From assembly GCF_016482825.1 (NCBI RefSeq), contig NZ_JAEMNV010000004.1, positions 310,001-374,000 on the forward strand: a DNA stretch of 64,000 nucleotides, written 5' to 3'. The position numbers and the translations under genes were made by a program. Source of the DNA: Antrihabitans stalagmiti (GTDB lineage Bacteria > Actinomycetota > Actinomycetes > Mycobacteriales > Mycobacteriaceae). A model generated the notes under the pieces. That model saw only the letters and a list, made by a program, of their open reading frames with translations, searched no databases and had not been told where the DNA came from. Shown here in pieces: positions 1-64,000 of the stretch (its first letter is position 1; every line of letters starts with the position of its first letter).

Positions 1-1071
1 GAAGACCGCATCTCCGACGTCATCCTCGGATGCGTCGCACCGGTCGGCGACCAGGGTGCAGACATCGCGCGCACCGCAGTGCTCGCCGCAGGTCTGCCCG
101 ACACCGTCGGCGGCTTCCAGCTCAACCGCTTCTGCGCCTCCGGCCTGGAAGCTGTCAACCTTGCTGCACAGAAGGTTCGCTCCGGCTTCGACGAGCTGGT
201 CATCGCAGGTGGCATCGAGTCGATGTCGCGCGTGCCGATGGGCAGTGACGGCGGCGCATGGGCCATGGACCCGGCCACCAGCTACGACACCTACTTCGTG
301 CCGCAGGGTGTGAGCGCCGACCTGATCGCCACGATCGAAGGCTTCTCCCGCGACGATGTCGACGCATATGCCGTCCGCTCGCAGGATCTCGCGGCCAAGG
401 CGACGACCGGCGGCTACTTCGCCAAGTCGATCGTCCCGGTCAAGGACATCAACGGCCTCGTCGTGCTCGACAACGACGAGCACATGCGTCCCGGCACCAC
501 GTCGGAAGACCTCGCGAAGCTCAACCCGTCGTTCTCGATCATCGGTGAGATGGGCGGCTTCGACGCAGTTGCACTCCAGAAGTTCCACGCCGTCGAGAAG
601 ATCAACCACGTTCACCACGGTGGAAACAGCTCGGGCATCGTCGATGGCTCCGCGCTGGTCCTCGTCGGCAGCGAAGACGCAGGCAAGGCTTCCGGCCTGA
701 CCGCGCGTGCACGCATCGTGGCGACCGCTACCAGTGGCGCCGATCCCACGATCATGCTGACCGGTCCGACTCCGGCCGCCAAGAAGGCCCTCAAGCAGGC
801 CGGCCTGACCCTCGACGACATCGACCTGGTCGAGATCAACGAGGCGTTCGCGTCCGTCGTCCTGAAGTTCCAGAAGGACCTGAACATCCCTGACGAGAAG
901 CTCAACGTCAACGGCGGCGCCATCGCGATGGGTCACCCGCTCGGTGCCACCGGCGCCATGATCACCGGCACGATGGTCGACGAGCTCGAGCGTCGCAACG
1001 GTCGTTACGCCCTCATCACCCTCTGCATCGGCGGCGGCATGGGCGTTGCCACCATCATCGAACGCGTCTGA
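1..1071 (+). CDS. fadA: Acetyl-CoA C-acyltransferase (thiolase), 5' end cut by window
   Basis: Last step of fatty-acid beta-oxidation: cleaves 3-ketoacyl-CoA with CoA to acetyl-CoA and a shortened acyl-CoA. The frame is open from base 1, so the true start lies upstream; 356 codons are visible. Seen: the nucleophile Cys in [11 protein letters not shown] (near base 134), the NEAFA block, the [16 protein letters not shown] loop with the catalytic His, and the C-terminal CIGGGMG with the second catalytic Cys. fadB follows 33 bases downstream on the same strand, the usual actinobacterial fadA-fadB pair, so the two products probably form the trifunctional beta-oxidation complex. Confidence 0.95.
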
Positions 1072-1104
1072 CGCCCAACCGAAAACTTCTAGGAGACAAA
1101 CGCT

Positions 1105-3264
1105 GTGACGACCACAGAAACCGCAAACATGATCGGTTGGGAAAAGGATTCGGACAACATCGTCGTACTGACGATGGACGACCCGAACCAGGGCGCCAAC
1201 ACGATGAACGAGCTGTACAAGAACTCGATGACCGCAACGGTCGAGCGCTTGGAAGCTGAGAAGGACGACATCGCCGGTGTCGTGCTGACCTCGGCGAAGA
1301 AGACCTTCTTCGCCGGTGGCGACCTGAAGAACATGCTTGCAGTCGGCCCCGACGACGGCCAGGCACTGATGGACGAGCTCGCCCAGATCAAGGGTGCGCT
1401 GCGTCGCCTCGAGACTCTCGGCAAGCCTGTCGTCGCCGCGATCAACGGCGCCGCACTCGGTGGCGGCCTCGAGATCGCACTCGCAACGCACTACCGCATC
1501 GCCGCCGACGTGCGCGGTGTGCAGATCGGCCTCCCTGAGGTCAGCCTCGGCCTGCTGCCCGCAGGCGGTGGCGTGATCCGTACCGTTCGTATGCTCGGTC
1601 TGCAGGGCGCGCTGATGGGCGTGCTGCTGCAGGGACAGCGCAACAACCCGACCAAGGCCAAGGAAATCGGCCTCGTCAACGAGCTCGTCGGTTCGGTCGA
1701 GGAATTGATTCCTGCCGCGAAGGCATGGATCAAGGCCAACCCCGAAGGTGGCGTTCAGCCGTGGGACAAGAAGGGCTTCAAGATCCCCGGCGGCACCCCG
1801 TCCTCGCCCGCATTCGCAGCGAACCTGCCTGCCTTCCCGGCCAACCTGCGTAAGCAGATCAAGGGCACGAACATGCCGGCACCGCGGGCGATCCTGTCCG
1901 CAGCCGTCGAAGGTTCGCAGGTCGACATCGACAACGCGTCGCTCATCGAGTCGCGCTACTTCGTCTCGCTGCTCACCGGCCCGGTTGCGAAGAACATGAT
2001 CCAGGCGTTCTTCTTCGACCTGCAGTCCATCAACAACGGTGGATCCCGCCCGGAAGGTGTCGCGAAGAAAGACATCAAGAAGATCGGTGTCCTCGGCGCA
2101 GGCATGATGGGCGCAGGCATTGCCTACGTCTCGGCGAAGGCAGGCTACGAGGTCGTCCTCAAGGACGTCACCATCGAGGCAGCAGAGCGTGGCAAGAACT
2201 ACTCCGAGAAGATCGAGGCCAAGGCCCTTTCTCGCGGTAAGACCACCGAAGAGAAGTCGAAGGAACTGCTCGCTCGCATCACCCCGAGCGCCGATGCCAA
2301 CGACTTCAAGGGCGTCGACTTCGTCGTCGAGGCAGTGTTCGAGAACACCGAACTCAAGCACAAGGTCTTCCAGGAGATCGAAGACATCGTCGATCCCGAC
2401 GCATTGCTCGGCTCGAACACGTCGACCCTGCCGATCACGGGCCTCGCCGCCGGTGTGAAGCGTCAGGAAGACTTCATCGGCATCCACTTCTTCTCGCCTG
2501 TCGACAAGATGCCGCTGGTGGAGATCATCCGTGGTGAGAAGACCTCCGACGAGGCGCTTGCTCGCGTGTTCGACTACACGCTGGCCATCAAGAAGACCCC
2601 GATCGTCGTCAACGACAGCCGTGGCTTCTTCACCTCGCGCGTCATCGGTACCTTCATCAACGAGGCCATCGCGTTCCTCGCCGAAGGTGTCGAGCCTGCC
2701 ACGATCGAGCAGGCAGGTCTGCAGGCCGGTTACCCGGCGGCGCCGCTGCAGTTGGCGGACGAGCTGAACATGAAGCTCATGCAGAAGATCGCCAAGGAGA
2801 CGATGGAGGCCGCCGAAGCAGGCGACACCACCATGGGCCGCGAGCGTCACGCTGCGCAAGAGGTCATCGACTACATGGTCAGCGAAGGCCGCCCGGGTCG
2901 CCTCGAAAAGGCCGGCTTCTACGAGTACGACGAAGACGGCAAGCGCACGGGTATCTGGGCAGGTCTGCGTGACCACTTCAAGACCAAGCCCGAACTGGAC
3001 GTTCCGTTCCAGGATCTGATCGACCGGATGCTGTTCGCCGAGGCGATCGAGACGCAGAAGTGCTTCGACGAGGGTGTTCTGACCACCACCGCCGACGCGA
3101 ACATCGGCTCGATCTTCGGCATCGGCTTCCCGGCCTGGACCGGTGGCGTGCACCAGTTCATCGTCGGTTACCCGAACGGTGGCAAGGCGGCGTTCGTCGC
3201 CCGCGCCGAGGAGCTCGCGGCCAAGTACGGCGAGCGCTTCACCCCGCCGGCGTCTTTGCGCTAG
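1105..3264 (+). CDS. fadB: FadB, enoyl-CoA hydratase / 3-hydroxyacyl-CoA dehydrogenase
   Basis: Multifunctional alpha subunit of beta-oxidation, 719 aa, the normal family length. Residues 1 to about 200 are a crotonase domain with the two catalytic glutamates expected of FadB (E123 in GGGLEIA and E145 in LPEVSLG). The NAD-binding Rossmann motif GAGMMGAG lies at 331-338, and the HFFSP motif with the dehydrogenase catalytic His is at 461. Two C-terminal HAD helical domains follow. It starts at GTG 1105 behind AGGAG (1091-1095). The thiolase partner is directly upstream. A palindromic repeat lies 6 bases past the stop. Confidence 0.95.
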   Translation: MTTTETANMIGWEKDSDNIVVLTMDDPNQGANTMNELYKNSMTATVERLEAEKDDIAGVVLTSAKKTFFAGGDLKNMLAVGPDDGQALMDELAQIKGALRRLETLGKPVVAAINGAALGGGLEIALATHYRIAADVRGVQIGLPEVSLGLLPAGGGVIRTVRMLGLQGALMGVLLQGQRNNPTKAKEIGLVNELVGSVEELIPAAKAWIKANPEGGVQPWDKKGFKIPGGTPSSPAFAANLPAFPANLRKQIKGTNMPAPRAILSAAVEGSQVDIDNASLIESRYFVSLLTGPVAKNMIQAFFFDLQSINNGGSRPEGVAKKDIKKIGVLGAGMMGAGIAYVSAKAGYEVVLKDVTIEAAERGKNYSEKIEAKALSRGKTTEEKSKELLARITPSADANDFKGVDFVVEAVFENTELKHKVFQEIEDIVDPDALLGSNTSTLPITGLAAGVKRQEDFIGIHFFSPVDKMPLVEIIRGEKTSDEALARVFDYTLAIKKTPIVVNDSRGFFTSRVIGTFINEAIAFLAEGVEPATIEQAGLQAGYPAAPLQLADELNMKLMQKIAKETMEAAEAGDTTMGRERHAAQEVIDYMVSEGRPGRLEKAGFYEYDEDGKRTGIWAGLRDHFKTKPELDVPFQDLIDRMLFAEAIETQKCFDEGVLTTTADANIGSIFGIGFPAWTGGVHQFIVGYPNGGKAAFVARAEELAAKYGERFTPPASLR

Positions 3265-3270
3265 CGCGCT

Positions 3271-3312
3271 CGTGAGTCCTTTCGGAGGTTCCGACCTCCG
3301 AAAGGACTCACG
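3271..3312. repeat. Palindromic repeat, copy A (3' of fadB)
   Basis: Perfect inverted repeat with 19-bp arms (core GTGAGTCCTTTCGGAGGT) and a 4-base loop. It sits 6 bases after the fadB stop, between two rightward genes. There is no run of T after the stem, so it is not a classical intrinsic terminator, although it may act as a 3' hairpin. One of seven copies in the window. Here the sixth arm pair is C/G where most copies have T/A, and both arms have changed together. Confidence 0.85.
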
Positions 3313-3408
3313 ACCCCGGTTGTCCACAGGTTTATAGTTATCCACAGGGCAATCCAAAAGCCCAGGTCGCGCTTCCGGGCCCATCCCCCGTGACCGCACT
3401 ATTGGCGT

Positions 3409-4434
3409 ATGACGTCTCCTCGGTCCGCCAACAACTTTCAAGTGTTGCTCGATTCGCAGTACGGCCTCGCGACTCAGACGCAACTCGCTCCCTACGGCTA
3501 CGCCCGCCCTCGACTACGGCATCTGGTCGAAACCGGGCAGTGGGTGGCAGTCCTGCGCGGCATCTACGCCGTCACCAACGGACCGCTCACACGGCAGATG
3601 GCCTTGATGGCCGCACTTCTGTATGCCGGTCCGCGGGCAATTCTGAGCCATCGAACCGCAGCGGAAGAATGGCGCATACTTCCTGTCGATCCGACCAAGC
3701 CGATTCACGTGACCGTTCCTTACGGCGAATCCGCGAAGTGTCAATCGCCGACCTACGTCTCGCCTCCGGCGGCCGGAGCCCGACCGCTGCCACTGGTAGG
3801 CGACCTGCGCCATCCCGGCGTCGTCGTCCATCGGTCGCGAGCACAGGCGCATATCGCGGTGGACGGTATCTTCCCTCGAACCAAAAAGACCGACACCGCA
3901 ATCGATCTCGCCGTCGGCGAACCGTCGGCCCGCGCTGCGCACAGTTCTCTGATCGCAACGGTGACCAATGCGAATATCCGCTTGGACGACATCCGAGGCT
4001 GCCTGGAGCAGCGTGCGCCACGTCGCTATCGGAAGGCGTTGGATGCAGCTGTGGCGCTACTGGCTTCGGGCGTGCAGTCGGTACTCGAACATCGCTACGT
4101 CGTCGATGTCGAAGAAGCGCACGGCTTGCCTGTGTCGCGTAAGCAGAGTCCGGTCGTCGTCGACGGCAGGACGCTGTACGAGGACTGCGACTACTCGGAC
4201 GTCGGCGTTCCGCTATTGGTACGACTGGACGGCAAGCGCGTACACGCGGTTCCGCAGGTGGCCTTCAGGGACCGACGCCGTGACAATGCCGCGGAGTTGG
4301 CGGGTAGACCACGCCTGACCTTCGGCTACGAAGAAGTCACCGAGAAGCCGTGCGCTGTTGCTGCCGAGGTCGAGCACGTGCTTGCTCGCAACGGGTGGGT
4401 CCGAAAAAACCCCAGGCAGCTGCCCTGCTTGTGA
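3409..4434 (+). CDS. AbiEi-type antitoxin-like protein with C-terminal DUF559/Vsr-like fold
   Basis: 341 aa. The N-terminal ~60 residues look like the winged-helix AbiEi antitoxin domain: a sensor of TQxQL type, then a YxRxRLRHLVETGQW helix and a GIYAV strand. The C-terminal ~90 residues match the DUF559/Vsr-like nuclease fold that actinobacterial members carry (LVRLDGKRVH, then RDRRRDNAAELAG, then PCAVAAEV). Family members normally read VELDG there; this one has Arg in place of the acidic residue, so the nuclease core may be inactive. No toxin gene is adjacent. Such solo proteins are common in Rhodococcus and Nocardia and their function is unknown. It ends just before a palindromic repeat. 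Confidence 0.7.
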   Translation: MTSPRSANNFQVLLDSQYGLATQTQLAPYGYARPRLRHLVETGQWVAVLRGIYAVTNGPLTRQMALMAALLYAGPRAILSHRTAAEEWRILPVDPTKPIHVTVPYGESAKCQSPTYVSPPAAGARPLPLVGDLRHPGVVVHRSRAQAHIAVDGIFPRTKKTDTAIDLAVGEPSARAAHSSLIATVTNANIRLDDIRGCLEQRAPRRYRKALDAAVALLASGVQSVLEHRYVVDVEEAHGLPVSRKQSPVVVDGRTLYEDCDYSDVGVPLLVRLDGKRVHAVPQVAFRDRRRDNAAELAGRPRLTFGYEEVTEKPCAVAAEVEHVLARNGWVRKNPRQLPCL

Positions 4435-4485
4435 GTCTTTTCGGAGGGCCTGACCACCAAAAAGACTCACGAGCGGCGGAGCCGC
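4431..4485. repeat. Palindromic repeat, copy B (convergent, abuts tmsB stop)
   Basis: Main stem 4431-4447 (GTGAGTCTTTTCGGAGG) pairs with 4454-4470, with two mismatches on the inner side. A second small hairpin GCGGC-gga-GCCGC occupies 4473-4485. The tmsB stop codon begins at 4487. The left end overlaps the last bases of the AbiEi-like gene, so the element fills the whole gap between two convergent genes. It may serve as a shared 3' hairpin. Confidence 0.8.
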
Positions 4486-4486
4486 C

Positions 4487-5800
4487 TCACTCCCACCAGG
4501 GCCGCAACGGCAGTTCGGCCCGACCCTTGTCGTCGAGTTTGACCGACAGCACCTGATGCAGCTGAACGACATTGCGCTCGAAACCCAGCCGCGACCCCGC
4601 CATGTACAGACCCCACACTCGCGCGGTGCCCTCGCCGACCTCCGCGACGCAGGCATCCCAGTTGTCGACCAGGTTCTTGCACCACTCGGCGAGGGTCAAC
4701 GCGTAGTGCTCGCGCAGGTTCTCCTCGTGGCGCACTTCCAACCCGACGTTCTGAATATCGGTGATGATGCGCCCGGACCCGATCAGTTCGCCATCGGGGA
4801 AGACGTACCGATCGATGAAGCCACCGGCACGGGCGCTGCGATTGTTGTCGGGACGCGTGATCGAGTGATTGAGAAACAGGCCGCCGTCGCGGAGTTTGCT
4901 CTTCACGAACCCGAAGTAGGCCGGATAGTTCTGTACTCCGATGTGCTCGGTGAGGCCGATGGACGAGACCGCGTCGAATTCGGTCTCTTCGATGTCGCGA
5001 TAGTCCGAATGTCGAACCTCGGCGAGACCCGACAGCCCTTCGTCGGCAATCGCCTTCTGCGCCCATTCGGCTTGTTCGCGGGACAGAGTTGCGCCGATGA
5101 CCTTTACACCGCGGCGCGCCGCGTAGCGGACCATCGAGCCCCAACCGCACCCGATGTCGAGTAGTCGGTCGCCCTCTTTGAGCCGCAACTTGTCGAACAC
5201 GAGCCGGTACTTGTTCTCCTGTGCTTCTTCGAGCGTCTGGCCGATGTTCTCGTAGGCTGCGCAGGTGTACGTCATCGACGGACCGAGGACGTACTCGTAG
5301 AAGGTGTTCGAGACGTCGTAGTGGTGCGAGATGGCTTCTGCGTCACGGGTTTTGGAGTGCCGAAGACCCTCTGCGATGCGACGCCAGCGGGGCAGTGCCT
5401 CCTGCGGCGGCGGTGCGATGGGACGAAGGAGTTCCCAGCCGAGCGAGCGGGTGATATTGGCGATCGTCAATGCCGACGGTCGACGGAATTGCAACTGCTC
5501 TTCCATCACCTTGAGGACCTCGTACGGGTCGCCGGGGTGCGTTCCCGTGATGTCGAGATCGCCGGAAACGTATGCGCGGGCCATACCCAGATCTCCGGGC
5601 GCGGTCGCGAGATACGTTGTGCCACGCGGTGTTTTGAGCTCCATGCCGTACTTGGCGTCTTCCGGCCCGGCGGTGCTGCCGTCGTAGGCGGTGAACCGGA
5701 ACGGAACCTCGCCATCGGCGAGAATCTCGAAGATCTCGGCGATGGTCAACTTCGGAGGAGCGTCTGCGCGGGTGTCGTTGCGTTCCTTGTATGTGGTCAT
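4487..5800 (-). CDS. tmsB: SAM-dependent methyltransferase for 10-methyl fatty acids (TmsB/BfaB/UfaA1-like)
   Basis: 437 aa, cyclopropane-fatty-acid-synthase family. The family HHYDVSN motif is at 159-165 and the SAM-binding LDIGCGWGS at 214-222; the GLTEHIG and CFA C-terminal blocks follow. In mycobacteria and rhodococci the homologue next to an FAD oxidoreductase adds a methylene group at C10 of oleoyl chains in phospholipids, the first step to tuberculostearic (10-methylstearic) acid. Its start overlaps the end of tmsA by 4 bases (ATGA), so the pair is translationally coupled. The assignment to 10-methylene rather than cyclopropane formation rests on this pairing. Confidence 0.85.
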   Translation of the reverse strand: MTTYKERNDTRADAPPKLTIAEIFEILADGEVPFRFTAYDGSTAGPEDAKYGMELKTPRGTTYLATAPGDLGMARAYVSGDLDITGTHPGDPYEVLKVMEEQLQFRRPSALTIANITRSLGWELLRPIAPPPQEALPRWRRIAEGLRHSKTRDAEAISHHYDVSNTFYEYVLGPSMTYTCAAYENIGQTLEEAQENKYRLVFDKLRLKEGDRLLDIGCGWGSMVRYAARRGVKVIGATLSREQAEWAQKAIADEGLSGLAEVRHSDYRDIEETEFDAVSSIGLTEHIGVQNYPAYFGFVKSKLRDGGLFLNHSITRPDNNRSARAGGFIDRYVFPDGELIGSGRIITDIQNVGLEVRHEENLREHYALTLAEWCKNLVDNWDACVAEVGEGTARVWGLYMAGSRLGFERNVVQLHQVLSVKLDDKGRAELPLRPWWE

Positions 5801-7221
5801 TTGCGTTGCACCGCCTTCGAATAGAGGTCTAACAGCCTGGAATCGGGGTCGTATTCGGCCTTGAGCGCGGTGTACGCATCGCCGCCGTAGAGGACTGCGA
5901 ACTCGTCTTTGTTGTAATAAGCGTCGGAGTACAGCGATTTATGCCCGTCGAAGTCGGTGACCTTCTTTTCGATCAACCGATTTGTCAGCCCCTCGGAATC
6001 GCCGGCACTCGAGGGGACCGACGACCAGAACCCGACGTTGACGTAGGTCCGGTCGGGTGCGATGGGATAGAGGGGCCATGGGCGTTTCGCACCACCACCC
6101 GGCTGACGTAACCGCAGGGGGCACAACCAGATCGGCTCGATCGGGACTTCGGCGAGGAACCATTCGACGAAGTCCGCAGTGCGTTCGATCGGGACCTCGA
6201 TGTCCTGGACGACTCGTTCACGTGGCGGATTGCCGTGCCTGGCTTCGATGCGGTCGGCGATGCCGTATTTGTGGTCGAGTGCGATGAGCTTCCAGTAGAC
6301 GCTGCTGCGACGGTATTTCGCCGGCCAGAACCGTCGGATCTTGGGGTTCTGTGCGCCGAACGCCCGCGAGCACCAGAACCAATCGGTGTCCCAGCGCCAG
6401 AGGTAGTCGCCGATGGTGAGTCGGTCGGTTTTGGCCTCGGGTCCGTCGTGCTGAATCGACCGGTAGAAGATGGCTTGACCGGTGACGTAATCGCTGGTCG
6501 GGCCCGGCTCAGCCGTTCGGTTACCGAGCGTCAGATAGCTTTCGTCGGCCGTGAACACAACGCCGTCGAGATAGTCGACCGGAACGCCGTCGTAGCTGCC
6601 ATCGGTGATGATGCGGTCCATCGTCGCGGCGAGATCCCGGACGTCGTGAAAGCGCAGGTGCCGGATCGAGACGTAAGGTTCGACGGTTTCGAGTTCGATC
6701 TTCAGTCGTGTGGCGTAGCCGAGAGTTCCGTAGGAGTTGGGAAAGCCGGCGAACAGATCGGCATTCTTTTCCGGTGTCGCCGTGACGATAGTGCCTGCGC
6801 CGGTGAGGATGTCGATCTCGAGCACGGATTCGTGGGGGAGGCCGTTGCGGAACGACGTCGACTCGATGCCGAGGCCGGTGACGGCGCCGCCGAGCGTGAT
6901 CGTCTTGAGCTGCGGCACGACGAGAGGTGCGAGACCGTGCGGCAGTGTCGCAGCGACGAGGTCCTCGTAGGTGCACATTCCTGCGACATCGGCAGTCTTC
7001 GCGACCGGATCGATCGCGATGACCCCGGTGAGGCCTGACACGTCGAGTCCGGGCGCCGTCGACTTGGCCCGAGCGCGGAACAAATTCGAGGTCTTTTTCG
7101 CGAGGCGCACAGTTGCGTCGGCAGGAATGGCCCGGTAGCTCGCGAGCAGACGGTCGACGCCAGCTTGATGCGCCGCGAACCCCGTTCTACGGGACGCGGA
7201 CCCAGCAACGCGACCATTCAT
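5797..7221 (-). CDS. tmsA: FAD-binding reductase of 10-methylene fatty acids (TmsA/BfaA-like)
   Basis: 474 aa from the ATG at 7221; a GTG at 7233 is also in frame but leaves no room for a ribosome-binding site. The N-terminal third is a PCMH-type FAD-binding domain (TITLGGAVTGLGIEST, then SVLEIDILTGAG). The C-terminal half resembles 24-dehydrocholesterol-reductase-like oxidoreductases such as Rv0449c. Known role of the family partner: NADPH-dependent reduction of the 10-methylene group made by TmsB. It is first in a two-gene operon with tmsB. Confidence 0.82.
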   Translation of the reverse strand: MNGRVAGSASRRTGFAAHQAGVDRLLASYRAIPADATVRLAKKTSNLFRARAKSTAPGLDVSGLTGVIAIDPVAKTADVAGMCTYEDLVAATLPHGLAPLVVPQLKTITLGGAVTGLGIESTSFRNGLPHESVLEIDILTGAGTIVTATPEKNADLFAGFPNSYGTLGYATRLKIELETVEPYVSIRHLRFHDVRDLAATMDRIITDGSYDGVPVDYLDGVVFTADESYLTLGNRTAEPGPTSDYVTGQAIFYRSIQHDGPEAKTDRLTIGDYLWRWDTDWFWCSRAFGAQNPKIRRFWPAKYRRSSVYWKLIALDHKYGIADRIEARHGNPPRERVVQDIEVPIERTADFVEWFLAEVPIEPIWLCPLRLRQPGGGAKRPWPLYPIAPDRTYVNVGFWSSVPSSAGDSEGLTNRLIEKKVTDFDGHKSLYSDAYYNKDEFAVLYGGDAYTALKAEYDPDSRLLDLYSKAVQRK

Positions 7222-7445
7222 AGATGCGACCACTCTTCGACGGTATCGCTAGATTGTTTGTTCGGCTACCGATATTCGGACTCCCCAGAGGAATCTTCAT
7301 GCAGATGTAGCGTGCGCGTCAAACGGTGGACCGGATGTCCCCGACGGTTCCTGCTGAGCGACCGAAACTTTGAGCTCTGTGATCCCCGTCACGACGGTGT
7401 AGGTCGCGGCGCTATGCTGATCTTCCTGCTCCAAGGGGTGATCGC

Positions 7446-10400
7446 ATGTCAGACGGAGAACCGCAGTCCACCCAACGGGACATGCGGCCTTCGATCGTGG
7501 CCGAGCTCGAGGCAGCTGGGTTCGAAGACGCTGTCGAGATAGGCAGGGGTGGTTTCGGCGTCGTCTACCGCTGCGCGCAGACCTCGCTCGACCGGACCGT
7601 CGCGATCAAGGTGTTGTCCTCGGACCTCGATGCCGAGAACGTCGACCGATTTCTCCGCGAAGAGCACGCGATGGGACGACTGTCCGGCCATCCCAACATC
7701 GTCGACATCCTGCAGGTAGACGTCACTTTGACGGGGCGGCCCTACATCGTGATGCCCTTCCATGCGCAGGGTTCTCTCGACGATCTGATCCGTACCTCGG
7801 GGCCGTTGTCTTGGTCTGCGGCGCTTCGAATCGGTGTGAAGCTTGCGGGCGCTATCGAGTCGGCGCATCGCGCGGGAATACTGCATCGCGATGTGAAGCC
7901 CGCGAACATCCTCGTCACCGCATACGGCGAACCACAGTTGACGGACTTCGGAATCGCCCGTGTGCCAGGAAGTTTCGAGACGTCCAGCGCCATGATCACC
8001 GGATCACCCGCGTATACGGCTCCGGAAGTGCTGACCGGCCGACCGCCGACAGCCGCGTCCGACGTGTACGGACTCGGTGCAACGTTGTTCGCGCTTGTCA
8101 CCGGTCATGCGGCGTTCGAACGGCGAACCGGGGAAAAGGTTGTCGCACAGTTCCTTCGAATCACGACCGAACCGATACCCGACCTGACGGGTAGCGATAT
8201 CCCACCCGATGTGTCTGGCGCTATCGAAGCTGCGATGGCGCACGACCCGACCGACCGACCGAGTACGGCCGCCGCGTTCGGCGACATGTTGCGCGAGATC
8301 GAAGCCAACAACGGATTGCCGGTCGACGAGATGGCGCTGCTGTCGGCGGATGCGATAACGGCGGCAGCCGAGCCGCGAACGAGCAATCCGACGCCGACGC
8401 GGTCGCGAGAACGTACATCGACCTCGGCGGTGCCACGCACTGCGGCAACGAAGTTCCGGCCACCGTCGCACGCCCGGGCGTGGTTACCGCGGCCACGGCT
8501 GATCGACGTGCTGCGAGCGGGCAAGCAACGTCGGCTGACCGTAATTCATGCGCCGGCCGGATTCGGCAAGACGACCTTGGTCGCGCAGTGGCGCGACGTC
8601 CTGACGGGGGCGGGGATATCGGTCGCGTGGTTGAGCGTCGATCTCGACGACAACAACGTCGTGTGGTTTCTGACCCATCTGGTCGAAGCGGTCCAGCGGG
8701 TTCGGCCGGAACTTGCTGATGGACTTGCAGATTCGCTGGAAGATCAGGCGGAGGACGCACAGCGATACGTTCTGACGTCGCTGATCGATCAGATCCACGA
8801 AAGCGGCGAAACCGTCGCTGTTGTCGTCGACGACTGGCAGCGGATCACCGACGAAGGTGTCGTTCGCGCGCTGGACTTTCTGATCGAAAACGGCTGCCAC
8901 CACCTGCGAATCATCGTGTCGAGCAGGTCGAGAGCAGGACTGCCGCTGAGCCGCATGCGAGTTCGTGACGAACTGGTCGAGATCGATTCGGATGCACTGC
9001 GTTTGAGCGTGGACGAAGCTCGCGCATTTTTGGTCGATCGCAACGGGCTGCGTTTGACCGACTCCGATGTGGCGGGCTTGTGCGAGTCCACCGAGGGCTG
9101 GTTCGCTGCACTACAACTGGTGTCACTGTCGTTGAGCAACCATGCAGATCCTGCCGACCTGATCCACAGGCTGTCCGGACGGCACCATGCAATCGGCGAG
9201 TATCTGGTCGAGAACGTCCTCGACATGCTCGAACCTCGAATGTTGGAGTTCCTGCTCTCCATCTGTGTCGCGGAACGCGTTTCCGGTGATCTGGCGTCGA
9301 CCCTCGCGGATACCGACGACGGACAAGCGATGTTGGAGGAGGCCGAGGAGCGTGACCTGTTTCTTCGCCGTATCGACGACGATCGCGAATGGTTCCGATT
9401 TCAACTCCTGTTTGCGGACTTTCTTCGTCGAAGGCTGGAGCGGGATCAGCCCGGCCGCGCACGCTCGCTGCATCTGAAGGCGTCGATCTGGTTTGCCGAG
9501 CACCAATTTCTTCGGGAGGCAGTCGATCACGCGATTGCCGCCGCCGATCTCAAGCGTGCACTCGAACTGGTCGAGACGAGTGGGATGGAACTGATCGATG
9601 GCTCACGGCTCGCCACGTTGCTCGGTCTGGTGGCCAAATTGCCTACACCGCAGGTTGTCTCGCGGTCGAAGCTGATGTTGGCGGTGGCCAAGGCAAACGT
9701 GTCGTTGCACAGGTCGACGGCAGCACGCTCTGCGCTGGACCGGATTTCTGGACTACTGGACCGAAATGCCGCGACCGACAATGCAGCTCGCATCGAAGCC
9801 GACGTCGTGAAAGCGGCCGCCGAGGTCGGTGCGGACCGCGTCGTCGATATAGATCAGCTCGTCGCCGAGTGCCTCGAACATCCTGAATCGGTTGCTGCCG
9901 GTGTCGTCTCGGAGGCAGCGAACGCGGCGACCTTCGCAGCCCTCGGTCGCTTCGAGTTCGACGCCGCGCGTTCGCGTCAGTCCTGGGCGCGGCCGTACCA
10001 CCAACAGTCGTCGGGACCGCTCGGGCTTGTCCACGGATACTGCTACGCCGGGATCGCAGCTCGTGAACAGCTGGACTTCGTTTCGGCAGCAGCCAATTTC
10101 GTGCAGGCTCAGGAGGTGGCCGCTACCGCCGAGCACGCACGATTGCACGCAACCCGAATTGCGAACGCCATGCTCGGTGAACTTCGCTACGAACAAGGCG
10201 ATGTCGCGACCGCGGAACGGTTGCTCGACGAAAGCCGCGAGCTCGGTGCCGATTTGGGGGTCGTCGACTTCCTCGTCGCCGCCTACGTCACGGGTGCACG
10301 TGTCAAAGCACTTCGTGGCGACCTGACCGCCGCCGCAACGATCTTGCGTGAGGGGGCTGCCATTGCGAGTCGTCGAGTGCTGCGGCGTCTGGCTGCACAC

Positions 10401-10880
10401 GTACACCGTGAGCAGTTGCGGCTGGGTCTGCCTGTCGCGGAGATACCCGTCACCGTCGACGACGCGGCGACATACGACGGAATTGCCCTCGCGACGAGCC
10501 AGATCGTGGAGAGTACGGCGATCGCACGTCTGCTCGCCGCGCACACGCTCGACAGCGACGACGTTGCCTGCACGCGAGCCCGCAAGCTCGCGAACATCAT
10601 CGAAATGCAGAATCGGCCGCGCGCAGGCCAGCACGCGCAATTGCTGTTGGCATCGGCTCTCTTCGCTGCAGGTTGGCTCGCCGAGGCGAAGGATATTGCC
10701 GTGTTGTGCGTCGCACGGTGCGCCGAGCTCGGCACCGGGCGTGTTCTGCTCGACGGCGGACCACAGGTTGTCGAGTTGCTCGCGGAATTGCGCCGCGACC
10801 AACTGGAAAACCGGTGGCAGCCGCATTGGCCTGCGGTTCCGAAACCGTTCCTCGAGGAGCTGACAAGGTCGACCGACTGA
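7446..10880 (+). CDS. pknK: Ser/Thr protein kinase fused to MalT-like ATPase (PknK-type)
   Basis: 1144 aa, close to the ~1110 of mycobacterial PknK. Kinase domain about 25-290: glycine-rich loop GRGGFGVV (33-40), ATP lysine K55, HRDVKPAN with catalytic D149, and DFG at 167-169. A Pro/Thr/Arg-rich linker (about 305-335) leads to a STAND/MalT-type NTPase with Walker A APAGFGKT (369-376) and a VVVDDW Walker B. An ~600-residue helical repeat region of TPR/MalT type follows. I find no LuxR helix-turn-helix at the C terminus, so it probably signals by phosphorylation or protein contacts rather than by DNA binding through that domain. No membrane segment is evident. Confidence 0.85.
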   Translation: MSDGEPQSTQRDMRPSIVAELEAAGFEDAVEIGRGGFGVVYRCAQTSLDRTVAIKVLSSDLDAENVDRFLREEHAMGRLSGHPNIVDILQVDVTLTGRPYIVMPFHAQGSLDDLIRTSGPLSWSAALRIGVKLAGAIESAHRAGILHRDVKPANILVTAYGEPQLTDFGIARVPGSFETSSAMITGSPAYTAPEVLTGRPPTAASDVYGLGATLFALVTGHAAFERRTGEKVVAQFLRITTEPIPDLTGSDIPPDVSGAIEAAMAHDPTDRPSTAAAFGDMLREIEANNGLPVDEMALLSADAITAAAEPRTSNPTPTRSRERTSTSAVPRTAATKFRPPSHARAWLPRPRLIDVLRAGKQRRLTVIHAPAGFGKTTLVAQWRDVLTGAGISVAWLSVDLDDNNVVWFLTHLVEAVQRVRPELADGLADSLEDQAEDAQRYVLTSLIDQIHESGETVAVVVDDWQRITDEGVVRALDFLIENGCHHLRIIVSSRSRAGLPLSRMRVRDELVEIDSDALRLSVDEARAFLVDRNGLRLTDSDVAGLCESTEGWFAALQLVSLSLSNHADPADLIHRLSGRHHAIGEYLVENVLDMLEPRMLEFLLSICVAERVSGDLASTLADTDDGQAMLEEAEERDLFLRRIDDDREWFRFQLLFADFLRRRLERDQPGRARSLHLKASIWFAEHQFLREAVDHAIAAADLKRALELVETSGMELIDGSRLATLLGLVAKLPTPQVVSRSKLMLAVAKANVSLHRSTAARSALDRISGLLDRNAATDNAARIEADVVKAAAEVGADRVVDIDQLVAECLEHPESVAAGVVSEAANAATFAALGRFEFDAARSRQSWARPYHQQSSGPLGLVHGYCYAGIAAREQLDFVSAAANFVQAQEVAATAEHARLHATRIANAMLGELRYEQGDVATAERLLDESRELGADLGVVDFLVAAYVTGARVKALRGDLTAAATILREGAAIASRRVLRRLAAHVHREQLRLGLPVAEIPVTVDDAATYDGIALATSQIVESTAIARLLAAHTLDSDDVACTRARKLANIIEMQNRPRAGQHAQLLLASALFAAGWLAEAKDIAVLCVARCAELGTGRVLLDGGPQVVELLAELRRDQLENRWQPHWPAVPKPFLEELTRSTD

Positions 10881-10944
10881 GGCTCCGATCGTCGTGGCAG
10901 GGCAGGATGGTCAGTGGAATTGCCATCGATCAAGGAGTGAACAC

Positions 10945-11379
10945 GTGGGACAGGTCAGCGCGAGCAGTTCGGTGACAGTCGACGCAGCACCGCAGGCGGT
11001 GCTCGCCGCATTGTCGGACTACGAGACGGTTCGGCCGAGGATTCTCTCCGAGCACTACCGGGATTACCGCCTTGTCTCCGGCGGGCATGGCGACGGAACG
11101 GTCGCCGAGTGGACCTTGCAGGCGACGTCGAAGCGCAGTCGCAACGTCACGGCGACGGTCGCTGTAGCAGGCAATACGATCACCGAAACCGACGGCAATT
11201 CGTCGATGGTCACCCGGTGGACCGTCGTCCCGAGTGGCAGCGGTTCGGAGGTCACGACGAAGACGGAGTGGACCGGCGCAGGCGGTATCGGCGGATTCTT
11301 CGAGAAGACTTTCGCACCGCTCGGATTGAAGAAGATTCAGGCCGAAGTTCTCGCGAATCTGAGCAACACGCTGGCCTGA
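10945..11379 (+). CDS. SRPBCC-family protein
   Basis: 144 aa from GTG 10945, chosen because AAGGAG (10932-10937) sits 7 bases upstream. The fold resembles polyketide cyclase/START-like proteins: it opens with a beta strand (VSASSSVTVDAAPQAV), has a DYETVRPRI helix, and ends with a long C-terminal helix. Such proteins bind hydrophobic ligands, but nothing here fixes the ligand. It follows pknK by 64 bases on the same strand and may be co-transcribed. Confidence 0.75.
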   Translation: MGQVSASSSVTVDAAPQAVLAALSDYETVRPRILSEHYRDYRLVSGGHGDGTVAEWTLQATSKRSRNVTATVAVAGNTITETDGNSSMVTRWTVVPSGSGSEVTTKTEWTGAGGIGGFFEKTFAPLGLKKIQAEVLANLSNTLA

Positions 11380-11525
11380 TTCGTCAGCAGCAGCACCCGT
11401 TCGGGTCGGCGTGCGCTGAGTCGAGTGCACCCCGATCCGAACACGCGCACGCCGATGCCTGACGACAACTACCACCACTCATGGTTAGCCTGGCTTCAGG
11501 CCAAGGCCACGAGTAGGGGGAGTGC

Positions 11526-12413
11526 ATGTCGCTGAAAGTCGATCGGATCAGCAAGCGCTACGGCGATTTGCTGGCATTGAACGAGACCAGCTTCGAAGTG
11601 GCCGACGGTGAGATCTTCGGCTTCGTCGGCAGCAACGGCGCGGGCAAGACGACAACGATGCGGATCGTTCTCGGCGTCCTCGCTGCCGATTCGGGGGAGG
11701 TGCTCGTCGACGGACACCCAGTGGATCTCGATACCCGCCGCCGGATCGGCTACATGCCCGAAGAGCGCGGCCTCTATCCGAAAATGAAGGTCGGCGACCA
11801 GCTGAACTTCCTCGCGCGCCTGCACGGGCTGAGCAAGTCCGACGCGGCGTCTGCCGTCGAGCGCTGGACCGAACGACTAGGCGTCGAGCAGCGGCTCGGC
11901 GATATGGTGTCGGCGTTGTCGCTCGGCAATCAGCAACGCGTCCAATTGGCGGCGGCCCTCGTGCACGACCCGAAGGTGCTCGTGCTCGACGAACCGTTCT
12001 CGGGACTCGATCCCGTCGCGGTCGACGTGATGAGCGCGGTGCTGAAGGAGAAAGCAGCCGAGGGCGTTCCGGTGATCTTCTCCAGTCACCAACTCGAACT
12101 CGTCGAGCGCGAATGCGACCGGGTCGGCATCATCGCGGGCGGTCGGATGCGCGCGCTCGGCAGCATCACCGAGTTACAGGCACGTGGTAATCCGCAGTTG
12201 GAGGTGTTCGCGCCGAGCGCACCACCTGGCTGGGCGGCCGGAATTCCGAATACCGTTGTGCTGCAAGAGGGAAAGGGTCGGACCCTACTCGAACTCCAGC
12301 CCGGTGCCGACGATCAGGCGATCTTGCGTGCAGCACTCGCGACCGGGCCGGTGCATCAACTGATATCTCGCAGACCGTCTTTGGCCGAACTGTTCCGAGA
12401 GGTTGTCGCCTGA
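11526..12413 (+). CDS. ABC transporter ATP-binding protein (NatA/YhaQ-like)
   Basis: 295 aa. Walker A GSNGAGKTT with K41; signature LSLGNQQRV, a variant of LSGGQ typical of this subfamily; Walker B VLVLDEPFSGLD; H-loop SSHQLEL. It also has the C-terminal ~80-residue extension (DUF4162-like) seen in NatA-type ATPases. It ends 1 base into the start of the permease gene (TGATG), so the two form one export system. The substrate is unknown; relatives extrude Na+ or antimicrobial compounds. Confidence 0.9.
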   Translation: MSLKVDRISKRYGDLLALNETSFEVADGEIFGFVGSNGAGKTTTMRIVLGVLAADSGEVLVDGHPVDLDTRRRIGYMPEERGLYPKMKVGDQLNFLARLHGLSKSDAASAVERWTERLGVEQRLGDMVSALSLGNQQRVQLAAALVHDPKVLVLDEPFSGLDPVAVDVMSAVLKEKAAEGVPVIFSSHQLELVERECDRVGIIAGGRMRALGSITELQARGNPQLEVFAPSAPPGWAAGIPNTVVLQEGKGRTLLELQPGADDQAILRAALATGPVHQLISRRPSLAELFREVVA

Positions 12414-13579
12414 TGAATCCGATCTTGCTGGTCGCCAAGCGGGAATTTCTCGTCAAGGTCTATACGAAGTCCTTTGTCATCGTCAACGCCTTGCTGCTGG
12501 TCGTCGTGGTGGCAGGGCTGATCGTGTGGGCCGCCGTTCGCTCCGACGACGACGGCGCAGCGACGAAGATCGGCGTGACGGGCTCGGCGACATCGTTGTC
12601 CGAGACGATCGTCGCGACAGGTCGCGCCGCGGGAACGACGATCGAGATCGTCGACGTCGCAGGTCCGGACGAAGCGCGCGCGCAGGTCGAGAACGGTGAC
12701 CTGGAGGCTGCCTTCGTCGGCGACGCCGACGTGGTTGTCGAGGAGGATTTGTCGCCGGAGTTGCGGGCCGTGTTGCAGTCGGCTGTGCAGAAGAACGCAC
12801 TCGACGGAGCACTGCGAAACAACGGAGTCGACCCGGCCGAACTCGCTGCGCAGGTCGGCGATACGAACCTGGCCGTCACGGCGTTACACCCGCAGGCGAG
12901 CGATCACGACCAGCGGATCGCTTTGGCGCTTGTCGGTGCGGTCCTGCTGTTCATCGGGGTCGCGAACTTCGCGCCTGCAGTGGGAATGGGTGTGACGGAG
13001 GAGAAGTCGAGCAGAGTCGTCGAGTTGCTGTTGTCGACGATCAAACCGTTGCACCTGCTCTGGGGAAAGATCATCGGCCTCGGTGCGGTCGGACTAGCGC
13101 AGGTCGTTGTCATCGCGTCGGCGGGGTTGATCACGGCGCAGGCCACCGGTCTGCTCGAAATACCAACGGCAGCAGCCGGAATGCTGATCGCGACGCTTGT
13201 GTGGTTCGTGCTCGGATTCGTATTCTTCGCGACGCTGTACGCCGCAGGCGGCTCGATGGTCTCGCGCGTCGAGGAAATCAACTCGACGACTTTGCCGGTG
13301 ATGTTGCTGCTCATGGCATCTGCGTATCTCGGCTTCTTCGGAGTCGGCAGTCTGGACAGCAATTTCTACAGCATCATCAGTTGGATTCCGCCGTTCTCGT
13401 CGATCCTGATGCCCATGCAGATCGCGGCAGGCAACGCATCGACGTTCGAGGTCGTCGGCACCATTGCCCTCATGGTTGCCGCCTGCGCGGCGTCGGCCTG
13501 GGTGTCCGCGCGGATCTACCAGCGGTCCGTATTGCTCACCGGCGCAAAGGTTTCCTGGGCACACGCACTCGGCCGCTGA
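12413..13579 (+). CDS. ABC-2 type permease (NatB/YhaP-like)
   Basis: 388 aa. One N-terminal membrane segment (about 20-40) precedes a ~125-residue extracytoplasmic domain. Five further segments follow, beginning with ALALVGAVLLFIGVANF. The GVTEEKSSRVVELLLSTIKP stretch is the hallmark of this permease family. Translationally coupled to the ATPase gene. No accessory subunit is present. The next gene is on the other strand. Confidence 0.9.
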   Translation: MNPILLVAKREFLVKVYTKSFVIVNALLLVVVVAGLIVWAAVRSDDDGAATKIGVTGSATSLSETIVATGRAAGTTIEIVDVAGPDEARAQVENGDLEAAFVGDADVVVEEDLSPELRAVLQSAVQKNALDGALRNNGVDPAELAAQVGDTNLAVTALHPQASDHDQRIALALVGAVLLFIGVANFAPAVGMGVTEEKSSRVVELLLSTIKPLHLLWGKIIGLGAVGLAQVVVIASAGLITAQATGLLEIPTAAAGMLIATLVWFVLGFVFFATLYAAGGSMVSRVEEINSTTLPVMLLLMASAYLGFFGVGSLDSNFYSIISWIPPFSSILMPMQIAAGNASTFEVVGTIALMVAACAASAWVSARIYQRSVLLTGAKVSWAHALGR

Positions 13580-13604
13580 ACCGGGCCGAGTGCGCGAACG
13601 GCAA

Positions 13605-13958
13605 CTACAGACCGCACCCGATGTCGAACAGGTTGCCCTCGGGATCGCTGAGCGTCGCCCATTTGGTGCCGAACTCGTCGTAGTCGGCAATGTGTTTTGC
13701 GCCGAGGGATACAGCTCGCGCGATCTCGTCGGTCCATTCGGCAGACACCAGATCGATGTGAACGGTGTTCTTGCCGGGATTCTTGTCGGGCACAGCGATG
13801 AACATCAGTACCGGATGGGCGCCCGATGAGCGACCCACCGTTGCGAAGTACTCGCTTGCACCCTCGTCCACGGGGCGGTCGAGTAGCCCACCCCAGAAGG
13901 TGGCCAGCTCGGTCGCATTGGCGCAGTCGAAGGTGATGTGTTCCAGGGAAATTGCCAT
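13605..13958 (-). CDS. VOC-superfamily (glyoxalase/bleomycin-resistance-like) protein
   Basis: 117 aa from ATG 13958, which has AAGGAG 7 bases upstream; longer in-frame starts have no such site and run through the neighbouring gene. Recognisable VOC halves: LEHITFDCANATELATFW at the N terminus, and the C-terminal WATLSDPEGNLFDIG block with the metal-ligand Glu/Asp region. Actinobacterial members of this subfamily are mostly uncharacterised. It lies 28 bases downstream of a MerR regulator on the same strand and is probably in its operon. Confidence 0.85.
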   Translation of the reverse strand: MAISLEHITFDCANATELATFWGGLLDRPVDEGASEYFATVGRSSGAHPVLMFIAVPDKNPGKNTVHIDLVSAEWTDEIARAVSLGAKHIADYDEFGTKWATLSDPEGNLFDIGCGL

Positions 13959-13986
13959 TATGTGCTCCTTCGATCGGTGTGGTTGA

Positions 13987-14799
13987 TCAGGCGGCGTGCT
14001 GAATCGGCCAGCACACCTCGGTTCTGAACGTGGTGGCGTCGTCGGTGTGATTGGGACCGACGAGGTAGATCTCTCTGATCGGGTCGGGGATCGCGACGTC
14101 GTGCTCGGCGACGTGAATGCCAAGTGCTCCGTAGGTGCGGTCGCATTCTTCGAACGGCCCTGCGTGCACAGCGACCGCCAGCCGCGCAGGCGGCAATACA
14201 AGCGCTTCGAGACCTTCGACAACCGGAGTACCGGCGGGCACCGGGACGAACGCGACGACCTCGCCGGAGTCGTGTTCGAAGAATTCGCTGGAGTACGTAG
14301 CTCCACCGGGTCCCGTGATCTCGATCCCGTGTTGTTCCGCCGTGATGTACAGCTGCGGGAAGACGGCCCCACACCAGTCGCCGACGTCGCGACGTGCAAC
14401 GACCGCTCGGATCGCCAGTGTGGAAAGCGCTGCTACGGAGCGATATTCGACAGCCAACGCGTCGATCGGGCCCAGCAGCGACCGCAACGATGCCACCACC
14501 TGCTGGGTGCGTGTCAGCTCGGCTTCCATACGTTCCAGGTGCGCCCGCATGGTGGCGTTGCGAGTCTCCGGGTCTGCCGCGGCGAGAACGGTTCGCACTT
14601 CCGGCAGCGGCATATCGAGATCGCGCAGCCGGCGAATCAACTGGGCGCTGCCGACCTGAGTTGTCGAGTACCTCCGGTAGCCGGAATTCTCGTCGATCGT
14701 CGCTGGTGAGAGCAGGTCGATGTCGTGGTAGTAGCGCAGCGTCTTCACGCTCAGATGAGTCAGCCGTGAGAACTCCCCGATGGGTACCAGTGCCGTCAT
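13987..14799 (-). CDS. MerR-family regulator with GyrI-like effector domain (BmrR type)
   Basis: 270 aa. An N-terminal MerR helix-turn-helix (IGEFSRLTHLSVKTLRYY) is followed by the wing (YRRY) and a long dimerisation helix at about 75-115. The C-terminal ~150 residues form an AraC effector-binding/GyrI-like domain (LAVAVHAGPFEECDRTYGAL, then IREIYLVGPNHTDDA). This architecture senses hydrophobic drugs in BmrR relatives. A MerR-type promoter with a dyad lies directly upstream, so self-regulation of this gene and the VOC gene is likely. Confidence 0.88.
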   Translation of the reverse strand: MTALVPIGEFSRLTHLSVKTLRYYHDIDLLSPATIDENSGYRRYSTTQVGSAQLIRRLRDLDMPLPEVRTVLAAADPETRNATMRAHLERMEAELTRTQQVVASLRSLLGPIDALAVEYRSVAALSTLAIRAVVARRDVGDWCGAVFPQLYITAEQHGIEITGPGGATYSSEFFEHDSGEVVAFVPVPAGTPVVEGLEALVLPPARLAVAVHAGPFEECDRTYGALGIHVAEHDVAIPDPIREIYLVGPNHTDDATTFRTEVCWPIQHAA

Positions 14800-14806
14800 G
14801 GGTTAG

Positions 14807-14837
14807 AGCAAACACCCTCCAGCAGGTGGAGAGTCAA
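14807..14837 (-). promoter_or_regulatory. MerR-type promoter/operator
   Basis: Reading leftwards: a -35 element TTGACT (14837-14832), then a 19-base spacer containing the dyad CTCCA-cctgc-TGGAG (14831-14817), then a weak -10 TTTGCT (14812-14807). An overlong 19-base spacer filled by a dyad is the known layout of MerR-activated promoters. The predicted transcript would start within a few bases of the ATG at 14799, so the mRNA may be leaderless. Confidence 0.65.
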
Positions 14838-14845
14838 CGGTTTGC

Positions 14846-15388
14846 TCAGCCGAGCAGAAAAACCAGTTCCCGAGTGCCTGCGTAGCGGTACGACATACCC
14901 AGGTAGACGCCGGGTGTCACTTCACGCATCTCGTCGATGAACCACGGCAGTTCCGAACGTGTGTAGTCGATGATCCAGCACGCCCGGCCGTCGGTCGCAG
15001 ACGGAGCAACGTACACCGAGCCTTGTACGCCTTCGAAACCGAACGGCGACAGTCGATTTCGGACGAAACCCGGATAGAAGACCTTGCCGATCCAGATGGC
15101 AGGAGCGATCGCCGCCGTGACCGGCGGCGACAGGACCCAACCCGCCTTGACGCCCATCGGCGGGGCACCGGCCGTAGCCCAACGATAGATCGCGTCGTGT
15201 TGCCCGGGATTGCATCGAAAGCGCAGCGAATCGACTGTGGCGCCCCGATTTTCGGTGTACAGGACGCAGTCGCCACCGAAACCGATGGGAGCGGCAGTCG
15301 CAGAACCTGCGCTCGACAACCCGAATGCCGCCGCGATCCCGACGGCCGCGACGAAGCTACGTACTCGAACTCCCCGGGTGCTGCTCAT
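14846..15388 (-). CDS. Secreted protein of unknown function
   Basis: 180 aa. The N terminus carries an Arg-containing n-region, a hydrophobic core (FVAAVGIAAAFGLSSAGS) and a likely AxA signal-peptidase site (TATAAP) near residue 33. The mature part has Cys residues that could form disulfides (GDCVLY, RFRCNPG, ACWIID) and is rich in aromatic residues. I do not recognise the family. It is transcribed away from ybaB with a 149-base shared upstream region. Confidence 0.75.
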   Translation of the reverse strand: MSSTRGVRVRSFVAAVGIAAAFGLSSAGSATAAPIGFGGDCVLYTENRGATVDSLRFRCNPGQHDAIYRWATAGAPPMGVKAGWVLSPPVTAAIAPAIWIGKVFYPGFVRNRLSPFGFEGVQGSVYVAPSATDGRACWIIDYTRSELPWFIDEMREVTPGVYLGMSYRYAGTRELVFLLG

Positions 15389-15537
15389 GACTTGGCCTTT
15401 GGAAGTGGTTTACCCCAACTCGGCATTTCCGATAGTAGTCCGGCGCGGGCGTCGCCGGCAGTGGCTGGGCAACGTCTACGCTGGATTGTGACGTGAATGG
15501 ACGACGGCACCGCCGTTGAACGAAAGGGAGCGGCATC

Positions 15538-15882
15538 GTGCAACCAGGTGGACAGCCCGACATGGCGCAGATTCTGGCGCAGGCGCAGCAGATGCAGCAG
15601 CAGCTGATGGCGGCGCAGGTAGAGATTGCGGAGACCGAGGTGACGGGTCAGGCCGGTGGTGGACTTGTCACTGCGACGGTCAAGGGCAGTGGTGAGCTGG
15701 TGGCGCTGACGATCGATCCGAAAGTGGTCGATCCCGACGACGTCGAAACTTTGCAGGACCTGGTCATCGGTGCGATCTCCGATGCGAACATGCAGGCTCA
15801 GCAGGTCGCGGAAAGTAAACTCGGCCCACTCGCGGGCGCTCTCGGCGGCGGCGGTGGACTTCCCGGCCTGCCCGGATTCTAG
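15538..15882 (+). CDS. YbaB/EbfC-family nucleoid-associated protein
   Basis: 114 aa from GTG 15538 with AAGGGAG 7 bases upstream. A Gln/Met-rich N-terminal helix ([18 protein letters not shown]) precedes the YbaB core strands ([30 protein letters not shown]). The tail is Gly-rich. The family forms DNA-binding dimers associated with the nucleoid. recR begins 9 bases after its stop, the widely conserved ybaB-recR pair; dnaX is not directly upstream here. Confidence 0.92.
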
Positions 15883-15891
15883 CGGGCGAGC

Positions 15892-16500
15892 GTGTACGAA
15901 GGTCCAGTTCAGGATCTGATCGACGAGCTCGGCAAACTGCCCGGCGTCGGCCCGAAGAGCGCACAGCGCATTGCCTTTCACCTGCTGTCCGTGGAGCCAC
16001 CCGAGATCGATCGGCTGCAGGGCGCTCTGCAGAAGGTGCGCGACGGCGTGCAGTTCTGCATCGTGTGCGGGACCGTGTCGGACAAGGAGATGTGCCGCAT
16101 CTGCTCGGATCCGCGTCGCGATCGCACGATGATCTGCGTGGTCGAGGAACCGAAAGATGTTCAGGCAGTGGAACGTACGCGAGAGTTCCGCGGCAGGTAT
16201 CACGTGCTCGGTGGTGCACTCGATCCGCTGAGCGGAATCGGCCCTGACCAACTGCGGATCCGAGAGTTGCTCGCCCGCATCGGAAATCAGGACGACGGCG
16301 TCGACGTCTCCGAGGTCATCATCGCGACCGATCCGAACACCGAAGGCGAAGCGACGGCCACCTACCTGGTTCGTATGCTGCGCGTGTTCCCCGGACTTTC
16401 GGTGACGAGGCTCGCGTCCGGATTGCCGATGGGTGGCGATCTCGAATTCGCCGACGAGCTGACCCTCGGGCGCGCGTTGTCGGGCCGGCGGGCGATGTAA
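15892..16500 (+). CDS. recR: Recombination mediator RecR
   Basis: 202 aa, the normal length. Helix-hairpin-helix [17 protein letters not shown] is followed by a four-Cys zinc finger (CIVC then CRIC) and a Toprim domain beginning [16 protein letters not shown]. The C-terminal Walker-B-like part ([19 protein letters not shown]) is present. RecR acts with RecF/RecO in loading RecA at gaps. GTG start at 15892. Confidence 0.95.
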
Positions 16501-16531
16501 GAAACAGGTGGTGCAGGCGGAGCCGAGGCGC

Positions 16532-16750
16532 TCAGCCTGCGCGTCGCACCGAGTCGGCAAGCACGGCAGTGCAGCCGCAACCGCCGGCGAGGTCGAGACA
16601 GTCGACTATGAAGCCGTGTCGTGCAAGGAGACGGTCGGTGCAGTCTTCTTGCGTGCACTCGATCTTGTTTCGGCCGAACATGCCGTCGACGTGCACGATG
16701 AGTGTGCCGTGGCAGTGATCGCTTCCGGTTTGGCAGGAAAGACATTCCAT
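16532..16750 (-). CDS. Small Cys-rich protein, putative zinc-binding
   Basis: 72 aa from ATG 16750. Eight Cys and several His are arranged as CLSC near the N terminus, then DHCHGTLIVH, then ECTQEDC, then DCLDLAGGCGC. This suggests two metal-binding knuckles. GGGAGG lies almost against the ATG, so the true start is uncertain: an in-frame ATG at 16792 would add 14 residues, but has no visible ribosome-binding site. It ends 31 bases from recR, convergently. I recall similar short proteins in other Mycobacteriales but no known function. Confidence 0.6.
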   Translation of the reverse strand: MECLSCQTGSDHCHGTLIVHVDGMFGRNKIECTQEDCTDRLLARHGFIVDCLDLAGGCGCTAVLADSVRRAG

Positions 16751-16848
16751 ACCTCCCGTAGTACCACCGCACGCCAACGGCACTGCGGACATCCGGGGGT
16801 GTGTTCGTTCGTGATCATGAAGCGGGGGATTCTCCGCTCGCCGTGCTG

Positions 16849-17166
16849 TCAGGCCCGACCGACGGTCCAGTAGCCGACCAGCAGCGCCGGTGCAGCGATC
16901 AACGCGACAAGGATGCCGAGAGCGGCCCGCTGCCCTGCGGTCGTCTTGTTCAGCGCAACGGTCGCTGCGCAGGCGACTGCAGCGACGTAGGTGACGATCG
17001 TGATCACGAGTGCGCCGATCGCGAACGAATAGTCGGAATTTGTCGCCGAATCCGGGTCGAAGCCAACTTCCAGGCTTGCCAGTAGTCCTGTGAATGCTGC
17101 GATGGGCGCGAAGACCGCACACGTCAGCCCTACTTTGAGCAGGGTCGATCTGAGGGTGTCCTCCAT
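16849..17166 (-). CDS. Small membrane protein of unknown function
   Basis: 105 aa with three predicted membrane helices (LLKVGLTCAVFAPIAAFTGL, then FAIGALVITIVTYVAAVACA, then GILVALIAAPALLVGYW). A short acidic loop rich in Asp/Ser joins the first two. It starts 3 bases after the gatD stop on the same strand, so it belongs to the murT-gatD transcription unit. A role at the cell envelope is only inferred from that position. Confidence 0.65.
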   Translation of the reverse strand: MEDTLRSTLLKVGLTCAVFAPIAAFTGLLASLEVGFDPDSATNSDYSFAIGALVITIVTYVAAVACAATVALNKTTAGQRAALGILVALIAAPALLVGYWTVGRA

Positions 17167-17169
17167 CGT

Positions 17170-17889
17170 TCAGCGACGTCCGGCCGCGAGCCGTTCTTTG
17201 CGTAGCTTGTCGACCTCGGGCAGATCGAGAGGCGGAAGTTCGTCGACGCCGAGCGCACGGCTCAGCAGGAGGTCGGCGAGTTCGGGATTGCGCGCCAACG
17301 CCGGACCATGCATGTAGGTGCCGATCACCGAACCCTGGACGACACCCTCCAGCCCGTCGCCGACGCCGTTCCCCACCCCGTGGGTCACTCGGGCAAGGCC
17401 GGCGGCCGACGGACCCAACGAGGTTCCGCCGCGATGGTTTTCGAAGCCGGTCAGTGCGGCGGTGAGGCCGTCGATGGTCGGCTTGGTGAGTACCTCGCCG
17501 ATCGAGCGCGTCGCCTGCGGTGCGGTCGTGCAATCGAGCATCTCGACGCCGTCGACTCGTTCGCCGCTCGAGGTTTCGTACCAGCGTCCGAGCACCTGGA
17601 TCGCCGCGCAGATGGCGAGGACCGGTGTACCTCGTTCGGCGGCGCGTTGCAGGCCCGGATATTTCTGCAGATGACGCGTCGCGAGCCGTTGTGCCGAATC
17701 TTCTGCTCCGCCAAGGGTATACAGGTCCAACGACTCGGGAACGGGGTCGCTCAAGGTGATTTCGACGACCTCCGCGTCGTAACCGCGAAGCCGGAGCCGC
17801 TGACGCAGGATCAGCGCGTTGCCGCCATCGCCGTAGGTGCCCATGACGTCGGGGAGGACGAGGCCGATACGAACGGTCGAGTCAGCCAC
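17170..17889 (-). CDS. gatD: Lipid II isoglutaminyl synthase, glutaminase subunit GatD
   Basis: 239 aa from GTG 17889, which overlaps the murT stop by 8 bases; a longer reading would run through murT. Class I glutamine amidotransferase fold with LPDVMGTYGDGGNAL at the N terminus. Nucleophile C94 lies in AICAAIQ and the catalytic His is H194 in TYMHGPAL; the S. aureus enzyme uses C94 and H189. GatD releases ammonia from glutamine, and MurT uses it to amidate D-Glu of lipid II. This modification is needed for efficient peptidoglycan cross-linking. Confidence 0.93.
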   Translation of the reverse strand: MADSTVRIGLVLPDVMGTYGDGGNALILRQRLRLRGYDAEVVEITLSDPVPESLDLYTLGGAEDSAQRLATRHLQKYPGLQRAAERGTPVLAICAAIQVLGRWYETSSGERVDGVEMLDCTTAPQATRSIGEVLTKPTIDGLTAALTGFENHRGGTSLGPSAAGLARVTHGVGNGVGDGLEGVVQGSVIGTYMHGPALARNPELADLLLSRALGVDELPPLDLPEVDKLRKERLAAGRR

Positions 17890-19138
17890 GTCCGGTCTCC
17901 AATGCTCGGTTGAGGTCGCGGAACGAGGTGTAGTTGGCGAGCACCTCGACGCGGCCCGCGGGACAGGATGCGATGGCTCGCACCGGATCCGGCACGGTTG
18001 TGTGCTCGACACCGGCGTAGGTCAACCGCACTGCGAGGTCGGTCGCGCGTTCACCGGATGCGACCACCTGAACGCCTTCGAAGTGCTCGAAACGTACGTC
18101 CCACAGCCACGACAGATCCTCGCCGTCGGGCACCTGGCCGTTCACGGAGATCACCAGACCGTCGACCGAGTGATCGATCATCGACAGCGCCTCTTGCCAA
18201 CCTGCGGGATTCTTCGCGAGCAGCATCCGGACGTTGTGCGGTCCGACCTGGACGGTGCTGTAGCGACCGGCCACCTCTTGCACGGATGCTGCCGCAGCAA
18301 CGGCTGCGGCCGGATCCGCGCCGAGGACGACTGCTGCCGCGACTGCCTGTGCGGCATTGCCGCGGTTCGCCTTACCCGGCAGTGTCAGCTGCATCGGAAT
18401 CGTCAGGCCGTCCGGACCGTAGAGGTTGTTGTCGTCGAGCCACCAGTCGGGAGTCGGTCGAGCGAAATCGGATCCGGTACTTCGCCAGTGCGGGCCGTCC
18501 CAGACGATCGGCTCGCCGGTCCGTGGGCAGCTGACCGAGTCGCTGGCCCAGCCGCCGCCTGCGGCAACCCAGACAACTTTGGCTGCGTCGTAGGCGGCGG
18601 ACGTCATCAGGACGTCGTCACAGTTGGCGATGACGGTCGTTTCCGGATGGCGTTCGAGGCCGGCGCGGAGTCGGCGTTCGATCATGTTGATCTCGCCGAC
18701 GCGGTCGAGTTGGTCGCGGCTGAGGTTCAAAAGCACGACCACCTCGGGTTTCACGGCGTCGCAGACGTGCGGTACGTGCAGTTCGTCGACCTCGAGCGCG
18801 GCGAGGCGCGCGGTCTGGTTGGCGGTGAGTGCAGCCACGATGCCTGCGTCCATGTTCGCGCCGTCTGCCTGCGTCGCAACGTCGCCGATCGTCGCGAGCG
18901 CTGCCGCCGTCATCCGCGTCGTCGTCGATTTGCCGTTCGTTCCGGTCACCACGACCGTGCGCCGACCTTCGCCGAGTTGGCCCATGATCGACTTGTCGAT
19001 CTTGAGTGCGATCAGGCCGCCGATCATGGAGCCTTTGCCACGTCCGGCTTTCTGCGACGCCCACGATGCGGCCTGTGCGGTGCGGAGGGCGAAGCGGCCA
19101 CGCGGAGAGATCCGCTTTCTGGTTTCACGATCGAGCAT
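17882..19138 (-). CDS. murT: Lipid II isoglutaminyl synthase, Mur-ligase subunit MurT
   Basis: 418 aa from ATG 19138 (a TTG at 19156 is also in frame). Mur ligase middle domain with ATP loop VTGTNGKSTTT, the LLNLSRDQLDR strand, and a C-terminal DUF1727 domain. MurT activates D-Glu of lipid II for amidation by GatD-derived ammonia. Staphylococcal and streptococcal MurT carry a four-Cys zinc ribbon inserted in the middle domain. Here the corresponding stretch (SVSCPRTGEPIVWDG, then WRSTGSDFARP) keeps one Cys only. The start overlaps the 3' end of the EamA transporter gene by 14 bases out of frame. Confidence 0.93.
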   Translation of the reverse strand: MLDRETRKRISPRGRFALRTAQAASWASQKAGRGKGSMIGGLIALKIDKSIMGQLGEGRRTVVVTGTNGKSTTTRMTAAALATIGDVATQADGANMDAGIVAALTANQTARLAALEVDELHVPHVCDAVKPEVVVLLNLSRDQLDRVGEINMIERRLRAGLERHPETTVIANCDDVLMTSAAYDAAKVVWVAAGGGWASDSVSCPRTGEPIVWDGPHWRSTGSDFARPTPDWWLDDNNLYGPDGLTIPMQLTLPGKANRGNAAQAVAAAVVLGADPAAAVAAAASVQEVAGRYSTVQVGPHNVRMLLAKNPAGWQEALSMIDHSVDGLVISVNGQVPDGEDLSWLWDVRFEHFEGVQVVASGERATDLAVRLTYAGVEHTTVPDPVRAIASCPAGRVEVLANYTSFRDLNRALETGRG

Positions 19139-20129
19139 TCGCCGAGTTTGGCACAAGTAGTGCGGCCGACGTCGGCCACCCGCGTGTGGGGTTCGGCACC
19201 GGCACCGGCACCGGCACCGGCACCGGCACCGGCACCGGGTCGGCTAGGACAACGACCGGTGGTTTCGGCAAGCGCGGTGTCGCGGCCATAGCGCCGGTGA
19301 TGACGACGACTCCGCCGATGACGGTGAGGACGGTCGGTTGTTCGCCGAGAACGAGCCAGGCAACGGCGATCCCGACGACCGGGACCAGCAGCGAGAAGGG
19401 AGCGACGATGCCGGCCGGGTAGCGCGTCATCAGGTAGGTCCACAGGCCGGAGCCGGCGATCGTGCCGAGGATCACGATGTAGGCGAGCGCGATCAGGCCG
19501 ATCGAACCGTTCGCGTCGAAAGAGTTGGCGAGGTCGCGCCAACCGGTGGTCGGTCCTTCGACGGCTGCCGAGATCGCGAGCAGCGGCAGCGGGGGAACGA
19601 CGGTCATCCACAACGTGAGCCGCATCGGGTTCTCGGGCTTGGCCAGTCTCGAGCCGAGGTTGCCGAAAGCCCAGCCGAGACCGGCCAGCAAGGTCAGGAA
19701 CACGGGTAGCAGGGTCGCGTGCTGCGCGCGGTCCCAACCGATCGCGACCATCCCGCACAACGCAACTGCGAGGCCGATCAGCTGACGTCTGTTGAACTTC
19801 TCACCGAGGAGCAGCACACCGAGGACGACGGTGAACGGCGCCGACGACTGCAGGACCAGCGAGGCGAGCCCGGTCGGCATACCTGCATTCATCGCCGTGA
19901 ACAGGAACGCGAACTGCGCGATGCCGAAGCCGGCGCCGTAGAGCAGCAGCCACTTCAGCGGCACCTTCGGGCGAGGGACGAACAGCACCACCGGAATGGC
20001 GATGACCAGAAATCGAAGCCCGGCGAAAAAGAACGGCGGAAAGCGGTCGAGTCCGGCGCGAAGTGCGAGGAAGTTGAGACCCCAGAGCAGTACGACGGTC
20101 AGGGCGAGCAGGCGGTCGCGGGTGGTCAT
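19125..20129 (-). CDS. EamA/DMT-family transporter with (Pro-Val)n tail
   Basis: 334 aa. Ten hydrophobic segments form two EamA repeats (LALTVVLLWGLNFLALRAGL; FGNLGSR near the middle), the drug/metabolite exporter family. After the last helix (VIGGVVVITGAMA) the tail runs through seven Pro-Val pairs encoded by a GGTGCC hexamer repeat and ends inside the murT start. It is divergent from the LysR gene, which probably controls it. The substrate is unknown; amino-acid or drug efflux is typical. Confidence 0.85.
   Translation of the reverse strand: MTTRDRLLALTVVLLWGLNFLALRAGLDRFPPFFFAGLRFLVIAIPVVLFVPRPKVPLKWLLLYGAGFGIAQFAFLFTAMNAGMPTGLASLVLQSSAPFTVVLGVLLLGEKFNRRQLIGLAVALCGMVAIGWDRAQHATLLPVFLTLLAGLGWAFGNLGSRLAKPENPMRLTLWMTVVPPLPLLAISAAVEGPTTGWRDLANSFDANGSIGLIALAYIVILGTIAGSGLWTYLMTRYPAGIVAPFSLLVPVVGIAVAWLVLGEQPTVLTVIGGVVVITGAMAATPRLPKPPVVVLADPVPVPVPVPVPVPVPNPTRGWPTSAALLVPNSANARS
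19195..19236. repeat. Hexanucleotide tandem repeat (GGCACC)7
   Basis: Seven perfect copies of GGCACC in a row. On the minus strand they encode the Pro-Val tail of the EamA transporter, 57 bases before the murT ATG. Because the unit is 6 bases, copy-number change would lengthen or shorten the tail without shifting frame. Confidence 0.95.
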
Positions 20130-20179
20130 GATCCCATCGTGCGGGCCGCAAACCGTCAGTACAATCGAATAATACTTAG

Positions 20180-20208
20180 GCGATAATGTAGCTACGCTAC
20201 GTTATCGC
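20180..20208. promoter_or_regulatory. Palindromic operator candidate between EamA and LysR genes
   Basis: A 29-base dyad with arms GCGATAATGTAGC and GCTACGTTATCGC and a 3-base centre, with a single mismatch between arms. It sits in the 151-base space between the divergent transporter and LysR-family genes. This is where LysR regulators usually bind to control themselves and the divergent target. Confidence 0.55.
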
Positions 20209-20264
20209 TCGTGAGTCTTTTCGGAGGTCGGGCCCTCCGAAAAGACTCACGAGCCGCTTGCGGC
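20208..20264. repeat. Palindromic repeat, copy C (5' leader of the LysR gene)
   Basis: Perfect 20-base arms at 20208-20227 and 20234-20253 (core GTGAGTCTTTTCGGAGG) with a 6-base loop. A small hairpin GCCGC-tt-GCGGC follows at 20253-20264. It lies between two divergent genes and ends just before the LysR ribosome-binding site (AGGAGG, 20268-20273). It therefore cannot be a terminator for either neighbour and would be transcribed in the LysR mRNA leader. Confidence 0.88.
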
Positions 20265-20280
20265 CTCAGGAGGTTTTTCG

Positions 20281-21180
20281 ATGGACACACAGCGGCTGCG
20301 CGTGCTTCGCGAGCTTGCTGATCGTGGCACCGTCGCCGCGACCGCAGCGGCCTTGTCGATGACGCCATCGGCGGTGTCGCAGCAACTCAAGATTCTTGCG
20401 CGGGAAGCGGGGGTCACCCTGTTGGAGCCGGACGGGCGCCGCGTCCGGCTCACCGACGCGGGCAACGCCCTCGTTTTGCGCGCCGAGGACGTGCTGGCGG
20501 CCCTGGATCGCGCCGCGGCCGAGATGGAGTCCTATCGCGGATCGCCACGAGGCAGGGTGCGTGTCGCGATGTTTCCCTCCGGCGCTTCGCTGCTGCTACC
20601 GCTGGTCCTCACCGCGATGGCAGGAACGGACGTCGACATCGAGGCGGGTGACGAAGACCTGCCGTCATCGGCGGTACCGCGACTGCTCGCCGACTACGAC
20701 GTCGTGCTCACCCACCGCGACGACCGTGCGCCAGCTATCAGTTCGGATCGAATCGCCTCCCGCACGATCCTGCGCGAGCCGATCGACCTCGTGCTGGCGA
20801 AGACGCACCCGCTTGCAAGCGGTACGTCGGTCGCGCTGACCGACCTCGTCGACGAGAACTGGATCAGCGTCCGCGGTGGACTTCCCGTCGACGACGTGTT
20901 GCTGTCGATCGCTGCCGTCACCGGCGTGCAGCCACGAGTCACCCAGCGGCTCAACGACTTCAAGGTGATCGAAGCAGTCGTCGCGGCCGGGTTCGGGGTT
21001 GCGTTGATGCCTCGTCACGCCGTCGGCAACCCGAATGTTGTCGTGCTTCCGTTCACCGGAGTGCGCGCCGGACGCAGCTACGAACTGGCGACTCGGCGCT
21101 ACGCCGATCAGCGACCCGCGATAGCTGCGGTGCTCGACGCGTTCGTGGCTGCCGCTGCGGCCGTCGAGGCCGCGCGGTAG
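20281..21180 (+). CDS. LysR-family transcriptional regulator
   Basis: 299 aa. N-terminal winged helix-turn-helix (LRVLRELADRGTVAATAAAL, then SAVSQQLKIL) and a LysR substrate-binding domain from about residue 90. AGGAGG precedes ATG 20281. It is divergent from an EamA exporter; ArgP/LysG-type regulators paired with exporters are a known arrangement, so control of that transporter is the likely job. The inducer cannot be read from sequence. Confidence 0.9.
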   Translation: MDTQRLRVLRELADRGTVAATAAALSMTPSAVSQQLKILAREAGVTLLEPDGRRVRLTDAGNALVLRAEDVLAALDRAAAEMESYRGSPRGRVRVAMFPSGASLLLPLVLTAMAGTDVDIEAGDEDLPSSAVPRLLADYDVVLTHRDDRAPAISSDRIASRTILREPIDLVLAKTHPLASGTSVALTDLVDENWISVRGGLPVDDVLLSIAAVTGVQPRVTQRLNDFKVIEAVVAAGFGVALMPRHAVGNPNVVVLPFTGVRAGRSYELATRRYADQRPAIAAVLDAFVAAAAAVEAAR

Positions 21181-22656
21181 TTATTCGGGCTGCCGCGCAC
21201 TTGTGAACGCGAACTCGTCGGCAACCATCGCTGCCAATTCGAGCAACGCGCGGCGGGTCGGTTTGCTGACGAGTTCCAGGTCGATTTCGGCGCCCTCTGC
21301 GAGGTGATCGTCGAACGGGATGACCTGCACCGCGCGAGTGCGATCGAGGAACAGTTTGCGCAACTGGTCGATATCGATCGAGCTTGCACCGCGACGCGAG
21401 GAATTCACCACGACCACCGTCCGCTCGACGAGCTTGCCGTAGCCGTGGTGCTCCAGCCAGTCCAGCGTCGCCGATGCGCTGCGGGCGCCGTCGATGGCGG
21501 GGGAGGTGACCAGTACGAGCGAACTCGCCATGTCGAGCACACCCGTCATCGCCGAGTGCATCAAGCCGGTGCCGCAGTCGGTCAGGATGATGTTGTAGTA
21601 CGACTGCAAGATGCCGATCGCCGCGCGGTAGTCGGCCTCGCTGAAGGCTTCCGATACTGCCGGATCCTGCTCGCTTGCCAGCACCTCGAGGCGGCTCGGA
21701 GCTTGCGAGGTATGCGCGCGGACATCGGAATAGCGGTGAATGCTCTTGTCGTCGAGCAGATTTCGTACCGTCGAATTGGTCTGCTTCGGAACCCGATGTG
21801 CGAGGGTCCCCAGGTCCGGGTTTGCGTCGATCGCAATGACGCGGTCGCCACGTAGCGATGAGAACGTCGAGCCGAGACCGACGGTCGTCGTCGTTTTGCC
21901 GACGCCGCCCTTGAGCGAGAGGATCGCAATTCGGTAGTCGCCGCGGACCGGCTGATTGACGCGGTCGACAAGTTCACGGTGCGCAATGTCGGCAGGCGAT
22001 TCGCCCGGGTTGATCGACTTACCCGATGCCTTGTGCAAGGCGAGACGCCAGCCGCTGCGGGGCGGGCGCTTCGCGCGGCGCAACAGACTCAGGTCGTTGA
22101 CCGACGCAGGTGGCTGCGGTGCGTGCTGCTGCGGCGGGGGACCGCCCTGCCACTGAGGCTGCGGTGGCGGCTGCTGCGCCGCGGCGGGCGGTGCCCAGCT
22201 GTAGACGGGGCCGTTCTGCTGCTGGCCCTCTGGCGGTGCCTGGTACATCTGCGCGACGCGATCTTCCTGGAAGGGAACGCGTCGGACGGTGCCGTCGGAG
22301 CTGATCTCGGCTCGCTCACGCGGTAGCTGACCTGCATCGAACGACTGGTGGGAGGACGGCTGGACCGGCCGCTGCTGCGTCGGCTGCTGCTGTTCCGCAT
22401 GCTGCGGAGTCGGGCCGAAACCATTCTGCTGCCAGTTGCTGGGAGCTTGCGGGTACTGCTCGGGATGGTGCTGCGGCTGCTGTTCGTTCTGCTGGAACTG
22501 CTCCGGCCGCTGAGTCGGGGGTGCTGTGGGCGCCGGGGGCGCAGAAGGTTGCTGAGCTTCGGATTCGCTCCGATCCGGCGTGGAGTGGCCATTCCGCTTA
22601 CTGGGCGGTTCGCTCTGCAGCCACGGCGGCGTGGACGGACTGTAATCGTTGCTCAC
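21181..22656 (-). CDS. MinD/ParA-like ATPase with Pro/Gln-rich N terminus
   Basis: 491 aa from GTG 22656, preceded by a GGGGGGAAG ribosome-binding site; an ATG at 22680 is in frame but lies upstream of that site. The first ~200 residues are low-complexity Pro/Gln, probably disordered. The ATPase domain starts with the deviant Walker [18 protein letters not shown] and continues with IAIDANPDLGTLAHR. This architecture resembles EspI-like proteins near type VII secretion loci and other mycobacterial MinD-like proteins. No ESX genes are near, so its role is open. Confidence 0.8.
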   Translation of the reverse strand: MSNDYSPSTPPWLQSEPPSKRNGHSTPDRSESEAQQPSAPPAPTAPPTQRPEQFQQNEQQPQHHPEQYPQAPSNWQQNGFGPTPQHAEQQQPTQQRPVQPSSHQSFDAGQLPRERAEISSDGTVRRVPFQEDRVAQMYQAPPEGQQQNGPVYSWAPPAAAQQPPPQPQWQGGPPPQQHAPQPPASVNDLSLLRRAKRPPRSGWRLALHKASGKSINPGESPADIAHRELVDRVNQPVRGDYRIAILSLKGGVGKTTTTVGLGSTFSSLRGDRVIAIDANPDLGTLAHRVPKQTNSTVRNLLDDKSIHRYSDVRAHTSQAPSRLEVLASEQDPAVSEAFSEADYRAAIGILQSYYNIILTDCGTGLMHSAMTGVLDMASSLVLVTSPAIDGARSASATLDWLEHHGYGKLVERTVVVVNSSRRGASSIDIDQLRKLFLDRTRAVQVIPFDDHLAEGAEIDLELVSKPTRRALLELAAMVADEFAFTSARQPE

Positions 22657-22781
22657 GGCTTCCCCCCGAGAATGTGACACGTTTGTTCGTGCTGGTATTG
22701 CGGCGACCAGGCTAACACTCGCAGGCGAATCGGAGCGATTCGAGCGAGTGGGACCAGCTATTTTTCGGCATGCGAAACGGA

Positions 22782-22811
22782 GAAGGGAGCCGGCAGCTGC
22801 CGACTCCCTTC
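22782..22811 (-). terminator. Stem-loop after leuA
   Basis: A 15-bp near-perfect stem (GAAGGGAG outer, CGGCAG inner arms, one G-T pair) begins 18 bases past the leuA stop on the minus strand. It is followed by a moderately T-rich stretch. Probable terminator separating leuA from the MinD-like gene. Confidence 0.6.
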
Positions 22812-22828
22812 GAGAACGTTGCTTTCGC

Positions 22829-24709
<1,881 letters not shown>

Positions 24710-24751
24710 TCAGACCCCGCCGCGGCAATCAAGGAGGAGCCGCCGCTGCAT
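24710..24751 (-). CDS. leuL: leuA leader peptide
   Basis: A 13-residue open frame, MQRRLLLDCRGGV, with three consecutive Leu codons (CTC CTC CTT), ending 88 bases before leuA. No clear ribosome-binding site precedes the ATG. A TAGACT hexamer ends 9 bases upstream, so the transcript may begin almost at the ATG. Ribosome stalling at the Leu run during leucine shortage would reshape the downstream RNA. Length and position fit actinobacterial leuA leaders. Confidence 0.7.
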   Translation of the reverse strand: MQRRLLLDCRGGV

Positions 24752-24822
24752 AGTTCGGAAGTCTACATGGGGCCTGCGGGGCTGGACAGGCAATACCGAA
24801 GGCATCGTCGCCGGCAAAAGCA

Positions 24823-24858
24823 TTCCAGAATTCAGTGCACGCCTGTACACTCAGATTC
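24823..24858 (+). promoter_or_regulatory. Promoter of a leaderless mRNA with overlapping dyad
   Basis: A -10 element TACACT (24846-24851) lies exactly 7 bases before GTG 24859; TTCCAG 17 bases further upstream is a weak -35. The mRNA probably starts at the GTG. The dyad GTGCAC-gcct-GTACAC (one mismatch, 24836-24851) covers the -10 and is a good candidate operator for the regulator's own repression. Confidence 0.5.
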
Positions 24859-25623
24859 GTGAAGGCTAATCCCGAAACCAAGCAGGCCGTTGTCGACGCC
24901 GCGCGTACCTGGCTGGGCGACCGCGACCCGGCGACCGTCTCGTTGCGCGAAGTCGCGCGTGCGCTGGGGACGACGCCGACCTCGATGTATCGCCACTTCG
25001 ACTCGATGCACGACCTGCGGGTTGCGCTGGGTCTGCAGCAGGGGACCCGTCCGGTAGTTGCCGAGGCACCCACCTCTGTCCCCGAATCCTTCACCGATTC
25101 GTTCGTCGACCGTGCGGCCAGCCCCGAGCGAATCCGCACCGTCATCGCTGAATTGATGGGCGAGACATTCTCGATCGGACCGATCGGTGTCGGTCCAGGA
25201 CAACGCGCAAAGGCAGTCGCACAAGGCCGAGTCGGCACCATCGAAGTCGTGCAGGGGCCGAACAGAACGCTGCATGCGCAGGTGCCGGTCAGCTTGGAGA
25301 TCGTGATCGTCGTCGGTCGTATGCGCAAGAACGTCGCAGCTCGCATCGTGGTACCGATTACGATCGCGCCCCAGGTCAACGGGGCACTCGAATTGTTGAT
25401 CGACGTCGTTCGCCCGCGCCCGAGCGCTATTGCGGTCACCTTGGACGAGCGTCGAATGTCTGCCAATGTGCTGAAGATCGGTCGTATCGACAGCCTGCTT
25501 CGCGCGCAGACGATCACCTATATCGACACCGTGCTGGACAGCCCGGCCGGGCGTGCGGCGACGGTCATCGATCTCGGCGATCTCATCGACACGGCATGGC
25601 AGCCAGGCATGATCGCCAGCTGA
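24859..25623 (+). CDS. TetR-like transcriptional regulator
   Basis: 254 aa from GTG 24859, which sits 7 bases after a -10 element. The N-terminal helix-turn-helix reads VSLREVARALGTTPTSMYRHFDSM, typical of TetR. The rest is not a standard TetR ligand domain that I recognise: it has beta-rich stretches such as HAQVPVSLEIVIVVGRM. It is divergent from leuA with 107 bases between it and the leader peptide. The membrane protein at 25670 follows on the same strand and may be its target. Confidence 0.7.
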   Translation: MKANPETKQAVVDAARTWLGDRDPATVSLREVARALGTTPTSMYRHFDSMHDLRVALGLQQGTRPVVAEAPTSVPESFTDSFVDRAASPERIRTVIAELMGETFSIGPIGVGPGQRAKAVAQGRVGTIEVVQGPNRTLHAQVPVSLEIVIVVGRMRKNVAARIVVPITIAPQVNGALELLIDVVRPRPSAIAVTLDERRMSANVLKIGRIDSLLRAQTITYIDTVLDSPAGRAATVIDLGDLIDTAWQPGMIAS

Positions 25624-25669
25624 TTGCGGTATCCGCACCTACGATCGGAATTCGACGTGAGGAGCGGTG

Positions 25670-26470
25670 ATGCGCGGATCGAAGAAGCCGGTATCCCTCG
25701 AGAAGCCTGCGGAGGCGCTACGGCCCTACCCGAGGAAGCCTCCGGTCAAGCTGATCGACTGGGCGATGTTGCTGTTGGCCCTGGTGTCGGTCGTCTTGCT
25801 CGGGTGGATCACCTTCTGGACCGTCGACCCCGACATCGTGCACTGGGTCATCTACGTCGACTACGCGGTCTGCGCGATCTTCGCGATCGAGTTCGCCTAC
25901 CGCTGGCGCAAATCGGGCGAGGGCTGGATCTTCCCAGCGAAGTACTGGTACGAGGTACTCGGCATGATCCCCGTGTCCGACCCGGCCTTTCGCTCCTTCA
26001 GGTTGTTGCGGATCATCGTCGTTCTTGCCCGACTCGGACGTATGGCCGACCGCGCATTCGGTGAGCGGATCACGGCAGCGATCGTCAACAAGTTCGTCGG
26101 CACGATCGTCGAAGCGATCAAGCGTCCGATCACTGTCGCGGTTCTCGACGAGGTCGGCGATGTACTGCAGACCGGGCACTACACGGGCAATATCGCCCGC
26201 GCTCTCGAGGAGAATCGGGTCGAGCTCGACAACATGATCCTCGAGCAGATCAAGCGCGACCCCCAGGCGGGCCGGCTGAAGTTCATTCCGTTCCACGACG
26301 ACATCATCGGTCTGGCAACGGACACCACGTTCAGGATCATGTTGCAGGTGCTGGCGGACCCTCGTACCGACGAATTGGTGTCGGACGCGATCCGCGAGAA
26401 CGTCGATCAGATAAAGATGGCTGTCCGAGGTAAGGACGCCGCGAAGCGCGGGGCAAAATCACCGGTATGA
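25670..26470 (+). CDS. Voltage-sensor-like membrane protein (ion transporter family), no pore module seen
   Basis: 266 aa from ATG 25670 with GAGGAG upstream. Four N-terminal helices form a voltage-sensor-like bundle: S1 WAMLLLALVSVVLLGWITFW; S2 containing the acidic DYAVCAIFAIEFAYRW; a short S3; and S4 RSFRLLRIIVVLARLGRM with Arg about every third residue. The remaining ~130 residues look soluble and helical, with no S5-pore-S6. It resembles proteins labelled 'ion transporter' in actinobacteria. Whether it conducts ions by itself is unknown. Its stop overlaps the next start (ATGA). Confidence 0.7.
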   Translation: MRGSKKPVSLEKPAEALRPYPRKPPVKLIDWAMLLLALVSVVLLGWITFWTVDPDIVHWVIYVDYAVCAIFAIEFAYRWRKSGEGWIFPAKYWYEVLGMIPVSDPAFRSFRLLRIIVVLARLGRMADRAFGERITAAIVNKFVGTIVEAIKRPITVAVLDEVGDVLQTGHYTGNIARALEENRVELDNMILEQIKRDPQAGRLKFIPFHDDIIGLATDTTFRIMLQVLADPRTDELVSDAIRENVDQIKMAVRGKDAAKRGAKSPV

Positions 26471-26829
26471 CCGACCGGATCGCGGTAGCGCGCAGCTACA
26501 TCGACGCACTCGTTTCCCACGACGGAAAGTCCGTTCCCTTTGCGCGAGGCGCGGTCCGCTACGAGGTCGGAGTCAAGACCGGTCGTTCGGGTAAGCACTT
26601 GCAGCGCAGCCTTTCCCGTGGGCCCCAGTACCGAGTGATCATGGGTGTCCGCAAGCTGGACGCCGCCGTCGACGGCGATGTCGTGCACACCGAATATCTG
26701 CTCGACGCTGGTCTGTTCGGGCGCAGGTTGGCGACGGTACGTATCACCGAGGACTTCGTGATTCCGTCGTCCGACCTACTGATTCACCGGATCGACGCGA
26801 AGATCACGTTCCGGAAGAAACGTCAGTGA
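26467..26829 (+). CDS. NTF2-like/SnoaL-like protein
   Basis: 120 aa. It opens with a helix containing ARSYIDALVSHDGKSVPFA and continues with strands of an NTF2-like cone (VRYEVGVKTGRSG, VDGDVVHTEYLLD, IDAKITFRKK). Mycobacteriales have many such proteins annotated as DUF8021 or SnoaL-like; the ligand is unknown. Coupled to the upstream membrane-protein gene by a 4-base overlap. The 3' end overlaps the convergent LtrA gene by 7 bases. Confidence 0.65.
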   Translation: MTDRIAVARSYIDALVSHDGKSVPFARGAVRYEVGVKTGRSGKHLQRSLSRGPQYRVIMGVRKLDAAVDGDVVHTEYLLDAGLFGRRLATVRITEDFVIPSSDLLIHRIDAKITFRKKRQ

Positions 26830-28031
26830 GCTTCGTGATGCCGGATCTCGTCCCGCATCTGTGCGAATCGGGTTGTCTCGAACGCGATCATCACGGCGAG
26901 CACAGCGGTCAGTAGTCCGAGCGAGGCCAGTGCGGGCAGCGCGGCAGCAACTGGGATGAGCGCAAGCAACACGACGATGGTGACCACGCGGGACACGGCG
27001 ATCGTGCGGACCGCGTACCACTTGAAGAACACCAGCGCCGCGATGTAGAGCGCGACTCCACCGAAGAGGGTGAAGATCGGGACTCCGTAGAGAGCATCGG
27101 TCAGGTCGTGCTCGGTGTCGTCGCCGACGTAGCTGAGAACCTTCTTGAGGCCGAGCGACAGACCGATGACGCCGACGATCATCGGCAGATGCGCGAACGA
27201 GTAGCTGTTTCGCGCAATTTTGATCTGCAGTGCGCCGCCCGCCTTGTCGAGTTCGTGTTCGACGGCGAGTGCCGTGACATCGAAGTAGGCCCACCACATC
27301 AGTGCCGACACGGCGAGGCCGAGCAGCGACGCGACGATGATCGCCCAGGAGATCGGCAGGCTGACAACGCCGATTCCGATCGAGACGATCGACTCGCCGA
27401 GCGCGACGATGATAATCAGGCCGTGGCGTTCTGCAAAGTGCGTGACAGAGCGCAGAATCCAGCCGTTACCTGCGAATACTGTGCCGAGGTAGTCTCCGGC
27501 GAGCGCACCGACCCACAGCAGCGTCTGCACGGTTCCCGTCGTCTGCGACGCGATGAGCAGCAGGGTCGTGCTGATGGCCAGCGACGGGAGCCAGCGAAGA
27601 ACAGTTCTGCGGAACCGAGGTTCGTCCTTCCCGATGACCCAGAAGATCGAGATGTGGACCGCGCGAACGACGAAGTAGCCGATGGCGAAGACGACGGGCC
27701 CAGACAGTCCACCAGGCAGGTCGTCGAACGCCTCCGGCAGCGCAAGCGCGATGATGAACGAGGCGCCCATCGCCGCGAACACCGCCACCTTGACGATGCC
27801 CTCGTCGGCGCGCGCGAGGTTGCCGAGCCAGGCGTAACCGACCCAACTCCACCACAGCACAGCCAGCACGAGTATCGACCGAAATACGTTGGCGGCGCTG
27901 GTGTTGTCGGCGAGTAGGTCGGTAACCCTGGTCAGGGCGAATACGAACACCAGGTCGAAGAACAGTTCCAGCTGCGAAACCGTTCCTCGCTCGGACAACG
28001 CCTGGACCCGTACACGTTTGGGGGTATTCAC
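26823..28031 (-). CDS. Low-temperature-requirement protein A (LtrA) family membrane protein
   Basis: 402 aa from GTG 28031; upstream in-frame codons overlap the neighbouring gene and look non-coding. The N-terminal LtrA signature SQLELFFDLVFVFALTRV is followed by about ten membrane helices, with GWILRSVTHFAERHGLIIIVALGESIV in the middle (split here by a conserved ERHGL/ALGES block). The family was named for cold growth in Listeria; the biochemical function is unknown. Confidence 0.88.
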   Translation of the reverse strand: MNTPKRVRVQALSERGTVSQLELFFDLVFVFALTRVTDLLADNTSAANVFRSILVLAVLWWSWVGYAWLGNLARADEGIVKVAVFAAMGASFIIALALPEAFDDLPGGLSGPVVFAIGYFVVRAVHISIFWVIGKDEPRFRRTVLRWLPSLAISTTLLLIASQTTGTVQTLLWVGALAGDYLGTVFAGNGWILRSVTHFAERHGLIIIVALGESIVSIGIGVVSLPISWAIIVASLLGLAVSALMWWAYFDVTALAVEHELDKAGGALQIKIARNSYSFAHLPMIVGVIGLSLGLKKVLSYVGDDTEHDLTDALYGVPIFTLFGGVALYIAALVFFKWYAVRTIAVSRVVTIVVLLALIPVAAALPALASLGLLTAVLAVMIAFETTRFAQMRDEIRHHEAH

Positions 28032-28078
28032 GGTGCAATCGTGCCAGAGTGCAGCGCACCTGCGCGCGGCGAAGCCGC

Positions 28079-28924
28079 TCAGACCGATTCGCTGATCCAG
28101 ATCGGCGTCCAGTCGGTCAGTTCGTGGAATCGGCGAAGTTCCGCGAGCCCCGAAACCGATCCGAGCCATGACGCGTGTGGTGGGTTGGTCGTGTCGAAAC
28201 CGCTCTGGACGAACGTGAGTCGGGTCTTGCCGTCGGATTCGGCCAGCTCCCACGTCTGGACGCCGGGAGCACCCCAGTCGACGGTCACCTTCTGGTTCGG
28301 TTCGAGCTCGAGAATCTTCGCGGGAGGGAAGGGAGCGTCGAAGCCGCCCATCGCGTACCGACCCCCGACCCATGGCTCGATCGAAATCGGGTAGCCGAAC
28401 CACGTCGATACCTTCTCGGTGTCGATCAGCGAGTCGTAGACCGCTGCGGGCGTCGCGTCGATGAGCGTTTCGGCGCGGAACTCGGTATCGGAGAAGTCGT
28501 GTCGCATCGTGAGCTCGCGACCCTCCAGCAGGTCGACGAGGTTGGCTAGCGACATCGCCCAGAAGGTGTGCAGCACGCCGCGAATCGTCTTGCCTTCGAA
28601 CATTTCCTGGACGTCGAAGTGCGATTGCGACAGCACGATGACCGTGGTGTCAGGGGCTTCGGCTTCGAGGGTGATCGAGGTGGTGGTGTCGACGCCGTCG
28701 AGCAGCCAGGTGAAGGTGAGACCGTCGTCGTCGACGTGGGTGAGTTTTTGGTGCGGGGCATCGCCCTCGGGTGTGTAGCGGCCCCAGAATTCGTAGCGGC
28801 TCGGCAGCTCGACCTCGACTTCTTCGGCGAACCAGCGTCGCAACGTATCCGGATCGGTCAGTGCGTGTAGGACTGCTGCCTTGGGCGCCGCAACTCGTGC
28901 GCGCACGATCATCGGTTCAGTCAT
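28079..28924 (-). CDS. Tandem AHSA1/SRPBCC-domain protein
   Basis: 281 aa with two copies of the activator-of-Hsp90-ATPase-1-like fold. The first begins IVRARVAAPKAAVLHALTD (about 6-140). The second begins RAETLIDATPAAVYDSLID (about 150-275) and ends in the usual LTDWTPI helix. These domains bind hydrophobic ligands. The gene overlaps the upstream ArsR gene by 8 bases; ArsR-AHSA1 pairs are a common bacterial module, often for stress or detoxification. Confidence 0.85.
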   Translation of the reverse strand: MTEPMIVRARVAAPKAAVLHALTDPDTLRRWFAEEVEVELPSRYEFWGRYTPEGDAPHQKLTHVDDDGLTFTWLLDGVDTTTSITLEAEAPDTTVIVLSQSHFDVQEMFEGKTIRGVLHTFWAMSLANLVDLLEGRELTMRHDFSDTEFRAETLIDATPAAVYDSLIDTEKVSTWFGYPISIEPWVGGRYAMGGFDAPFPPAKILELEPNQKVTVDWGAPGVQTWELAESDGKTRLTFVQSGFDTTNPPHASWLGSVSGLAELRRFHELTDWTPIWISESV

Positions 28925-29477
28925 CGTTCTCTTCTCCTTTGGGGTAGCAGGCGACGGCGAGTTTGAAGGCGTCGCCTTCGGAGCCGCCGTAGCGGGTGAA
29001 CAGGTCTTGCAGGGTGGATTGCAAATCCGCGAGGAATTGCTGGCGGTGCTCGGTTGGTACTCGGATTTCGCCGGATACTCCGATCGATGGCAGTTCCGGT
29101 CGGCGCCGGTCGAGCGCTGCCACGTCGGCTTGCACGTCTTCCATGAGGTCGAGCAGGTAGCCGAGGCTGAGTTCGTCTTGGACTTTGCGCTGGCCGATCC
29201 GGCCGACGAGCCGGGGTGACAGCCAGTAGGACCGGGCTGTCGCCTGGTAGATCCCCTCGTGGATCCCTCGGACTTTGCGTTCGGATACCTGGTCGACGAG
29301 GCCGGCGTCCACCAAGCGTTTGACCTGGTAGTAGACCCGCTGTGGCGTCTGGCCCAGTACCTGCGCGATCTCTGTGCAGGTCTTGGGTTCGGCCAGTTGC
29401 CGCAGCACCTCGATGCGTTGCGGCTTGAGCAGGGACTCGGCCTGCTCGAGGTTTTCCAAGTACACGACGTCTCTCAT
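28917..29477 (-). CDS. ArsR-type (winged-helix) transcriptional regulator
   Basis: 186 aa from ATG 29477; longer in-frame reading upstream crosses the promoter. The HTH lies in EPKTCTEIAQVLGQTPQRVYYQVKRL, followed by the wing VRGIHEGIYQATARSYWL. No ArsR metal-site Cys motif is seen, so it is not a typical metal sensor. Co-transcribed with the AHSA1 protein and divergent from lysC. Confidence 0.82.
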   Translation of the reverse strand: MRDVVYLENLEQAESLLKPQRIEVLRQLAEPKTCTEIAQVLGQTPQRVYYQVKRLVDAGLVDQVSERKVRGIHEGIYQATARSYWLSPRLVGRIGQRKVQDELSLGYLLDLMEDVQADVAALDRRRPELPSIGVSGEIRVPTEHRQQFLADLQSTLQDLFTRYGGSEGDAFKLAVACYPKGEENDD

Positions 29478-29490
29478 AACAAAAACCACT

Positions 29491-29516
29491 TTGAACGTAA
29501 AAATATGTTTTGTCAA
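29491..29516 (-). promoter_or_regulatory. Promoter/operator of the ArsR-AHSA1 pair
   Basis: An AT-rich island in a GC-rich genome, 14 bases upstream of ATG 29477. A consensus -35 TTGACA reads leftwards at 29516-29511. The interior holds the imperfect dyad AACGTA-aaaa-TATGTT, and TTGA/TCAA bracket the whole segment. It is a likely site for the ArsR-type repressor. The -10 is not clear. Confidence 0.5.
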
Positions 29517-29625
29517 TAGGTGATCGGGCGCACGTACTGGGGCTGAGCGCCACACGGGACCTGGTTCTCGGTAGGCTCACAAGCTGGAAACCCAGTTACC
29601 AGCACTTATTCGGAGGTACATCCGC

Positions 29626-31934
<2,309 letters not shown>

Positions 31935-32015
31935 GATTCGCACGGGGTGAGACCTCCACAGAATCTTCACATCGCCCGACCGTGATCACCACGACCGCTG
32001 CATAGAGTCGTCCCC

Positions 32016-32720
32016 ATGAGTGATCCGGGCAGGGTTGAGCAGGGCAGACGACAAATTCTCGTCGTCGACGACGAACCGATCATTTCCGATTCCATCGCGA
32101 CGAGGTTGCGCGCGGAGGGATTCGACGTCGACATTGCGGCAGACGGTCCGTCGGCTGTCGAGGCGAGCAAACGCCTTGTTCCCGATCTCGTCGTGCTCGA
32201 TGTGATGTTGCCGGGTTTCGACGGACTGGAAGTCTGCCGCAGGATCCAGGCGGATCGGCCGGTGCCGGTGCTGATGGTCACTGCGCGAGTCGACGAGACC
32301 GACATGCTGATCGGACTCGGTGTCGGAGCTGACGACTATCTGATCAAGCCGTTCAGTATGCGCGAACTCGTTGCGCGGGTGCATGCGTTGCTCAGACGAT
32401 CCGATCGCGGTGCTGCTGCCGCAGCGGCTGACGTGATGCGGGTCGGTGACGTGCGAATCGATGTGCAGGAGCGTCGAGTTCAACGCGGCGAGAGTGAAAT
32501 TCATCTGACCAGAACCGAATTCGATCTGCTGCTGTTCTTGGCAGAGCGTCCGCGAGCAGTCGTCGCCCGCGAGACCTTGCTCGAGCACGTGTGGGGGTGG
32601 GGCAGTGCGGGGGAAAGCAGGACCGTCGACAGTCATGTAAAAGCGTTGCGGCGCAAGCTCGGCGGCGATCTAATCCGAACCGTTCACGGTGTCGGCTACG
32701 CGTTGGAGCTACCGCGATGA
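32016..32720 (+). CDS. OmpR/PhoB-family response regulator
   Basis: 234 aa. The receiver domain has acidic pocket DDE at 18-20, phospho-acceptor D62 in VVLDVMLPG, and the conserved Lys in DDYLIKPFSM. A C-terminal winged helix follows (LTRTEFDLLLFLAERP, DSHVKALRRKLG, TVHGVGYALE). It overlaps the kinase gene by 4 bases (ATGA), so both are expressed together. The DUF4153 membrane protein downstream is also coupled and may be the sensing or target component. Confidence 0.93.
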   Translation: MSDPGRVEQGRRQILVVDDEPIISDSIATRLRAEGFDVDIAADGPSAVEASKRLVPDLVVLDVMLPGFDGLEVCRRIQADRPVPVLMVTARVDETDMLIGLGVGADDYLIKPFSMRELVARVHALLRRSDRGAAAAAADVMRVGDVRIDVQERRVQRGESEIHLTRTEFDLLLFLAERPRAVVARETLLEHVWGWGSAGESRTVDSHVKALRRKLGGDLIRTVHGVGYALELPR

Positions 32721-33751
32721 CGCGCGGTTGGTCGTGGCTACCGCGCCCGCTAGACCCCCTGGCATCGTTCAAGGCGAAGGTCAGCGTGCTTGTCGGCGGT
32801 GCGCTGCTGTTGGCGAGCGTGACCTTCTGGTTCGTTGCTGATTGGCCGTTTCGGTACGCGCTACTGCTCGCATTGGTGGTTGCGCTTGTGCTGACTCAGT
32901 TACTCGCACACGGGATGACGTCGCCGCTGCGCGAAATGACAGCGGCCGCACAGGCAATGGCCCGCGGTGACTACAGCATTCGGGTACGCGCATCTTCGCG
33001 TGACGAAGTCGGCCAGCTGGCAGCGGCTTTCAATGCGATGTCCGCGGATCTCGCTGCGGCGGAACAGTATCGACGCGAATTGATCGGCAATGTATCGCAC
33101 GAGCTTCGTACCCCGATCTCGGCACTGCATGCGGTGCTGGAGAACGTCGTGGACGGCGTCGCCGAACCGGACAACGCAACGATGCGAACCGCGCTCTCGC
33201 AGACCGAAAGGCTCGGCCGACTGGTCGGCGATCTGCTCGACCTGTCGAAGCTGGAAGGTGGCGCAATAGTGCTCGACCTCGACACCTTCGGCGTAGCCGA
33301 ATTCCTTCGGGAAGCGGTCGAGCACACACACGCCAGCGTCCGGACCCAAATTCGAGTAACCCCAACCGATCTCGTCGCAACCGGAGACAGTGCGCGTCTA
33401 CATCAGGTGGTCGTAAATCTGCTCGACAATGCGACGCGGCATGCACCGCCGGGTAGTCGAGTGGTGGTCGAGGCCGAGAGCACTCGCAACGGTCTGCAGA
33501 TCGACGTCTGCGACGACGGTCCGGGGATTGCACCTGCCGAGCGGGAGCGGGTCTTCGAACGTTTCATCCGCGGCGGATCCACCGACGGCGGGACCGGTCT
33601 CGGTCTAGCTATTGCGCGGTGGGCCGTCGAATTGCACGGCGGGACGATCGAGGTGGTCGACCAGAGCGTCGGCTGCCGCATCCGCGTCCACATTCCATCA
33701 GGCCACATTCCAACAGGGCAGCCCCATTCCGGCGAAAGTGACACGAAATGA
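32717..33751 (+). CDS. Sensor histidine kinase
   Basis: 344 aa from ATG 32717. Two adjacent membrane helices (VSVLVGGALLLASVTFWFV and FRYALLLALVVALVLTQLL) leave almost no external loop. It is therefore probably not a classical periplasmic ligand sensor. A HAMP domain follows, then HisKA with the phospho-His in NVSHELRTPISALHAV, and HATPase (NLLDNATRHAPP, DDGPGI, GGTGLGLAIA). Overlaps its neighbours on both sides by 4 bases. Confidence 0.93.
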   Translation: MTRGWSWLPRPLDPLASFKAKVSVLVGGALLLASVTFWFVADWPFRYALLLALVVALVLTQLLAHGMTSPLREMTAAAQAMARGDYSIRVRASSRDEVGQLAAAFNAMSADLAAAEQYRRELIGNVSHELRTPISALHAVLENVVDGVAEPDNATMRTALSQTERLGRLVGDLLDLSKLEGGAIVLDLDTFGVAEFLREAVEHTHASVRTQIRVTPTDLVATGDSARLHQVVVNLLDNATRHAPPGSRVVVEAESTRNGLQIDVCDDGPGIAPAERERVFERFIRGGSTDGGTGLGLAIARWAVELHGGTIEVVDQSVGCRIRVHIPSGHIPTGQPHSGESDTK

Positions 33752-35280
33752 CCACTGCAGTAACAGAACCCGGCAAACCGCAACAACCCTTCGGGCCGCA
33801 GCCGGTGCCCGTGCGGCGCGCGACGATATGGCCCGAAAAGGTCTGGCCCGCAACGCAGTCGGCAGCGGCATCGTGGCAGGTTCTCGCAGCGACACTGGTG
33901 GTCGGCTGGATTTGCTCCATCGTCTGGCACTTCGACAGCGTGAGCATCGGCTTCCTGTTGACCGCGATTCTGGTGTTCGGCGTCGCATTCGGAACCGCGC
34001 GACGACGCCCGACCGCAACAGAAGCTGTCTGGATCGCACTGACCCTCGCGTTGCTCAGCGTTCCGGCCTTCCGGGACGCGAGTTGGCTCGCCGTGTTGTG
34101 CATCCTTGCGTCCTGGGGCGCCGGTTGGACTGCGTTGGTCGGCGGTCGAACGTGGACCTCGATCTTCTTCGGCGCGTTCGTCGTCTGGATGCTGCCCGCC
34201 CGAGTGCTCGGTTGGACGACGCGCGGCGGCCGCGTTCTACTGCGCGGCAAGACGAGCGGACGCAAGCTGCGGATCCTCGGGGTGGCGGCGTTGACCGTCG
34301 TATTGGTCGGCGCATTCGGAGCGCTGTTTGCCGGCGCTGATCCCGCCTTCGCTCACCTCGTTGCGGGCGTGACGCCAGACCTCGATGCTCCGACCATCTC
34401 GGGCCAGGTCTTCGTCGGCGTCTTCGCGATGGTCTTCGTTCTTGCGTCGTCCTACCTCGTTCTATTCGTTCCCAAGTTCGACGCGATCGCACCTGCTCCG
34501 GGGAAGTCTGCGCAGCGCTGGGAGTGGGCAGTCCCGCTGTCGGTGCTCGCTGCGCTCTTCGTGGTCTTCGTCGGTGTGCAGATCACGGTGTTGTTCGGTG
34601 GCAGCGAGCACGTGCTGCGGACCGAAAACCTCACGTACGCGGAGTATGCGCGCCAGGGGTTCTGGCAACTTCTCGCCGTGACGGCGCTGATCCTGCTTGT
34701 CCTCGCCGTTGCGATCAGAAAGGCCCCACGCGAGTCGTCGTCGGATCGCACCCTCGCTCGGTCACTGATCGGGGTTCTGTGTGTCTCGTCGATGGTGATC
34801 GTGAGTTCGGCTGTGTTCCGCATGTGGACCTACGAACAGGCCTACGGCTTCACCGAGCTGCGGTTGCTCGTAACGACCATCGAACTCTGGCTCGGATCGA
34901 TCTTCCTGATGATTTGCGTTGCAGGGGTGAAGATGTCGGCACCGTGGTTGCCGCGCGCTGTGGTCGGCGCCGGCGTCGTTGCCCTGCTTGTGTTGGCGGC
35001 GTGGAACCCCGATGCCTACATCGCCGATCGCAACATCGACCGCTACGACTCCACCGGAAAGATCGACGTGTCGTTCCTTTCGACATTGTCCGCGGACGCG
35101 GTTCCGGAGTTCGACCGACTGCCCGAACCGATGCGATCGTGCCTGCTCTCCAACGCGGCGGACCGCCTCGACGAGTCGGAGCCCTGGTACCGATTCAACC
35201 TGTCGCGGACACTCGCGCGCGCCACGCTCGACGACCAACCGAAGCGCGACAGCAACTGCCTGACAACAGTCGGCAGATAA
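33748..35280 (+). CDS. DUF4153/DUF4173 polytopic membrane protein
   Basis: 510 aa with about eleven hydrophobic segments; a Pro-rich N terminus precedes the first at about 45. The central stretch with VQITVLFGG, then YAEYARQGFWQLLAVTALILLV, is characteristic of the DUF4173 family. The C-terminal ~80 residues after the last helix are soluble and include two Cys (RSCLLSN, DSNCLTT). It is third in a translationally coupled set with the two-component genes, suggesting it works with the kinase in sensing or is its main output. Confidence 0.8.
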   Translation: MTTAVTEPGKPQQPFGPQPVPVRRATIWPEKVWPATQSAAASWQVLAATLVVGWICSIVWHFDSVSIGFLLTAILVFGVAFGTARRRPTATEAVWIALTLALLSVPAFRDASWLAVLCILASWGAGWTALVGGRTWTSIFFGAFVVWMLPARVLGWTTRGGRVLLRGKTSGRKLRILGVAALTVVLVGAFGALFAGADPAFAHLVAGVTPDLDAPTISGQVFVGVFAMVFVLASSYLVLFVPKFDAIAPAPGKSAQRWEWAVPLSVLAALFVVFVGVQITVLFGGSEHVLRTENLTYAEYARQGFWQLLAVTALILLVLAVAIRKAPRESSSDRTLARSLIGVLCVSSMVIVSSAVFRMWTYEQAYGFTELRLLVTTIELWLGSIFLMICVAGVKMSAPWLPRAVVGAGVVALLVLAAWNPDAYIADRNIDRYDSTGKIDVSFLSTLSADAVPEFDRLPEPMRSCLLSNAADRLDESEPWYRFNLSRTLARATLDDQPKRDSNCLTTVGR

Positions 35281-35317
35281 CCCGCTCGCCGCGCCGAGGT
35301 GTCGCTAGGGTGTGACC

Positions 35318-36679
35318 ATGACTCGGCGCGGCTGGGTCGGGGACTCTCTTATCGTGGTCGTCGTGCTGGCGGCTGCGCTGATGGTGCTGCCTGCAGCAGG
35401 TGTAGCGGCGCCGTCGCAGCCCCGACTCTGCGAGGTCAGCAGCGGACGGCAATTCCCGCGAGCGGAACCAGCGGAAGTCGGCATGGACCCCGCGGCTCTG
35501 ACCGATGCCGTCGCCTTCGCCGCGGACCGAAATCGTGTGAACATACAGATCTTCCGGCGCAACTGCTTGGTCGCAGAAGGTCCACGCAATCAGGAGACGG
35601 GCAATCTTGCGTGGAACAACTGGAGCATCGCAAAAAGTGTGACGTCTCTCGTCGCGGGTCTGGCGTACGACGAGGGTCGGCTCGGGCTCGACGATCCGAT
35701 CGGCAAGTATCTCGCTCCCGGTCTCGGCGATTCCGCCCACCGAGCGATCAAGGTCCGGCATCTGCTCACCGAGACGTCGGGTCTACTGAGCGCGACGGTG
35801 TCCGAAGGTGCGAGCGGCGTCGTCCAACTCGATCCGGATGTGGTTGCTCAGGGGTTGGGAATGCCCTTCGCGCATCAACCCGGTTCGGTGTTCGAGTACA
35901 ACCAGCGCGCCGTCGATCTGCTCGCAGCTGTCGTCGAAATTGCAGTCGGAGAACCGTTTCAGGATTACGCGCAACGAAAGTTGTTCGACCCGTTGGGTAT
36001 CGAACGCAGCGACTACTATTGGGCCCGTGATCGGTCGGGTCACACGTACGGCTTCTCGTTCCTTCTGATGCCGGCAAACGATCTCTCGAAACTGGGATTG
36101 CTGCTGCTCGGCGGCGGCAGCTGGGGCGGCGAGCGCATCGTCTCGGCCGAGTATCTGCGGATGGCGATTACGCCGTCACCGCGAAACCCCTGCTACGGCT
36201 TCCTCTTCTGGTTGCAGGCACCCGGTTGCGAAAGAGCGTCGTTGCCCACCGGCATCTTCTGGATGTCGGGTCTCGGTATGCAGAACGTATTCGTGGTGCC
36301 GAACCTCGACCTCGTTGTCGTGTGGACCGGTGCCTTCGGAAACCGGTCGGGTCTCGGTCCGATCGGTACCTCGCAGAACACGTCGGAACTTCCACACAGC
36401 TTCTTTCGGCTGCTGTCCAGAGCGATAGTGGATGTCGCCGTGCCCGACCCGGGTCCGTATGTCGAACCGCCGCTGCAGGATCCGGACGTGAGCGACTTCG
36501 CCGACGCAAGCATTTCCCTCGCCATTTTCGGTATCGGGCCCGCCGCGTACCCCGGTTGCACACTCTTCGAGTGCCTCGGCCTGCGCTTGGCGCCGCCTGC
36601 TGCCAACTGGCCGCCCGGCTGCGCGATCGTCGTCTGTACCGGTACCGATCCGAGAACGCCAGGAATCAGGCCCGGGTGA
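35318..36679 (+). CDS. Secreted or membrane-anchored beta-lactamase-fold serine hydrolase
   Basis: 453 aa from ATG 35318 (a GTG two codons earlier is possible). The signal sequence has a hydrophobic core, IVVVVLAAALMVLPAAG, ending near VAAP. The beta-lactamase/esterase VIII motifs are present: SxxK as SIAK in NWSIAKSVTSL, and YxN as EYNQ. This class covers D-aminopeptidases, esterases and PBP-like proteins, so the substrate is unknown. A ~60-residue Pro/Cys-rich tail is unusual. The 3' end overlaps the convergent permease gene by 14 bases. Confidence 0.8.
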   Translation: MTRRGWVGDSLIVVVVLAAALMVLPAAGVAAPSQPRLCEVSSGRQFPRAEPAEVGMDPAALTDAVAFAADRNRVNIQIFRRNCLVAEGPRNQETGNLAWNNWSIAKSVTSLVAGLAYDEGRLGLDDPIGKYLAPGLGDSAHRAIKVRHLLTETSGLLSATVSEGASGVVQLDPDVVAQGLGMPFAHQPGSVFEYNQRAVDLLAAVVEIAVGEPFQDYAQRKLFDPLGIERSDYYWARDRSGHTYGFSFLLMPANDLSKLGLLLLGGGSWGGERIVSAEYLRMAITPSPRNPCYGFLFWLQAPGCERASLPTGIFWMSGLGMQNVFVVPNLDLVVVWTGAFGNRSGLGPIGTSQNTSELPHSFFRLLSRAIVDVAVPDPGPYVEPPLQDPDVSDFADASISLAIFGIGPAAYPGCTLFECLGLRLAPPAANWPPGCAIVVCTGTDPRTPGIRPG

Positions 36680-37898
36680 ACCGCCAGGCCACCGCTCCGA
36701 TGGCAAGTGCCACGGATCCACCGACGATCGATTCGGCGGGCAGTGACAGTCCGACGACGATGCAGCCGACCGCCCCTGTCGCAGCAACCCACCGTTGCCG
36801 GCGGCCGAGGGTCCACGCGCTGGCATTGCAGACCAAGTAATAGAACAGCACCGCGAACGACGAGAACCCGATCGCGGACCGTAGGTCGACGCTTGCGGCG
36901 AGCACCGCTACCACCGCACCCACGGCGAGTTCGGCGCGGTGGGGCACTGCGTGCTTCGGATGCACCGCGTCAAGTGCCTTCGGCAGATGTCGGTCGCGTG
37001 CCATCGCGAGGACGGTGCGGGAGACGCCGAGGACGAGGGCGATCAGCGCGCCGACGGCTGCGACGACGGCACCGATGCGTACGAATGGCGCGAGGGCGGG
37101 CGCGCCTGCACTGGAGACGGCCTGAGCGAGCGGGTCCGTCGCCGTTGCGAGAGTGTCGGGGCCGAGAACTGCCAGGACGGCCACTGCGACGACGACGTAG
37201 ACGACGAGCGTGATCGCAAGAGCGGTTGTGATGGCACGGGGGATCGTCCGGGCCGGATCACGCACTTCTTCGCCGAGCGTCGCGATCCGCGCATAGCCTG
37301 CGAAGGCGAAGAACAGCAGTCCCGACGCTTGCAGGACGCCGTGCACGTCGGCGGTGCCGGAGCCGAAACCCGTCGCCGCATTCGGTCCGAATGCGCAGAC
37401 GGCGACGACGATCGTCAAGACGGCGAGAACGATCGCGACGATGACACGCGTCGCAACTGCGGACTTCTGGACGCCGAAGTAGTTCAGGGCCGTCACGGCG
37501 AGCACAGCGGCAACGGCAACGGCGTGTTGTTGGGCAGGCCACGCGTATGCCCCGATCGTCAACGCCATCGCAGCGCACGATGCGGTCTTGCCGACGACGA
37601 ATCCCCAGCCTGCGAGGTAGCCCCAGAACGCTCCGAGCCGTTCGCGCCCGTAGACGTAGGTGCCGCCCGACTGCGGATACAGCGCGGCCAAGCGTGCCGA
37701 CGACGAAGCGTTGCAATATGCGACGACCGCCGCGATCGCCAGGGCAATCAGGAGGTACGAGCCAGCGGACGCTGCCGCGGGGGCGAATGCGGCGAAGATG
37801 CCGGCACCGAGCATCGCCCCGAGACCGATGGTCACCGAATCGAAGAGTCCCAGCCGCCGTTTCAATTCGGCGGGCTTGTCCGTAGTCACGGCGGTCAT
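36666..37898 (-). CDS. APC-family amino acid/polyamine permease
   Basis: 410 aa from ATG 37898; the frame extends further upstream but runs through a stem-loop and has no start with a ribosome-binding site. The N-terminal GLGAMLGAGIFAAFAPA motif and YPQSGGTYVYGRERLG are characteristic of APC transporters, and about twelve helices are predicted. The conserved EVRDPARTIPRAI follows helix 6. The substrate is probably an amino acid; specificity cannot be read here. Confidence 0.88.
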   Translation of the reverse strand: MTAVTTDKPAELKRRLGLFDSVTIGLGAMLGAGIFAAFAPAAASAGSYLLIALAIAAVVAYCNASSSARLAALYPQSGGTYVYGRERLGAFWGYLAGWGFVVGKTASCAAMALTIGAYAWPAQQHAVAVAAVLAVTALNYFGVQKSAVATRVIVAIVLAVLTIVVAVCAFGPNAATGFGSGTADVHGVLQASGLLFFAFAGYARIATLGEEVRDPARTIPRAITTALAITLVVYVVVAVAVLAVLGPDTLATATDPLAQAVSSAGAPALAPFVRIGAVVAAVGALIALVLGVSRTVLAMARDRHLPKALDAVHPKHAVPHRAELAVGAVVAVLAASVDLRSAIGFSSFAVLFYYLVCNASAWTLGRRQRWVAATGAVGCIVVGLSLPAESIVGGSVALAIGAVAWRFTRA

Positions 37899-37940
37899 CC
37901 TGCCCGACCCGAGTGAACAGTGGTGTCGGCGGCAACGAAG

Positions 37941-37968
37941 AAGGCCGCTCACCGAAGTGAGCGGCCTT
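37941..37968. other. Perfect 12-bp stem-loop between divergent genes
   Basis: AAGGCCGCTCAC pairs exactly with GTGAGCGGCCTT around a CGAA tetraloop. It lies 43 bases upstream of the APC permease start and 213 bases upstream of the NUDIX gene. On the minus strand it is followed by CTTCTTCG-like pyrimidines and has the look of an intrinsic terminator for something transcribed leftwards, but no gene is evident between 37969 and 38108. The strand and role are uncertain. Confidence 0.6.
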
Positions 37969-38108
37969 CCCAGCGTCGACGTCCCACAGGCGCCTCTCGG
38001 CAAGTGGTCGCTCGTGGCGACTATGGGGTGGGGCCCGGGGCTTGTTCGGACGCCGACAGTGTGGTCAACGACCCCTTCTGGAAATGTATTCCCGACGGCG
38101 CTCCGCGC

Positions 38109-38166
38109 CTCGTGAGTCTTTTCGGAGTGCCTGCCCTCCGAAAAGACTCACGAGCAGCGAAGCTGC
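38109..38166. repeat. Palindromic repeat, copy D (5' leader of the NUDIX gene)
   Basis: Perfect 19-base arms at 38109-38127 and 38136-38154 with an 8-base loop. A second hairpin GCAGC-gaa-GCTGC follows at 38154-38166. It ends 14 bases before the NUDIX ATG, between divergent genes, so again it is in a 5' leader rather than at a 3' end. The second hairpin differs in sequence from copy B's but keeps pairing. Confidence 0.88.
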
Positions 38167-38180
38167 CTTATGAATAGAAC

Positions 38181-38678
38181 ATGACACTCAGCTCAGGAGT
38201 AATGCTCTATCGGGTCGACGCCGACGGTGAGATTCGTGTGTTGATCGCGCACATGGGCGGTCCGTTCTGGGCTCGCAAGGACGAGCACGCCTGGTCGATC
38301 CCCAAGGGCGAGTATGTCGACGAAGAACCCGAGGTCGCTGCCGTCAGGGAGTTTCTGGAGGAGATGGGTTCGCCGGTCCCTGACGGAGAGCTGGTCGACC
38401 TGGGTCAGTTTCGGCAGTCGAGCGGCAAGAAGATCACCGCGTTCGTGCTCGAGGCCGACTTCGACGCAGCTGCCATCGTCAGCAACACCTTCGAGTTGGA
38501 GTGGCCGCCGAAATCAGGTCGTATGCAGAGCTTTCCCGAAATCGACCGTGCAGCATGGTTCGACGTGCCGACTGCTCGAACCAAGCTGGTGAAAGGTCAG
38601 ATCCCGATCCTGGATCGGCTCGTCGAGTACGTGGGGTCACGCGCCGGCGACGCGAATCAGAGCAGCCCGAACCAGTAG
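38181..38678 (+). CDS. NUDIX hydrolase
   Basis: 165 aa. The full Nudix box is present: GEYVDEEPEVAAVREFLEEMG fits G-x5-E-x7-REUxEExGU. The N-terminal GVMLYRVDADGEIRVLIAH strand and the WSIPKGEY approach are typical of diadenosine-polyphosphate/NUDT2-like or RppH-like members. The C terminus ends with a linker containing SSPNQ. The substrate is unknown. Its last 22 bases overlap, in antisense, a tiny membrane peptide gene. Confidence 0.9.
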   Translation: MTLSSGVMLYRVDADGEIRVLIAHMGGPFWARKDEHAWSIPKGEYVDEEPEVAAVREFLEEMGSPVPDGELVDLGQFRQSSGKKITAFVLEADFDAAAIVSNTFELEWPPKSGRMQSFPEIDRAAWFDVPTARTKLVKGQIPILDRLVEYVGSRAGDANQSSPNQ

Positions 38679-38716
38679 ATGGCACAGGCGAGGATGAAAA
38701 CGATCACGGTCTGCAT
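38657..38716 (-). CDS. 19-residue hydrophobic membrane peptide (unannotated microprotein)
   Basis: Open frame MQTVIVFILACAIYWFGLL from ATG 38716 to a TGA at 38657. A purine-rich GGGAGGAGAAG (38729-38719) sits 2 bases before the ATG, one of the strongest ribosome-binding sites in the window. The whole product is one transmembrane helix with a Cys and aromatic residues at the far end, like KdpF-type or other single-helix regulators. It overlaps the NUDIX 3' end in antisense. The TetR gene lies upstream on the same strand. Confidence 0.6.
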   Translation of the reverse strand: MQTVIVFILACAIYWFGLL

Positions 38717-38789
38717 AGCTTCTCCTCCCGTTACCTCCACTATGGGCACGGGTTGGGATTGCTGTCACGCAACGGTTTCATCACACGAA

Positions 38790-39425
38790 CTACGCAGCTG
38801 GAATGACCTGAACCAGGACGGTTTTGACGTTCGTCTGCAGAACGGTCGCAGCATCGTCGTCGCCTGCGAGGTGTGCGATCAGCGCCTGCTGAAACAGACC
38901 GTCGAACAGCGCGTACATGACCCGAGGGGAGACGACGGGTTCTGCGCCGAGTAGCTCGGCGTAGCGAGCCACGATGCGCCAGATCATGTTTTCGAGACTT
39001 TTGTCGATGTCTGCGACGTCGGCGCGAAAGGACTCCTCGAACATCGACTGCACCCGCAGGTCGTACCAGAGGCGGTGCATCGTTGCTTCTTCACGCAGCG
39101 TTGCGGCCATCGCGGCACCGAAGCCGGCCTCTAGTTCTTCGGGTGTTCGGGAATGGGCGACGACATCGTCGTAACGCGTGACGCAGCGTGCTTTGTAGAA
39201 CTTGACGCAATGCGTGATGAGGTCGACTTTGTCTCTGAAGTAGTAGTGCAGCACGCCGTGTGAAAACTCGGAATTCTGCGCTATCTCACGCAAACTTGTT
39301 CGCGCATAACCGAGTTCGGACAGGGTATGCAGCGCTGCCTCGGCAAGCTGATCGCGCCGTTCGGCGAACTTGTCGACCTGACGGCGCGAAATCCTGTCGG
39401 CATTTTTCTCGGCGACCGATGTCAC
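38790..39425 (-). CDS. TetR/AcrR-family transcriptional regulator
   Basis: 211 aa from GTG 39425, which has GGAGAG 8 bases upstream; longer frames cross the operator region. HTH: YARTSLREIAQNSEFSHGVLHYYF, the TetR recognition helix with HYYF. The C-terminal ligand domain is large and helical. Divergent from the SDR operon at 39653, with tandem operator-like repeats between them, so it most likely represses that catabolic operon and itself. Confidence 0.9.
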   Translation of the reverse strand: MTSVAEKNADRISRRQVDKFAERRDQLAEAALHTLSELGYARTSLREIAQNSEFSHGVLHYYFRDKVDLITHCVKFYKARCVTRYDDVVAHSRTPEELEAGFGAAMAATLREEATMHRLWYDLRVQSMFEESFRADVADIDKSLENMIWRIVARYAELLGAEPVVSPRVMYALFDGLFQQALIAHLAGDDDAATVLQTNVKTVLVQVIPAA

Positions 39426-39493
39426 TGCGTTGACTCTCCGTGCTTGCGTGCGCGGCACACTGTGCACCGCGTCGGGCAAGTGTACCGCCGCAC

Positions 39494-39556
39494 CTATGAC
39501 GTCTGTCCAGAAAAATCTTGACGACTGTCCAAAAAAGCCTTGACACTCGTCCAAAG
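39494..39556. promoter_or_regulatory. Three tandem operator-like repeats
   Basis: Three copies of an 18-base motif, consensus CTTGACgactGTCCAaA, start at 39494, 39517 and 39539, spaced 23 and 22 bases (about two helical turns). Each has GAC and GTC half-sites. They fill the space between the TetR gene and the divergent SDR gene. Copies two and three contain TTGAC, which could also serve as a -35 box. Probable binding sites for the TetR-type regulator. Confidence 0.6.
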
Positions 39557-39652
39557 TTCGAGAAGTCTGTGAGCTACATCACTTCGACGGCAACCCTCGA
39601 AACGGCGAGGTCAGCAGTCGGATTCGGCGAAATCACGGAGGCAGGGTTCTCG

Positions 39653-40456
39653 ATGAGTGTCTTTGATCTGAGCGGGCGCAAGGCGTTGGTAACCGGAGGC
39701 GCGCAAGGCCTCGGCGCGGGGATGGCAGAGGCGCTGGCACGCGCCGGTGCGGCGGTGATGATCGGCGACGTTCAGGAGGGCGCCGGCAAAGAGACCGCCG
39801 ATGCGATCGGAAAATCAGGGGCAACAACAGGTTTCGTCAAGTTGGACGTGACGAGTGACTCGGACTGGGAAGCTGCGGTCGCCGCAACTGTGCAAGAACT
39901 CGGCGGTCTGGACATCCTCGTCAACAACGCAGGCATCGAAATCTCGGCGTTGATCGTGGACATCGACCCCGACGACGTACGACGTATGTGCGAGGTGAAC
40001 ATTCTCGGCTCGTTGCTCGGTGTGAAACACGGCCTGCGAACGATGCGACCCGAAGGCGCAGCCGGTAAGGGTGGCTCGATCATCAACGTCTCTTCGGTCG
40101 CCGCAACAATCGCATTCCCCGCGATCGCCGGCTATTCGGCGACCAAGTCCGCCGTGGACCGAATGACGAAGGTCGCTGCCCAGGAATCGGGCAAACTCGG
40201 CTACGGCGTTCGCGTGAACTGCATCTATCCCGGCCTCGTCGCAACCGACATGGGCCTCGGATTGGCCTCGGACATGGCGAAACTCGGCCTGTGGCCCTCG
40301 CCTGAAGCCGCGGTCGGCGACGTCATCGGACTGACCCCGCTAGGGCGCCTGGGCGAGGTCGCAGACATGGCCGACGCGGTTGTCTTCCTCGCATCCGACG
40401 CAGCGCGGTTCGTCACCGGCATCGGACTGCCGGTCGACGGCGGCATGGGCATGTAA
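39653..40456 (+). CDS. Short-chain dehydrogenase/reductase (SDR)
   Basis: 267 aa from ATG 39653, with GGAGG further upstream than usual. NAD(P)-binding motif TGGAQGLGAG, NNAG, catalytic Ser in INVSSVAA, and YxxxK as YSATK. The C terminus GIGLPVDGGMGM is typical of classical SDRs that act on hydroxy- or keto-lipids. First gene of a three-gene set with a saccharopine-dehydrogenase-like protein and an acyl-CoA synthetase. Confidence 0.9.
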   Translation: MSVFDLSGRKALVTGGAQGLGAGMAEALARAGAAVMIGDVQEGAGKETADAIGKSGATTGFVKLDVTSDSDWEAAVAATVQELGGLDILVNNAGIEISALIVDIDPDDVRRMCEVNILGSLLGVKHGLRTMRPEGAAGKGGSIINVSSVAATIAFPAIAGYSATKSAVDRMTKVAAQESGKLGYGVRVNCIYPGLVATDMGLGLASDMAKLGLWPSPEAAVGDVIGLTPLGRLGEVADMADAVVFLASDAARFVTGIGLPVDGGMGM

Positions 40457-40509
40457 CCGAACTCTCTGCACTGCAACCCACTTCAACGTCGAAGAAAGGC
40501 ACCACACCC

Positions 40510-41634
40510 ATGAGCACAACCAAGCCCGTCGTCGTCTACGGCGTGTCCGGTTACACCGGCCGACTCGTCTGTGAGTATCTGCGGGAGTTCAACGTTCCGT
40601 TTATCGCAGCAGGCCGCGACAAGGGCCGCATTCAAGAAGTCCTCGACAAGGTCCCCGGCATCGACGATGTCGAGCACGAGGTCGTCGAGGTCGAGAACAC
40701 CGTCGAGGCGCTCACCGAATTGTTCACGGGCGCAAAAGTAGTCAGCAACATGGTCGGACCGTTCATCAAGTACGGACCCATCGTTGCCGAGGCCGCGCTC
40801 GCCGCCGGTTGCCACTACCTGGACACAACCGGTGAGCAGGACTGGCTGATGGAAGCCAAGACCAAGTACGGACCCGCGTACGCCGAGAAAGGTCTGGTGA
40901 TCGCGCCGAGCATCGCGCAGATGTACACGACCGGGGAGATCGCCGCGAACATCGCACTCGAGACCCCAGGGCTGGACACCCTCGACATTCTGGTGCTGTG
41001 GAAAGGCTTTCCGACCTACGCCTCGACGCAGACGATCTTCACGATCCTCAAGGCCGACTGGTTCTACCTCGAGCAGAACCAGTACGCGAAGTGGGATTCG
41101 AGTGCGAGCGCCGAGGTCGTCGTACCCGGCCAGCACGAGACGGCGCTTGCGCTGCCGTGGGGCGGAACGTGTCATCCCGTGTGGTTCAAAGACGATCCGC
41201 GCGTGGCGAATTGCAAGGCCATGGGTGGCGTCTTCAATCGTGCTGTGATGGAAGGTGTCGTGCAGACGGCCAAGATGGTCGAGGAGCAGATCAAGACGCT
41301 GCCGACGGTCGAGGAGCAGGAAGCCGCACTCGCCGAGATTGCGGGCTCCGTCCAGGCCGGTATGCCACCGCGCGAGAATCCGCGTATCAACATCTCACTC
41401 GACTCGGTATATGCGACAGGCCCACTCGGCCGCGCGCACGTCGTGATCCACGGCAATCAGAACTACAAGCAAACCGGACTGCTGCAGGCGTACTCGGCCT
41501 ACTCGCTGCTGCAGCAGCCGCCGAAGCGAGCAGGTTTCGCATCGGGTTGCCAAGCCTTCGGCCATCGTGAATTGCTCGGTGTACTACGCAGTTTCGGTCT
41601 GGTCCTCGAGCCGGTAGTCACCCGCAACGCCTAA
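40510..41634 (+). CDS. Saccharopine-dehydrogenase-like NAD(P)-binding protein (DUF5938-type)
   Basis: 374 aa. The N-terminal Rossmann motif VYGVSGYTGRLVCEYL is of the saccharopine dehydrogenase/trans-acting enoyl reductase type. VSNMVGPFIKYGPIVAEAAL and CHYLDTTGEQDWL follow, as in that superfamily. The C-terminal half (HVVIHGNQNYKQTGLLQAYS) matches my memory of DUF5938. Lysine metabolism is unlikely given the SDR and acyl-CoA-synthetase neighbours; a role on lipids is more plausible. Confidence 0.75.
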   Translation: MSTTKPVVVYGVSGYTGRLVCEYLREFNVPFIAAGRDKGRIQEVLDKVPGIDDVEHEVVEVENTVEALTELFTGAKVVSNMVGPFIKYGPIVAEAALAAGCHYLDTTGEQDWLMEAKTKYGPAYAEKGLVIAPSIAQMYTTGEIAANIALETPGLDTLDILVLWKGFPTYASTQTIFTILKADWFYLEQNQYAKWDSSASAEVVVPGQHETALALPWGGTCHPVWFKDDPRVANCKAMGGVFNRAVMEGVVQTAKMVEEQIKTLPTVEEQEAALAEIAGSVQAGMPPRENPRINISLDSVYATGPLGRAHVVIHGNQNYKQTGLLQAYSAYSLLQQPPKRAGFASGCQAFGHRELLGVLRSFGLVLEPVVTRNA

Positions 41635-41639
41635 CACTC

Positions 41640-41679
41640 GTGCGTCCTTTTGGAGGTCAGGACCTCCGAAAGGACGCAC
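41640..41679. repeat. Palindromic repeat, copy E (covarying version)
   Basis: Arms GTGCGTCCTTTTGGAGGT (41640-41657) and its partner (41662-41679) with one G-U pair. Relative to the common form, GTGAGTCTTTT has become GTGCGTCCTTT, and the opposite arm has changed to match. It lies between tandem genes, 18 bases before the acyl-CoA synthetase ATG. No second hairpin is present. Confidence 0.85.
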
Positions 41680-41697
41680 AGGGACGGAGTTTCCGAC

Positions 41698-43227
41698 ATG
41701 CGTTTGACCGACTATCTCGACAAGGGTGCGTCGCTTGGAACGGCAGCACCATGCCTGACCATGGGCGATCGGTCCTACACCTACGGTGCCATCGTCAGTC
41801 AGAGCCACCGAATTGCCTTGGCGCTGAACCGGTCCGGCGTGCAGCCGGGTGACAAGGTTGCGATCCTGTCGGCCAACGACCCGACGGCGTTCACCTGCGT
41901 TTTCGGCATCAGTCGAGCAGGTGCGGTGTGGTGTCCTGTCAACCCGCGCAACGAAGCAGCCGAAAACCGCGATCTGCTGGACCTTTTCGACTGCAGATGC
42001 CTCATCTACCAGAGCTCGTTCCAAGCGCTTGTCGATCGCATCAAGCCGGAGCTACCGACGCTGACAACCCTCGTCTGCCTCGACGGACCAGCAGACGGCG
42101 CGTCGTCCTTCGAGGAGTGGATCGGTGAATCATCGACTGCTGATGCGGAATTCGGCCCGATCGACGACGTAGCCATGTTGGTCGGTACCGGTGGCACGAC
42201 GGGCAAGCCGAAAGGTGTGATGCTGACCGGTCGCAACATCGAGACGATGTCTGCGCTGACACTGATGGGCTATCCGTTCGACGGCAGGCCGGTCTACCTC
42301 GCGCTGGCACCGCTGACGCACGCTGCGGGCGTACTCTGCTTCCCGATTCTCGCACTGGGTGGGCAGGTCGTGATCATGCCCAAACCCGATCTGCCACAAT
42401 TTCTTTCGCTTGTCGAGCAGAAGCGGGTGACGCACACGTTCCTGCCGCCGACGCTGATCTATATGTTGCTCGAACACCCGGCGTTGGCTACAACGAATCT
42501 CGAATCGCTGCAATGCTTCTGGTACGGCGCCGCACCGATGTCGCCGACGCGTCTCGAAGAAGCGCTCGGCCGGTTCGGTCCGGTGATGGCGCAACTGTTC
42601 GGCCAGAGCGAGGCGCCGATGATGATCTCGATGCTGCCACCGAAAGACCATTTCAATACCGATGGCACGGTGGCACGTGCCCGGTTGGCGTCGGCGGGTC
42701 GGCCTGCACCGCTGGTGACCGTTGCCATCATGGATGCCAACGGCACGCTGCTGCCGTCCGGTGAACGTGGCGAGGTGGTCGTCCGCAGTTCGCTCGTCAT
42801 GGCCGGCTACTACAAAAATCCGGAGGCGACGGCCGAGGCCGCCAAGTTCGGCTGGCACCACACCGGCGATATCGGCTATCTCGACGACGACAACTTCCTG
42901 TTCATCGTCGACCGCGCCAAAGACATGATCATCACCGGCGGATTCAACGTCTACTCGGTCGAAGTCGAGCAGGCTCTGCTGGAGCATCCCGATATCCAGG
43001 ACTGCGGCGTGATCGGGTTGCCCGACGACAAGTGGGGCGAACGAGTGGTCGCCGTCGTCCAACCGCACGCGGGTCGGACGGTCGACGAAGGTGAGGTCAT
43101 TGCATTTGTGAAGGCGCGAATCGGCAGCGTCAAAGCACCCAAAGCAGTGCTGATCTGGCCGGATCTACCGAGGTCGAAGGTCGGGAAAGTGCTGAAGAAC
43201 GAGATCAAGGGTCAGCTGACGGGTTGA
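41698..43227 (+). CDS. Acyl-CoA synthetase (AMP-binding, ANL superfamily)
   Basis: 509 aa from ATG 41698 with GGAG upstream. P-loop TGGTTGKPKGVML, the A5 block FGQSEAPM, A7 YKNPEATAEA with HHTGDIGY, and the hinge DMIITGGFNVYSVEVEQAL. The catalytic Lys is in RSKVGKVLKNE. It forms an acyl-adenylate and then the CoA thioester; the chain type cannot be read. Third gene of the SDR cluster, consistent with activation of an acid for beta-oxidation. Confidence 0.9.
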   Translation: MRLTDYLDKGASLGTAAPCLTMGDRSYTYGAIVSQSHRIALALNRSGVQPGDKVAILSANDPTAFTCVFGISRAGAVWCPVNPRNEAAENRDLLDLFDCRCLIYQSSFQALVDRIKPELPTLTTLVCLDGPADGASSFEEWIGESSTADAEFGPIDDVAMLVGTGGTTGKPKGVMLTGRNIETMSALTLMGYPFDGRPVYLALAPLTHAAGVLCFPILALGGQVVIMPKPDLPQFLSLVEQKRVTHTFLPPTLIYMLLEHPALATTNLESLQCFWYGAAPMSPTRLEEALGRFGPVMAQLFGQSEAPMMISMLPPKDHFNTDGTVARARLASAGRPAPLVTVAIMDANGTLLPSGERGEVVVRSSLVMAGYYKNPEATAEAAKFGWHHTGDIGYLDDDNFLFIVDRAKDMIITGGFNVYSVEVEQALLEHPDIQDCGVIGLPDDKWGERVVAVVQPHAGRTVDEGEVIAFVKARIGSVKAPKAVLIWPDLPRSKVGKVLKNEIKGQLTG

Positions 43228-43260
43228 CCCCGCCCTAACGTCGTAGTTTCCACTGGACGT

Positions 43261-44502
43261 ATGAAAATCGTCCCCGTTGCATATCTCTCGTCGTACCTAC
43301 TGTCGCTGCTCGGCAACTCGATAGCAGCGGTCGCATTGCCGTTGATCGTCTTGCAGGTCACCGGCAGTGCGCTCAGTGCAGGCATCGTCGCCGCGGCAAC
43401 CGCCGTCCCAGCCGTTCTGGCCGGGTTGTTCATGGGTGTTGTGATCGACCGGATCAACCGACGAACGTCGTCGGTGGTCACGGATCTGGTCTCGGCCGCC
43501 TCGGTTGCCGCGCTACCCGTGATCGACATGATCACCGGTCTGAGCGTCGGCTGGTTCGTTTTGTTCGGGATCGTCGGGTCACTCGGGGATGTGCCCGGTA
43601 TGACTGCTCGGGACGCGCTGCTGCCCGCGATCGTGCGGCACGGCTCGATCGCCTCCGAGCGACTTGTCGGCATCAGAGAAAGTCTCGGTGCGGGTGCGTT
43701 GCTAATCGGACCTGCGGCGGCGGGCACCTTGATGGTCGTTTTCGACGGATCGACGCTGCTGTGGATCACGGCAACGACGTCGCTGGTCGCGGCGCTACTC
43801 ACTCTGTTGATCCCGCACTCCGTCGGGCAGATCGCAGAAATCCCTGCGAACGCGAGCAACTCCTGGACGCAGCTTCGAGACGGTTGGCGAGTGCTGTTGA
43901 GTAGCCGATTCCTGGTCGCGACGACGATGCTCAGCGTCGCGTCGATGGTCGTGCTGGCTGCGCTGCAAGGACTGATCCTGCCGGTCTATTTCACGCTCGA
44001 GGATCAGCCGGGCCGACTCGGCTTCGTCCTCACCGCTCTTGCTGCGGGAATGCTTGTCGGCGGCGCGATCTATGCGATTTGCGGTGCACGCATCGGTCGA
44101 CGGACATCGTTCGTCGCTGGACTTTCGGGGACAACTCTCGGGTTTGCCTTGATCGCGACGTTGTCCTCGACCTGGGTAGTTTTCGGTGGGGCCTTTGTGG
44201 TCGGGCTGGCAAGTGGGTTGTTCGGCAGCCTGCTCGGAGTCCTTATGATCGAACGGATCCCAGAGGACATGAAGGGTCGCATCATGGGGACGCAAAACGC
44301 GGTGCTGACCATAGCCCCGTCGATCGGAATCCTCGGTGCCGCCCTGCTCACCCAGTACGGCAGCGTGAAGGTCGCCGCGATTGTGCTCCCCGGTGTGTGG
44401 CTCCTCGCGATGGCCGTCTTTACCAGGTCGCTGCTGGGTAATCTGGAACCCGAAAACGACCAGACGACCAACGACAAGACGGCGGTGGCCATCGATGCGT
44501 AG
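43261..44502 (+). CDS. MFS transporter
   Basis: 413 aa with twelve predicted helices. N terminus SYLLSLLGNSIAAVALPLIV and the loop 2-3 motif GVVIDRINRRTSS are typical of the MFS_3/enterobactin-exporter-like group. LGARDALLPA-type features appear as MTARDALLPAIV. The MerR gene overlaps its end by 8 bases, so regulator and efflux pump are one unit. Probably drug or metabolite export. Confidence 0.88.
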   Translation: MKIVPVAYLSSYLLSLLGNSIAAVALPLIVLQVTGSALSAGIVAAATAVPAVLAGLFMGVVIDRINRRTSSVVTDLVSAASVAALPVIDMITGLSVGWFVLFGIVGSLGDVPGMTARDALLPAIVRHGSIASERLVGIRESLGAGALLIGPAAAGTLMVVFDGSTLLWITATTSLVAALLTLLIPHSVGQIAEIPANASNSWTQLRDGWRVLLSSRFLVATTMLSVASMVVLAALQGLILPVYFTLEDQPGRLGFVLTALAAGMLVGGAIYAICGARIGRRTSFVAGLSGTTLGFALIATLSSTWVVFGGAFVVGLASGLFGSLLGVLMIERIPEDMKGRIMGTQNAVLTIAPSIGILGAALLTQYGSVKVAAIVLPGVWLLAMAVFTRSLLGNLEPENDQTTNDKTAVAIDA

Positions 44503-45268
44503 CAGCGAAGTGGCCAACCTTGCCGGGGTCACCGTACGGGCGCTTCGCCACTACCACCAGGTCGGCGTGCTCGAGGAGCCCGAGCGCGGCAGCAACGGCT
44601 ATCGCAGCTACGACGTGCACGACCTCGTCCGCGTATTGCGCATCAAACGGCTTGCGTCCCTTGGGATATCGCTCGATCGGATGTCCGAACTTCTCGACGA
44701 CACCGAGGATGCATCGTCGTTGCTCGACGAACTGGACCTGGAGTTGGCTGGACAGATCGACCGGCTGACGAAGCAGCGGGAGGTCATCGCTCAACTGCGT
44801 GACCACAACGCGGCGCCAGACCTGCCGCCCGAGCTTGCTCGATTCGCAGGCCCGTTCTCTGCGGCCTTTGCCAACGCCGGACTGTCCCCGGACTTGGCGA
44901 AAAGCGACCGGCTGCACTCGGTGTTGCTCGCCCATCTGGCCGGGGAGGACGCGATGCCGTATTTGACGAGCTTCTACGAATGGCTGAGCGATCCCGAGCG
45001 ACTCCCGGCAGTAACCACGTTCGCTGAACGCTTCGGAGAGCTCGGCCCCGACAGCACCGACGACGACATAGCCGCAGCTGTCGATTTTGCCGTCGAGGCA
45101 TTCGGATCCGTGGTCGGCGAGGGGTTCGTCGCCGATCTGAACCGCACGTTGGGAGGGTCTGCCGACCTGCTCGGCGACTACACCTTCGACCTGGTCAATG
45201 ATCAGCAGCGGCAGGCACTCGAGCGATTCGACGCCGCGTCTCGCGCCAAGGCCTCCAGGAACGAGTAA
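44495..45268 (+). CDS. MerR-family transcriptional regulator
   Basis: 257 aa from ATG 44495. HTH SSEVANLAGVTVRALRHYHQ and the NGYRSYDVHDLVRVL wing are classical MerR, with a dimerisation helix to about 105. The C-terminal ~150 residues are TipAS/unknown-type, without metal-binding Cys. Start overlaps the MFS stop by 8 bases; it probably senses the pump's substrate. Confidence 0.88.
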   Translation: MRSSEVANLAGVTVRALRHYHQVGVLEEPERGSNGYRSYDVHDLVRVLRIKRLASLGISLDRMSELLDDTEDASSLLDELDLELAGQIDRLTKQREVIAQLRDHNAAPDLPPELARFAGPFSAAFANAGLSPDLAKSDRLHSVLLAHLAGEDAMPYLTSFYEWLSDPERLPAVTTFAERFGELGPDSTDDDIAAAVDFAVEAFGSVVGEGFVADLNRTLGGSADLLGDYTFDLVNDQQRQALERFDAASRAKASRNE

Positions 45269-45269
45269 A

Positions 45270-45299
45270 GCCCTGACCCGCATCTCTGCGGATCAGGGC
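45270..45299. terminator. Bidirectional terminator-like stem-loop
   Basis: GCCCTGACCCGCA and TGCGGATCAGGGC form a 13-bp stem with one G-T pair around TCTC, directly after the MerR stop. On the minus strand it lies 24 bases after the tRNA-Pro and is followed by TTTACT. Likely serves both the MerR mRNA and the tRNA transcript. Confidence 0.75.
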
Positions 45300-45323
45300 C
45301 TACCTTGTGTCTCAACCAACACG

Positions 45324-45397
<74 letters not shown>

Positions 45398-45417
45398 TGT
45401 TTGCAACCTGCGTCAGC

Positions 45418-46680
45418 TTACAGCAGTTGGTGATTAGGACGTAAATCGCCAGCTCGCGGCTGTTTTCGGCGTAATGCGAGCACCGGTAGCCAGGCAAGCA
45501 GGGCCACGACGACCAGCGTCGTGAGCCAGGGCAGTCGCCACCACCAGCGGATTCCGACGTCTTGATCCGGCTGCGGCGCAACACCCCAAGGACGCGCCGT
45601 CGCCGACCACACCAGAAACGCGTCGCCGATCGGGAGCAGGCCGAATGCGTATCTCTTGGTATCGAGTCCGCTCACTGGAACGCCGAGCAACTCCGCCTCG
45701 GATGCGAGTGCAGCAGCAAGGTCGCCGTCGCCGTTGACTCGCGCCGCGCCGAGTGTGACCGCCGTGGCGGACAAACTGATTCCGAGTACGAGGGGTCCGG
45801 AGTCGACATCGCCGACGCCGTCGGTGCCGTGCGGGTATTCGCGAATCGCCGGACCGAACCCGAGCGGGTAGGCAAGAAACCGAGCACGAAATCCCGCGTA
45901 CTGCTCCCGCGCGAACGCAGGATCGATCTCGACAAGAAATCGGTGGATCACGCTCTGCGACGTAGCACGCGCGCCTTCGATGGGTCGACCGTCGATTGGG
46001 TCGACACGGTGCGGCAGCAGACCCGTCGCGGGGTCGAGGCGCTCCCGAACCCCATCGAGCCAGCGCGCGATCGTGTCGCCGAAACGTGGTTGAACGAGTT
46101 GGTCGTGCAACGCCAACGACGCGATCGCCACCGTCGAGTCGACCGGCCAGGCCTGACCCGGATAGGCCTGCAGAAACGGCGTCGCAGCGGCGTCGAAGGC
46201 GGCAGCGAGGTCGGCGCTCGTCTGCTCGTAGCGAGCGGCTTCACCTGCGTTGACGTCGGGTTGTAAAGCGATGATTCCGCCGCGAAGCCAGTTCGTCCAA
46301 CCCGCGTAGAAGACGCCGTATTCAGGAACCAGCCCGGCGCTGAAAGGCGCTGTGCCATAGCTGGATTCGATGCGAGACAACGCCCAGCGAGCTTCCTTCA
46401 CTGCCGCGTCGGCGCGAGCTGTATCCGTCAGCCCGACCTGCACCCACGCCATCCCGTACAGCGCGTTGGCGAACAGATAGCCCTCGGGAAACTGTTGCTG
46501 CGCATCATGATCCGTGCCGCCGTCCAACGCCGACCGGACGAACTCGAGTTGCTTCTCAGCAGCACCGGGGAGTTCGTTCGTGCTCGCGGTCGGCAGCAGA
46601 AAACGGATCGAGGCGAGCAGGCACAACAAGCTGACGACAATTGCGCACGCCGCGAGAACTACCCGAACAAAACGGGTCAG
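45418..46680 (-). CDS. Membrane-anchored protein of unknown function, probable CTG start
   Basis: 420 aa if started at CTG 46680. That codon overlaps the upstream stop as CTGA, the same geometry as the ATGA overlaps elsewhere here. The nearest other start (TTG 46629) would cut through the N-terminal membrane segment LTRFVRVVLAACAIVVSLLC. A soluble ~330-residue helical domain follows (WLRGGIIALQPD; PGQAWPVDSTVAIASLAL; SGPLVLGISLSATAV), then a C-terminal helix LTTLVVVALLAWLPVLAL. The soluble part may be an (alpha/alpha)6 barrel related to linalool dehydratase-isomerase, a weak inference. Confidence 0.65.
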   Translation of the reverse strand: MTRFVRVVLAACAIVVSLLCLLASIRFLLPTASTNELPGAAEKQLEFVRSALDGGTDHDAQQQFPEGYLFANALYGMAWVQVGLTDTARADAAVKEARWALSRIESSYGTAPFSAGLVPEYGVFYAGWTNWLRGGIIALQPDVNAGEAARYEQTSADLAAAFDAAATPFLQAYPGQAWPVDSTVAIASLALHDQLVQPRFGDTIARWLDGVRERLDPATGLLPHRVDPIDGRPIEGARATSQSVIHRFLVEIDPAFAREQYAGFRARFLAYPLGFGPAIREYPHGTDGVGDVDSGPLVLGISLSATAVTLGAARVNGDGDLAAALASEAELLGVPVSGLDTKRYAFGLLPIGDAFLVWSATARPWGVAPQPDQDVGIRWWWRLPWLTTLVVVALLAWLPVLALRRKQPRAGDLRPNHQLL

Positions 46681-47636
46681 CTCACCACTGCTTCCGACGT
46701 CGACGCGCCGTGATTCGTTCCGGAATCAGCCTTGCGCGGCGGTGCGGGAATCAGCGTCAGCAGCGTCGCTTCCGGACGGCAGCAGAACCGTGCAGGCGCC
46801 CACGGCGACGTGCCGATACCGGCCGACACGTGCAGTTGCGTGTGCGCACCCCACTTCGACGGACCCTTGACGCGGGAACGATCGATGTTGCAATTGGTGA
46901 CGATCGCGCCGTAGAACGGCAGGCACAGTTGGCCGCCGTGAGTGTGGCCTGCGAGGACGAGGTCGTAACCGTCGTGTGCGAACTGGTCGAGGACGCGCGG
47001 CTCGGGGGAGTGCGTCAGGCCGAGACGTAGGTCGGCAAGCGGGTTGGGCACACCGGCCACCGTGTCGTAGCGGTCGCGCTTCAGATGCGGATCGTCTACG
47101 CCGGCACTGGCGATCCGCACACCCGCAACCTCGAGCTCGCGGCGGACATGCGTGACATCGAGCCAGCCACGCTCGGTGAACGCGGCCCGCAGGTCCTTCC
47201 ACGGCAACGGATCGCCGAGGACCCGCTTGTGATCCTTCTTGAAGTACTTGAGCGGGTTCTTCGGGACCGGCGCAAAGTAGTCGTTGCTACCGAAGACGAA
47301 AAGTCCAGGACGAGCGAGCAACCCGCCGAGCGCCTGCACCACAGCGGGAACTGCCTTCGGGTGCGACAGATTGTCGCCGGTGTTGACGACTAGGTCGGGT
47401 TCGAGCCTGTCGAGTTCGCGCAGCCAGTTCTGTTTGAGGCGCTGCCCCGGCGTCATGTGCAGGTCGCTGATGTGCAGCACCCGAATCGTCGATGCACCGG
47501 GTTCGAGCACCGGCATCGTTGTTTCGCGGAGCGTGAATGCGTTGCGCTCGATGAGCGAGGCATATCCGATACCGAGGACGGCAGCGCCAGCTGCCCCTCC
47601 GGCGGCGCGCGTTAGGACCTTCCGGGTGTCAGACAC
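46677..47636 (-). CDS. Metallophosphoesterase (YkuE/Rv3683-like)
   Basis: 319 aa. One N-terminal membrane or signal segment (AAGGAAGAAVLGIGYAS) is followed by the calcineurin-like metal motifs HISDLHM, NTGDNL, GSNDYF and AGHTHGGQ. Outside-facing, tethered enzymes of this family hydrolyse phosphoesters in the envelope; the substrate here is unknown. Its mycobacterial counterpart also sits beside ponA2, suggesting an envelope-related role. Confidence 0.88.
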   Translation of the reverse strand: MSDTRKVLTRAAGGAAGAAVLGIGYASLIERNAFTLRETTMPVLEPGASTIRVLHISDLHMTPGQRLKQNWLRELDRLEPDLVVNTGDNLSHPKAVPAVVQALGGLLARPGLFVFGSNDYFAPVPKNPLKYFKKDHKRVLGDPLPWKDLRAAFTERGWLDVTHVRRELEVAGVRIASAGVDDPHLKRDRYDTVAGVPNPLADLRLGLTHSPEPRVLDQFAHDGYDLVLAGHTHGGQLCLPFYGAIVTNCNIDRSRVKGPSKWGAHTQLHVSAGIGTSPWAPARFCCRPEATLLTLIPAPPRKADSGTNHGASTSEAVVS

Positions 47637-47704
47637 CGTACAAGGATAATTGACGCGCGAAATCCGCGAGCGATTGTAGATACCGGACGCGTAGCGTTGC
47701 GCCC

Positions 47705-48170
47705 ATGGCTGAACTCAAGGCGCAATTGCGGAGCGATCTCACGGCGGCGATGAAGGCAAAGGACGCGCTGCGGCGCGAGACCCTGCGCATGCTGCTCGCA
47801 GCTGTCCAGACGGCTGAAGTGTCGGGAACGCAAGCGCATGACCTCACCGACGAGGACGTGTTGAAGATCCTCGCGAAGGAATCGAAGAAGCGCGGCGAGT
47901 CTGCCGAGATCTACACCGAGAACGGCCGCGGCGAGCTGGCAGCGAAGGAACGCGCAGAGGCGCAGATCATCGACGAGTATCTGCCGACCCCGTACAACGA
48001 CGCAGAACTTGCGGATGCGGTCGACACGGCCATCGCTCAAGTTGCCGAGGCACTCGGCGAGCGGGCCGTCGATGCGGCAGATGGGCCAGGTCATGAAGGC
48101 CGCCAACGCCCTTGTGCAAGGAAAAGCCGACGGTTCCCGCATTTCGGCGGCGGTCAAAGCCCGCCTCTAG
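47705..48170 (+). pseudogene. GatB/YqeY-domain protein, interrupted by a one-base frameshift
   Basis: The first ~120 codons read as a normal YqeY protein (MAELKAQLRSDLTAAMKAKD, then EAQIIDEYLPTPYND). After ALGER the frame turns to unrelated sequence, while the +1-shifted frame carries the expected family C terminus (SMRQMGQVMKAANALVQG, then ISAAVKARL) and stops at 48168-48170. Deleting one G in the GGG at 48063-48065 restores a 154-residue protein. Either a true frameshift or a sequencing error. Unshifted, the frame runs on through the adjacent palindromic repeat. YqeY resembles the tail of GatB and may interact with tRNA. Confidence 0.8.
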
Positions 48171-48179
48171 GGCCTTCGG

Positions 48180-48237
48180 CTCGTGAGTCTTTTCGGAGGT
48201 CAGGCCCTCCGAAAAGACTCACGAGCGGCGTAGCCGC
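48180..48237. repeat. Palindromic repeat, copy F (between yqeY and ponA2, convergent)
   Basis: Perfect 20-base arms at 48180-48199 and 48206-48225, loop TCAGGC, then GCGGC-gta-GCCGC at 48225-48237. The ponA2 stop codon starts at 48238. The layout is identical to copy B, which also abuts a leftward gene's stop. Confidence 0.88.
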
Positions 48238-50616
48238 CTACCTCGGCGGTATCGGCAGCCCAGGTATCGGGGGCAGTGGCGGTAGCGGAGGCAGCGGTGG
48301 TCGGGGAGCGCCCGGCGGTGCAGGTTCCGGACGTGGTGCAGGCGGCGGCTTCGCACTGCCGTCGCTCACGTAGATGATCACCGTCGACCCCGGTATCGCC
48401 GAACCCGAGGGTGACGTTCCTGTCACCGTTCCGCGACTCTGCGTACCCGATGTGGTGATCGCGTTGACCTGGAAGCCTGCTCCGGTCAACTGAGCCGTCG
48501 CCGAACCCTGACTCAAGCCGGTGACGTCGGGGACCTGTGCGTTCTGTGATCCGCGCGCGTACTTCTGATCTATCGGAGGCAGCGCAGGAGGCGGGAAACC
48601 GCCGAGAATGGGCTTGATCGCGTTGTACCAGGTCCTGGCAGGTTCGTTACCGCCGAACAGGTTGCCGCTGCCGCAGTTGCGCAGCGGGAACGAGCAGATC
48701 TCGCCGGGCGTCGGGGTATCGCCGTAGACGTACGCCGCGCCTGCGAGGGAGTCGGTGAAAGCGAGGAAGCCCGACGAGCGGTGCGATTCGGTGGTACCCG
48801 TCTTGCCCGACACCGGGAGGTTCCAGCCCGTCGCGCTGGCAGCCGCGGCGGACGTGCCTGCGCCGATGTCGTCCTTGCTCATTGCGTTGGCGAGCGTGTT
48901 CGCCAAACCGGGTTCGACGACCTGCTCGCATGCCTGCTGGGACAGCGGAACCGGCTTCCCTTCGCGATCGAAGATCGAGTCGATCGGGGTCGGCGGGCAC
49001 CACTTGCCGGACGACGCGAGGGTTGCTGCAACGTTCGACAGTTCGAGCGGATTGACCGCTGTCGGCCCGAGGGTGAACGACCCGAGGTTCTGTTCCTTGA
49101 CCATGTCGGCGAGGCTCTGGTCGGTGAATCCGGACGTGCCCGGGTTCGTGTACGAGCGCAGTCCGAGGCGGACCGCCATATCGACCGTCGCGGGGACGCC
49201 GACAGCCTGGATCAACTTCACGAATGCCGTGTTGGGCGAGGTTGCGAGCGCTTCGGTCACCGACATCGGCGACTTGTACGGTCCGGCGTTCTCGACGCAG
49301 TACGTGGCGGCCGGGCAGCCTCTCGCGCCGCCGTTGCCGAGGCCTTTTGCCTCGAAGCGCTTCGGCACGTCGAGCGTGGCGTTGATGCCGAGACCTTTCT
49401 CCATGGCTGCGGCAGTGGTGAAGATCTTGAAGATCGAGCCCGCGCCGTCACCGACCATGGAGAACGGCTGCGGTTGCACGGTCTCGTTCTTGTCGCCGTC
49501 GAGGCCGTAGGTCCTGCTGCTCGCCATCGCGAGGATCCGGTGGGAGTCCTGCCCGGGAGCGATCACGTTCATGACCTCGGCGATGTCGCCGAGTTCGGGA
49601 TCGGCCGCGTTGGAGACGGCGGCCTTGGTCGATGCCTGTATCGCAGGGTCGAGTGTCGTCTTGATCAGGTAGCCGCCGCGATCGATCTGTTCGCGACTGA
49701 TTCCGGCGTTGACGAGGTACTGCAGCGCATAGTCGCAGAAGAAGCCACGGTCGGCCGCGGCGATGCAGCCACGCGGCAGACCCTTCGGCTCGGGTAGTAC
49801 ACCGAGCGGCTTGGTCTTGGCTTCGCGGATTTCCGCCGCGCGGCTCGGAATGTTCTGGATCATCGTGTCGAGGACGGTGTTGCGGCGTTCGGTGACGCCC
49901 TCGGGGTTGGTGTAGGGGTTGAGCTTGGAGCTCGACTGCACCATGCCTGCGAGCATCGCCGACTGCGTTAGGTTGAGCGCCGCCGCGTCGACACCGAAGT
50001 AGGTCTGGGCAGCGTCCTGGATCCCGAACGACGAGTTACCGAACGGCACGAGGTTGAGGTACCTGGTGAGGATCTCGTCTTTCGACAGCTCCTTGTCCAG
50101 CGTCAACGCCATCCGGATCTCACGAATCTTGCGAGCAGGCGTTGTTTCGATGGCCGCGCGACGCTCGGCGTCGGTCTTCGCCACGACGAGCAGCTGGTAG
50201 TTCTTCACGTACTGCTGATCGATCGTCGATGCGCCCTGCTGCACTTCGCCGCTGGTGGTGTTGGTGAGGAACGCACGAAGCGTGCCCTGCCAGTCCACAC
50301 CCTGGTGCTCGTTGAACCGCTTGTCCTCGATCGAGACGATCGCGGCCTTCATCTCGTTCGAGATCTTGTCGCTAGGTACTTCGAACCGGCGCTGCTCGTA
50401 CAACCAGGCGATCGGATTGCCCGCAGCATCGACCATGGTCGACACGGCGGGAACCGTTCCTTCGACGAGCTCGGCGGAAACGTTGTCGACGGTGTCGGCT
50501 GCGCGGTTGGAGATGAAACCGAAACCACCGGCGAGCGGGAACAGCAGCCCCGCCACCAGGACGGCCGCGAGGAGGCAGCTGCCCGCGAGCTTGGCGATCG
50601 TATTAGTGACGGACAC
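48238..50616 (-). CDS. ponA2: Bifunctional penicillin-binding protein PonA2 (PBP1-type) with PASTA domain
   Basis: 792 aa from GTG 50616. One N-terminal membrane segment (LAGSCLLAAVLVAGLLFPLAG) precedes the glycosyltransferase domain with catalytic Glu in SIEDKRFNEHQGVDW and QGASTIDQQYVKNY. The transpeptidase domain has the nucleophile in GAGSIFKIFTTAA and the KTG triad in SGKTGTTESH. One PASTA domain (VPDVTGLSQGSATAQL) and a Pro-rich tail complete it. It polymerises and cross-links peptidoglycan. Divergent from whiB4 as in mycobacteria. Confidence 0.95.
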   Translation of the reverse strand: MSVTNTIAKLAGSCLLAAVLVAGLLFPLAGGFGFISNRAADTVDNVSAELVEGTVPAVSTMVDAAGNPIAWLYEQRRFEVPSDKISNEMKAAIVSIEDKRFNEHQGVDWQGTLRAFLTNTTSGEVQQGASTIDQQYVKNYQLLVVAKTDAERRAAIETTPARKIREIRMALTLDKELSKDEILTRYLNLVPFGNSSFGIQDAAQTYFGVDAAALNLTQSAMLAGMVQSSSKLNPYTNPEGVTERRNTVLDTMIQNIPSRAAEIREAKTKPLGVLPEPKGLPRGCIAAADRGFFCDYALQYLVNAGISREQIDRGGYLIKTTLDPAIQASTKAAVSNAADPELGDIAEVMNVIAPGQDSHRILAMASSRTYGLDGDKNETVQPQPFSMVGDGAGSIFKIFTTAAAMEKGLGINATLDVPKRFEAKGLGNGGARGCPAATYCVENAGPYKSPMSVTEALATSPNTAFVKLIQAVGVPATVDMAVRLGLRSYTNPGTSGFTDQSLADMVKEQNLGSFTLGPTAVNPLELSNVAATLASSGKWCPPTPIDSIFDREGKPVPLSQQACEQVVEPGLANTLANAMSKDDIGAGTSAAAASATGWNLPVSGKTGTTESHRSSGFLAFTDSLAGAAYVYGDTPTPGEICSFPLRNCGSGNLFGGNEPARTWYNAIKPILGGFPPPALPPIDQKYARGSQNAQVPDVTGLSQGSATAQLTGAGFQVNAITTSGTQSRGTVTGTSPSGSAIPGSTVIIYVSDGSAKPPPAPRPEPAPPGAPRPPLPPLPPLPPIPGLPIPPR

Positions 50617-50818
50617 GAGACACAGAGTACGTGGCGTCGGCGGCACGATCGATCCAGAAGGCTCGCTTTCGGGTCACGATCAGCGGGCAGCGGGCTCGGT
50701 ATCCCCTCCAATTGGGGGCTCGCTTTATAACGTTTTGGTGTCCTATGGACGGTCGTACCAAAAAAGGCCCGCCTGCACTTGCGCCGGTGCCAACTAGTTC
50801 CCTAGATTATGTTCTCAG

Positions 50819-50834
50819 TGTGATACAGCTAACA
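50819..50834. promoter_or_regulatory. Crp-like binding site upstream of whiB4
   Basis: TGTGA-tacagc-TAACA differs from the CRP consensus TGTGA-N6-TCACA at one position. It lies 111 bases upstream of the whiB4 start. The window encodes Crp (55125-55799), whose mycobacterial counterpart is known to control whiB genes such as whiB1. Binding here is inferred. Confidence 0.5.
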
Positions 50835-50863
50835 CGCTGAAAATGAATATGGTGTGGCTCACT

Positions 50864-50882
50864 GTGGATCACGAAGATCCAC
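50864..50882. other. Small perfect hairpin in the whiB4 leader
   Basis: GTGGATC and GATCCAC flank ACGAA, giving a 7-bp stem 62 bases upstream of the whiB4 start. Could be a regulator dyad or an RNA hairpin in the leader; nothing in the sequence decides. Confidence 0.45.
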
Positions 50883-50944
50883 TTGCTACGCGAATTTCTT
50901 GAGCGCCGTTGATTCGGTGTTCGGACTGCAAAGGGGCAAACCGA

Positions 50945-51268
50945 ATGCACATGACCACCCCGATCGCCCGACTGGACGTGGAAGAAGCAGAGGCAAGAAT
51001 TGCCTGGGTATCGCAAGCCCGGTGTAGAGAAGTAGATCCAGACCAGTTGTTCGTTCGAGGCGCGGCGCAGCGTAAAGCCGCAACCATCTGTCGGCACTGC
51101 CCAGTGCTGATGCAGTGTGGCGCAGATGCTTTGGACAACCGCGTGGAATTCGGTGTGTGGGGCGGAATGACGGAACGTCAGCGGAGAGCGTTGCTCAAGC
51201 AGCATCCCGAGGTCGACTCGTGGTCCGACTTCTTCGAATCGCAGCGGCATCACCAGCCGGCTATGTAG
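50945..51268 (+). CDS. whiB4: WhiB-family iron-sulfur regulator (WhiB4)
   Basis: 107 aa from ATG 50945, with AAAGGGG upstream (ATG 50951 is an alternative). The four Fe-S Cys are C27, C49, C52 and C58 (C-x21-C-x2-C-x5-C). The turn is GVWGG, followed by the basic TERQRRALLKQHP helix. It closely resembles mycobacterial WhiB4, an oxygen- and NO-sensitive 4Fe-4S protein that becomes a DNA-binding redox regulator. Position between ponA2 and the bagAB pair is as in mycobacteria. Confidence 0.92.
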   Translation: MHMTTPIARLDVEEAEARIAWVSQARCREVDPDQLFVRGAAQRKAATICRHCPVLMQCGADALDNRVEFGVWGGMTERQRRALLKQHPEVDSWSDFFESQRHHQPAM

Positions 51269-51307
51269 CCGAAGATGTAGCCAAAAGATGTAACCAAGCA
51301 AAAAATA

Positions 51308-51345
51308 CGGCGCAGGGACAGTCCCTGCGCCGTTTCTGTTTTTTC
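51308..51345. terminator. Bidirectional intrinsic terminator
   Basis: A perfect 12-bp stem ACGGCGCAGGGA/TCCCTGCGCCGT with a CAG loop (51308-51334), then TTCTGTTTTTT on the plus strand. A run of A precedes it, giving T on the minus strand. It sits between the convergent whiB4 and bagB genes and would terminate both. Confidence 0.92.
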
Positions 51346-51388
51346 GTGAAACATCTGCATTCCACATTTATTTGTGGACCGAACGATT

Positions 51389-52516
51389 TCAGCCGTGTCG
51401 AGTCAGTTCGTCCGCGACGGCACGCAATGCATCGAGATCGACGACCTCGAACGGAAATGTCGGAACGCCGACGATAGCGACCCGCGGATGCGCACCCCTG
51501 AACCGTTGCAGGAGACGCTGTTCGCGCTTTGCCGTGAGAACACGTTGCGCGTGCACACGCAAAACACCGGCGGCCAAAGCATTTTCGGGCTTGCCTGCCG
51601 ACTCGAGCTGATCCGCAACGGTCAGCGCGTGATCCGAAGAGAGCGAAGACAATTCGGGATGCGTGCGATTGAGGACAAGTCCGGCGAGCGGCATGTTCTC
51701 GGTCGAGAGTCGATCGACGAAGAAGGACGCCTCACGAAGCGCGTCGGGTTCGGCAGCCGAGACGACGATGAAAGCCGTTCCGGGCCTTGACAACAACTCG
51801 AACGTCCGTTGTGACCGTGCCCGGAAACCGCCGAACATCGTATCCAGCGACTGTACGAACACCGACGCATTGGACAACATCTGCCCGCCGACGATCGTCG
51901 AAACACCCTTCAGCGCGAGGCCCATCGCGCCAGTGACGATGCGACCGAAACCGCGACCGGGAGCAGTGAATACGCGAATCATGCGGCCGTCGAGGAAGTT
52001 TCCGAGCCGCTTCGGTGCATCGAGGAAGTCGAGTGCGTTGCGCGACGGTGGAGTGTCGACCACGATCAGATCCCAGATGCCCTTGTCGGACAGCTGGCCC
52101 AACTTCTCCATCGCCATGTATTCCTGCGTGCCACCGAACGACGACACAGCGGTCTGGTAGACGGGGTTGGCGAAGATGGATTCGGCCTTCTCCGGCGCAT
52201 GCTCGACGACCATATCGTCGAACGTGCGCTTCATGTTCAACATCATCGCCTGCAGTTCGCCCTTGACCTCGGGGCCGAGATTCACAGGCTGCGGATCGTT
52301 GTCGAGGCTTTCGACCCCGAGTGCCTGCGCGAGGCGTCTTGCGGGGTCGATCGTCAGCACGACGACCTTGCGACCCTGCTCGGCTGCGCGGAGCGCGAGT
52401 GCGGCCGCTGTCGTCGTCTTGCCGACACCGCCCGCTCCGCAGCACACGACGAGGTGCGTGTTCGGGTCGGCGAGGATCCTGCCGATTTCGAGGTTCGGCG
52501 CAGTAGAAGTCGTCAT
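51389..52516 (-). CDS. bagB: ArsA/Get3-like ATPase, second subunit (BagB, Rv3680-like)
   Basis: 375 aa. P-loop [16 protein letters not shown]: the signature Lys two positions after the first Gly of ArsA/Get3 loops (KGGVGKT) is Ala here. Switch I/II motifs appear as [11 protein letters not shown] and [17 protein letters not shown]. The mycobacterial Rv3679/Rv3680 pair forms a heteromeric Get3-like complex; the substrate is unknown. It overlaps bagA by 4 bases (ATGA). Confidence 0.85.
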
Positions 52517-53547
52517 CGCACACCCTGTTCGCTCAACCGTGCCGCCAATTCGTACAGTCCGCCGAGATCGACACCTTCGGCAAGCGCGGGAAGGTGCAGC
52601 CTGGCGACATCGACCTTGTCGAGTTCGCCCGCTGCGTCGTCCTGGCTCTGCAATGTCGACGAATGTTCGATCGTCTCGGTGATGAGGCCTTCGAAGTCCT
52701 TGTCCGACAGTTCGATACCGGCCGCCTGGAGACTCTCGCGCACTGCGGCGCTGTCGATCTCACCTCGCGCGGCATTCTCGCGGACCTCCTTCGCCAGGAT
52801 TCCCTGCGATGCGCGGTTGACGATCACTGTCGCGACCTGCAGGTCGGCCGCGGTGAGGTCGGCGATCGCGTCCGCCGTTTCCTGTACCGGCAGGGCCTCG
52901 AGCAGCGTCACGAGGTGAACCACGGTGTCGGGTGAATGCAGAAGGGTCACAACCCCTTCGCTCTGGGAGGCGACGGGTCCGCCTGCAGCGAGGTCGGCCA
53001 TCGCCTTGGTGACGTCGAGGAACGTCGTGATGCGGCCGGTCGGCGGTGAATCGACGACGACCTCGTCGTAGACGCGCTTACCGGCGTTGTCGGTCCTGAT
53101 CACACATTCCTTGATCTTGCCGGTGAGGATGACGTCGCGCAGGCCCGGCGCGAGGGTGGTTACGAACTCGATCGCACCCATCCGCTTCATCGCGCGCCCG
53201 GCGAACCCGAGGTTGTAGAACATGTCGAGATACTCGAGAAACGCATGCTCGGTTTCGATCGGCAGCGCATAGACCTCGCCGCCACGATCGGCCGTCGCAA
53301 TCTTGGTCTCGGTCGGAGGGAGTGGCGGAACGTCGAAGAGTTGGGCGATACCCTGCCTACCCTCGACTTCGACGAGCAGCACCCGTCGGCCGCCTGCTGC
53401 GAGCGTCAGCGCAAGGGCGGCCGCGACGGTGGATTTACCGGTGCCGCCTTTGCCCGATACGAAGTGCAATCGGGCCCTCTCGGCTTTCGCAGGCCACCTG
53501 TCCTCGAGTGGGTTGTCCACCTCGAGCGGATTCTCTGTTGAAGACAC
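52513..53547 (-). CDS. bagA: ArsA/Get3-like ATPase, first subunit (BagA, Rv3679-like)
   Basis: 344 aa. P-loop [17 protein letters not shown] with the signature Lys kept, [14 protein letters not shown] after it, and [17 protein letters not shown] as switch II. Unlike BagB, this subunit retains a complete deviant Walker A, so it may be the hydrolytically competent partner. No arsenic or tail-anchored-protein genes adjoin; the role of the complex is unknown. Confidence 0.85.
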
Positions 53548-53634
53548 GTCACGAGCCTATAACTAGGTCTGTCGAACGAGCGGACCGATGGGGGAATCCG
53601 CATACACGAGGCAAAGGCGTCTACCCTCAGCGAC

Positions 53635-53799
53635 ATGAGTGAATTGACCACCTGGGAGTACGCGACTGTTCCGTTGCTCACCCACGTAACCAAGCAAATT
53701 CTCGACCAATGGGGTTCCGATGGCTGGGAACTCGTCACCGTGCTGCCCGGCCCGACCGGTGAGCAGCACGTCGCCTACCTGAAGCGCCCGAAGGGCTGA
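53635..53799 (+). CDS. DUF4177-like small protein (Rv3678A-like)
   Basis: 54 aa from ATG 53635 to TGA 53799. It has the motif WEYATVPL, then LDQWGSDGWELVTVLPG, then AYLKRPKG. This compact beta-rich family is widespread, with no known function. Its ORF is short enough to be missed by length filters. It begins a rightward run with RidA (5 bases downstream) and the MBL hydrolase. Confidence 0.82.
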   Translation: MSELTTWEYATVPLLTHVTKQILDQWGSDGWELVTVLPGPTGEQHVAYLKRPKG

Positions 53800-53804
53800 G
53801 TCGG

Positions 53805-54263
53805 ATGGGTACCTGGACCGAACGCCTTGCGGAGCTCGACATCGCGCTTCCGCCTGTCGCGAAACCCGTTGCGGCGTATATCCCCGCCATCCGTACGGGC
53901 TCGCTGGTGTACACCTCCGGCCAGCTCCCGTTCGTCGACGGTGCGTTGAGCTCGACAGGCAAAGTCGGTGCCGAGGTCGACGCCGACGAGGCCAAGGCAG
54001 CCGCTCGTGCCTGTGCGCTCAACGCACTCGCCGCGATCGACAACCTGGTCGGGCTCGATGCGATCGTGCGGATCGTCAAGGTCGTCGGCTTCGTCGCCTC
54101 CGCGGAAGGCTTCACGGGTCAGCCGGGCGTCGTCAACGGTGCGTCGGAATTCTTCGGTGAAGTGTTCGGAGACGCAGGCATTCACGCGCGGTCCGCAGTC
54201 GGGGTCGCCGAACTCCCGCTCGGTGCGCCGGTCGAGGTCGAACTCATCGTCGAGGTTTCGTAA
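53805..54263 (+). CDS. RidA/YjgF-family protein
   Basis: 152 aa. RidA core: YIPAIRTGSLVYTSGQLPFVDG, then ACALNALAAIDNLVGLDAIVRIVKV, then FGDAGIHARSAVGVAELPLGAPVEVE, the last with the Arg that binds imine/enamine carboxylates. Family members deaminate reactive 2-aminoacrylate-type intermediates; a variant subgroup is likely here. Coupled closely to the DUF4177 gene and the MBL gene. Confidence 0.88.
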   Translation: MGTWTERLAELDIALPPVAKPVAAYIPAIRTGSLVYTSGQLPFVDGALSSTGKVGAEVDADEAKAAARACALNALAAIDNLVGLDAIVRIVKVVGFVASAEGFTGQPGVVNGASEFFGEVFGDAGIHARSAVGVAELPLGAPVEVELIVEVS

Positions 54264-54279
54264 CAGGAGGTGGGCGGGG

Positions 54280-55059
54280 GTGGTGCTCGAACATCCCGCG
54301 TACGGCCGGCTGCGGCAGGTAACGCCGACGGCTGCGGTGCTGTTGGCCGACAATCCGGGCAAGATGACGCTCGACGGCACCAACACCTGGATCTTGCGTG
54401 CACCCGACAGCGCCGAATGTGTTGTGGTGGATCCTGGTCCCCGGGACAAAGCGCACATCGGGCTGATCGCCGAGTCCGCGCCGGTCGCGATGACGCTGAT
54501 CACCCATCGACATTTCGATCACACCGGTGGCCTGAAACGCCACAGGAAGCTCACCGACAGCCCTGTGCGGTCGGCGGACCCGAAGTTTCTGCACAAATCG
54601 ACGGTGCCGCTACGTGACGGTGAGATCGTCGAAGCAGCGGGTCTACGGATCGAAGTGCGGGTGACTCCTGGCCATACCGGCGACTCCGTGAGTTTCGTGC
54701 TCGACGACGCCGTACTGACCGGGGACACGATCCTCGGCCGCGGAACGACGGTCATCGACACTCGCGACGGCACGCTCGCAGATTATCTGCGCTCGCTCGA
54801 CATCCTCGCCGAAGTCGGCGAAGGTCGAGTGCTCTTGCCTGCGCACGGTCCGGATCGTCCCGATGCGGCGGCCGTCGCCCGTGAGTACCTTGCACACCGC
54901 AAACAACGACTGGAGCAGGTACAGGCCGCGCTGGACGTATTGGGTGCCGACGCGAAGCCCATGCAGGTCGTGCGGCACGTGTATGCCGACATCGACAAGA
55001 AGCTGTGGCCCGCAGCGCGCAGCTCGGTCAAAGCGCAACTGGAATACCTGAGGCGCTAG
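54280..55059 (+). CDS. Metallo-beta-lactamase-fold hydrolase (Rv3677c-like)
   Basis: 259 aa from GTG 54280, with AGGAGG 9 bases upstream. Metal motif THRHFDHTGG (HxHxDH), then TPGHTGDS and LTGDTILGRGTTV, then LPAHGPD. The C-terminal winged-helix-like part (RKQRLEQVQAAL, RHVYADIDKKLW) is the LACTB2-type extension. LACTB2 relatives are endoribonucleases, so an RNA substrate is conceivable. Third in the run with RidA. Confidence 0.88.
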   Translation: MVLEHPAYGRLRQVTPTAAVLLADNPGKMTLDGTNTWILRAPDSAECVVVDPGPRDKAHIGLIAESAPVAMTLITHRHFDHTGGLKRHRKLTDSPVRSADPKFLHKSTVPLRDGEIVEAAGLRIEVRVTPGHTGDSVSFVLDDAVLTGDTILGRGTTVIDTRDGTLADYLRSLDILAEVGEGRVLLPAHGPDRPDAAAVAREYLAHRKQRLEQVQAALDVLGADAKPMQVVRHVYADIDKKLWPAARSSVKAQLEYLRR

Positions 55060-55066
55060 CGCGCAT

Positions 55067-55108
55067 GTGCGTCCCTTCTTCAGGGCGGACCCTGGAGAAA
55101 GGACGCAC
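55067..55108. repeat. Palindromic repeat, copy G (divergent covarying version)
   Basis: Arms 55067-55085 and 55090-55108 begin GTGCGTCC and end in CAGGG/CCCTG rather than CGGAGG/CCTCC. The inner half has been replaced on both arms, with two mismatches. It lies between the convergent MBL and crp genes. Confidence 0.75.
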
Positions 55109-55124
55109 GAGGCGCGAAGGCCCG

Positions 55125-55799
55125 CTATCGGGCTCGGCGTGCCAGACGCTCGGAGTCCGAGATGAGAACGCTCTTGCCTTCCAGGCGCAGCCAACCGCGG
55201 TGTGCGAAGTCTGCAAGCGCTTTGTTGACGGTCTCACGGGAAGCGCCGACAAGCTGAGCGATCTCTTCCTGCGTGAGGTCGTGTGTGACCCGCAGCGAAC
55301 CGGCTTCCTGGGTGCCGAAGCGTTGTGCGAGCTGCAGCAACGCTTTTGCGACCCGGCCGGGCACGTCGGTGAAGATCAGGTCTGCGAGGTTGTTGTTGGT
55401 GCGACGCAACCTACGAGCGAGGACGCGCAGCAACTGCTCCGCGATCTCGGGTCGCTGATCGATCCACTCCTTGAGTGCGTCGCGGTCCATGCTGACCGCC
55501 CGAACCTCGGTGACGGTGGTTGCCGTCGAGGTGCGCGGGCCGGGGTCGAAGATCGACAGTTCGCCGAACATGTCCGACGGTCCCATGATGTAGAGCAAGT
55601 TTTCGCGTCCGTCTGGGGATCGGCGGCCAAGCTTCACCTTGCCGGAAACGATGATGTAAAGGCGGTCGCCCGGTTCACCTTCGTTGAAGATGACATGTCC
55701 GCGCGGGAAATCGACCGGGTGCAGCTGCTGGCTCAACGCAGCTACGGCCGAGGGCTCGACGCCTTGGAAGATGCCGGCTCTGGCCAGGGCCTCGTCCAC
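55125..55799 (-). CDS. crp: cAMP-receptor-type transcriptional regulator Crp
   Basis: 224 aa, as in mycobacterial Rv3676. Cyclic-nucleotide domain about 20-120 ([40 protein letters not shown], phosphate-binding cassette with Arg). C-terminal [26 protein letters not shown] motif matching the mycobacterial Crp consensus lies 62 bases upstream, suggesting self-control. Confidence 0.95.
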
Positions 55800-55860
55800 G
55801 TGTGCTCCTTATGAGGGCAGAAGTTGAAAGTGCAGTCTACTTCGCACGGCTCCAACCGTA

Positions 55861-55874
55861 GTGACAGAGGCCAC
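55861..55874. promoter_or_regulatory. Crp-consensus site upstream of crp
   Basis: GTGACAGAGGCCAC fits GTGNNANNNNNCAC, the reduced consensus reported for mycobacterial Crp. It lies within the dyad AGTG-C....G-CACT and is 62 bases upstream of the crp start. Probable autoregulatory site. Confidence 0.5.
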
Positions 55875-55904
55875 TTACCGCACAAGGAATCGCCGCGCCG
55901 ATGT

Positions 55905-55923
55905 GTCCGAACCGTGTTCGGAC
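55905..55923 (-). terminator. Hairpin downstream of the membrane-protein gene
   Basis: GTCCGAA and TTCGGAC flank CCGTG in a perfect 7-bp stem, 27 bases past the stop of the leftward gene ending at 55951. The T run is weak. Weak terminator or dyad. Confidence 0.4.
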
Positions 55924-55950
55924 TTTACTGAAGCCGGGGGTCGTGCCTGG

Positions 55951-56223
55951 TCAGCTGGCCTTTCGGACACTGAGGAGGCGGGCACCGGCAGCGCGGGTGC
56001 GTTGTCCGTCGCCACGATTGCGACGGCGGTGGAAGCGAGCGAGTGCGACAGGCATGCTGACCTTGGCCAGCGATGCGACCTCGGCTTTGCTGGCGGTGTC
56101 GAGGAACTCTTGGACCTCTTGTTCGCGGACGTTGAGGCGGCTCAGGCGAAACTCGACACGTTCCATGGCGAGCGCAAACAGCATGAGCAGCACCGGGAAG
56201 AGCACCACAGCGAGTCCTTGCAT
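55951..56223 (-). CDS. Small membrane protein (Rv3675-like)
   Basis: 90 aa from ATG 56223; the frame is longer upstream but that part is unlike coding sequence. One N-terminal helix (LAVVLFPVLLMLFALAM) is followed by an amphipathic helix with REQEVQEFLD and a basic Arg-rich tail. A small membrane protein in the same place between crp and nth is known in mycobacteria. Function unknown. Confidence 0.6.
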   Translation of the reverse strand: MQGLAVVLFPVLLMLFALAMERVEFRLSRLNVREQEVQEFLDTASKAEVASLAKVSMPVALARFHRRRNRGDGQRTRAAGARLLSVRKAS

Positions 56224-56303
56224 ACCGGTGAGTAAACACGGCGAAGGTCTCAGAAGGAACACGGCACGGATTTTCTTGTCGGTCGTATCCGTACAGTTAT
56301 GAG

Positions 56304-57089
56304 GTGCGAGCCACCGAATCGAACACCGAATCCGCCGGCGCAGGCGCGGCATCGTCGAAGTCGAAGGGCGAAGAGACTCGACTAGGCCTTGTGCGACGGG
56401 CGCGGAGGATGAACCGCCGTCTTTCCGAAGCGTTTCCGCACGTCTACTGCGAACTGGATTTCACGACACCGCTCGAATTAGCAGTGGCGACAATACTTTC
56501 CGCGCAATGCACGGACAAGAAGGTCAACGAGACGACGCCGCCCGTTTTCGCGAAGTACAAGACTGCCCGCGATTACGCCACCGCAGACCGCCTCGAGCTG
56601 GAGGAGCTGATCCGGCCGACCGGGTTCTATCGGAACAAGACGAGCTCGCTCATCGGGCTGGGTCAGGCCGTGCTCGAGCGATTCGACGGTGAGCTCCCGC
56701 ACACTCTCGCCGAACTGGTCACGTTGCCCGGCATCGGCCGCAAGACGGCGAACGTGATCCTCGGCAACGCGTTCGACGTACCGGGCATCACGGTCGACAC
56801 CCACTTCGGTCGGCTGGTTCGGCGCTGGGCGTGGACGACGGAAGAGGACCCGGTCAAGGTCGAGCACGCGATCGGCGAATTGATCGAGCGCAAGGAGTGG
56901 ACTCTGCTCTCGCACCGCGTGATCTTCCACGGTCGGCGGGTCTGCCATGCGAAGAAGCCTGCCTGCGGTGTCTGCGTACTTGCGAAGGATTGCCCTTCCT
57001 ACGGACTCGGGCCGACGGACAAGGAGACCGCTGCCAAGTTGGTGAAGGGTCCCGAACTCGAACACCTGCTGGCGATGGCCGGCCTGTGA
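56304..57089 (+). CDS. nth: Endonuclease III (Nth)
   Basis: 261 aa from GTG 56304, longer than E. coli Nth by an N-terminal extension of ~30 residues. It excises oxidised pyrimidines in base-excision repair. Helix-hairpin-helix [18 protein letters not shown] has the catalytic Lys, the catalytic Asp is in TVDTHFGRL, and the 4Fe-4S Cys cluster is C-x6-C-x2-C-x5-C ([17 protein letters not shown]). Co-directional with the thioredoxin-like gene 7 bases downstream. Confidence 0.96.
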
Positions 57090-57096
57090 GGTGAGG

Positions 57097-57735
57097 ATGT
57101 CGAACTCCGGCAGGTGGTCGCTTGCTGTTCTCGTAGTGGTCGTGGGGTTGGTGGTCGCGCTGTGGCCGCGTGACGCCGAGCCGGACCCGACCGTGCAGCG
57201 CACCCCGCCTTCGTCCGGAGTCACCTCCGATACCGACCTCGGTCCGTCTCGAACCGCAGCAGCGCTCCGCCGATGCCCGACGCCGCAGCCAGGCTCCAGC
57301 CCGACACCGGGTCCACTCGACGGCATCACGCTGAGTTGCCTCGCAGACGGAACGACGGTCGACCTCGGCGCTGCGCTTGCCGGAACGCCGACCTTGCTCA
57401 ACCTCTGGGCGTACTGGTGTGCACCATGTGCAGACGAGTTGCCCATACTGCAGGAATACGCGGAACGCGCGAAGCTGTCGGTGAACGTGCTGACCGTGCA
57501 CTCCGATACGAACGAGGAGATGGCGTTGGCACGACTTGCGGATCTGGCGGTGCACCTGCCAGGGGTGCAGGACGCCGCACTGCGGGTCAGGACCGCGGTC
57601 GGGGCGCCCCCGGTGCTGCCCGTATCGGTACTGCTGCGTGCGGACGGGTCCGTTGCCAAGGTGGTCGTCAAACCGTTCACCAGTGTCGACGAAATCGCAG
57701 ACGTCGTCGCCGAGAATCTCGGTGTCGCAGCGTGA
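57097..57735 (+). CDS. Thioredoxin-like TlpA/DsbE-type protein, membrane-anchored
   Basis: 212 aa from ATG 57097 (a GTG 6 bases earlier is in frame). One N-terminal helix (LAVLVVVVGLVVALW) leads into a Pro/Thr-rich linker and then a thioredoxin fold with the CxxC motif YWCAPCADELP and a cis-Pro LPVSVLL. It probably acts outside the membrane as a thiol reductase or oxidase. The stop overlaps the next start (GTGA). MarP two genes on has a regulatory disulfide, so a link is possible. Confidence 0.88.
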   Translation: MSNSGRWSLAVLVVVVGLVVALWPRDAEPDPTVQRTPPSSGVTSDTDLGPSRTAAALRRCPTPQPGSSPTPGPLDGITLSCLADGTTVDLGAALAGTPTLLNLWAYWCAPCADELPILQEYAERAKLSVNVLTVHSDTNEEMALARLADLAVHLPGVQDAALRVRTAVGAPPVLPVSVLLRADGSVAKVVVKPFTSVDEIADVVAENLGVAA

Positions 57736-58511
57736 TAGCCGACAACGTGCCGCCGTCGGGTGGTGTCGCGGTGCCCGACTGGTTGCGTCGGGTCGCCGAG
57801 GAGGTTCCTACGGATTCGACAGGGACCAACCCCATCCTCGCCCGCTACGCAGCCGCCGACGCCGATGCCCGTGAGGCAGCGGTCCTCGTGCTGTTCGGTG
57901 GCACCGCCGACGCGGACCCCAACGCGCGCGGTGGATTACCCGCCGATGCCGAAGTGCTTCTGACACAACGAGCTTCGACGTTACGTCAGCATCGCGGTCA
58001 GGTCGCGTTTCCCGGCGGTGGCGCGGATCCGGGCGACGACGGTCCGATCGCGACGGCGCTTCGGGAAGCAGAGGAAGAGACCGGCCTCGATCCTGCCGGG
58101 GTGCAACCACTGGCGACGTGGCCCGGCATCTACGTCCCACCGTCACGCTTCGACGTCACCCCCGTCATCGCCTACTGGCGTACGCCTAGTGCCGTCGATG
58201 TCGTCGACCGCGACGAAGCCGAGCGGGTCGTGCGGGTTCCGGTGAGCACATTGCTCGACCCAGCCAACCGCTTCATCGTTCGGCATCCGCTCGGCTACTT
58301 CGGGCCTGCGTTCACGGTCGACGGGATGGTGGTCTGGGGCTTCACGGGCGGTATTCTCGCCGGCGTGTTCGCTGTGTCCGGCTGGGAGGTCGAATGGGAT
58401 CGGTCGGATGTTCGCGATCTCGAATCCACCCTCGCCGCAGCGGGTATGGGAGACTCGCTCGTCCTGCCACCCGAGTTGGACTCACCGTCGCTGCGAAAGG
58501 TTGACCGATGA
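57732..58511 (+). CDS. NUDIX hydrolase, CoA-pyrophosphatase type (Rv3672c-like)
   Basis: 259 aa from GTG 57732. The UPF0035/NudL motif LLTQRASTLRQHRGQVAFPG precedes the Nudix box, whose REAEEETGL core is intact; the usual Glu at the box's sixth position is Asp, as is common in this group. The C terminus carries VVWGFTGGILAGVF. It likely hydrolyses CoA or acyl-CoA to phosphopantetheine and 3',5'-ADP. Overlaps both neighbours by 4 bases. Confidence 0.88.
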   Translation: MIADNVPPSGGVAVPDWLRRVAEEVPTDSTGTNPILARYAAADADAREAAVLVLFGGTADADPNARGGLPADAEVLLTQRASTLRQHRGQVAFPGGGADPGDDGPIATALREAEEETGLDPAGVQPLATWPGIYVPPSRFDVTPVIAYWRTPSAVDVVDRDEAERVVRVPVSTLLDPANRFIVRHPLGYFGPAFTVDGMVVWGFTGGILAGVFAVSGWEVEWDRSDVRDLESTLAAAGMGDSLVLPPELDSPSLRKVDR

Positions 58512-59698
58512 CGTCGTCGAACTGGCTCGACATCGGTGTCCTCCTCATCGCATTGCTGGCAGCGACATCGGGGTGGCGGCAAGGAGCTGTAGCGTCCGCG
58601 CTCGCCTTCCTCGGCGTCGTACTCGGTGCTGTCGCAGGCATTCTCATCGCACCGCACGTCCTGGTCCACGTCGACGAGGGCCGTGCGCGGGTGCTCGTCG
58701 GTGTCCTCTTGATCGTGACCCTCGTGATCGTCGGCGAAGTCGCCGGCATGGTGCTTGGTCGCGCAGCTCGCAGCGGCATGCACAGCCCTGCGGCACGCGC
58801 GATCGACAGTTCCGTCGGTGCGGTACTGCAGGCCGTCGCCGTACTCGTCGCGGGTTGGCTGCTCGCGGTCCCGCTCACGGCGTCGTCGCAACCCGCTGTT
58901 GCGGCAGCGGTCCGTGGTTCGACAGTGCTGAGCAAGGTCGACGAGGTAGCCCCGGAGTGGATGCGTCGACTGCCGAGCGAATTCTCGGCACTGCTCGACA
59001 CCTCGGGTCTGCCGGACGTGATCGGTCCGTTCGGACGTACCCCGATCACGTCGGTGGAACCACCCGATCCGAGTGTCCTCGAAAGTCCCATCGCGCGGAC
59101 CCTGCAGGACAGCGTGCTGCGTATCCGTGGGACCGCGCCGAGTTGCCAGCGCGCGCTCGAAGGTTCGGGCTTCGTCGTCGCGCCCGAACGGGTCATGACA
59201 AATGCACACGTGCTTGCAGGTACCACCGAGGTCGCCGTCGACACCGCCGACGGACCCTTGGCTGCGCAGGTCGTGCTGTTCGATCCGTCGGTCGACATCG
59301 CCATCCTCGCGGTGCCCGGCCTCACCGCACCCGTCCTGTCCTGGGCGCCCGAACCGGCCCGAACCGGTGCCGACGCCATCGTGCTCGGTTATCCCGGCGG
59401 CGGACCGTACACCGCGAGCGCGGCGAGGGTCCGTGAGACGCTCGACCTCACCGGGCCGAACATCTACCGATCCGACACTGTCGAACGCGAGGTGTACACG
59501 GTTCGTGGGTCGATCAGACAGGGCAACTCGGGCGGTCCCCTTGTCGACAGTCAGGGCCGCATCCTCGGGGTCGTCTTCGGTGCGGCGGTCGACAACAGCG
59601 ACACCGGCTTCGTCTTGACCGAGAACGAGGTGTCCAAGCAGTTGGAGATGGCTCCGTCGGTGACTGCGATCGTCGAGACCGGCGCGTGCATCCTGTGA
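58508..59698 (+). CDS. marP: Membrane serine protease MarP-like
   Basis: 396 aa. A CvpA-like N terminus with four membrane helices (about 7-125) leads to a periplasmic chymotrypsin-like protease. The triad is H234 (TNAHVLAG), D263 (SVDIAIL) and S341 (QGNSGGPL). C213 and C394 match the positions of the regulatory disulfide in M. tuberculosis MarP, which has a role in acid and oxidative resistance. Follows the NUDIX gene with a 4-base overlap. Confidence 0.93.
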   Translation: MTSSNWLDIGVLLIALLAATSGWRQGAVASALAFLGVVLGAVAGILIAPHVLVHVDEGRARVLVGVLLIVTLVIVGEVAGMVLGRAARSGMHSPAARAIDSSVGAVLQAVAVLVAGWLLAVPLTASSQPAVAAAVRGSTVLSKVDEVAPEWMRRLPSEFSALLDTSGLPDVIGPFGRTPITSVEPPDPSVLESPIARTLQDSVLRIRGTAPSCQRALEGSGFVVAPERVMTNAHVLAGTTEVAVDTADGPLAAQVVLFDPSVDIAILAVPGLTAPVLSWAPEPARTGADAIVLGYPGGGPYTASAARVRETLDLTGPNIYRSDTVEREVYTVRGSIRQGNSGGPLVDSQGRILGVVFGAAVDNSDTGFVLTENEVSKQLEMAPSVTAIVETGACIL

Positions 59699-59731
59699 CC
59701 GCTGGTCAGAAGGACCGAGTAGCCGAGAGGG

Positions 59732-60658
59732 CTACGTAGCGAACCGGACGATTTCGGCAGTCACCTGATCGGGCCGCTCCTGGTGGACGAAGTGGCCGGC
59801 GGACCCGATGGTGCGAAGTTCACGCCGCGGTGCCCACCTCGTACATCGCGCGAGTGTGTTGACGAGGATGTACGGGTCGAGATCCCCGTGGATCTGCAGC
59901 ACGGGGATGTTGATCTGCTTGTCCATGATCGCCATGAATCGTCTACCGTCCGTTCGCCATTGGCTACGGAAAGCCCATCGCTGATACTCCAGCGCGGAAT
60001 GGGCGACGCCCGGAATCCTGATCGCGGACCGCATCCGGCGAGCAGCATCGGTGAACTCGGCGGTGCGCGGATACGCCGGACCCGACCGTGTGCGCAGGAG
60101 ACGTTCGACCTCGAAACCACCGTCGCGAGTGAGGCTCCGCTCAGGGAGCAGCGGCACCTGGTATTTCAAGAACTTGGGCAGCCACGCCGACCGCTGGGGA
60201 GAGTCGCGCAGTACACCGCGTTTGAGGGCGATCGGATGCGGTGAGCTGACGAGGGCGATCGATTTGACGACGCGAGGGTGGAGTACGGCGGTCGCCCAGC
60301 AGACGAGTCCGCCGTCTGCGTGCCCGAGCAAGGTCGCATCCGTATGGCCGAGTGCGCGGACGAGTCCGGCGATGTCGCCTGCGAGGGTCCAGCCGTCGTA
60401 TCCGCGGGGAGGTTTGTCGCTGTCGCCGTAGCCGCGCAGGTCGACGGCCACGGTGCGGAAGCCCGCTTCGGCGAGGCCTGTCAATTGGTGTCGCCACGAC
60501 CACCAGAAGTCCCCGAAGCCGTGCAGCATCACGATGAGCGGTGCGTCCGTCGAACTCGGTCCCGCTTCGGCGACATGAAAGCGGATGCCGTTGGCATGGA
60601 TGTCTCGATGGGTCCACGGACCGTCGAATCTGACGGTGGAGGGGTCGGGCTGTTCCAC
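59732..60658 (-). CDS. ephE: Alpha/beta hydrolase, epoxide-hydrolase type (EphE-like)
   Basis: 308 aa. Oxyanion motif HGFGDFWWSWRHQ. The nucleophile region LLGHADGGLVCWAT puts Asp at the Ser position, as in epoxide hydrolases. The catalytic His is in AGHFVHQERPDQV and the later acid in GDLDPYILVN. The gene order beside marP and a holin-like gene matches Rv3670 (ephE). Whether the substrate is an epoxide is not shown. Confidence 0.88.
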   Translation of the reverse strand: MEQPDPSTVRFDGPWTHRDIHANGIRFHVAEAGPSSTDAPLIVMLHGFGDFWWSWRHQLTGLAEAGFRTVAVDLRGYGDSDKPPRGYDGWTLAGDIAGLVRALGHTDATLLGHADGGLVCWATAVLHPRVVKSIALVSSPHPIALKRGVLRDSPQRSAWLPKFLKYQVPLLPERSLTRDGGFEVERLLRTRSGPAYPRTAEFTDAARRMRSAIRIPGVAHSALEYQRWAFRSQWRTDGRRFMAIMDKQINIPVLQIHGDLDPYILVNTLARCTRWAPRRELRTIGSAGHFVHQERPDQVTAEIVRFAT

Positions 60659-60707
60659 GGCGGCGTTCAGTCGAGCTTGCGTGAGTGCAAGCGGGCTTGC
60701 GTGACCA

Positions 60708-61226
60708 CTAGCGGCCGAGTGCTCCGCTGGCGTGGCGGCCGTCGAAGCCGTCGTTCGCGCCGCCGGGCAGCACCGACTTTGCTTCCTTGAGCGAGCTGAT
60801 GGTCTTCTCCGGCGCTCGGATCTTGCGGACCCGCAGATAGCCGAGCAACGCGAACAACACCACCGCGACGATCATCAGCAGGAACACGATCAGGAATGCG
60901 AGCCACCGTTCGAACCACAGCCAGTCGAGCAGTTCGGCAAGGAAGAAGAAGAAGAAAAACGAGCTGAACAGCAGCACGGTCAGCGCGAGGATGAAGAAGA
61001 CGCTGCCGACGAGGCCCTTCTTGATCTCGCCTGTGACCTCGGCCTTGGCGAGTTCGACTTCGGCTCGAACCAGCGTCGACACCTGAGTCGTCGCTTCTTT
61101 GACGAGACTGCCGACGCTCGCCGACCCGGGTACGTCCACATCGGACAGCGGGATCGCCGTGATAGTCGTCGGTGCAGCGTGGCGGCCTGCACTGTCCCTG
61201 CCGTTGCTGCTCTTGGTGAAGCTCAC
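60708..61226 (-). CDS. Phage-holin-family (DUF1469) membrane protein (Rv3669-like)
   Basis: 172 aa from GTG 61226, with GGAGGGG 8 bases upstream; longer frames are not supported. Two membrane helices (FFILALTVLLFSSFFFFFF and LAFLIVFLLMIVAVVLFAL) follow an amphipathic helix (LVRAEVELAKAEVTGEIKKG), the DUF1469 pattern. 'Holin' is a family name; there is no phage context. Co-directional with ephE. Confidence 0.85.
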   Translation of the reverse strand: MSFTKSSNGRDSAGRHAAPTTITAIPLSDVDVPGSASVGSLVKEATTQVSTLVRAEVELAKAEVTGEIKKGLVGSVFFILALTVLLFSSFFFFFFLAELLDWLWFERWLAFLIVFLLMIVAVVLFALLGYLRVRKIRAPEKTISSLKEAKSVLPGGANDGFDGRHASGALGR

Positions 61227-61310
61227 TTGTCGACCCCTCCGGTTGCTCGGTCGTTCGGTACTCGGCATGTGCTGCTTCGCATAGCAGCGCATACCCGTCT
61301 CGTCCGCGTC

Positions 61311-62531
61311 TTATTCCAACACACCGTCGCGCTCATCATCGCGGCGCGCTCCGTGGACGCGGCCGCGTCGCAACAGTAGCGCCGATCCGATGAGTGATGC
61401 GGCCAAAGACGTGATCAGGACGGCGGCTTTCGCGATTTCGAGACTCGTGCCGTCACCGACGTCTGCCATCGCGAGTTCGGCGACCAGGAGGCTGACCGTG
61501 AATCCGATCGCGCCGAGTACCGAGAGGGCGAACATGTCCCTGTTGAAGAGGTTCGCGGGGCGTGTCGCGATGCCGGTGCGGATCGCAAGCCAACTGATCC
61601 CGAAGATTCCGATCGTCTTTCCGATGAGCAGACCTGCGATCACGGCGAGCGAGACGCGGTTGGTGAACAGCTCGCCGAGAACGTCGCTGTTCAGGGGCAC
61701 CCCCGATGCGAACAGTGCGAAGACGGGGACGCAGAAGCCTGCTGAGAAAGGCTGGATACGATGTTCGAGCCGCGTTGCCGGTGCCTCCGCTTCGCCGCGG
61801 TCCTTGCGCACACGCGTCAGCAGGCCGAGTGCGACGCCGGCAATGGTCGCGTGGATACCGGACTCGTGCACCGCGTACCAGGCGAACAGCGCGAGCGGGA
61901 CGTAGAGGAACGGCGTCGTGATGCGCCGATGCTGTGCGTAGGCGTAGCCGGCGAAAGTCAGTGCCGATGCGCACAGCCACAGCATGGCGATCGACGCGGT
62001 GAACAGGATCGCGATCAGCCCGATGGCGAGAAGATCGTCGACGACGGCAAGGCTCAGCAGGAACACTCGGGCGCCGGTAGGAATTCGGGAGCCCGTCATG
62101 GCGAGGACGGCGAGAGCGAACGCGATGTCGGTCGCAACGGGGATCGCCCATCCGCGGTCCATGCCGGGTGCACCGAACCCGATGGCAAACGCAATCGCCG
62201 CCGGTACGACGACACCGCCGCCCGCCGCGATGATCGGCAGCAGCGCCTTCTTTCGGTCGGCAAGTTCGCCGACGACGAGTTCGCGTTTTAGTTCGAGTCC
62301 GGCGACGAAGAAGAAGACGGCGAGCAACCCGTCCTGTGCCCAGGCGCCGATTGACAGCTCGAGATGTAGTGCGGAGATGCCGACGACGGTGTCTCGGACG
62401 CTGAAGTAGCTCTCACCGACCGGGGAGTTGGCCCAGATCAAGGCGACTGCCGCGGCGACGAGAAGTATTGCGCCACCGACAGTTTCGGCACGCAGGTAGC
62501 GGGTGAGCTCGGAGCGCAGCGGCTGGATCAC
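61311..62531 (-). CDS. nhaA: Na+/H+ antiporter NhaA
   Basis: 406 aa from GTG 62531, with GAGAGG upstream. About twelve helices. The ion-binding paired Asp lies in LSLAVVDDLLAIGLI and the conserved PVATDIAFALAVLAM is present. The family ELKRELVVGEL loop follows helix 2. Exchanges Na+ for H+ for pH and salt homeostasis. Lies between the holin-like gene and acs. Confidence 0.94.
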   Translation of the reverse strand: MIQPLRSELTRYLRAETVGGAILLVAAAVALIWANSPVGESYFSVRDTVVGISALHLELSIGAWAQDGLLAVFFFVAGLELKRELVVGELADRKKALLPIIAAGGGVVVPAAIAFAIGFGAPGMDRGWAIPVATDIAFALAVLAMTGSRIPTGARVFLLSLAVVDDLLAIGLIAILFTASIAMLWLCASALTFAGYAYAQHRRITTPFLYVPLALFAWYAVHESGIHATIAGVALGLLTRVRKDRGEAEAPATRLEHRIQPFSAGFCVPVFALFASGVPLNSDVLGELFTNRVSLAVIAGLLIGKTIGIFGISWLAIRTGIATRPANLFNRDMFALSVLGAIGFTVSLLVAELAMADVGDGTSLEIAKAAVLITSLAASLIGSALLLRRGRVHGARRDDERDGVLE

Positions 62532-62684
62532 GGTGGCCTCTCAGGCTCGGTTTCGTCGAATGGGGTCGTTCGATCGATGCCGACCAGACTTCCCGGCGCT
62601 CCGCGATCACTCTAACAAGAGATGGTGTGACAGCCTTGATCGCGCAGGTCAGGTGTTCTTTTTCGAGAGGCGTTGGGCGGTGCG

Positions 62685-64000
62685 TCAGCGAGACTTGATG
62701 TCCTCGAACACCTTCGGATCGACGAGGGTCGAGGTGTCGCCGAGTTCGCGGCCTTCCGCCACGTCTCGGAGTAGTCGACGCATGATCTTGCCGCTTCGTG
62801 TTTTCGGTAGTTCGGGAACGATGTGTATCTCGCGAGGCTTCGCAATCGGGCTGATCGAGCGAGACACCTCCGCTTTGAGTTCGTCGATCAGAGCATCGCC
62901 CGTGTTTTCCGCGCTGCCCTTCAGGATCACGAACGCGACGATGCCTTGGCCGGTGGTCTCGTCGTTGGCGCCGACAACAGCCGCTTCTGCGACGCTGTGA
63001 TGCCCGACGAGTGCGGACTCGACCTCCGCCGTCGAGATACGGTGCCCCGAGATGTTCATGACGTCGTCGACCCGGCCGAGCACCCACAGTGCGCCGTCTT
63101 CGTCGTACCGCGCGCCGTCGCCTGCGAAGTACCAGCCTTGCTCGGCGTAGCGCTCCCAGTAGGTCGCTTTGTAGCGTTCGGGGTCGCCCCAGATGCCGCG
63201 CAGCATCGACGGCCACGGCTGATCCAGCACGAGGTAGCCGTTGGCTTCCTTCTCGCCGAGCGTCACGTCGTTGCCGTTCTCGTCCACGATCTTCGCCGAG
63301 ATGCCGGGCAGCGTCGCCATCGCCGCGCCGGGTTTCGTCGCCGTCACTCCTGGCAGAGGGGAGATCATGATCGCGCCGGTTTCGGTTTGCCACCAGGTGT
63401 CGACGATGGGTGCTGTGTTGCCGCCGATCACCTCGCGGTACCAGCGCCACGCTTCTGGGTTGATGGGTTCGCCGACCGAGCCGAGCAGGCGGATCGAGGA
63501 CAGGTCGTGCGCCTGCGGGATCTGGCGACCCCACTTCATGAACGTGCGGACCAGCGTCGGTGCCGTGTAATAGATTGACACGCCGTACTTTTCGACGATG
63601 TTCCAGTGTCGGTGCTCGTCGGGGGAGTTGGGCGTGCCCTCGTAGACGACCTGGGTGACGCGGTTGGACAGTGGTCCGTAGACGATGTAGCTGTGCCCGG
63701 TGACCCAGCCGATGTCGGCGGTGCACCAGTAGACGTCTTTGCCCGGCTTGTGGTCGAAGACATTGTGGTGGGTGTACGACGTTTGGGTCAGGTAGCCGCC
63801 GGAGGTGTGGACGATGCCCTTCGGCTTACCGGTCGTGCCCGATGTGTAGAGGATGAAGAGCGGTTGCTCCGCGTCGAAGGGTTGCGCCTCGTGTTCGGGT
63901 GACGCATTCGCCACGGTCTCGTGCCACCACACATCGCGGTCCTCGGTCCACGGCACCTCGACGCCGGTACGACGGACGACCAGAACGTGCTCGACCGAGT
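62685..64000 (-). CDS. acs: Acetyl-CoA synthetase, 5' end cut by window
   Basis: 438 codons up to the right edge; the frame is open to base 64000, so the N-terminal ~210 residues lie outside. AMP-forming motif YTSGTTGKPKGIVHT, A3-like EGTPNSPDEHRHW, and VDTWWQTETGAIM. A late VMNISGHRISTAEVESAL is followed by the acetylation/catalytic Lys motif TRSGKIMRRLLR. Activates acetate to acetyl-CoA; the catalytic Lys is a known target of acetylation control. Confidence 0.95.
   Translation of the reverse strand, partial: SVEHVLVVRRTGVEVPWTEDRDVWWHETVANASPEHEAQPFDAEQPLFILYTSGTTGKPKGIVHTSGGYLTQTSYTHHNVFDHKPGKDVYWCTADIGWVTGHSYIVYGPLSNRVTQVVYEGTPNSPDEHRHWNIVEKYGVSIYYTAPTLVRTFMKWGRQIPQAHDLSSIRLLGSVGEPINPEAWRWYREVIGGNTAPIVDTWWQTETGAIMISPLPGVTATKPGAAMATLPGISAKIVDENGNDVTLGEKEANGYLVLDQPWPSMLRGIWGDPERYKATYWERYAEQGWYFAGDGARYDEDGALWVLGRVDDVMNISGHRISTAEVESALVGHHSVAEAAVVGANDETTGQGIVAFVILKGSAENTGDALIDELKAEVSRSISPIAKPREIHIVPELPKTRSGKIMRRLLRDVAEGRELGDTSTLVDPKVFEDIKSR

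Follow-up and report, generated by a model that had tools for sequence, protein, structure and literature searches.

A conserved frame for a membrane-type microprotein

The 64,000-nucleotide stretch of Antrihabitans stalagmiti DNA analysed here (the window) carries a frame of 19 codons on its minus strand whose conservation as a protein strongly supports a real protein-coding gene for a membrane-type microprotein. Nine genera of the sampled family, Nocardia, Rhodococcus and Antrihabitans among them, carry one copy of the gene, which is under clear protein-level selection despite its tiny size. The explanation that we hold to be probable is that the gene stands alone and encodes a 19-residue inner-membrane peptide with a single pass, which would pack against a larger membrane protein and adjust it. 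The data that carry this reading concern the frame, its protein-level conservation, the copy number, the upstream element and the neighbourhood; that the microprotein is expressed, resides in the membrane and binds a partner is what we infer.

The coding sequence, MQTVIVFILACAIYWFGLL, encodes 19 aa and a stop (38657-38716, minus strand), with its ATG at 38716 and its stop ending at 38657. A Shine-Dalgarno sequence, GGGAGGAGAAG (38719-38729, minus strand), is separated from the ATG by two bases (CT), and the end of its GGAGG core lies 7 nt before the start codon. The first-pass annotation had reported a complete frame directly 3' of a strong ribosome-binding site, and frame, coordinates and site are all as it gave them. 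It had also described the frame as antisense to the tail of a NUDIX hydrolase gene. This gene (38181-38678, plus strand; Pfam NUDIX, 1.5e-10) is convergent with the microprotein gene, and the description holds for the 22 bp in which their 3' ends overlap (38657-38678) and fails for the other 38 bp, which lie beyond the NUDIX stop. Genes as short as this one are under the usual limits of gene finders. The product is a small hydrophobic peptide with a GRAVY value of 2.1, a composition that suggests membrane insertion.

A scan of ATG frames on both strands of the 64 kb, requiring 14-30 aa, a Shine-Dalgarno motif, a GRAVY of at least 1.5 and the absence of K, R, D, E and H beyond position 4, returned the microprotein as its sole match, against 0 in 30 first-order Markov shuffles. 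It should be mentioned that these criteria were chosen post hoc, with the frame already seen. The count agrees with the earlier statement that such a frame is unlikely by chance, for which the conservation with its decoy control is the stronger evidence. An N-terminal extension, in frame to a GTG at 38749, was considered and rejected, as conservation begins at the ATG and the predicted transcript start coincides with the ATG in ten loci.

Conservation across genomes

A search with the 30-aa frame gave matches in 117 of 401 family genomes at E <= 1, compared with 5 of 301 for a reversed decoy, whose best E was 0.27. Profile A2, built from 24 members, matched 119 of the 401 genomes at E <= 0.1, with one match each. 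At E <= 0.003 it recovered one copy in each of 115 genomes, which belong to nine of the 31 genera (g1, g10, g15, g21, g22, g23, g26, g27 and g31); four family matches at E 0.02-0.1 are partial, lie inside longer frames and are read as chance. Among the genomes listed, those of the nine genera without a match include one of g21 (G023). The first-pass annotation had made the frame and ribosome-binding site of close relatives its deciding evidence, and in all four genomes searched from the window's genus the frame is present, with an SD-like sequence before each.

Outside the family, no convincing match was found in a sample of the order (397 genomes, searched with profile A1, which holds only members with Cys11) or of the class (394 genomes, profile A2); the matches obtained there are partial, sit within longer frames and are likewise read as chance. 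A pattern limited to LAC members, applied to one genome per species, identified 64 loci, all named Nocardia, Rhodococcus or Antrihabitans. Rhodococcus jostii is one of the carriers (L072). One match came from the plasmid collection; it lies in a Nocardia farcinica record of 2.66 Mb, at a place where no gene is listed. We infer vertical descent of the gene.

Selection on the peptide sequence

Selection statistics were computed on 80 distinct reading frames out of 127; these frames stem from related species and should not be counted as independent. The statistics give a pN of 0.195 and a pS of 0.515 (pN/pS 0.38). Mean entropy at codon positions 1, 2 and 3 is 0.72, 0.38 and 1.28 bits in the 27 frames less than 85% identical, with 1.5-1.8 bits in the flanks. 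The third codon positions are far more variable than the second; synonymous-biased conservation was what the first-pass annotation had expected.

The 144 loci encode 70 distinct proteins, 53 of them with 19 residues, 16 with 20 and one with 21. All 70 contain the core A...Y[WFL][WF]. The residue that follows the core alanine is Cys in 48 proteins and A, V, T, S or L in the rest, and the second residue is E or D in 66; six proteins end in R, K or H, and there is otherwise no positive charge. Judged from these sequences, the constraint on the microprotein exceeds what hydrophobicity alone would need, because the core and the acidic second residue are conserved, whereas V, I, L and A interchange at positions 8, 12 and 13. 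Conservation of one helix face was not significant (p = 0.16), and an interaction face is not demonstrated. Loci L066 and L067 were excluded from the 70-protein, selection, upstream-spacing and element-shuffle analyses, frames with another start or length from the last three of these, and L133 from the 70-protein and 103-locus reading.

A conserved upstream element and a probable promoter

The upstream stretches of the loci share a core like [GCA]AT[GC]ATGG. A pattern looser than this core, [ACG]AT[GCT]AT[GA], is found within 75 nt upstream in 90 of 103 distinct loci, and in 78 of these 90 it lies 29-45 nt before the start; the shuffle control covers the full-score element only. With the best site taken in each 56-nt stretch and a motif picked by eye, the full-score element is present in 77% of 91 real upstream stretches and in 1% of shuffled ones. 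An SD-like motif was counted in 86 of the 91 distinct upstream stretches, the motif being loose and the count including loci that look leaderless.

The spacing of the element varies. In ten distinct loci, nine from Nocardia (N. nova, N. elegans, N. africana and others) and one from g22, it stands exactly 6 nt before the ATG, and the transcript would therefore be expected to start on the ATG itself as a leaderless mRNA. Leaderless mRNAs are described as common in mycobacteria (PMC4633059). That the ATGG of the element might conceal an upstream start codon was also considered and was rejected, because the distance from the element to the gene start does not keep a constant frame.

In the window, the -10-like hexamer CATAGT (38739-38744, minus strand) occupies the position of the relatives' conserved element; for the looser pattern, the window locus counts among the 13 of 103 loci that were missed. 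A separate consensus scan pairs the hexamer with a -35-like hexamer, GTGACA (38763-38768, minus strand), across a spacer of 18, and this GTGACA-N18-CATAGT was the only promoter-like site in the 1.6 kb scanned, where the shuffle mean is 0.3. The position of the -10 hexamer predicts a transcription start at 38732 (minus strand) and a 16-nt leader. No -35 hexamer is conserved across the relatives, save for a frequent C 20 nt upstream of the -10-like hexamer (37 of 46 representatives). In the 46 representatives the first base of that hexamer is G, C or A, never T; in this it departs from the -10 typically recognised by the principal sigma factor. Taken as a conserved sequence element, it suggests that the microprotein gene probably has a promoter of its own.

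A dispersed palindromic repeat is found at 38112-38151, 20211-20250 and 48183-48222 of the window, with one arm at 4431-4445, and the copy at 38112-38151 is flanked by the divergent genes for the APC permease and the NUDIX hydrolase. The sequence GTGAGTCTTTTCGGA has 86 copies in the genome (42 forward and 44 reverse; control 0), and GAGTCTTTTCGGA-N10-TCCGAAAAGACTC is found at 14 places; the repeat looks like a REP-type element. In four g23 loci (L012, L013, L024 and L065), another sequence shares the GTGAGT head (GTGAGTACTT...) and directly precedes the promoter-like element. It is palindromic in L012, L013 and L024, and possibly represents a repeat family related to the dispersed palindrome.

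Searches for known families

A type I toxin of Ibs- or TisB-like size and hydrophobicity, which would damage the membrane and be held down by an antisense RNA, has to be weighed here, as the 19 residues contain one hydrophobic stretch with a high GRAVY value and the 3' end of the gene overlaps a gene on the opposite strand. However, one match per genome over nine genera is not the several copies that such a toxin would lead one to expect, and the conservation is residue-specific, whereas composition should outweigh sequence in a toxin; a frame-shifted IbsC has been reported to be still toxic (PMC7192591). An Rfam search of 38000-40000 found nothing at E <= 1, the opposite strand has no promoter-like site in 38000-39600 (a weak test), and among viral contigs none of 10 pattern stretches was confirmed as a relative. 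We regard the toxin reading as unlikely.

A single hydrophobic helix of comparable kind is also found in KdpF and CydX, and the microprotein could be a diverged subunit of that type in a known complex; a KdpF-like subunit was one of the roles put forward in the first-pass annotation. In Pfam, the 30-aa frame matched only Holin_9 (PF16936), at E 0.029 and 15 bits against a cut-off of 25.3, and in NCBIfam it matched nothing. Four 20-aa members gave no Pfam match, Holin_9 included, and in NCBIfam only YajC at 0.35, below cut-off. Neither KdpF nor the CydX/YbgT family model was thus matched in Pfam or NCBIfam, whose models have little power at 19-20 residues, and a PDB profile search returned no chain at E <= 10. 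None of the neighbours that were given a name, which are part of the total, is a kdp gene. These results do not bear out the KdpF-like role, and we consider a subunit of either type quite improbable.

In the open-access full text searched, no description of the microprotein family was found and the string YWWGLL is absent. Small M. tuberculosis ORFs that have relatives in Rhodococcus, Nocardia or Gordonia are mentioned in one paper (PMC11133741), considered here by description, not sequence; the terms sought in PMC10903887, genus names included, do not occur there.

Neighbouring genes

A TetR-family regulator gene (38790-39434, minus strand; TetR_N, 3.3e-9) lies upstream on the same strand and ends 73 nt short of the microprotein start codon. 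Of the loci examined, only those of the window genome and two genus relatives have it as a neighbour. The NUDIX neighbour is also present in three other genomes of the genus, and Fur or KatA is kept just behind it in two of these three relatives.

Neighbourhoods were counted over 81 of 85 loci, with identical loci counted once. Of the 81 distinct loci, 41 have a catalase gene and 41 a Fur-family gene on the opposite strand no more than 3.5 kb away, and the L039 representatives of the two match Pfam Catalase and FUR. A Fur or catalase gene begins within 300 nt in 32 of the 81 (hand count). This arrangement would suit an antisense or 3'-overlap RNA acting on the convergent fur-katA genes, with the peptide secondary. 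However, the constraint is at the level of the protein, the distance to katA ranges from 11 nt to over 4 kb, and the microprotein and the local type of catalase dissociate both ways. Among 39 genomes tested, seven (G000, G002, G003, G283, G380, G081 and G108) keep the microprotein but have no catalase more than 70% identical to the local type; in G109 the microprotein is present with no catalase match at E <= 1e-100. Three genomes (G013, G040 and G009) have an 84-85% identical catalase but no detected microprotein. Beside katA in these three and in G008, which has no profile match, no convincing candidate for a divergent copy was found. An RNA role on fur-katA is accordingly very unlikely in our judgement.

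Catalase as a functional partner of the microprotein was rejected on the same grounds; a functional tie is unlikely because the local type of catalase and the microprotein each occur without the other. The fur-katA neighbourhood looks like an old gene order that is now eroded. At eight loci (L004, L035, L040, L050, L091, L095, L096 and L113) a Fur-family gene is near the microprotein and no catalase is listed within 4.5 kb. No constant neighbour gene that could serve as a partner was found among the loci, the neighbours differing between lineages.

The first-pass annotation had also named a leader. As a leader or regulatory uORF, the frame would control a downstream gene through its translation. 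The frame is short and has a strong ribosome-binding site, and in some Nocardia loci a gene follows on the same strand: in 7 of the 81 loci it belongs to the beta-lactamase family and lies 249-283 nt downstream, and in 8 of the 81 it belongs to cluster C24 and lies 588-738 nt downstream (both hand counts). In a heuristic gene map, a same-strand gene follows in 2 of 22 loci, whereas the nearest downstream gene is on the opposite strand and convergent in the other 20. The same-strand followers differ from group to group, those in Nocardia not being one gene, and the peptide sequence itself is constrained, all of which makes a leader role highly improbable. A chance frame, for which shortness alone could be argued, is to all intents refuted by the conservation and the decoy control.

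Proposed role of the microprotein

The best remaining of the three roles named in the first-pass annotation is the small regulator of a membrane protein, here taken to include accessory peptides; there is less support for a type I toxin, a leader peptide or a KdpF/CydX-type subunit. The accessory or regulatory peptide is favoured over a membrane-damaging toxin because of the single copy, the stand-alone position and the residue-specific conservation. We propose that the gene is read from its own promoter, which would yield a short-leader mRNA with a Shine-Dalgarno sequence in most species and a leaderless mRNA in ten Nocardia-type loci. The product would be approximately a helix alone, hence without a soluble domain. 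It probably inserts in the membrane and packs, via the conserved A10, Y14, W15 and G17, on a larger membrane protein; through this contact it would adjust that protein's activity, assembly or stability.

As a minimal helix without a soluble part, such a microprotein would have to function through intramembrane contacts, and it would offer a ready test case for them. The restriction of the named LAC-limited matches to Nocardia, Rhodococcus and Antrihabitans points to a partner or role particular to this branch. We suggest, more tentatively, that the microproteins form an undescribed family of 19-21-residue membrane peptides, which a membrane machine specific to the Nocardia-Rhodococcus branch of mycolic-acid bacteria would require as helper or regulator, and that the mRNA has moved between forms with and without a leader, with the peptide remaining unchanged; this wider proposal is possible rather than probable. 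If it is true, the family is among the shortest conserved protein genes.

Comparison with known small membrane proteins

The microprotein combines a conserved short hydrophobic frame with translation signals, and in this it belongs with the single-helix membrane microproteins, which are a kind rather than a family. It resembles KdpF, CydX and AcrZ, each of which is one short hydrophobic helix with no soluble domain and is conserved as a protein. It differs from them in having no sequence match, in the absence of a constant neighbour as a possible partner, and in being shorter. KdpF and AcrZ are longer than its 19 residues, and the length of Ibs is about 19 residues. CydX has 37 aa (PMC4325964). 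With Ibs and other E. coli type I toxins the microprotein shares its hydrophobicity and the overlap with an opposite-strand gene, but it is unlike them in its one match per genome and its residue-specific conservation, and no antitoxin RNA was found. YohP of E. coli, with 27 aa (PMC7549839), is longer and comes from a different phylum; by description, not sequence, it is like the microprotein in being a minimal one-helix membrane peptide.
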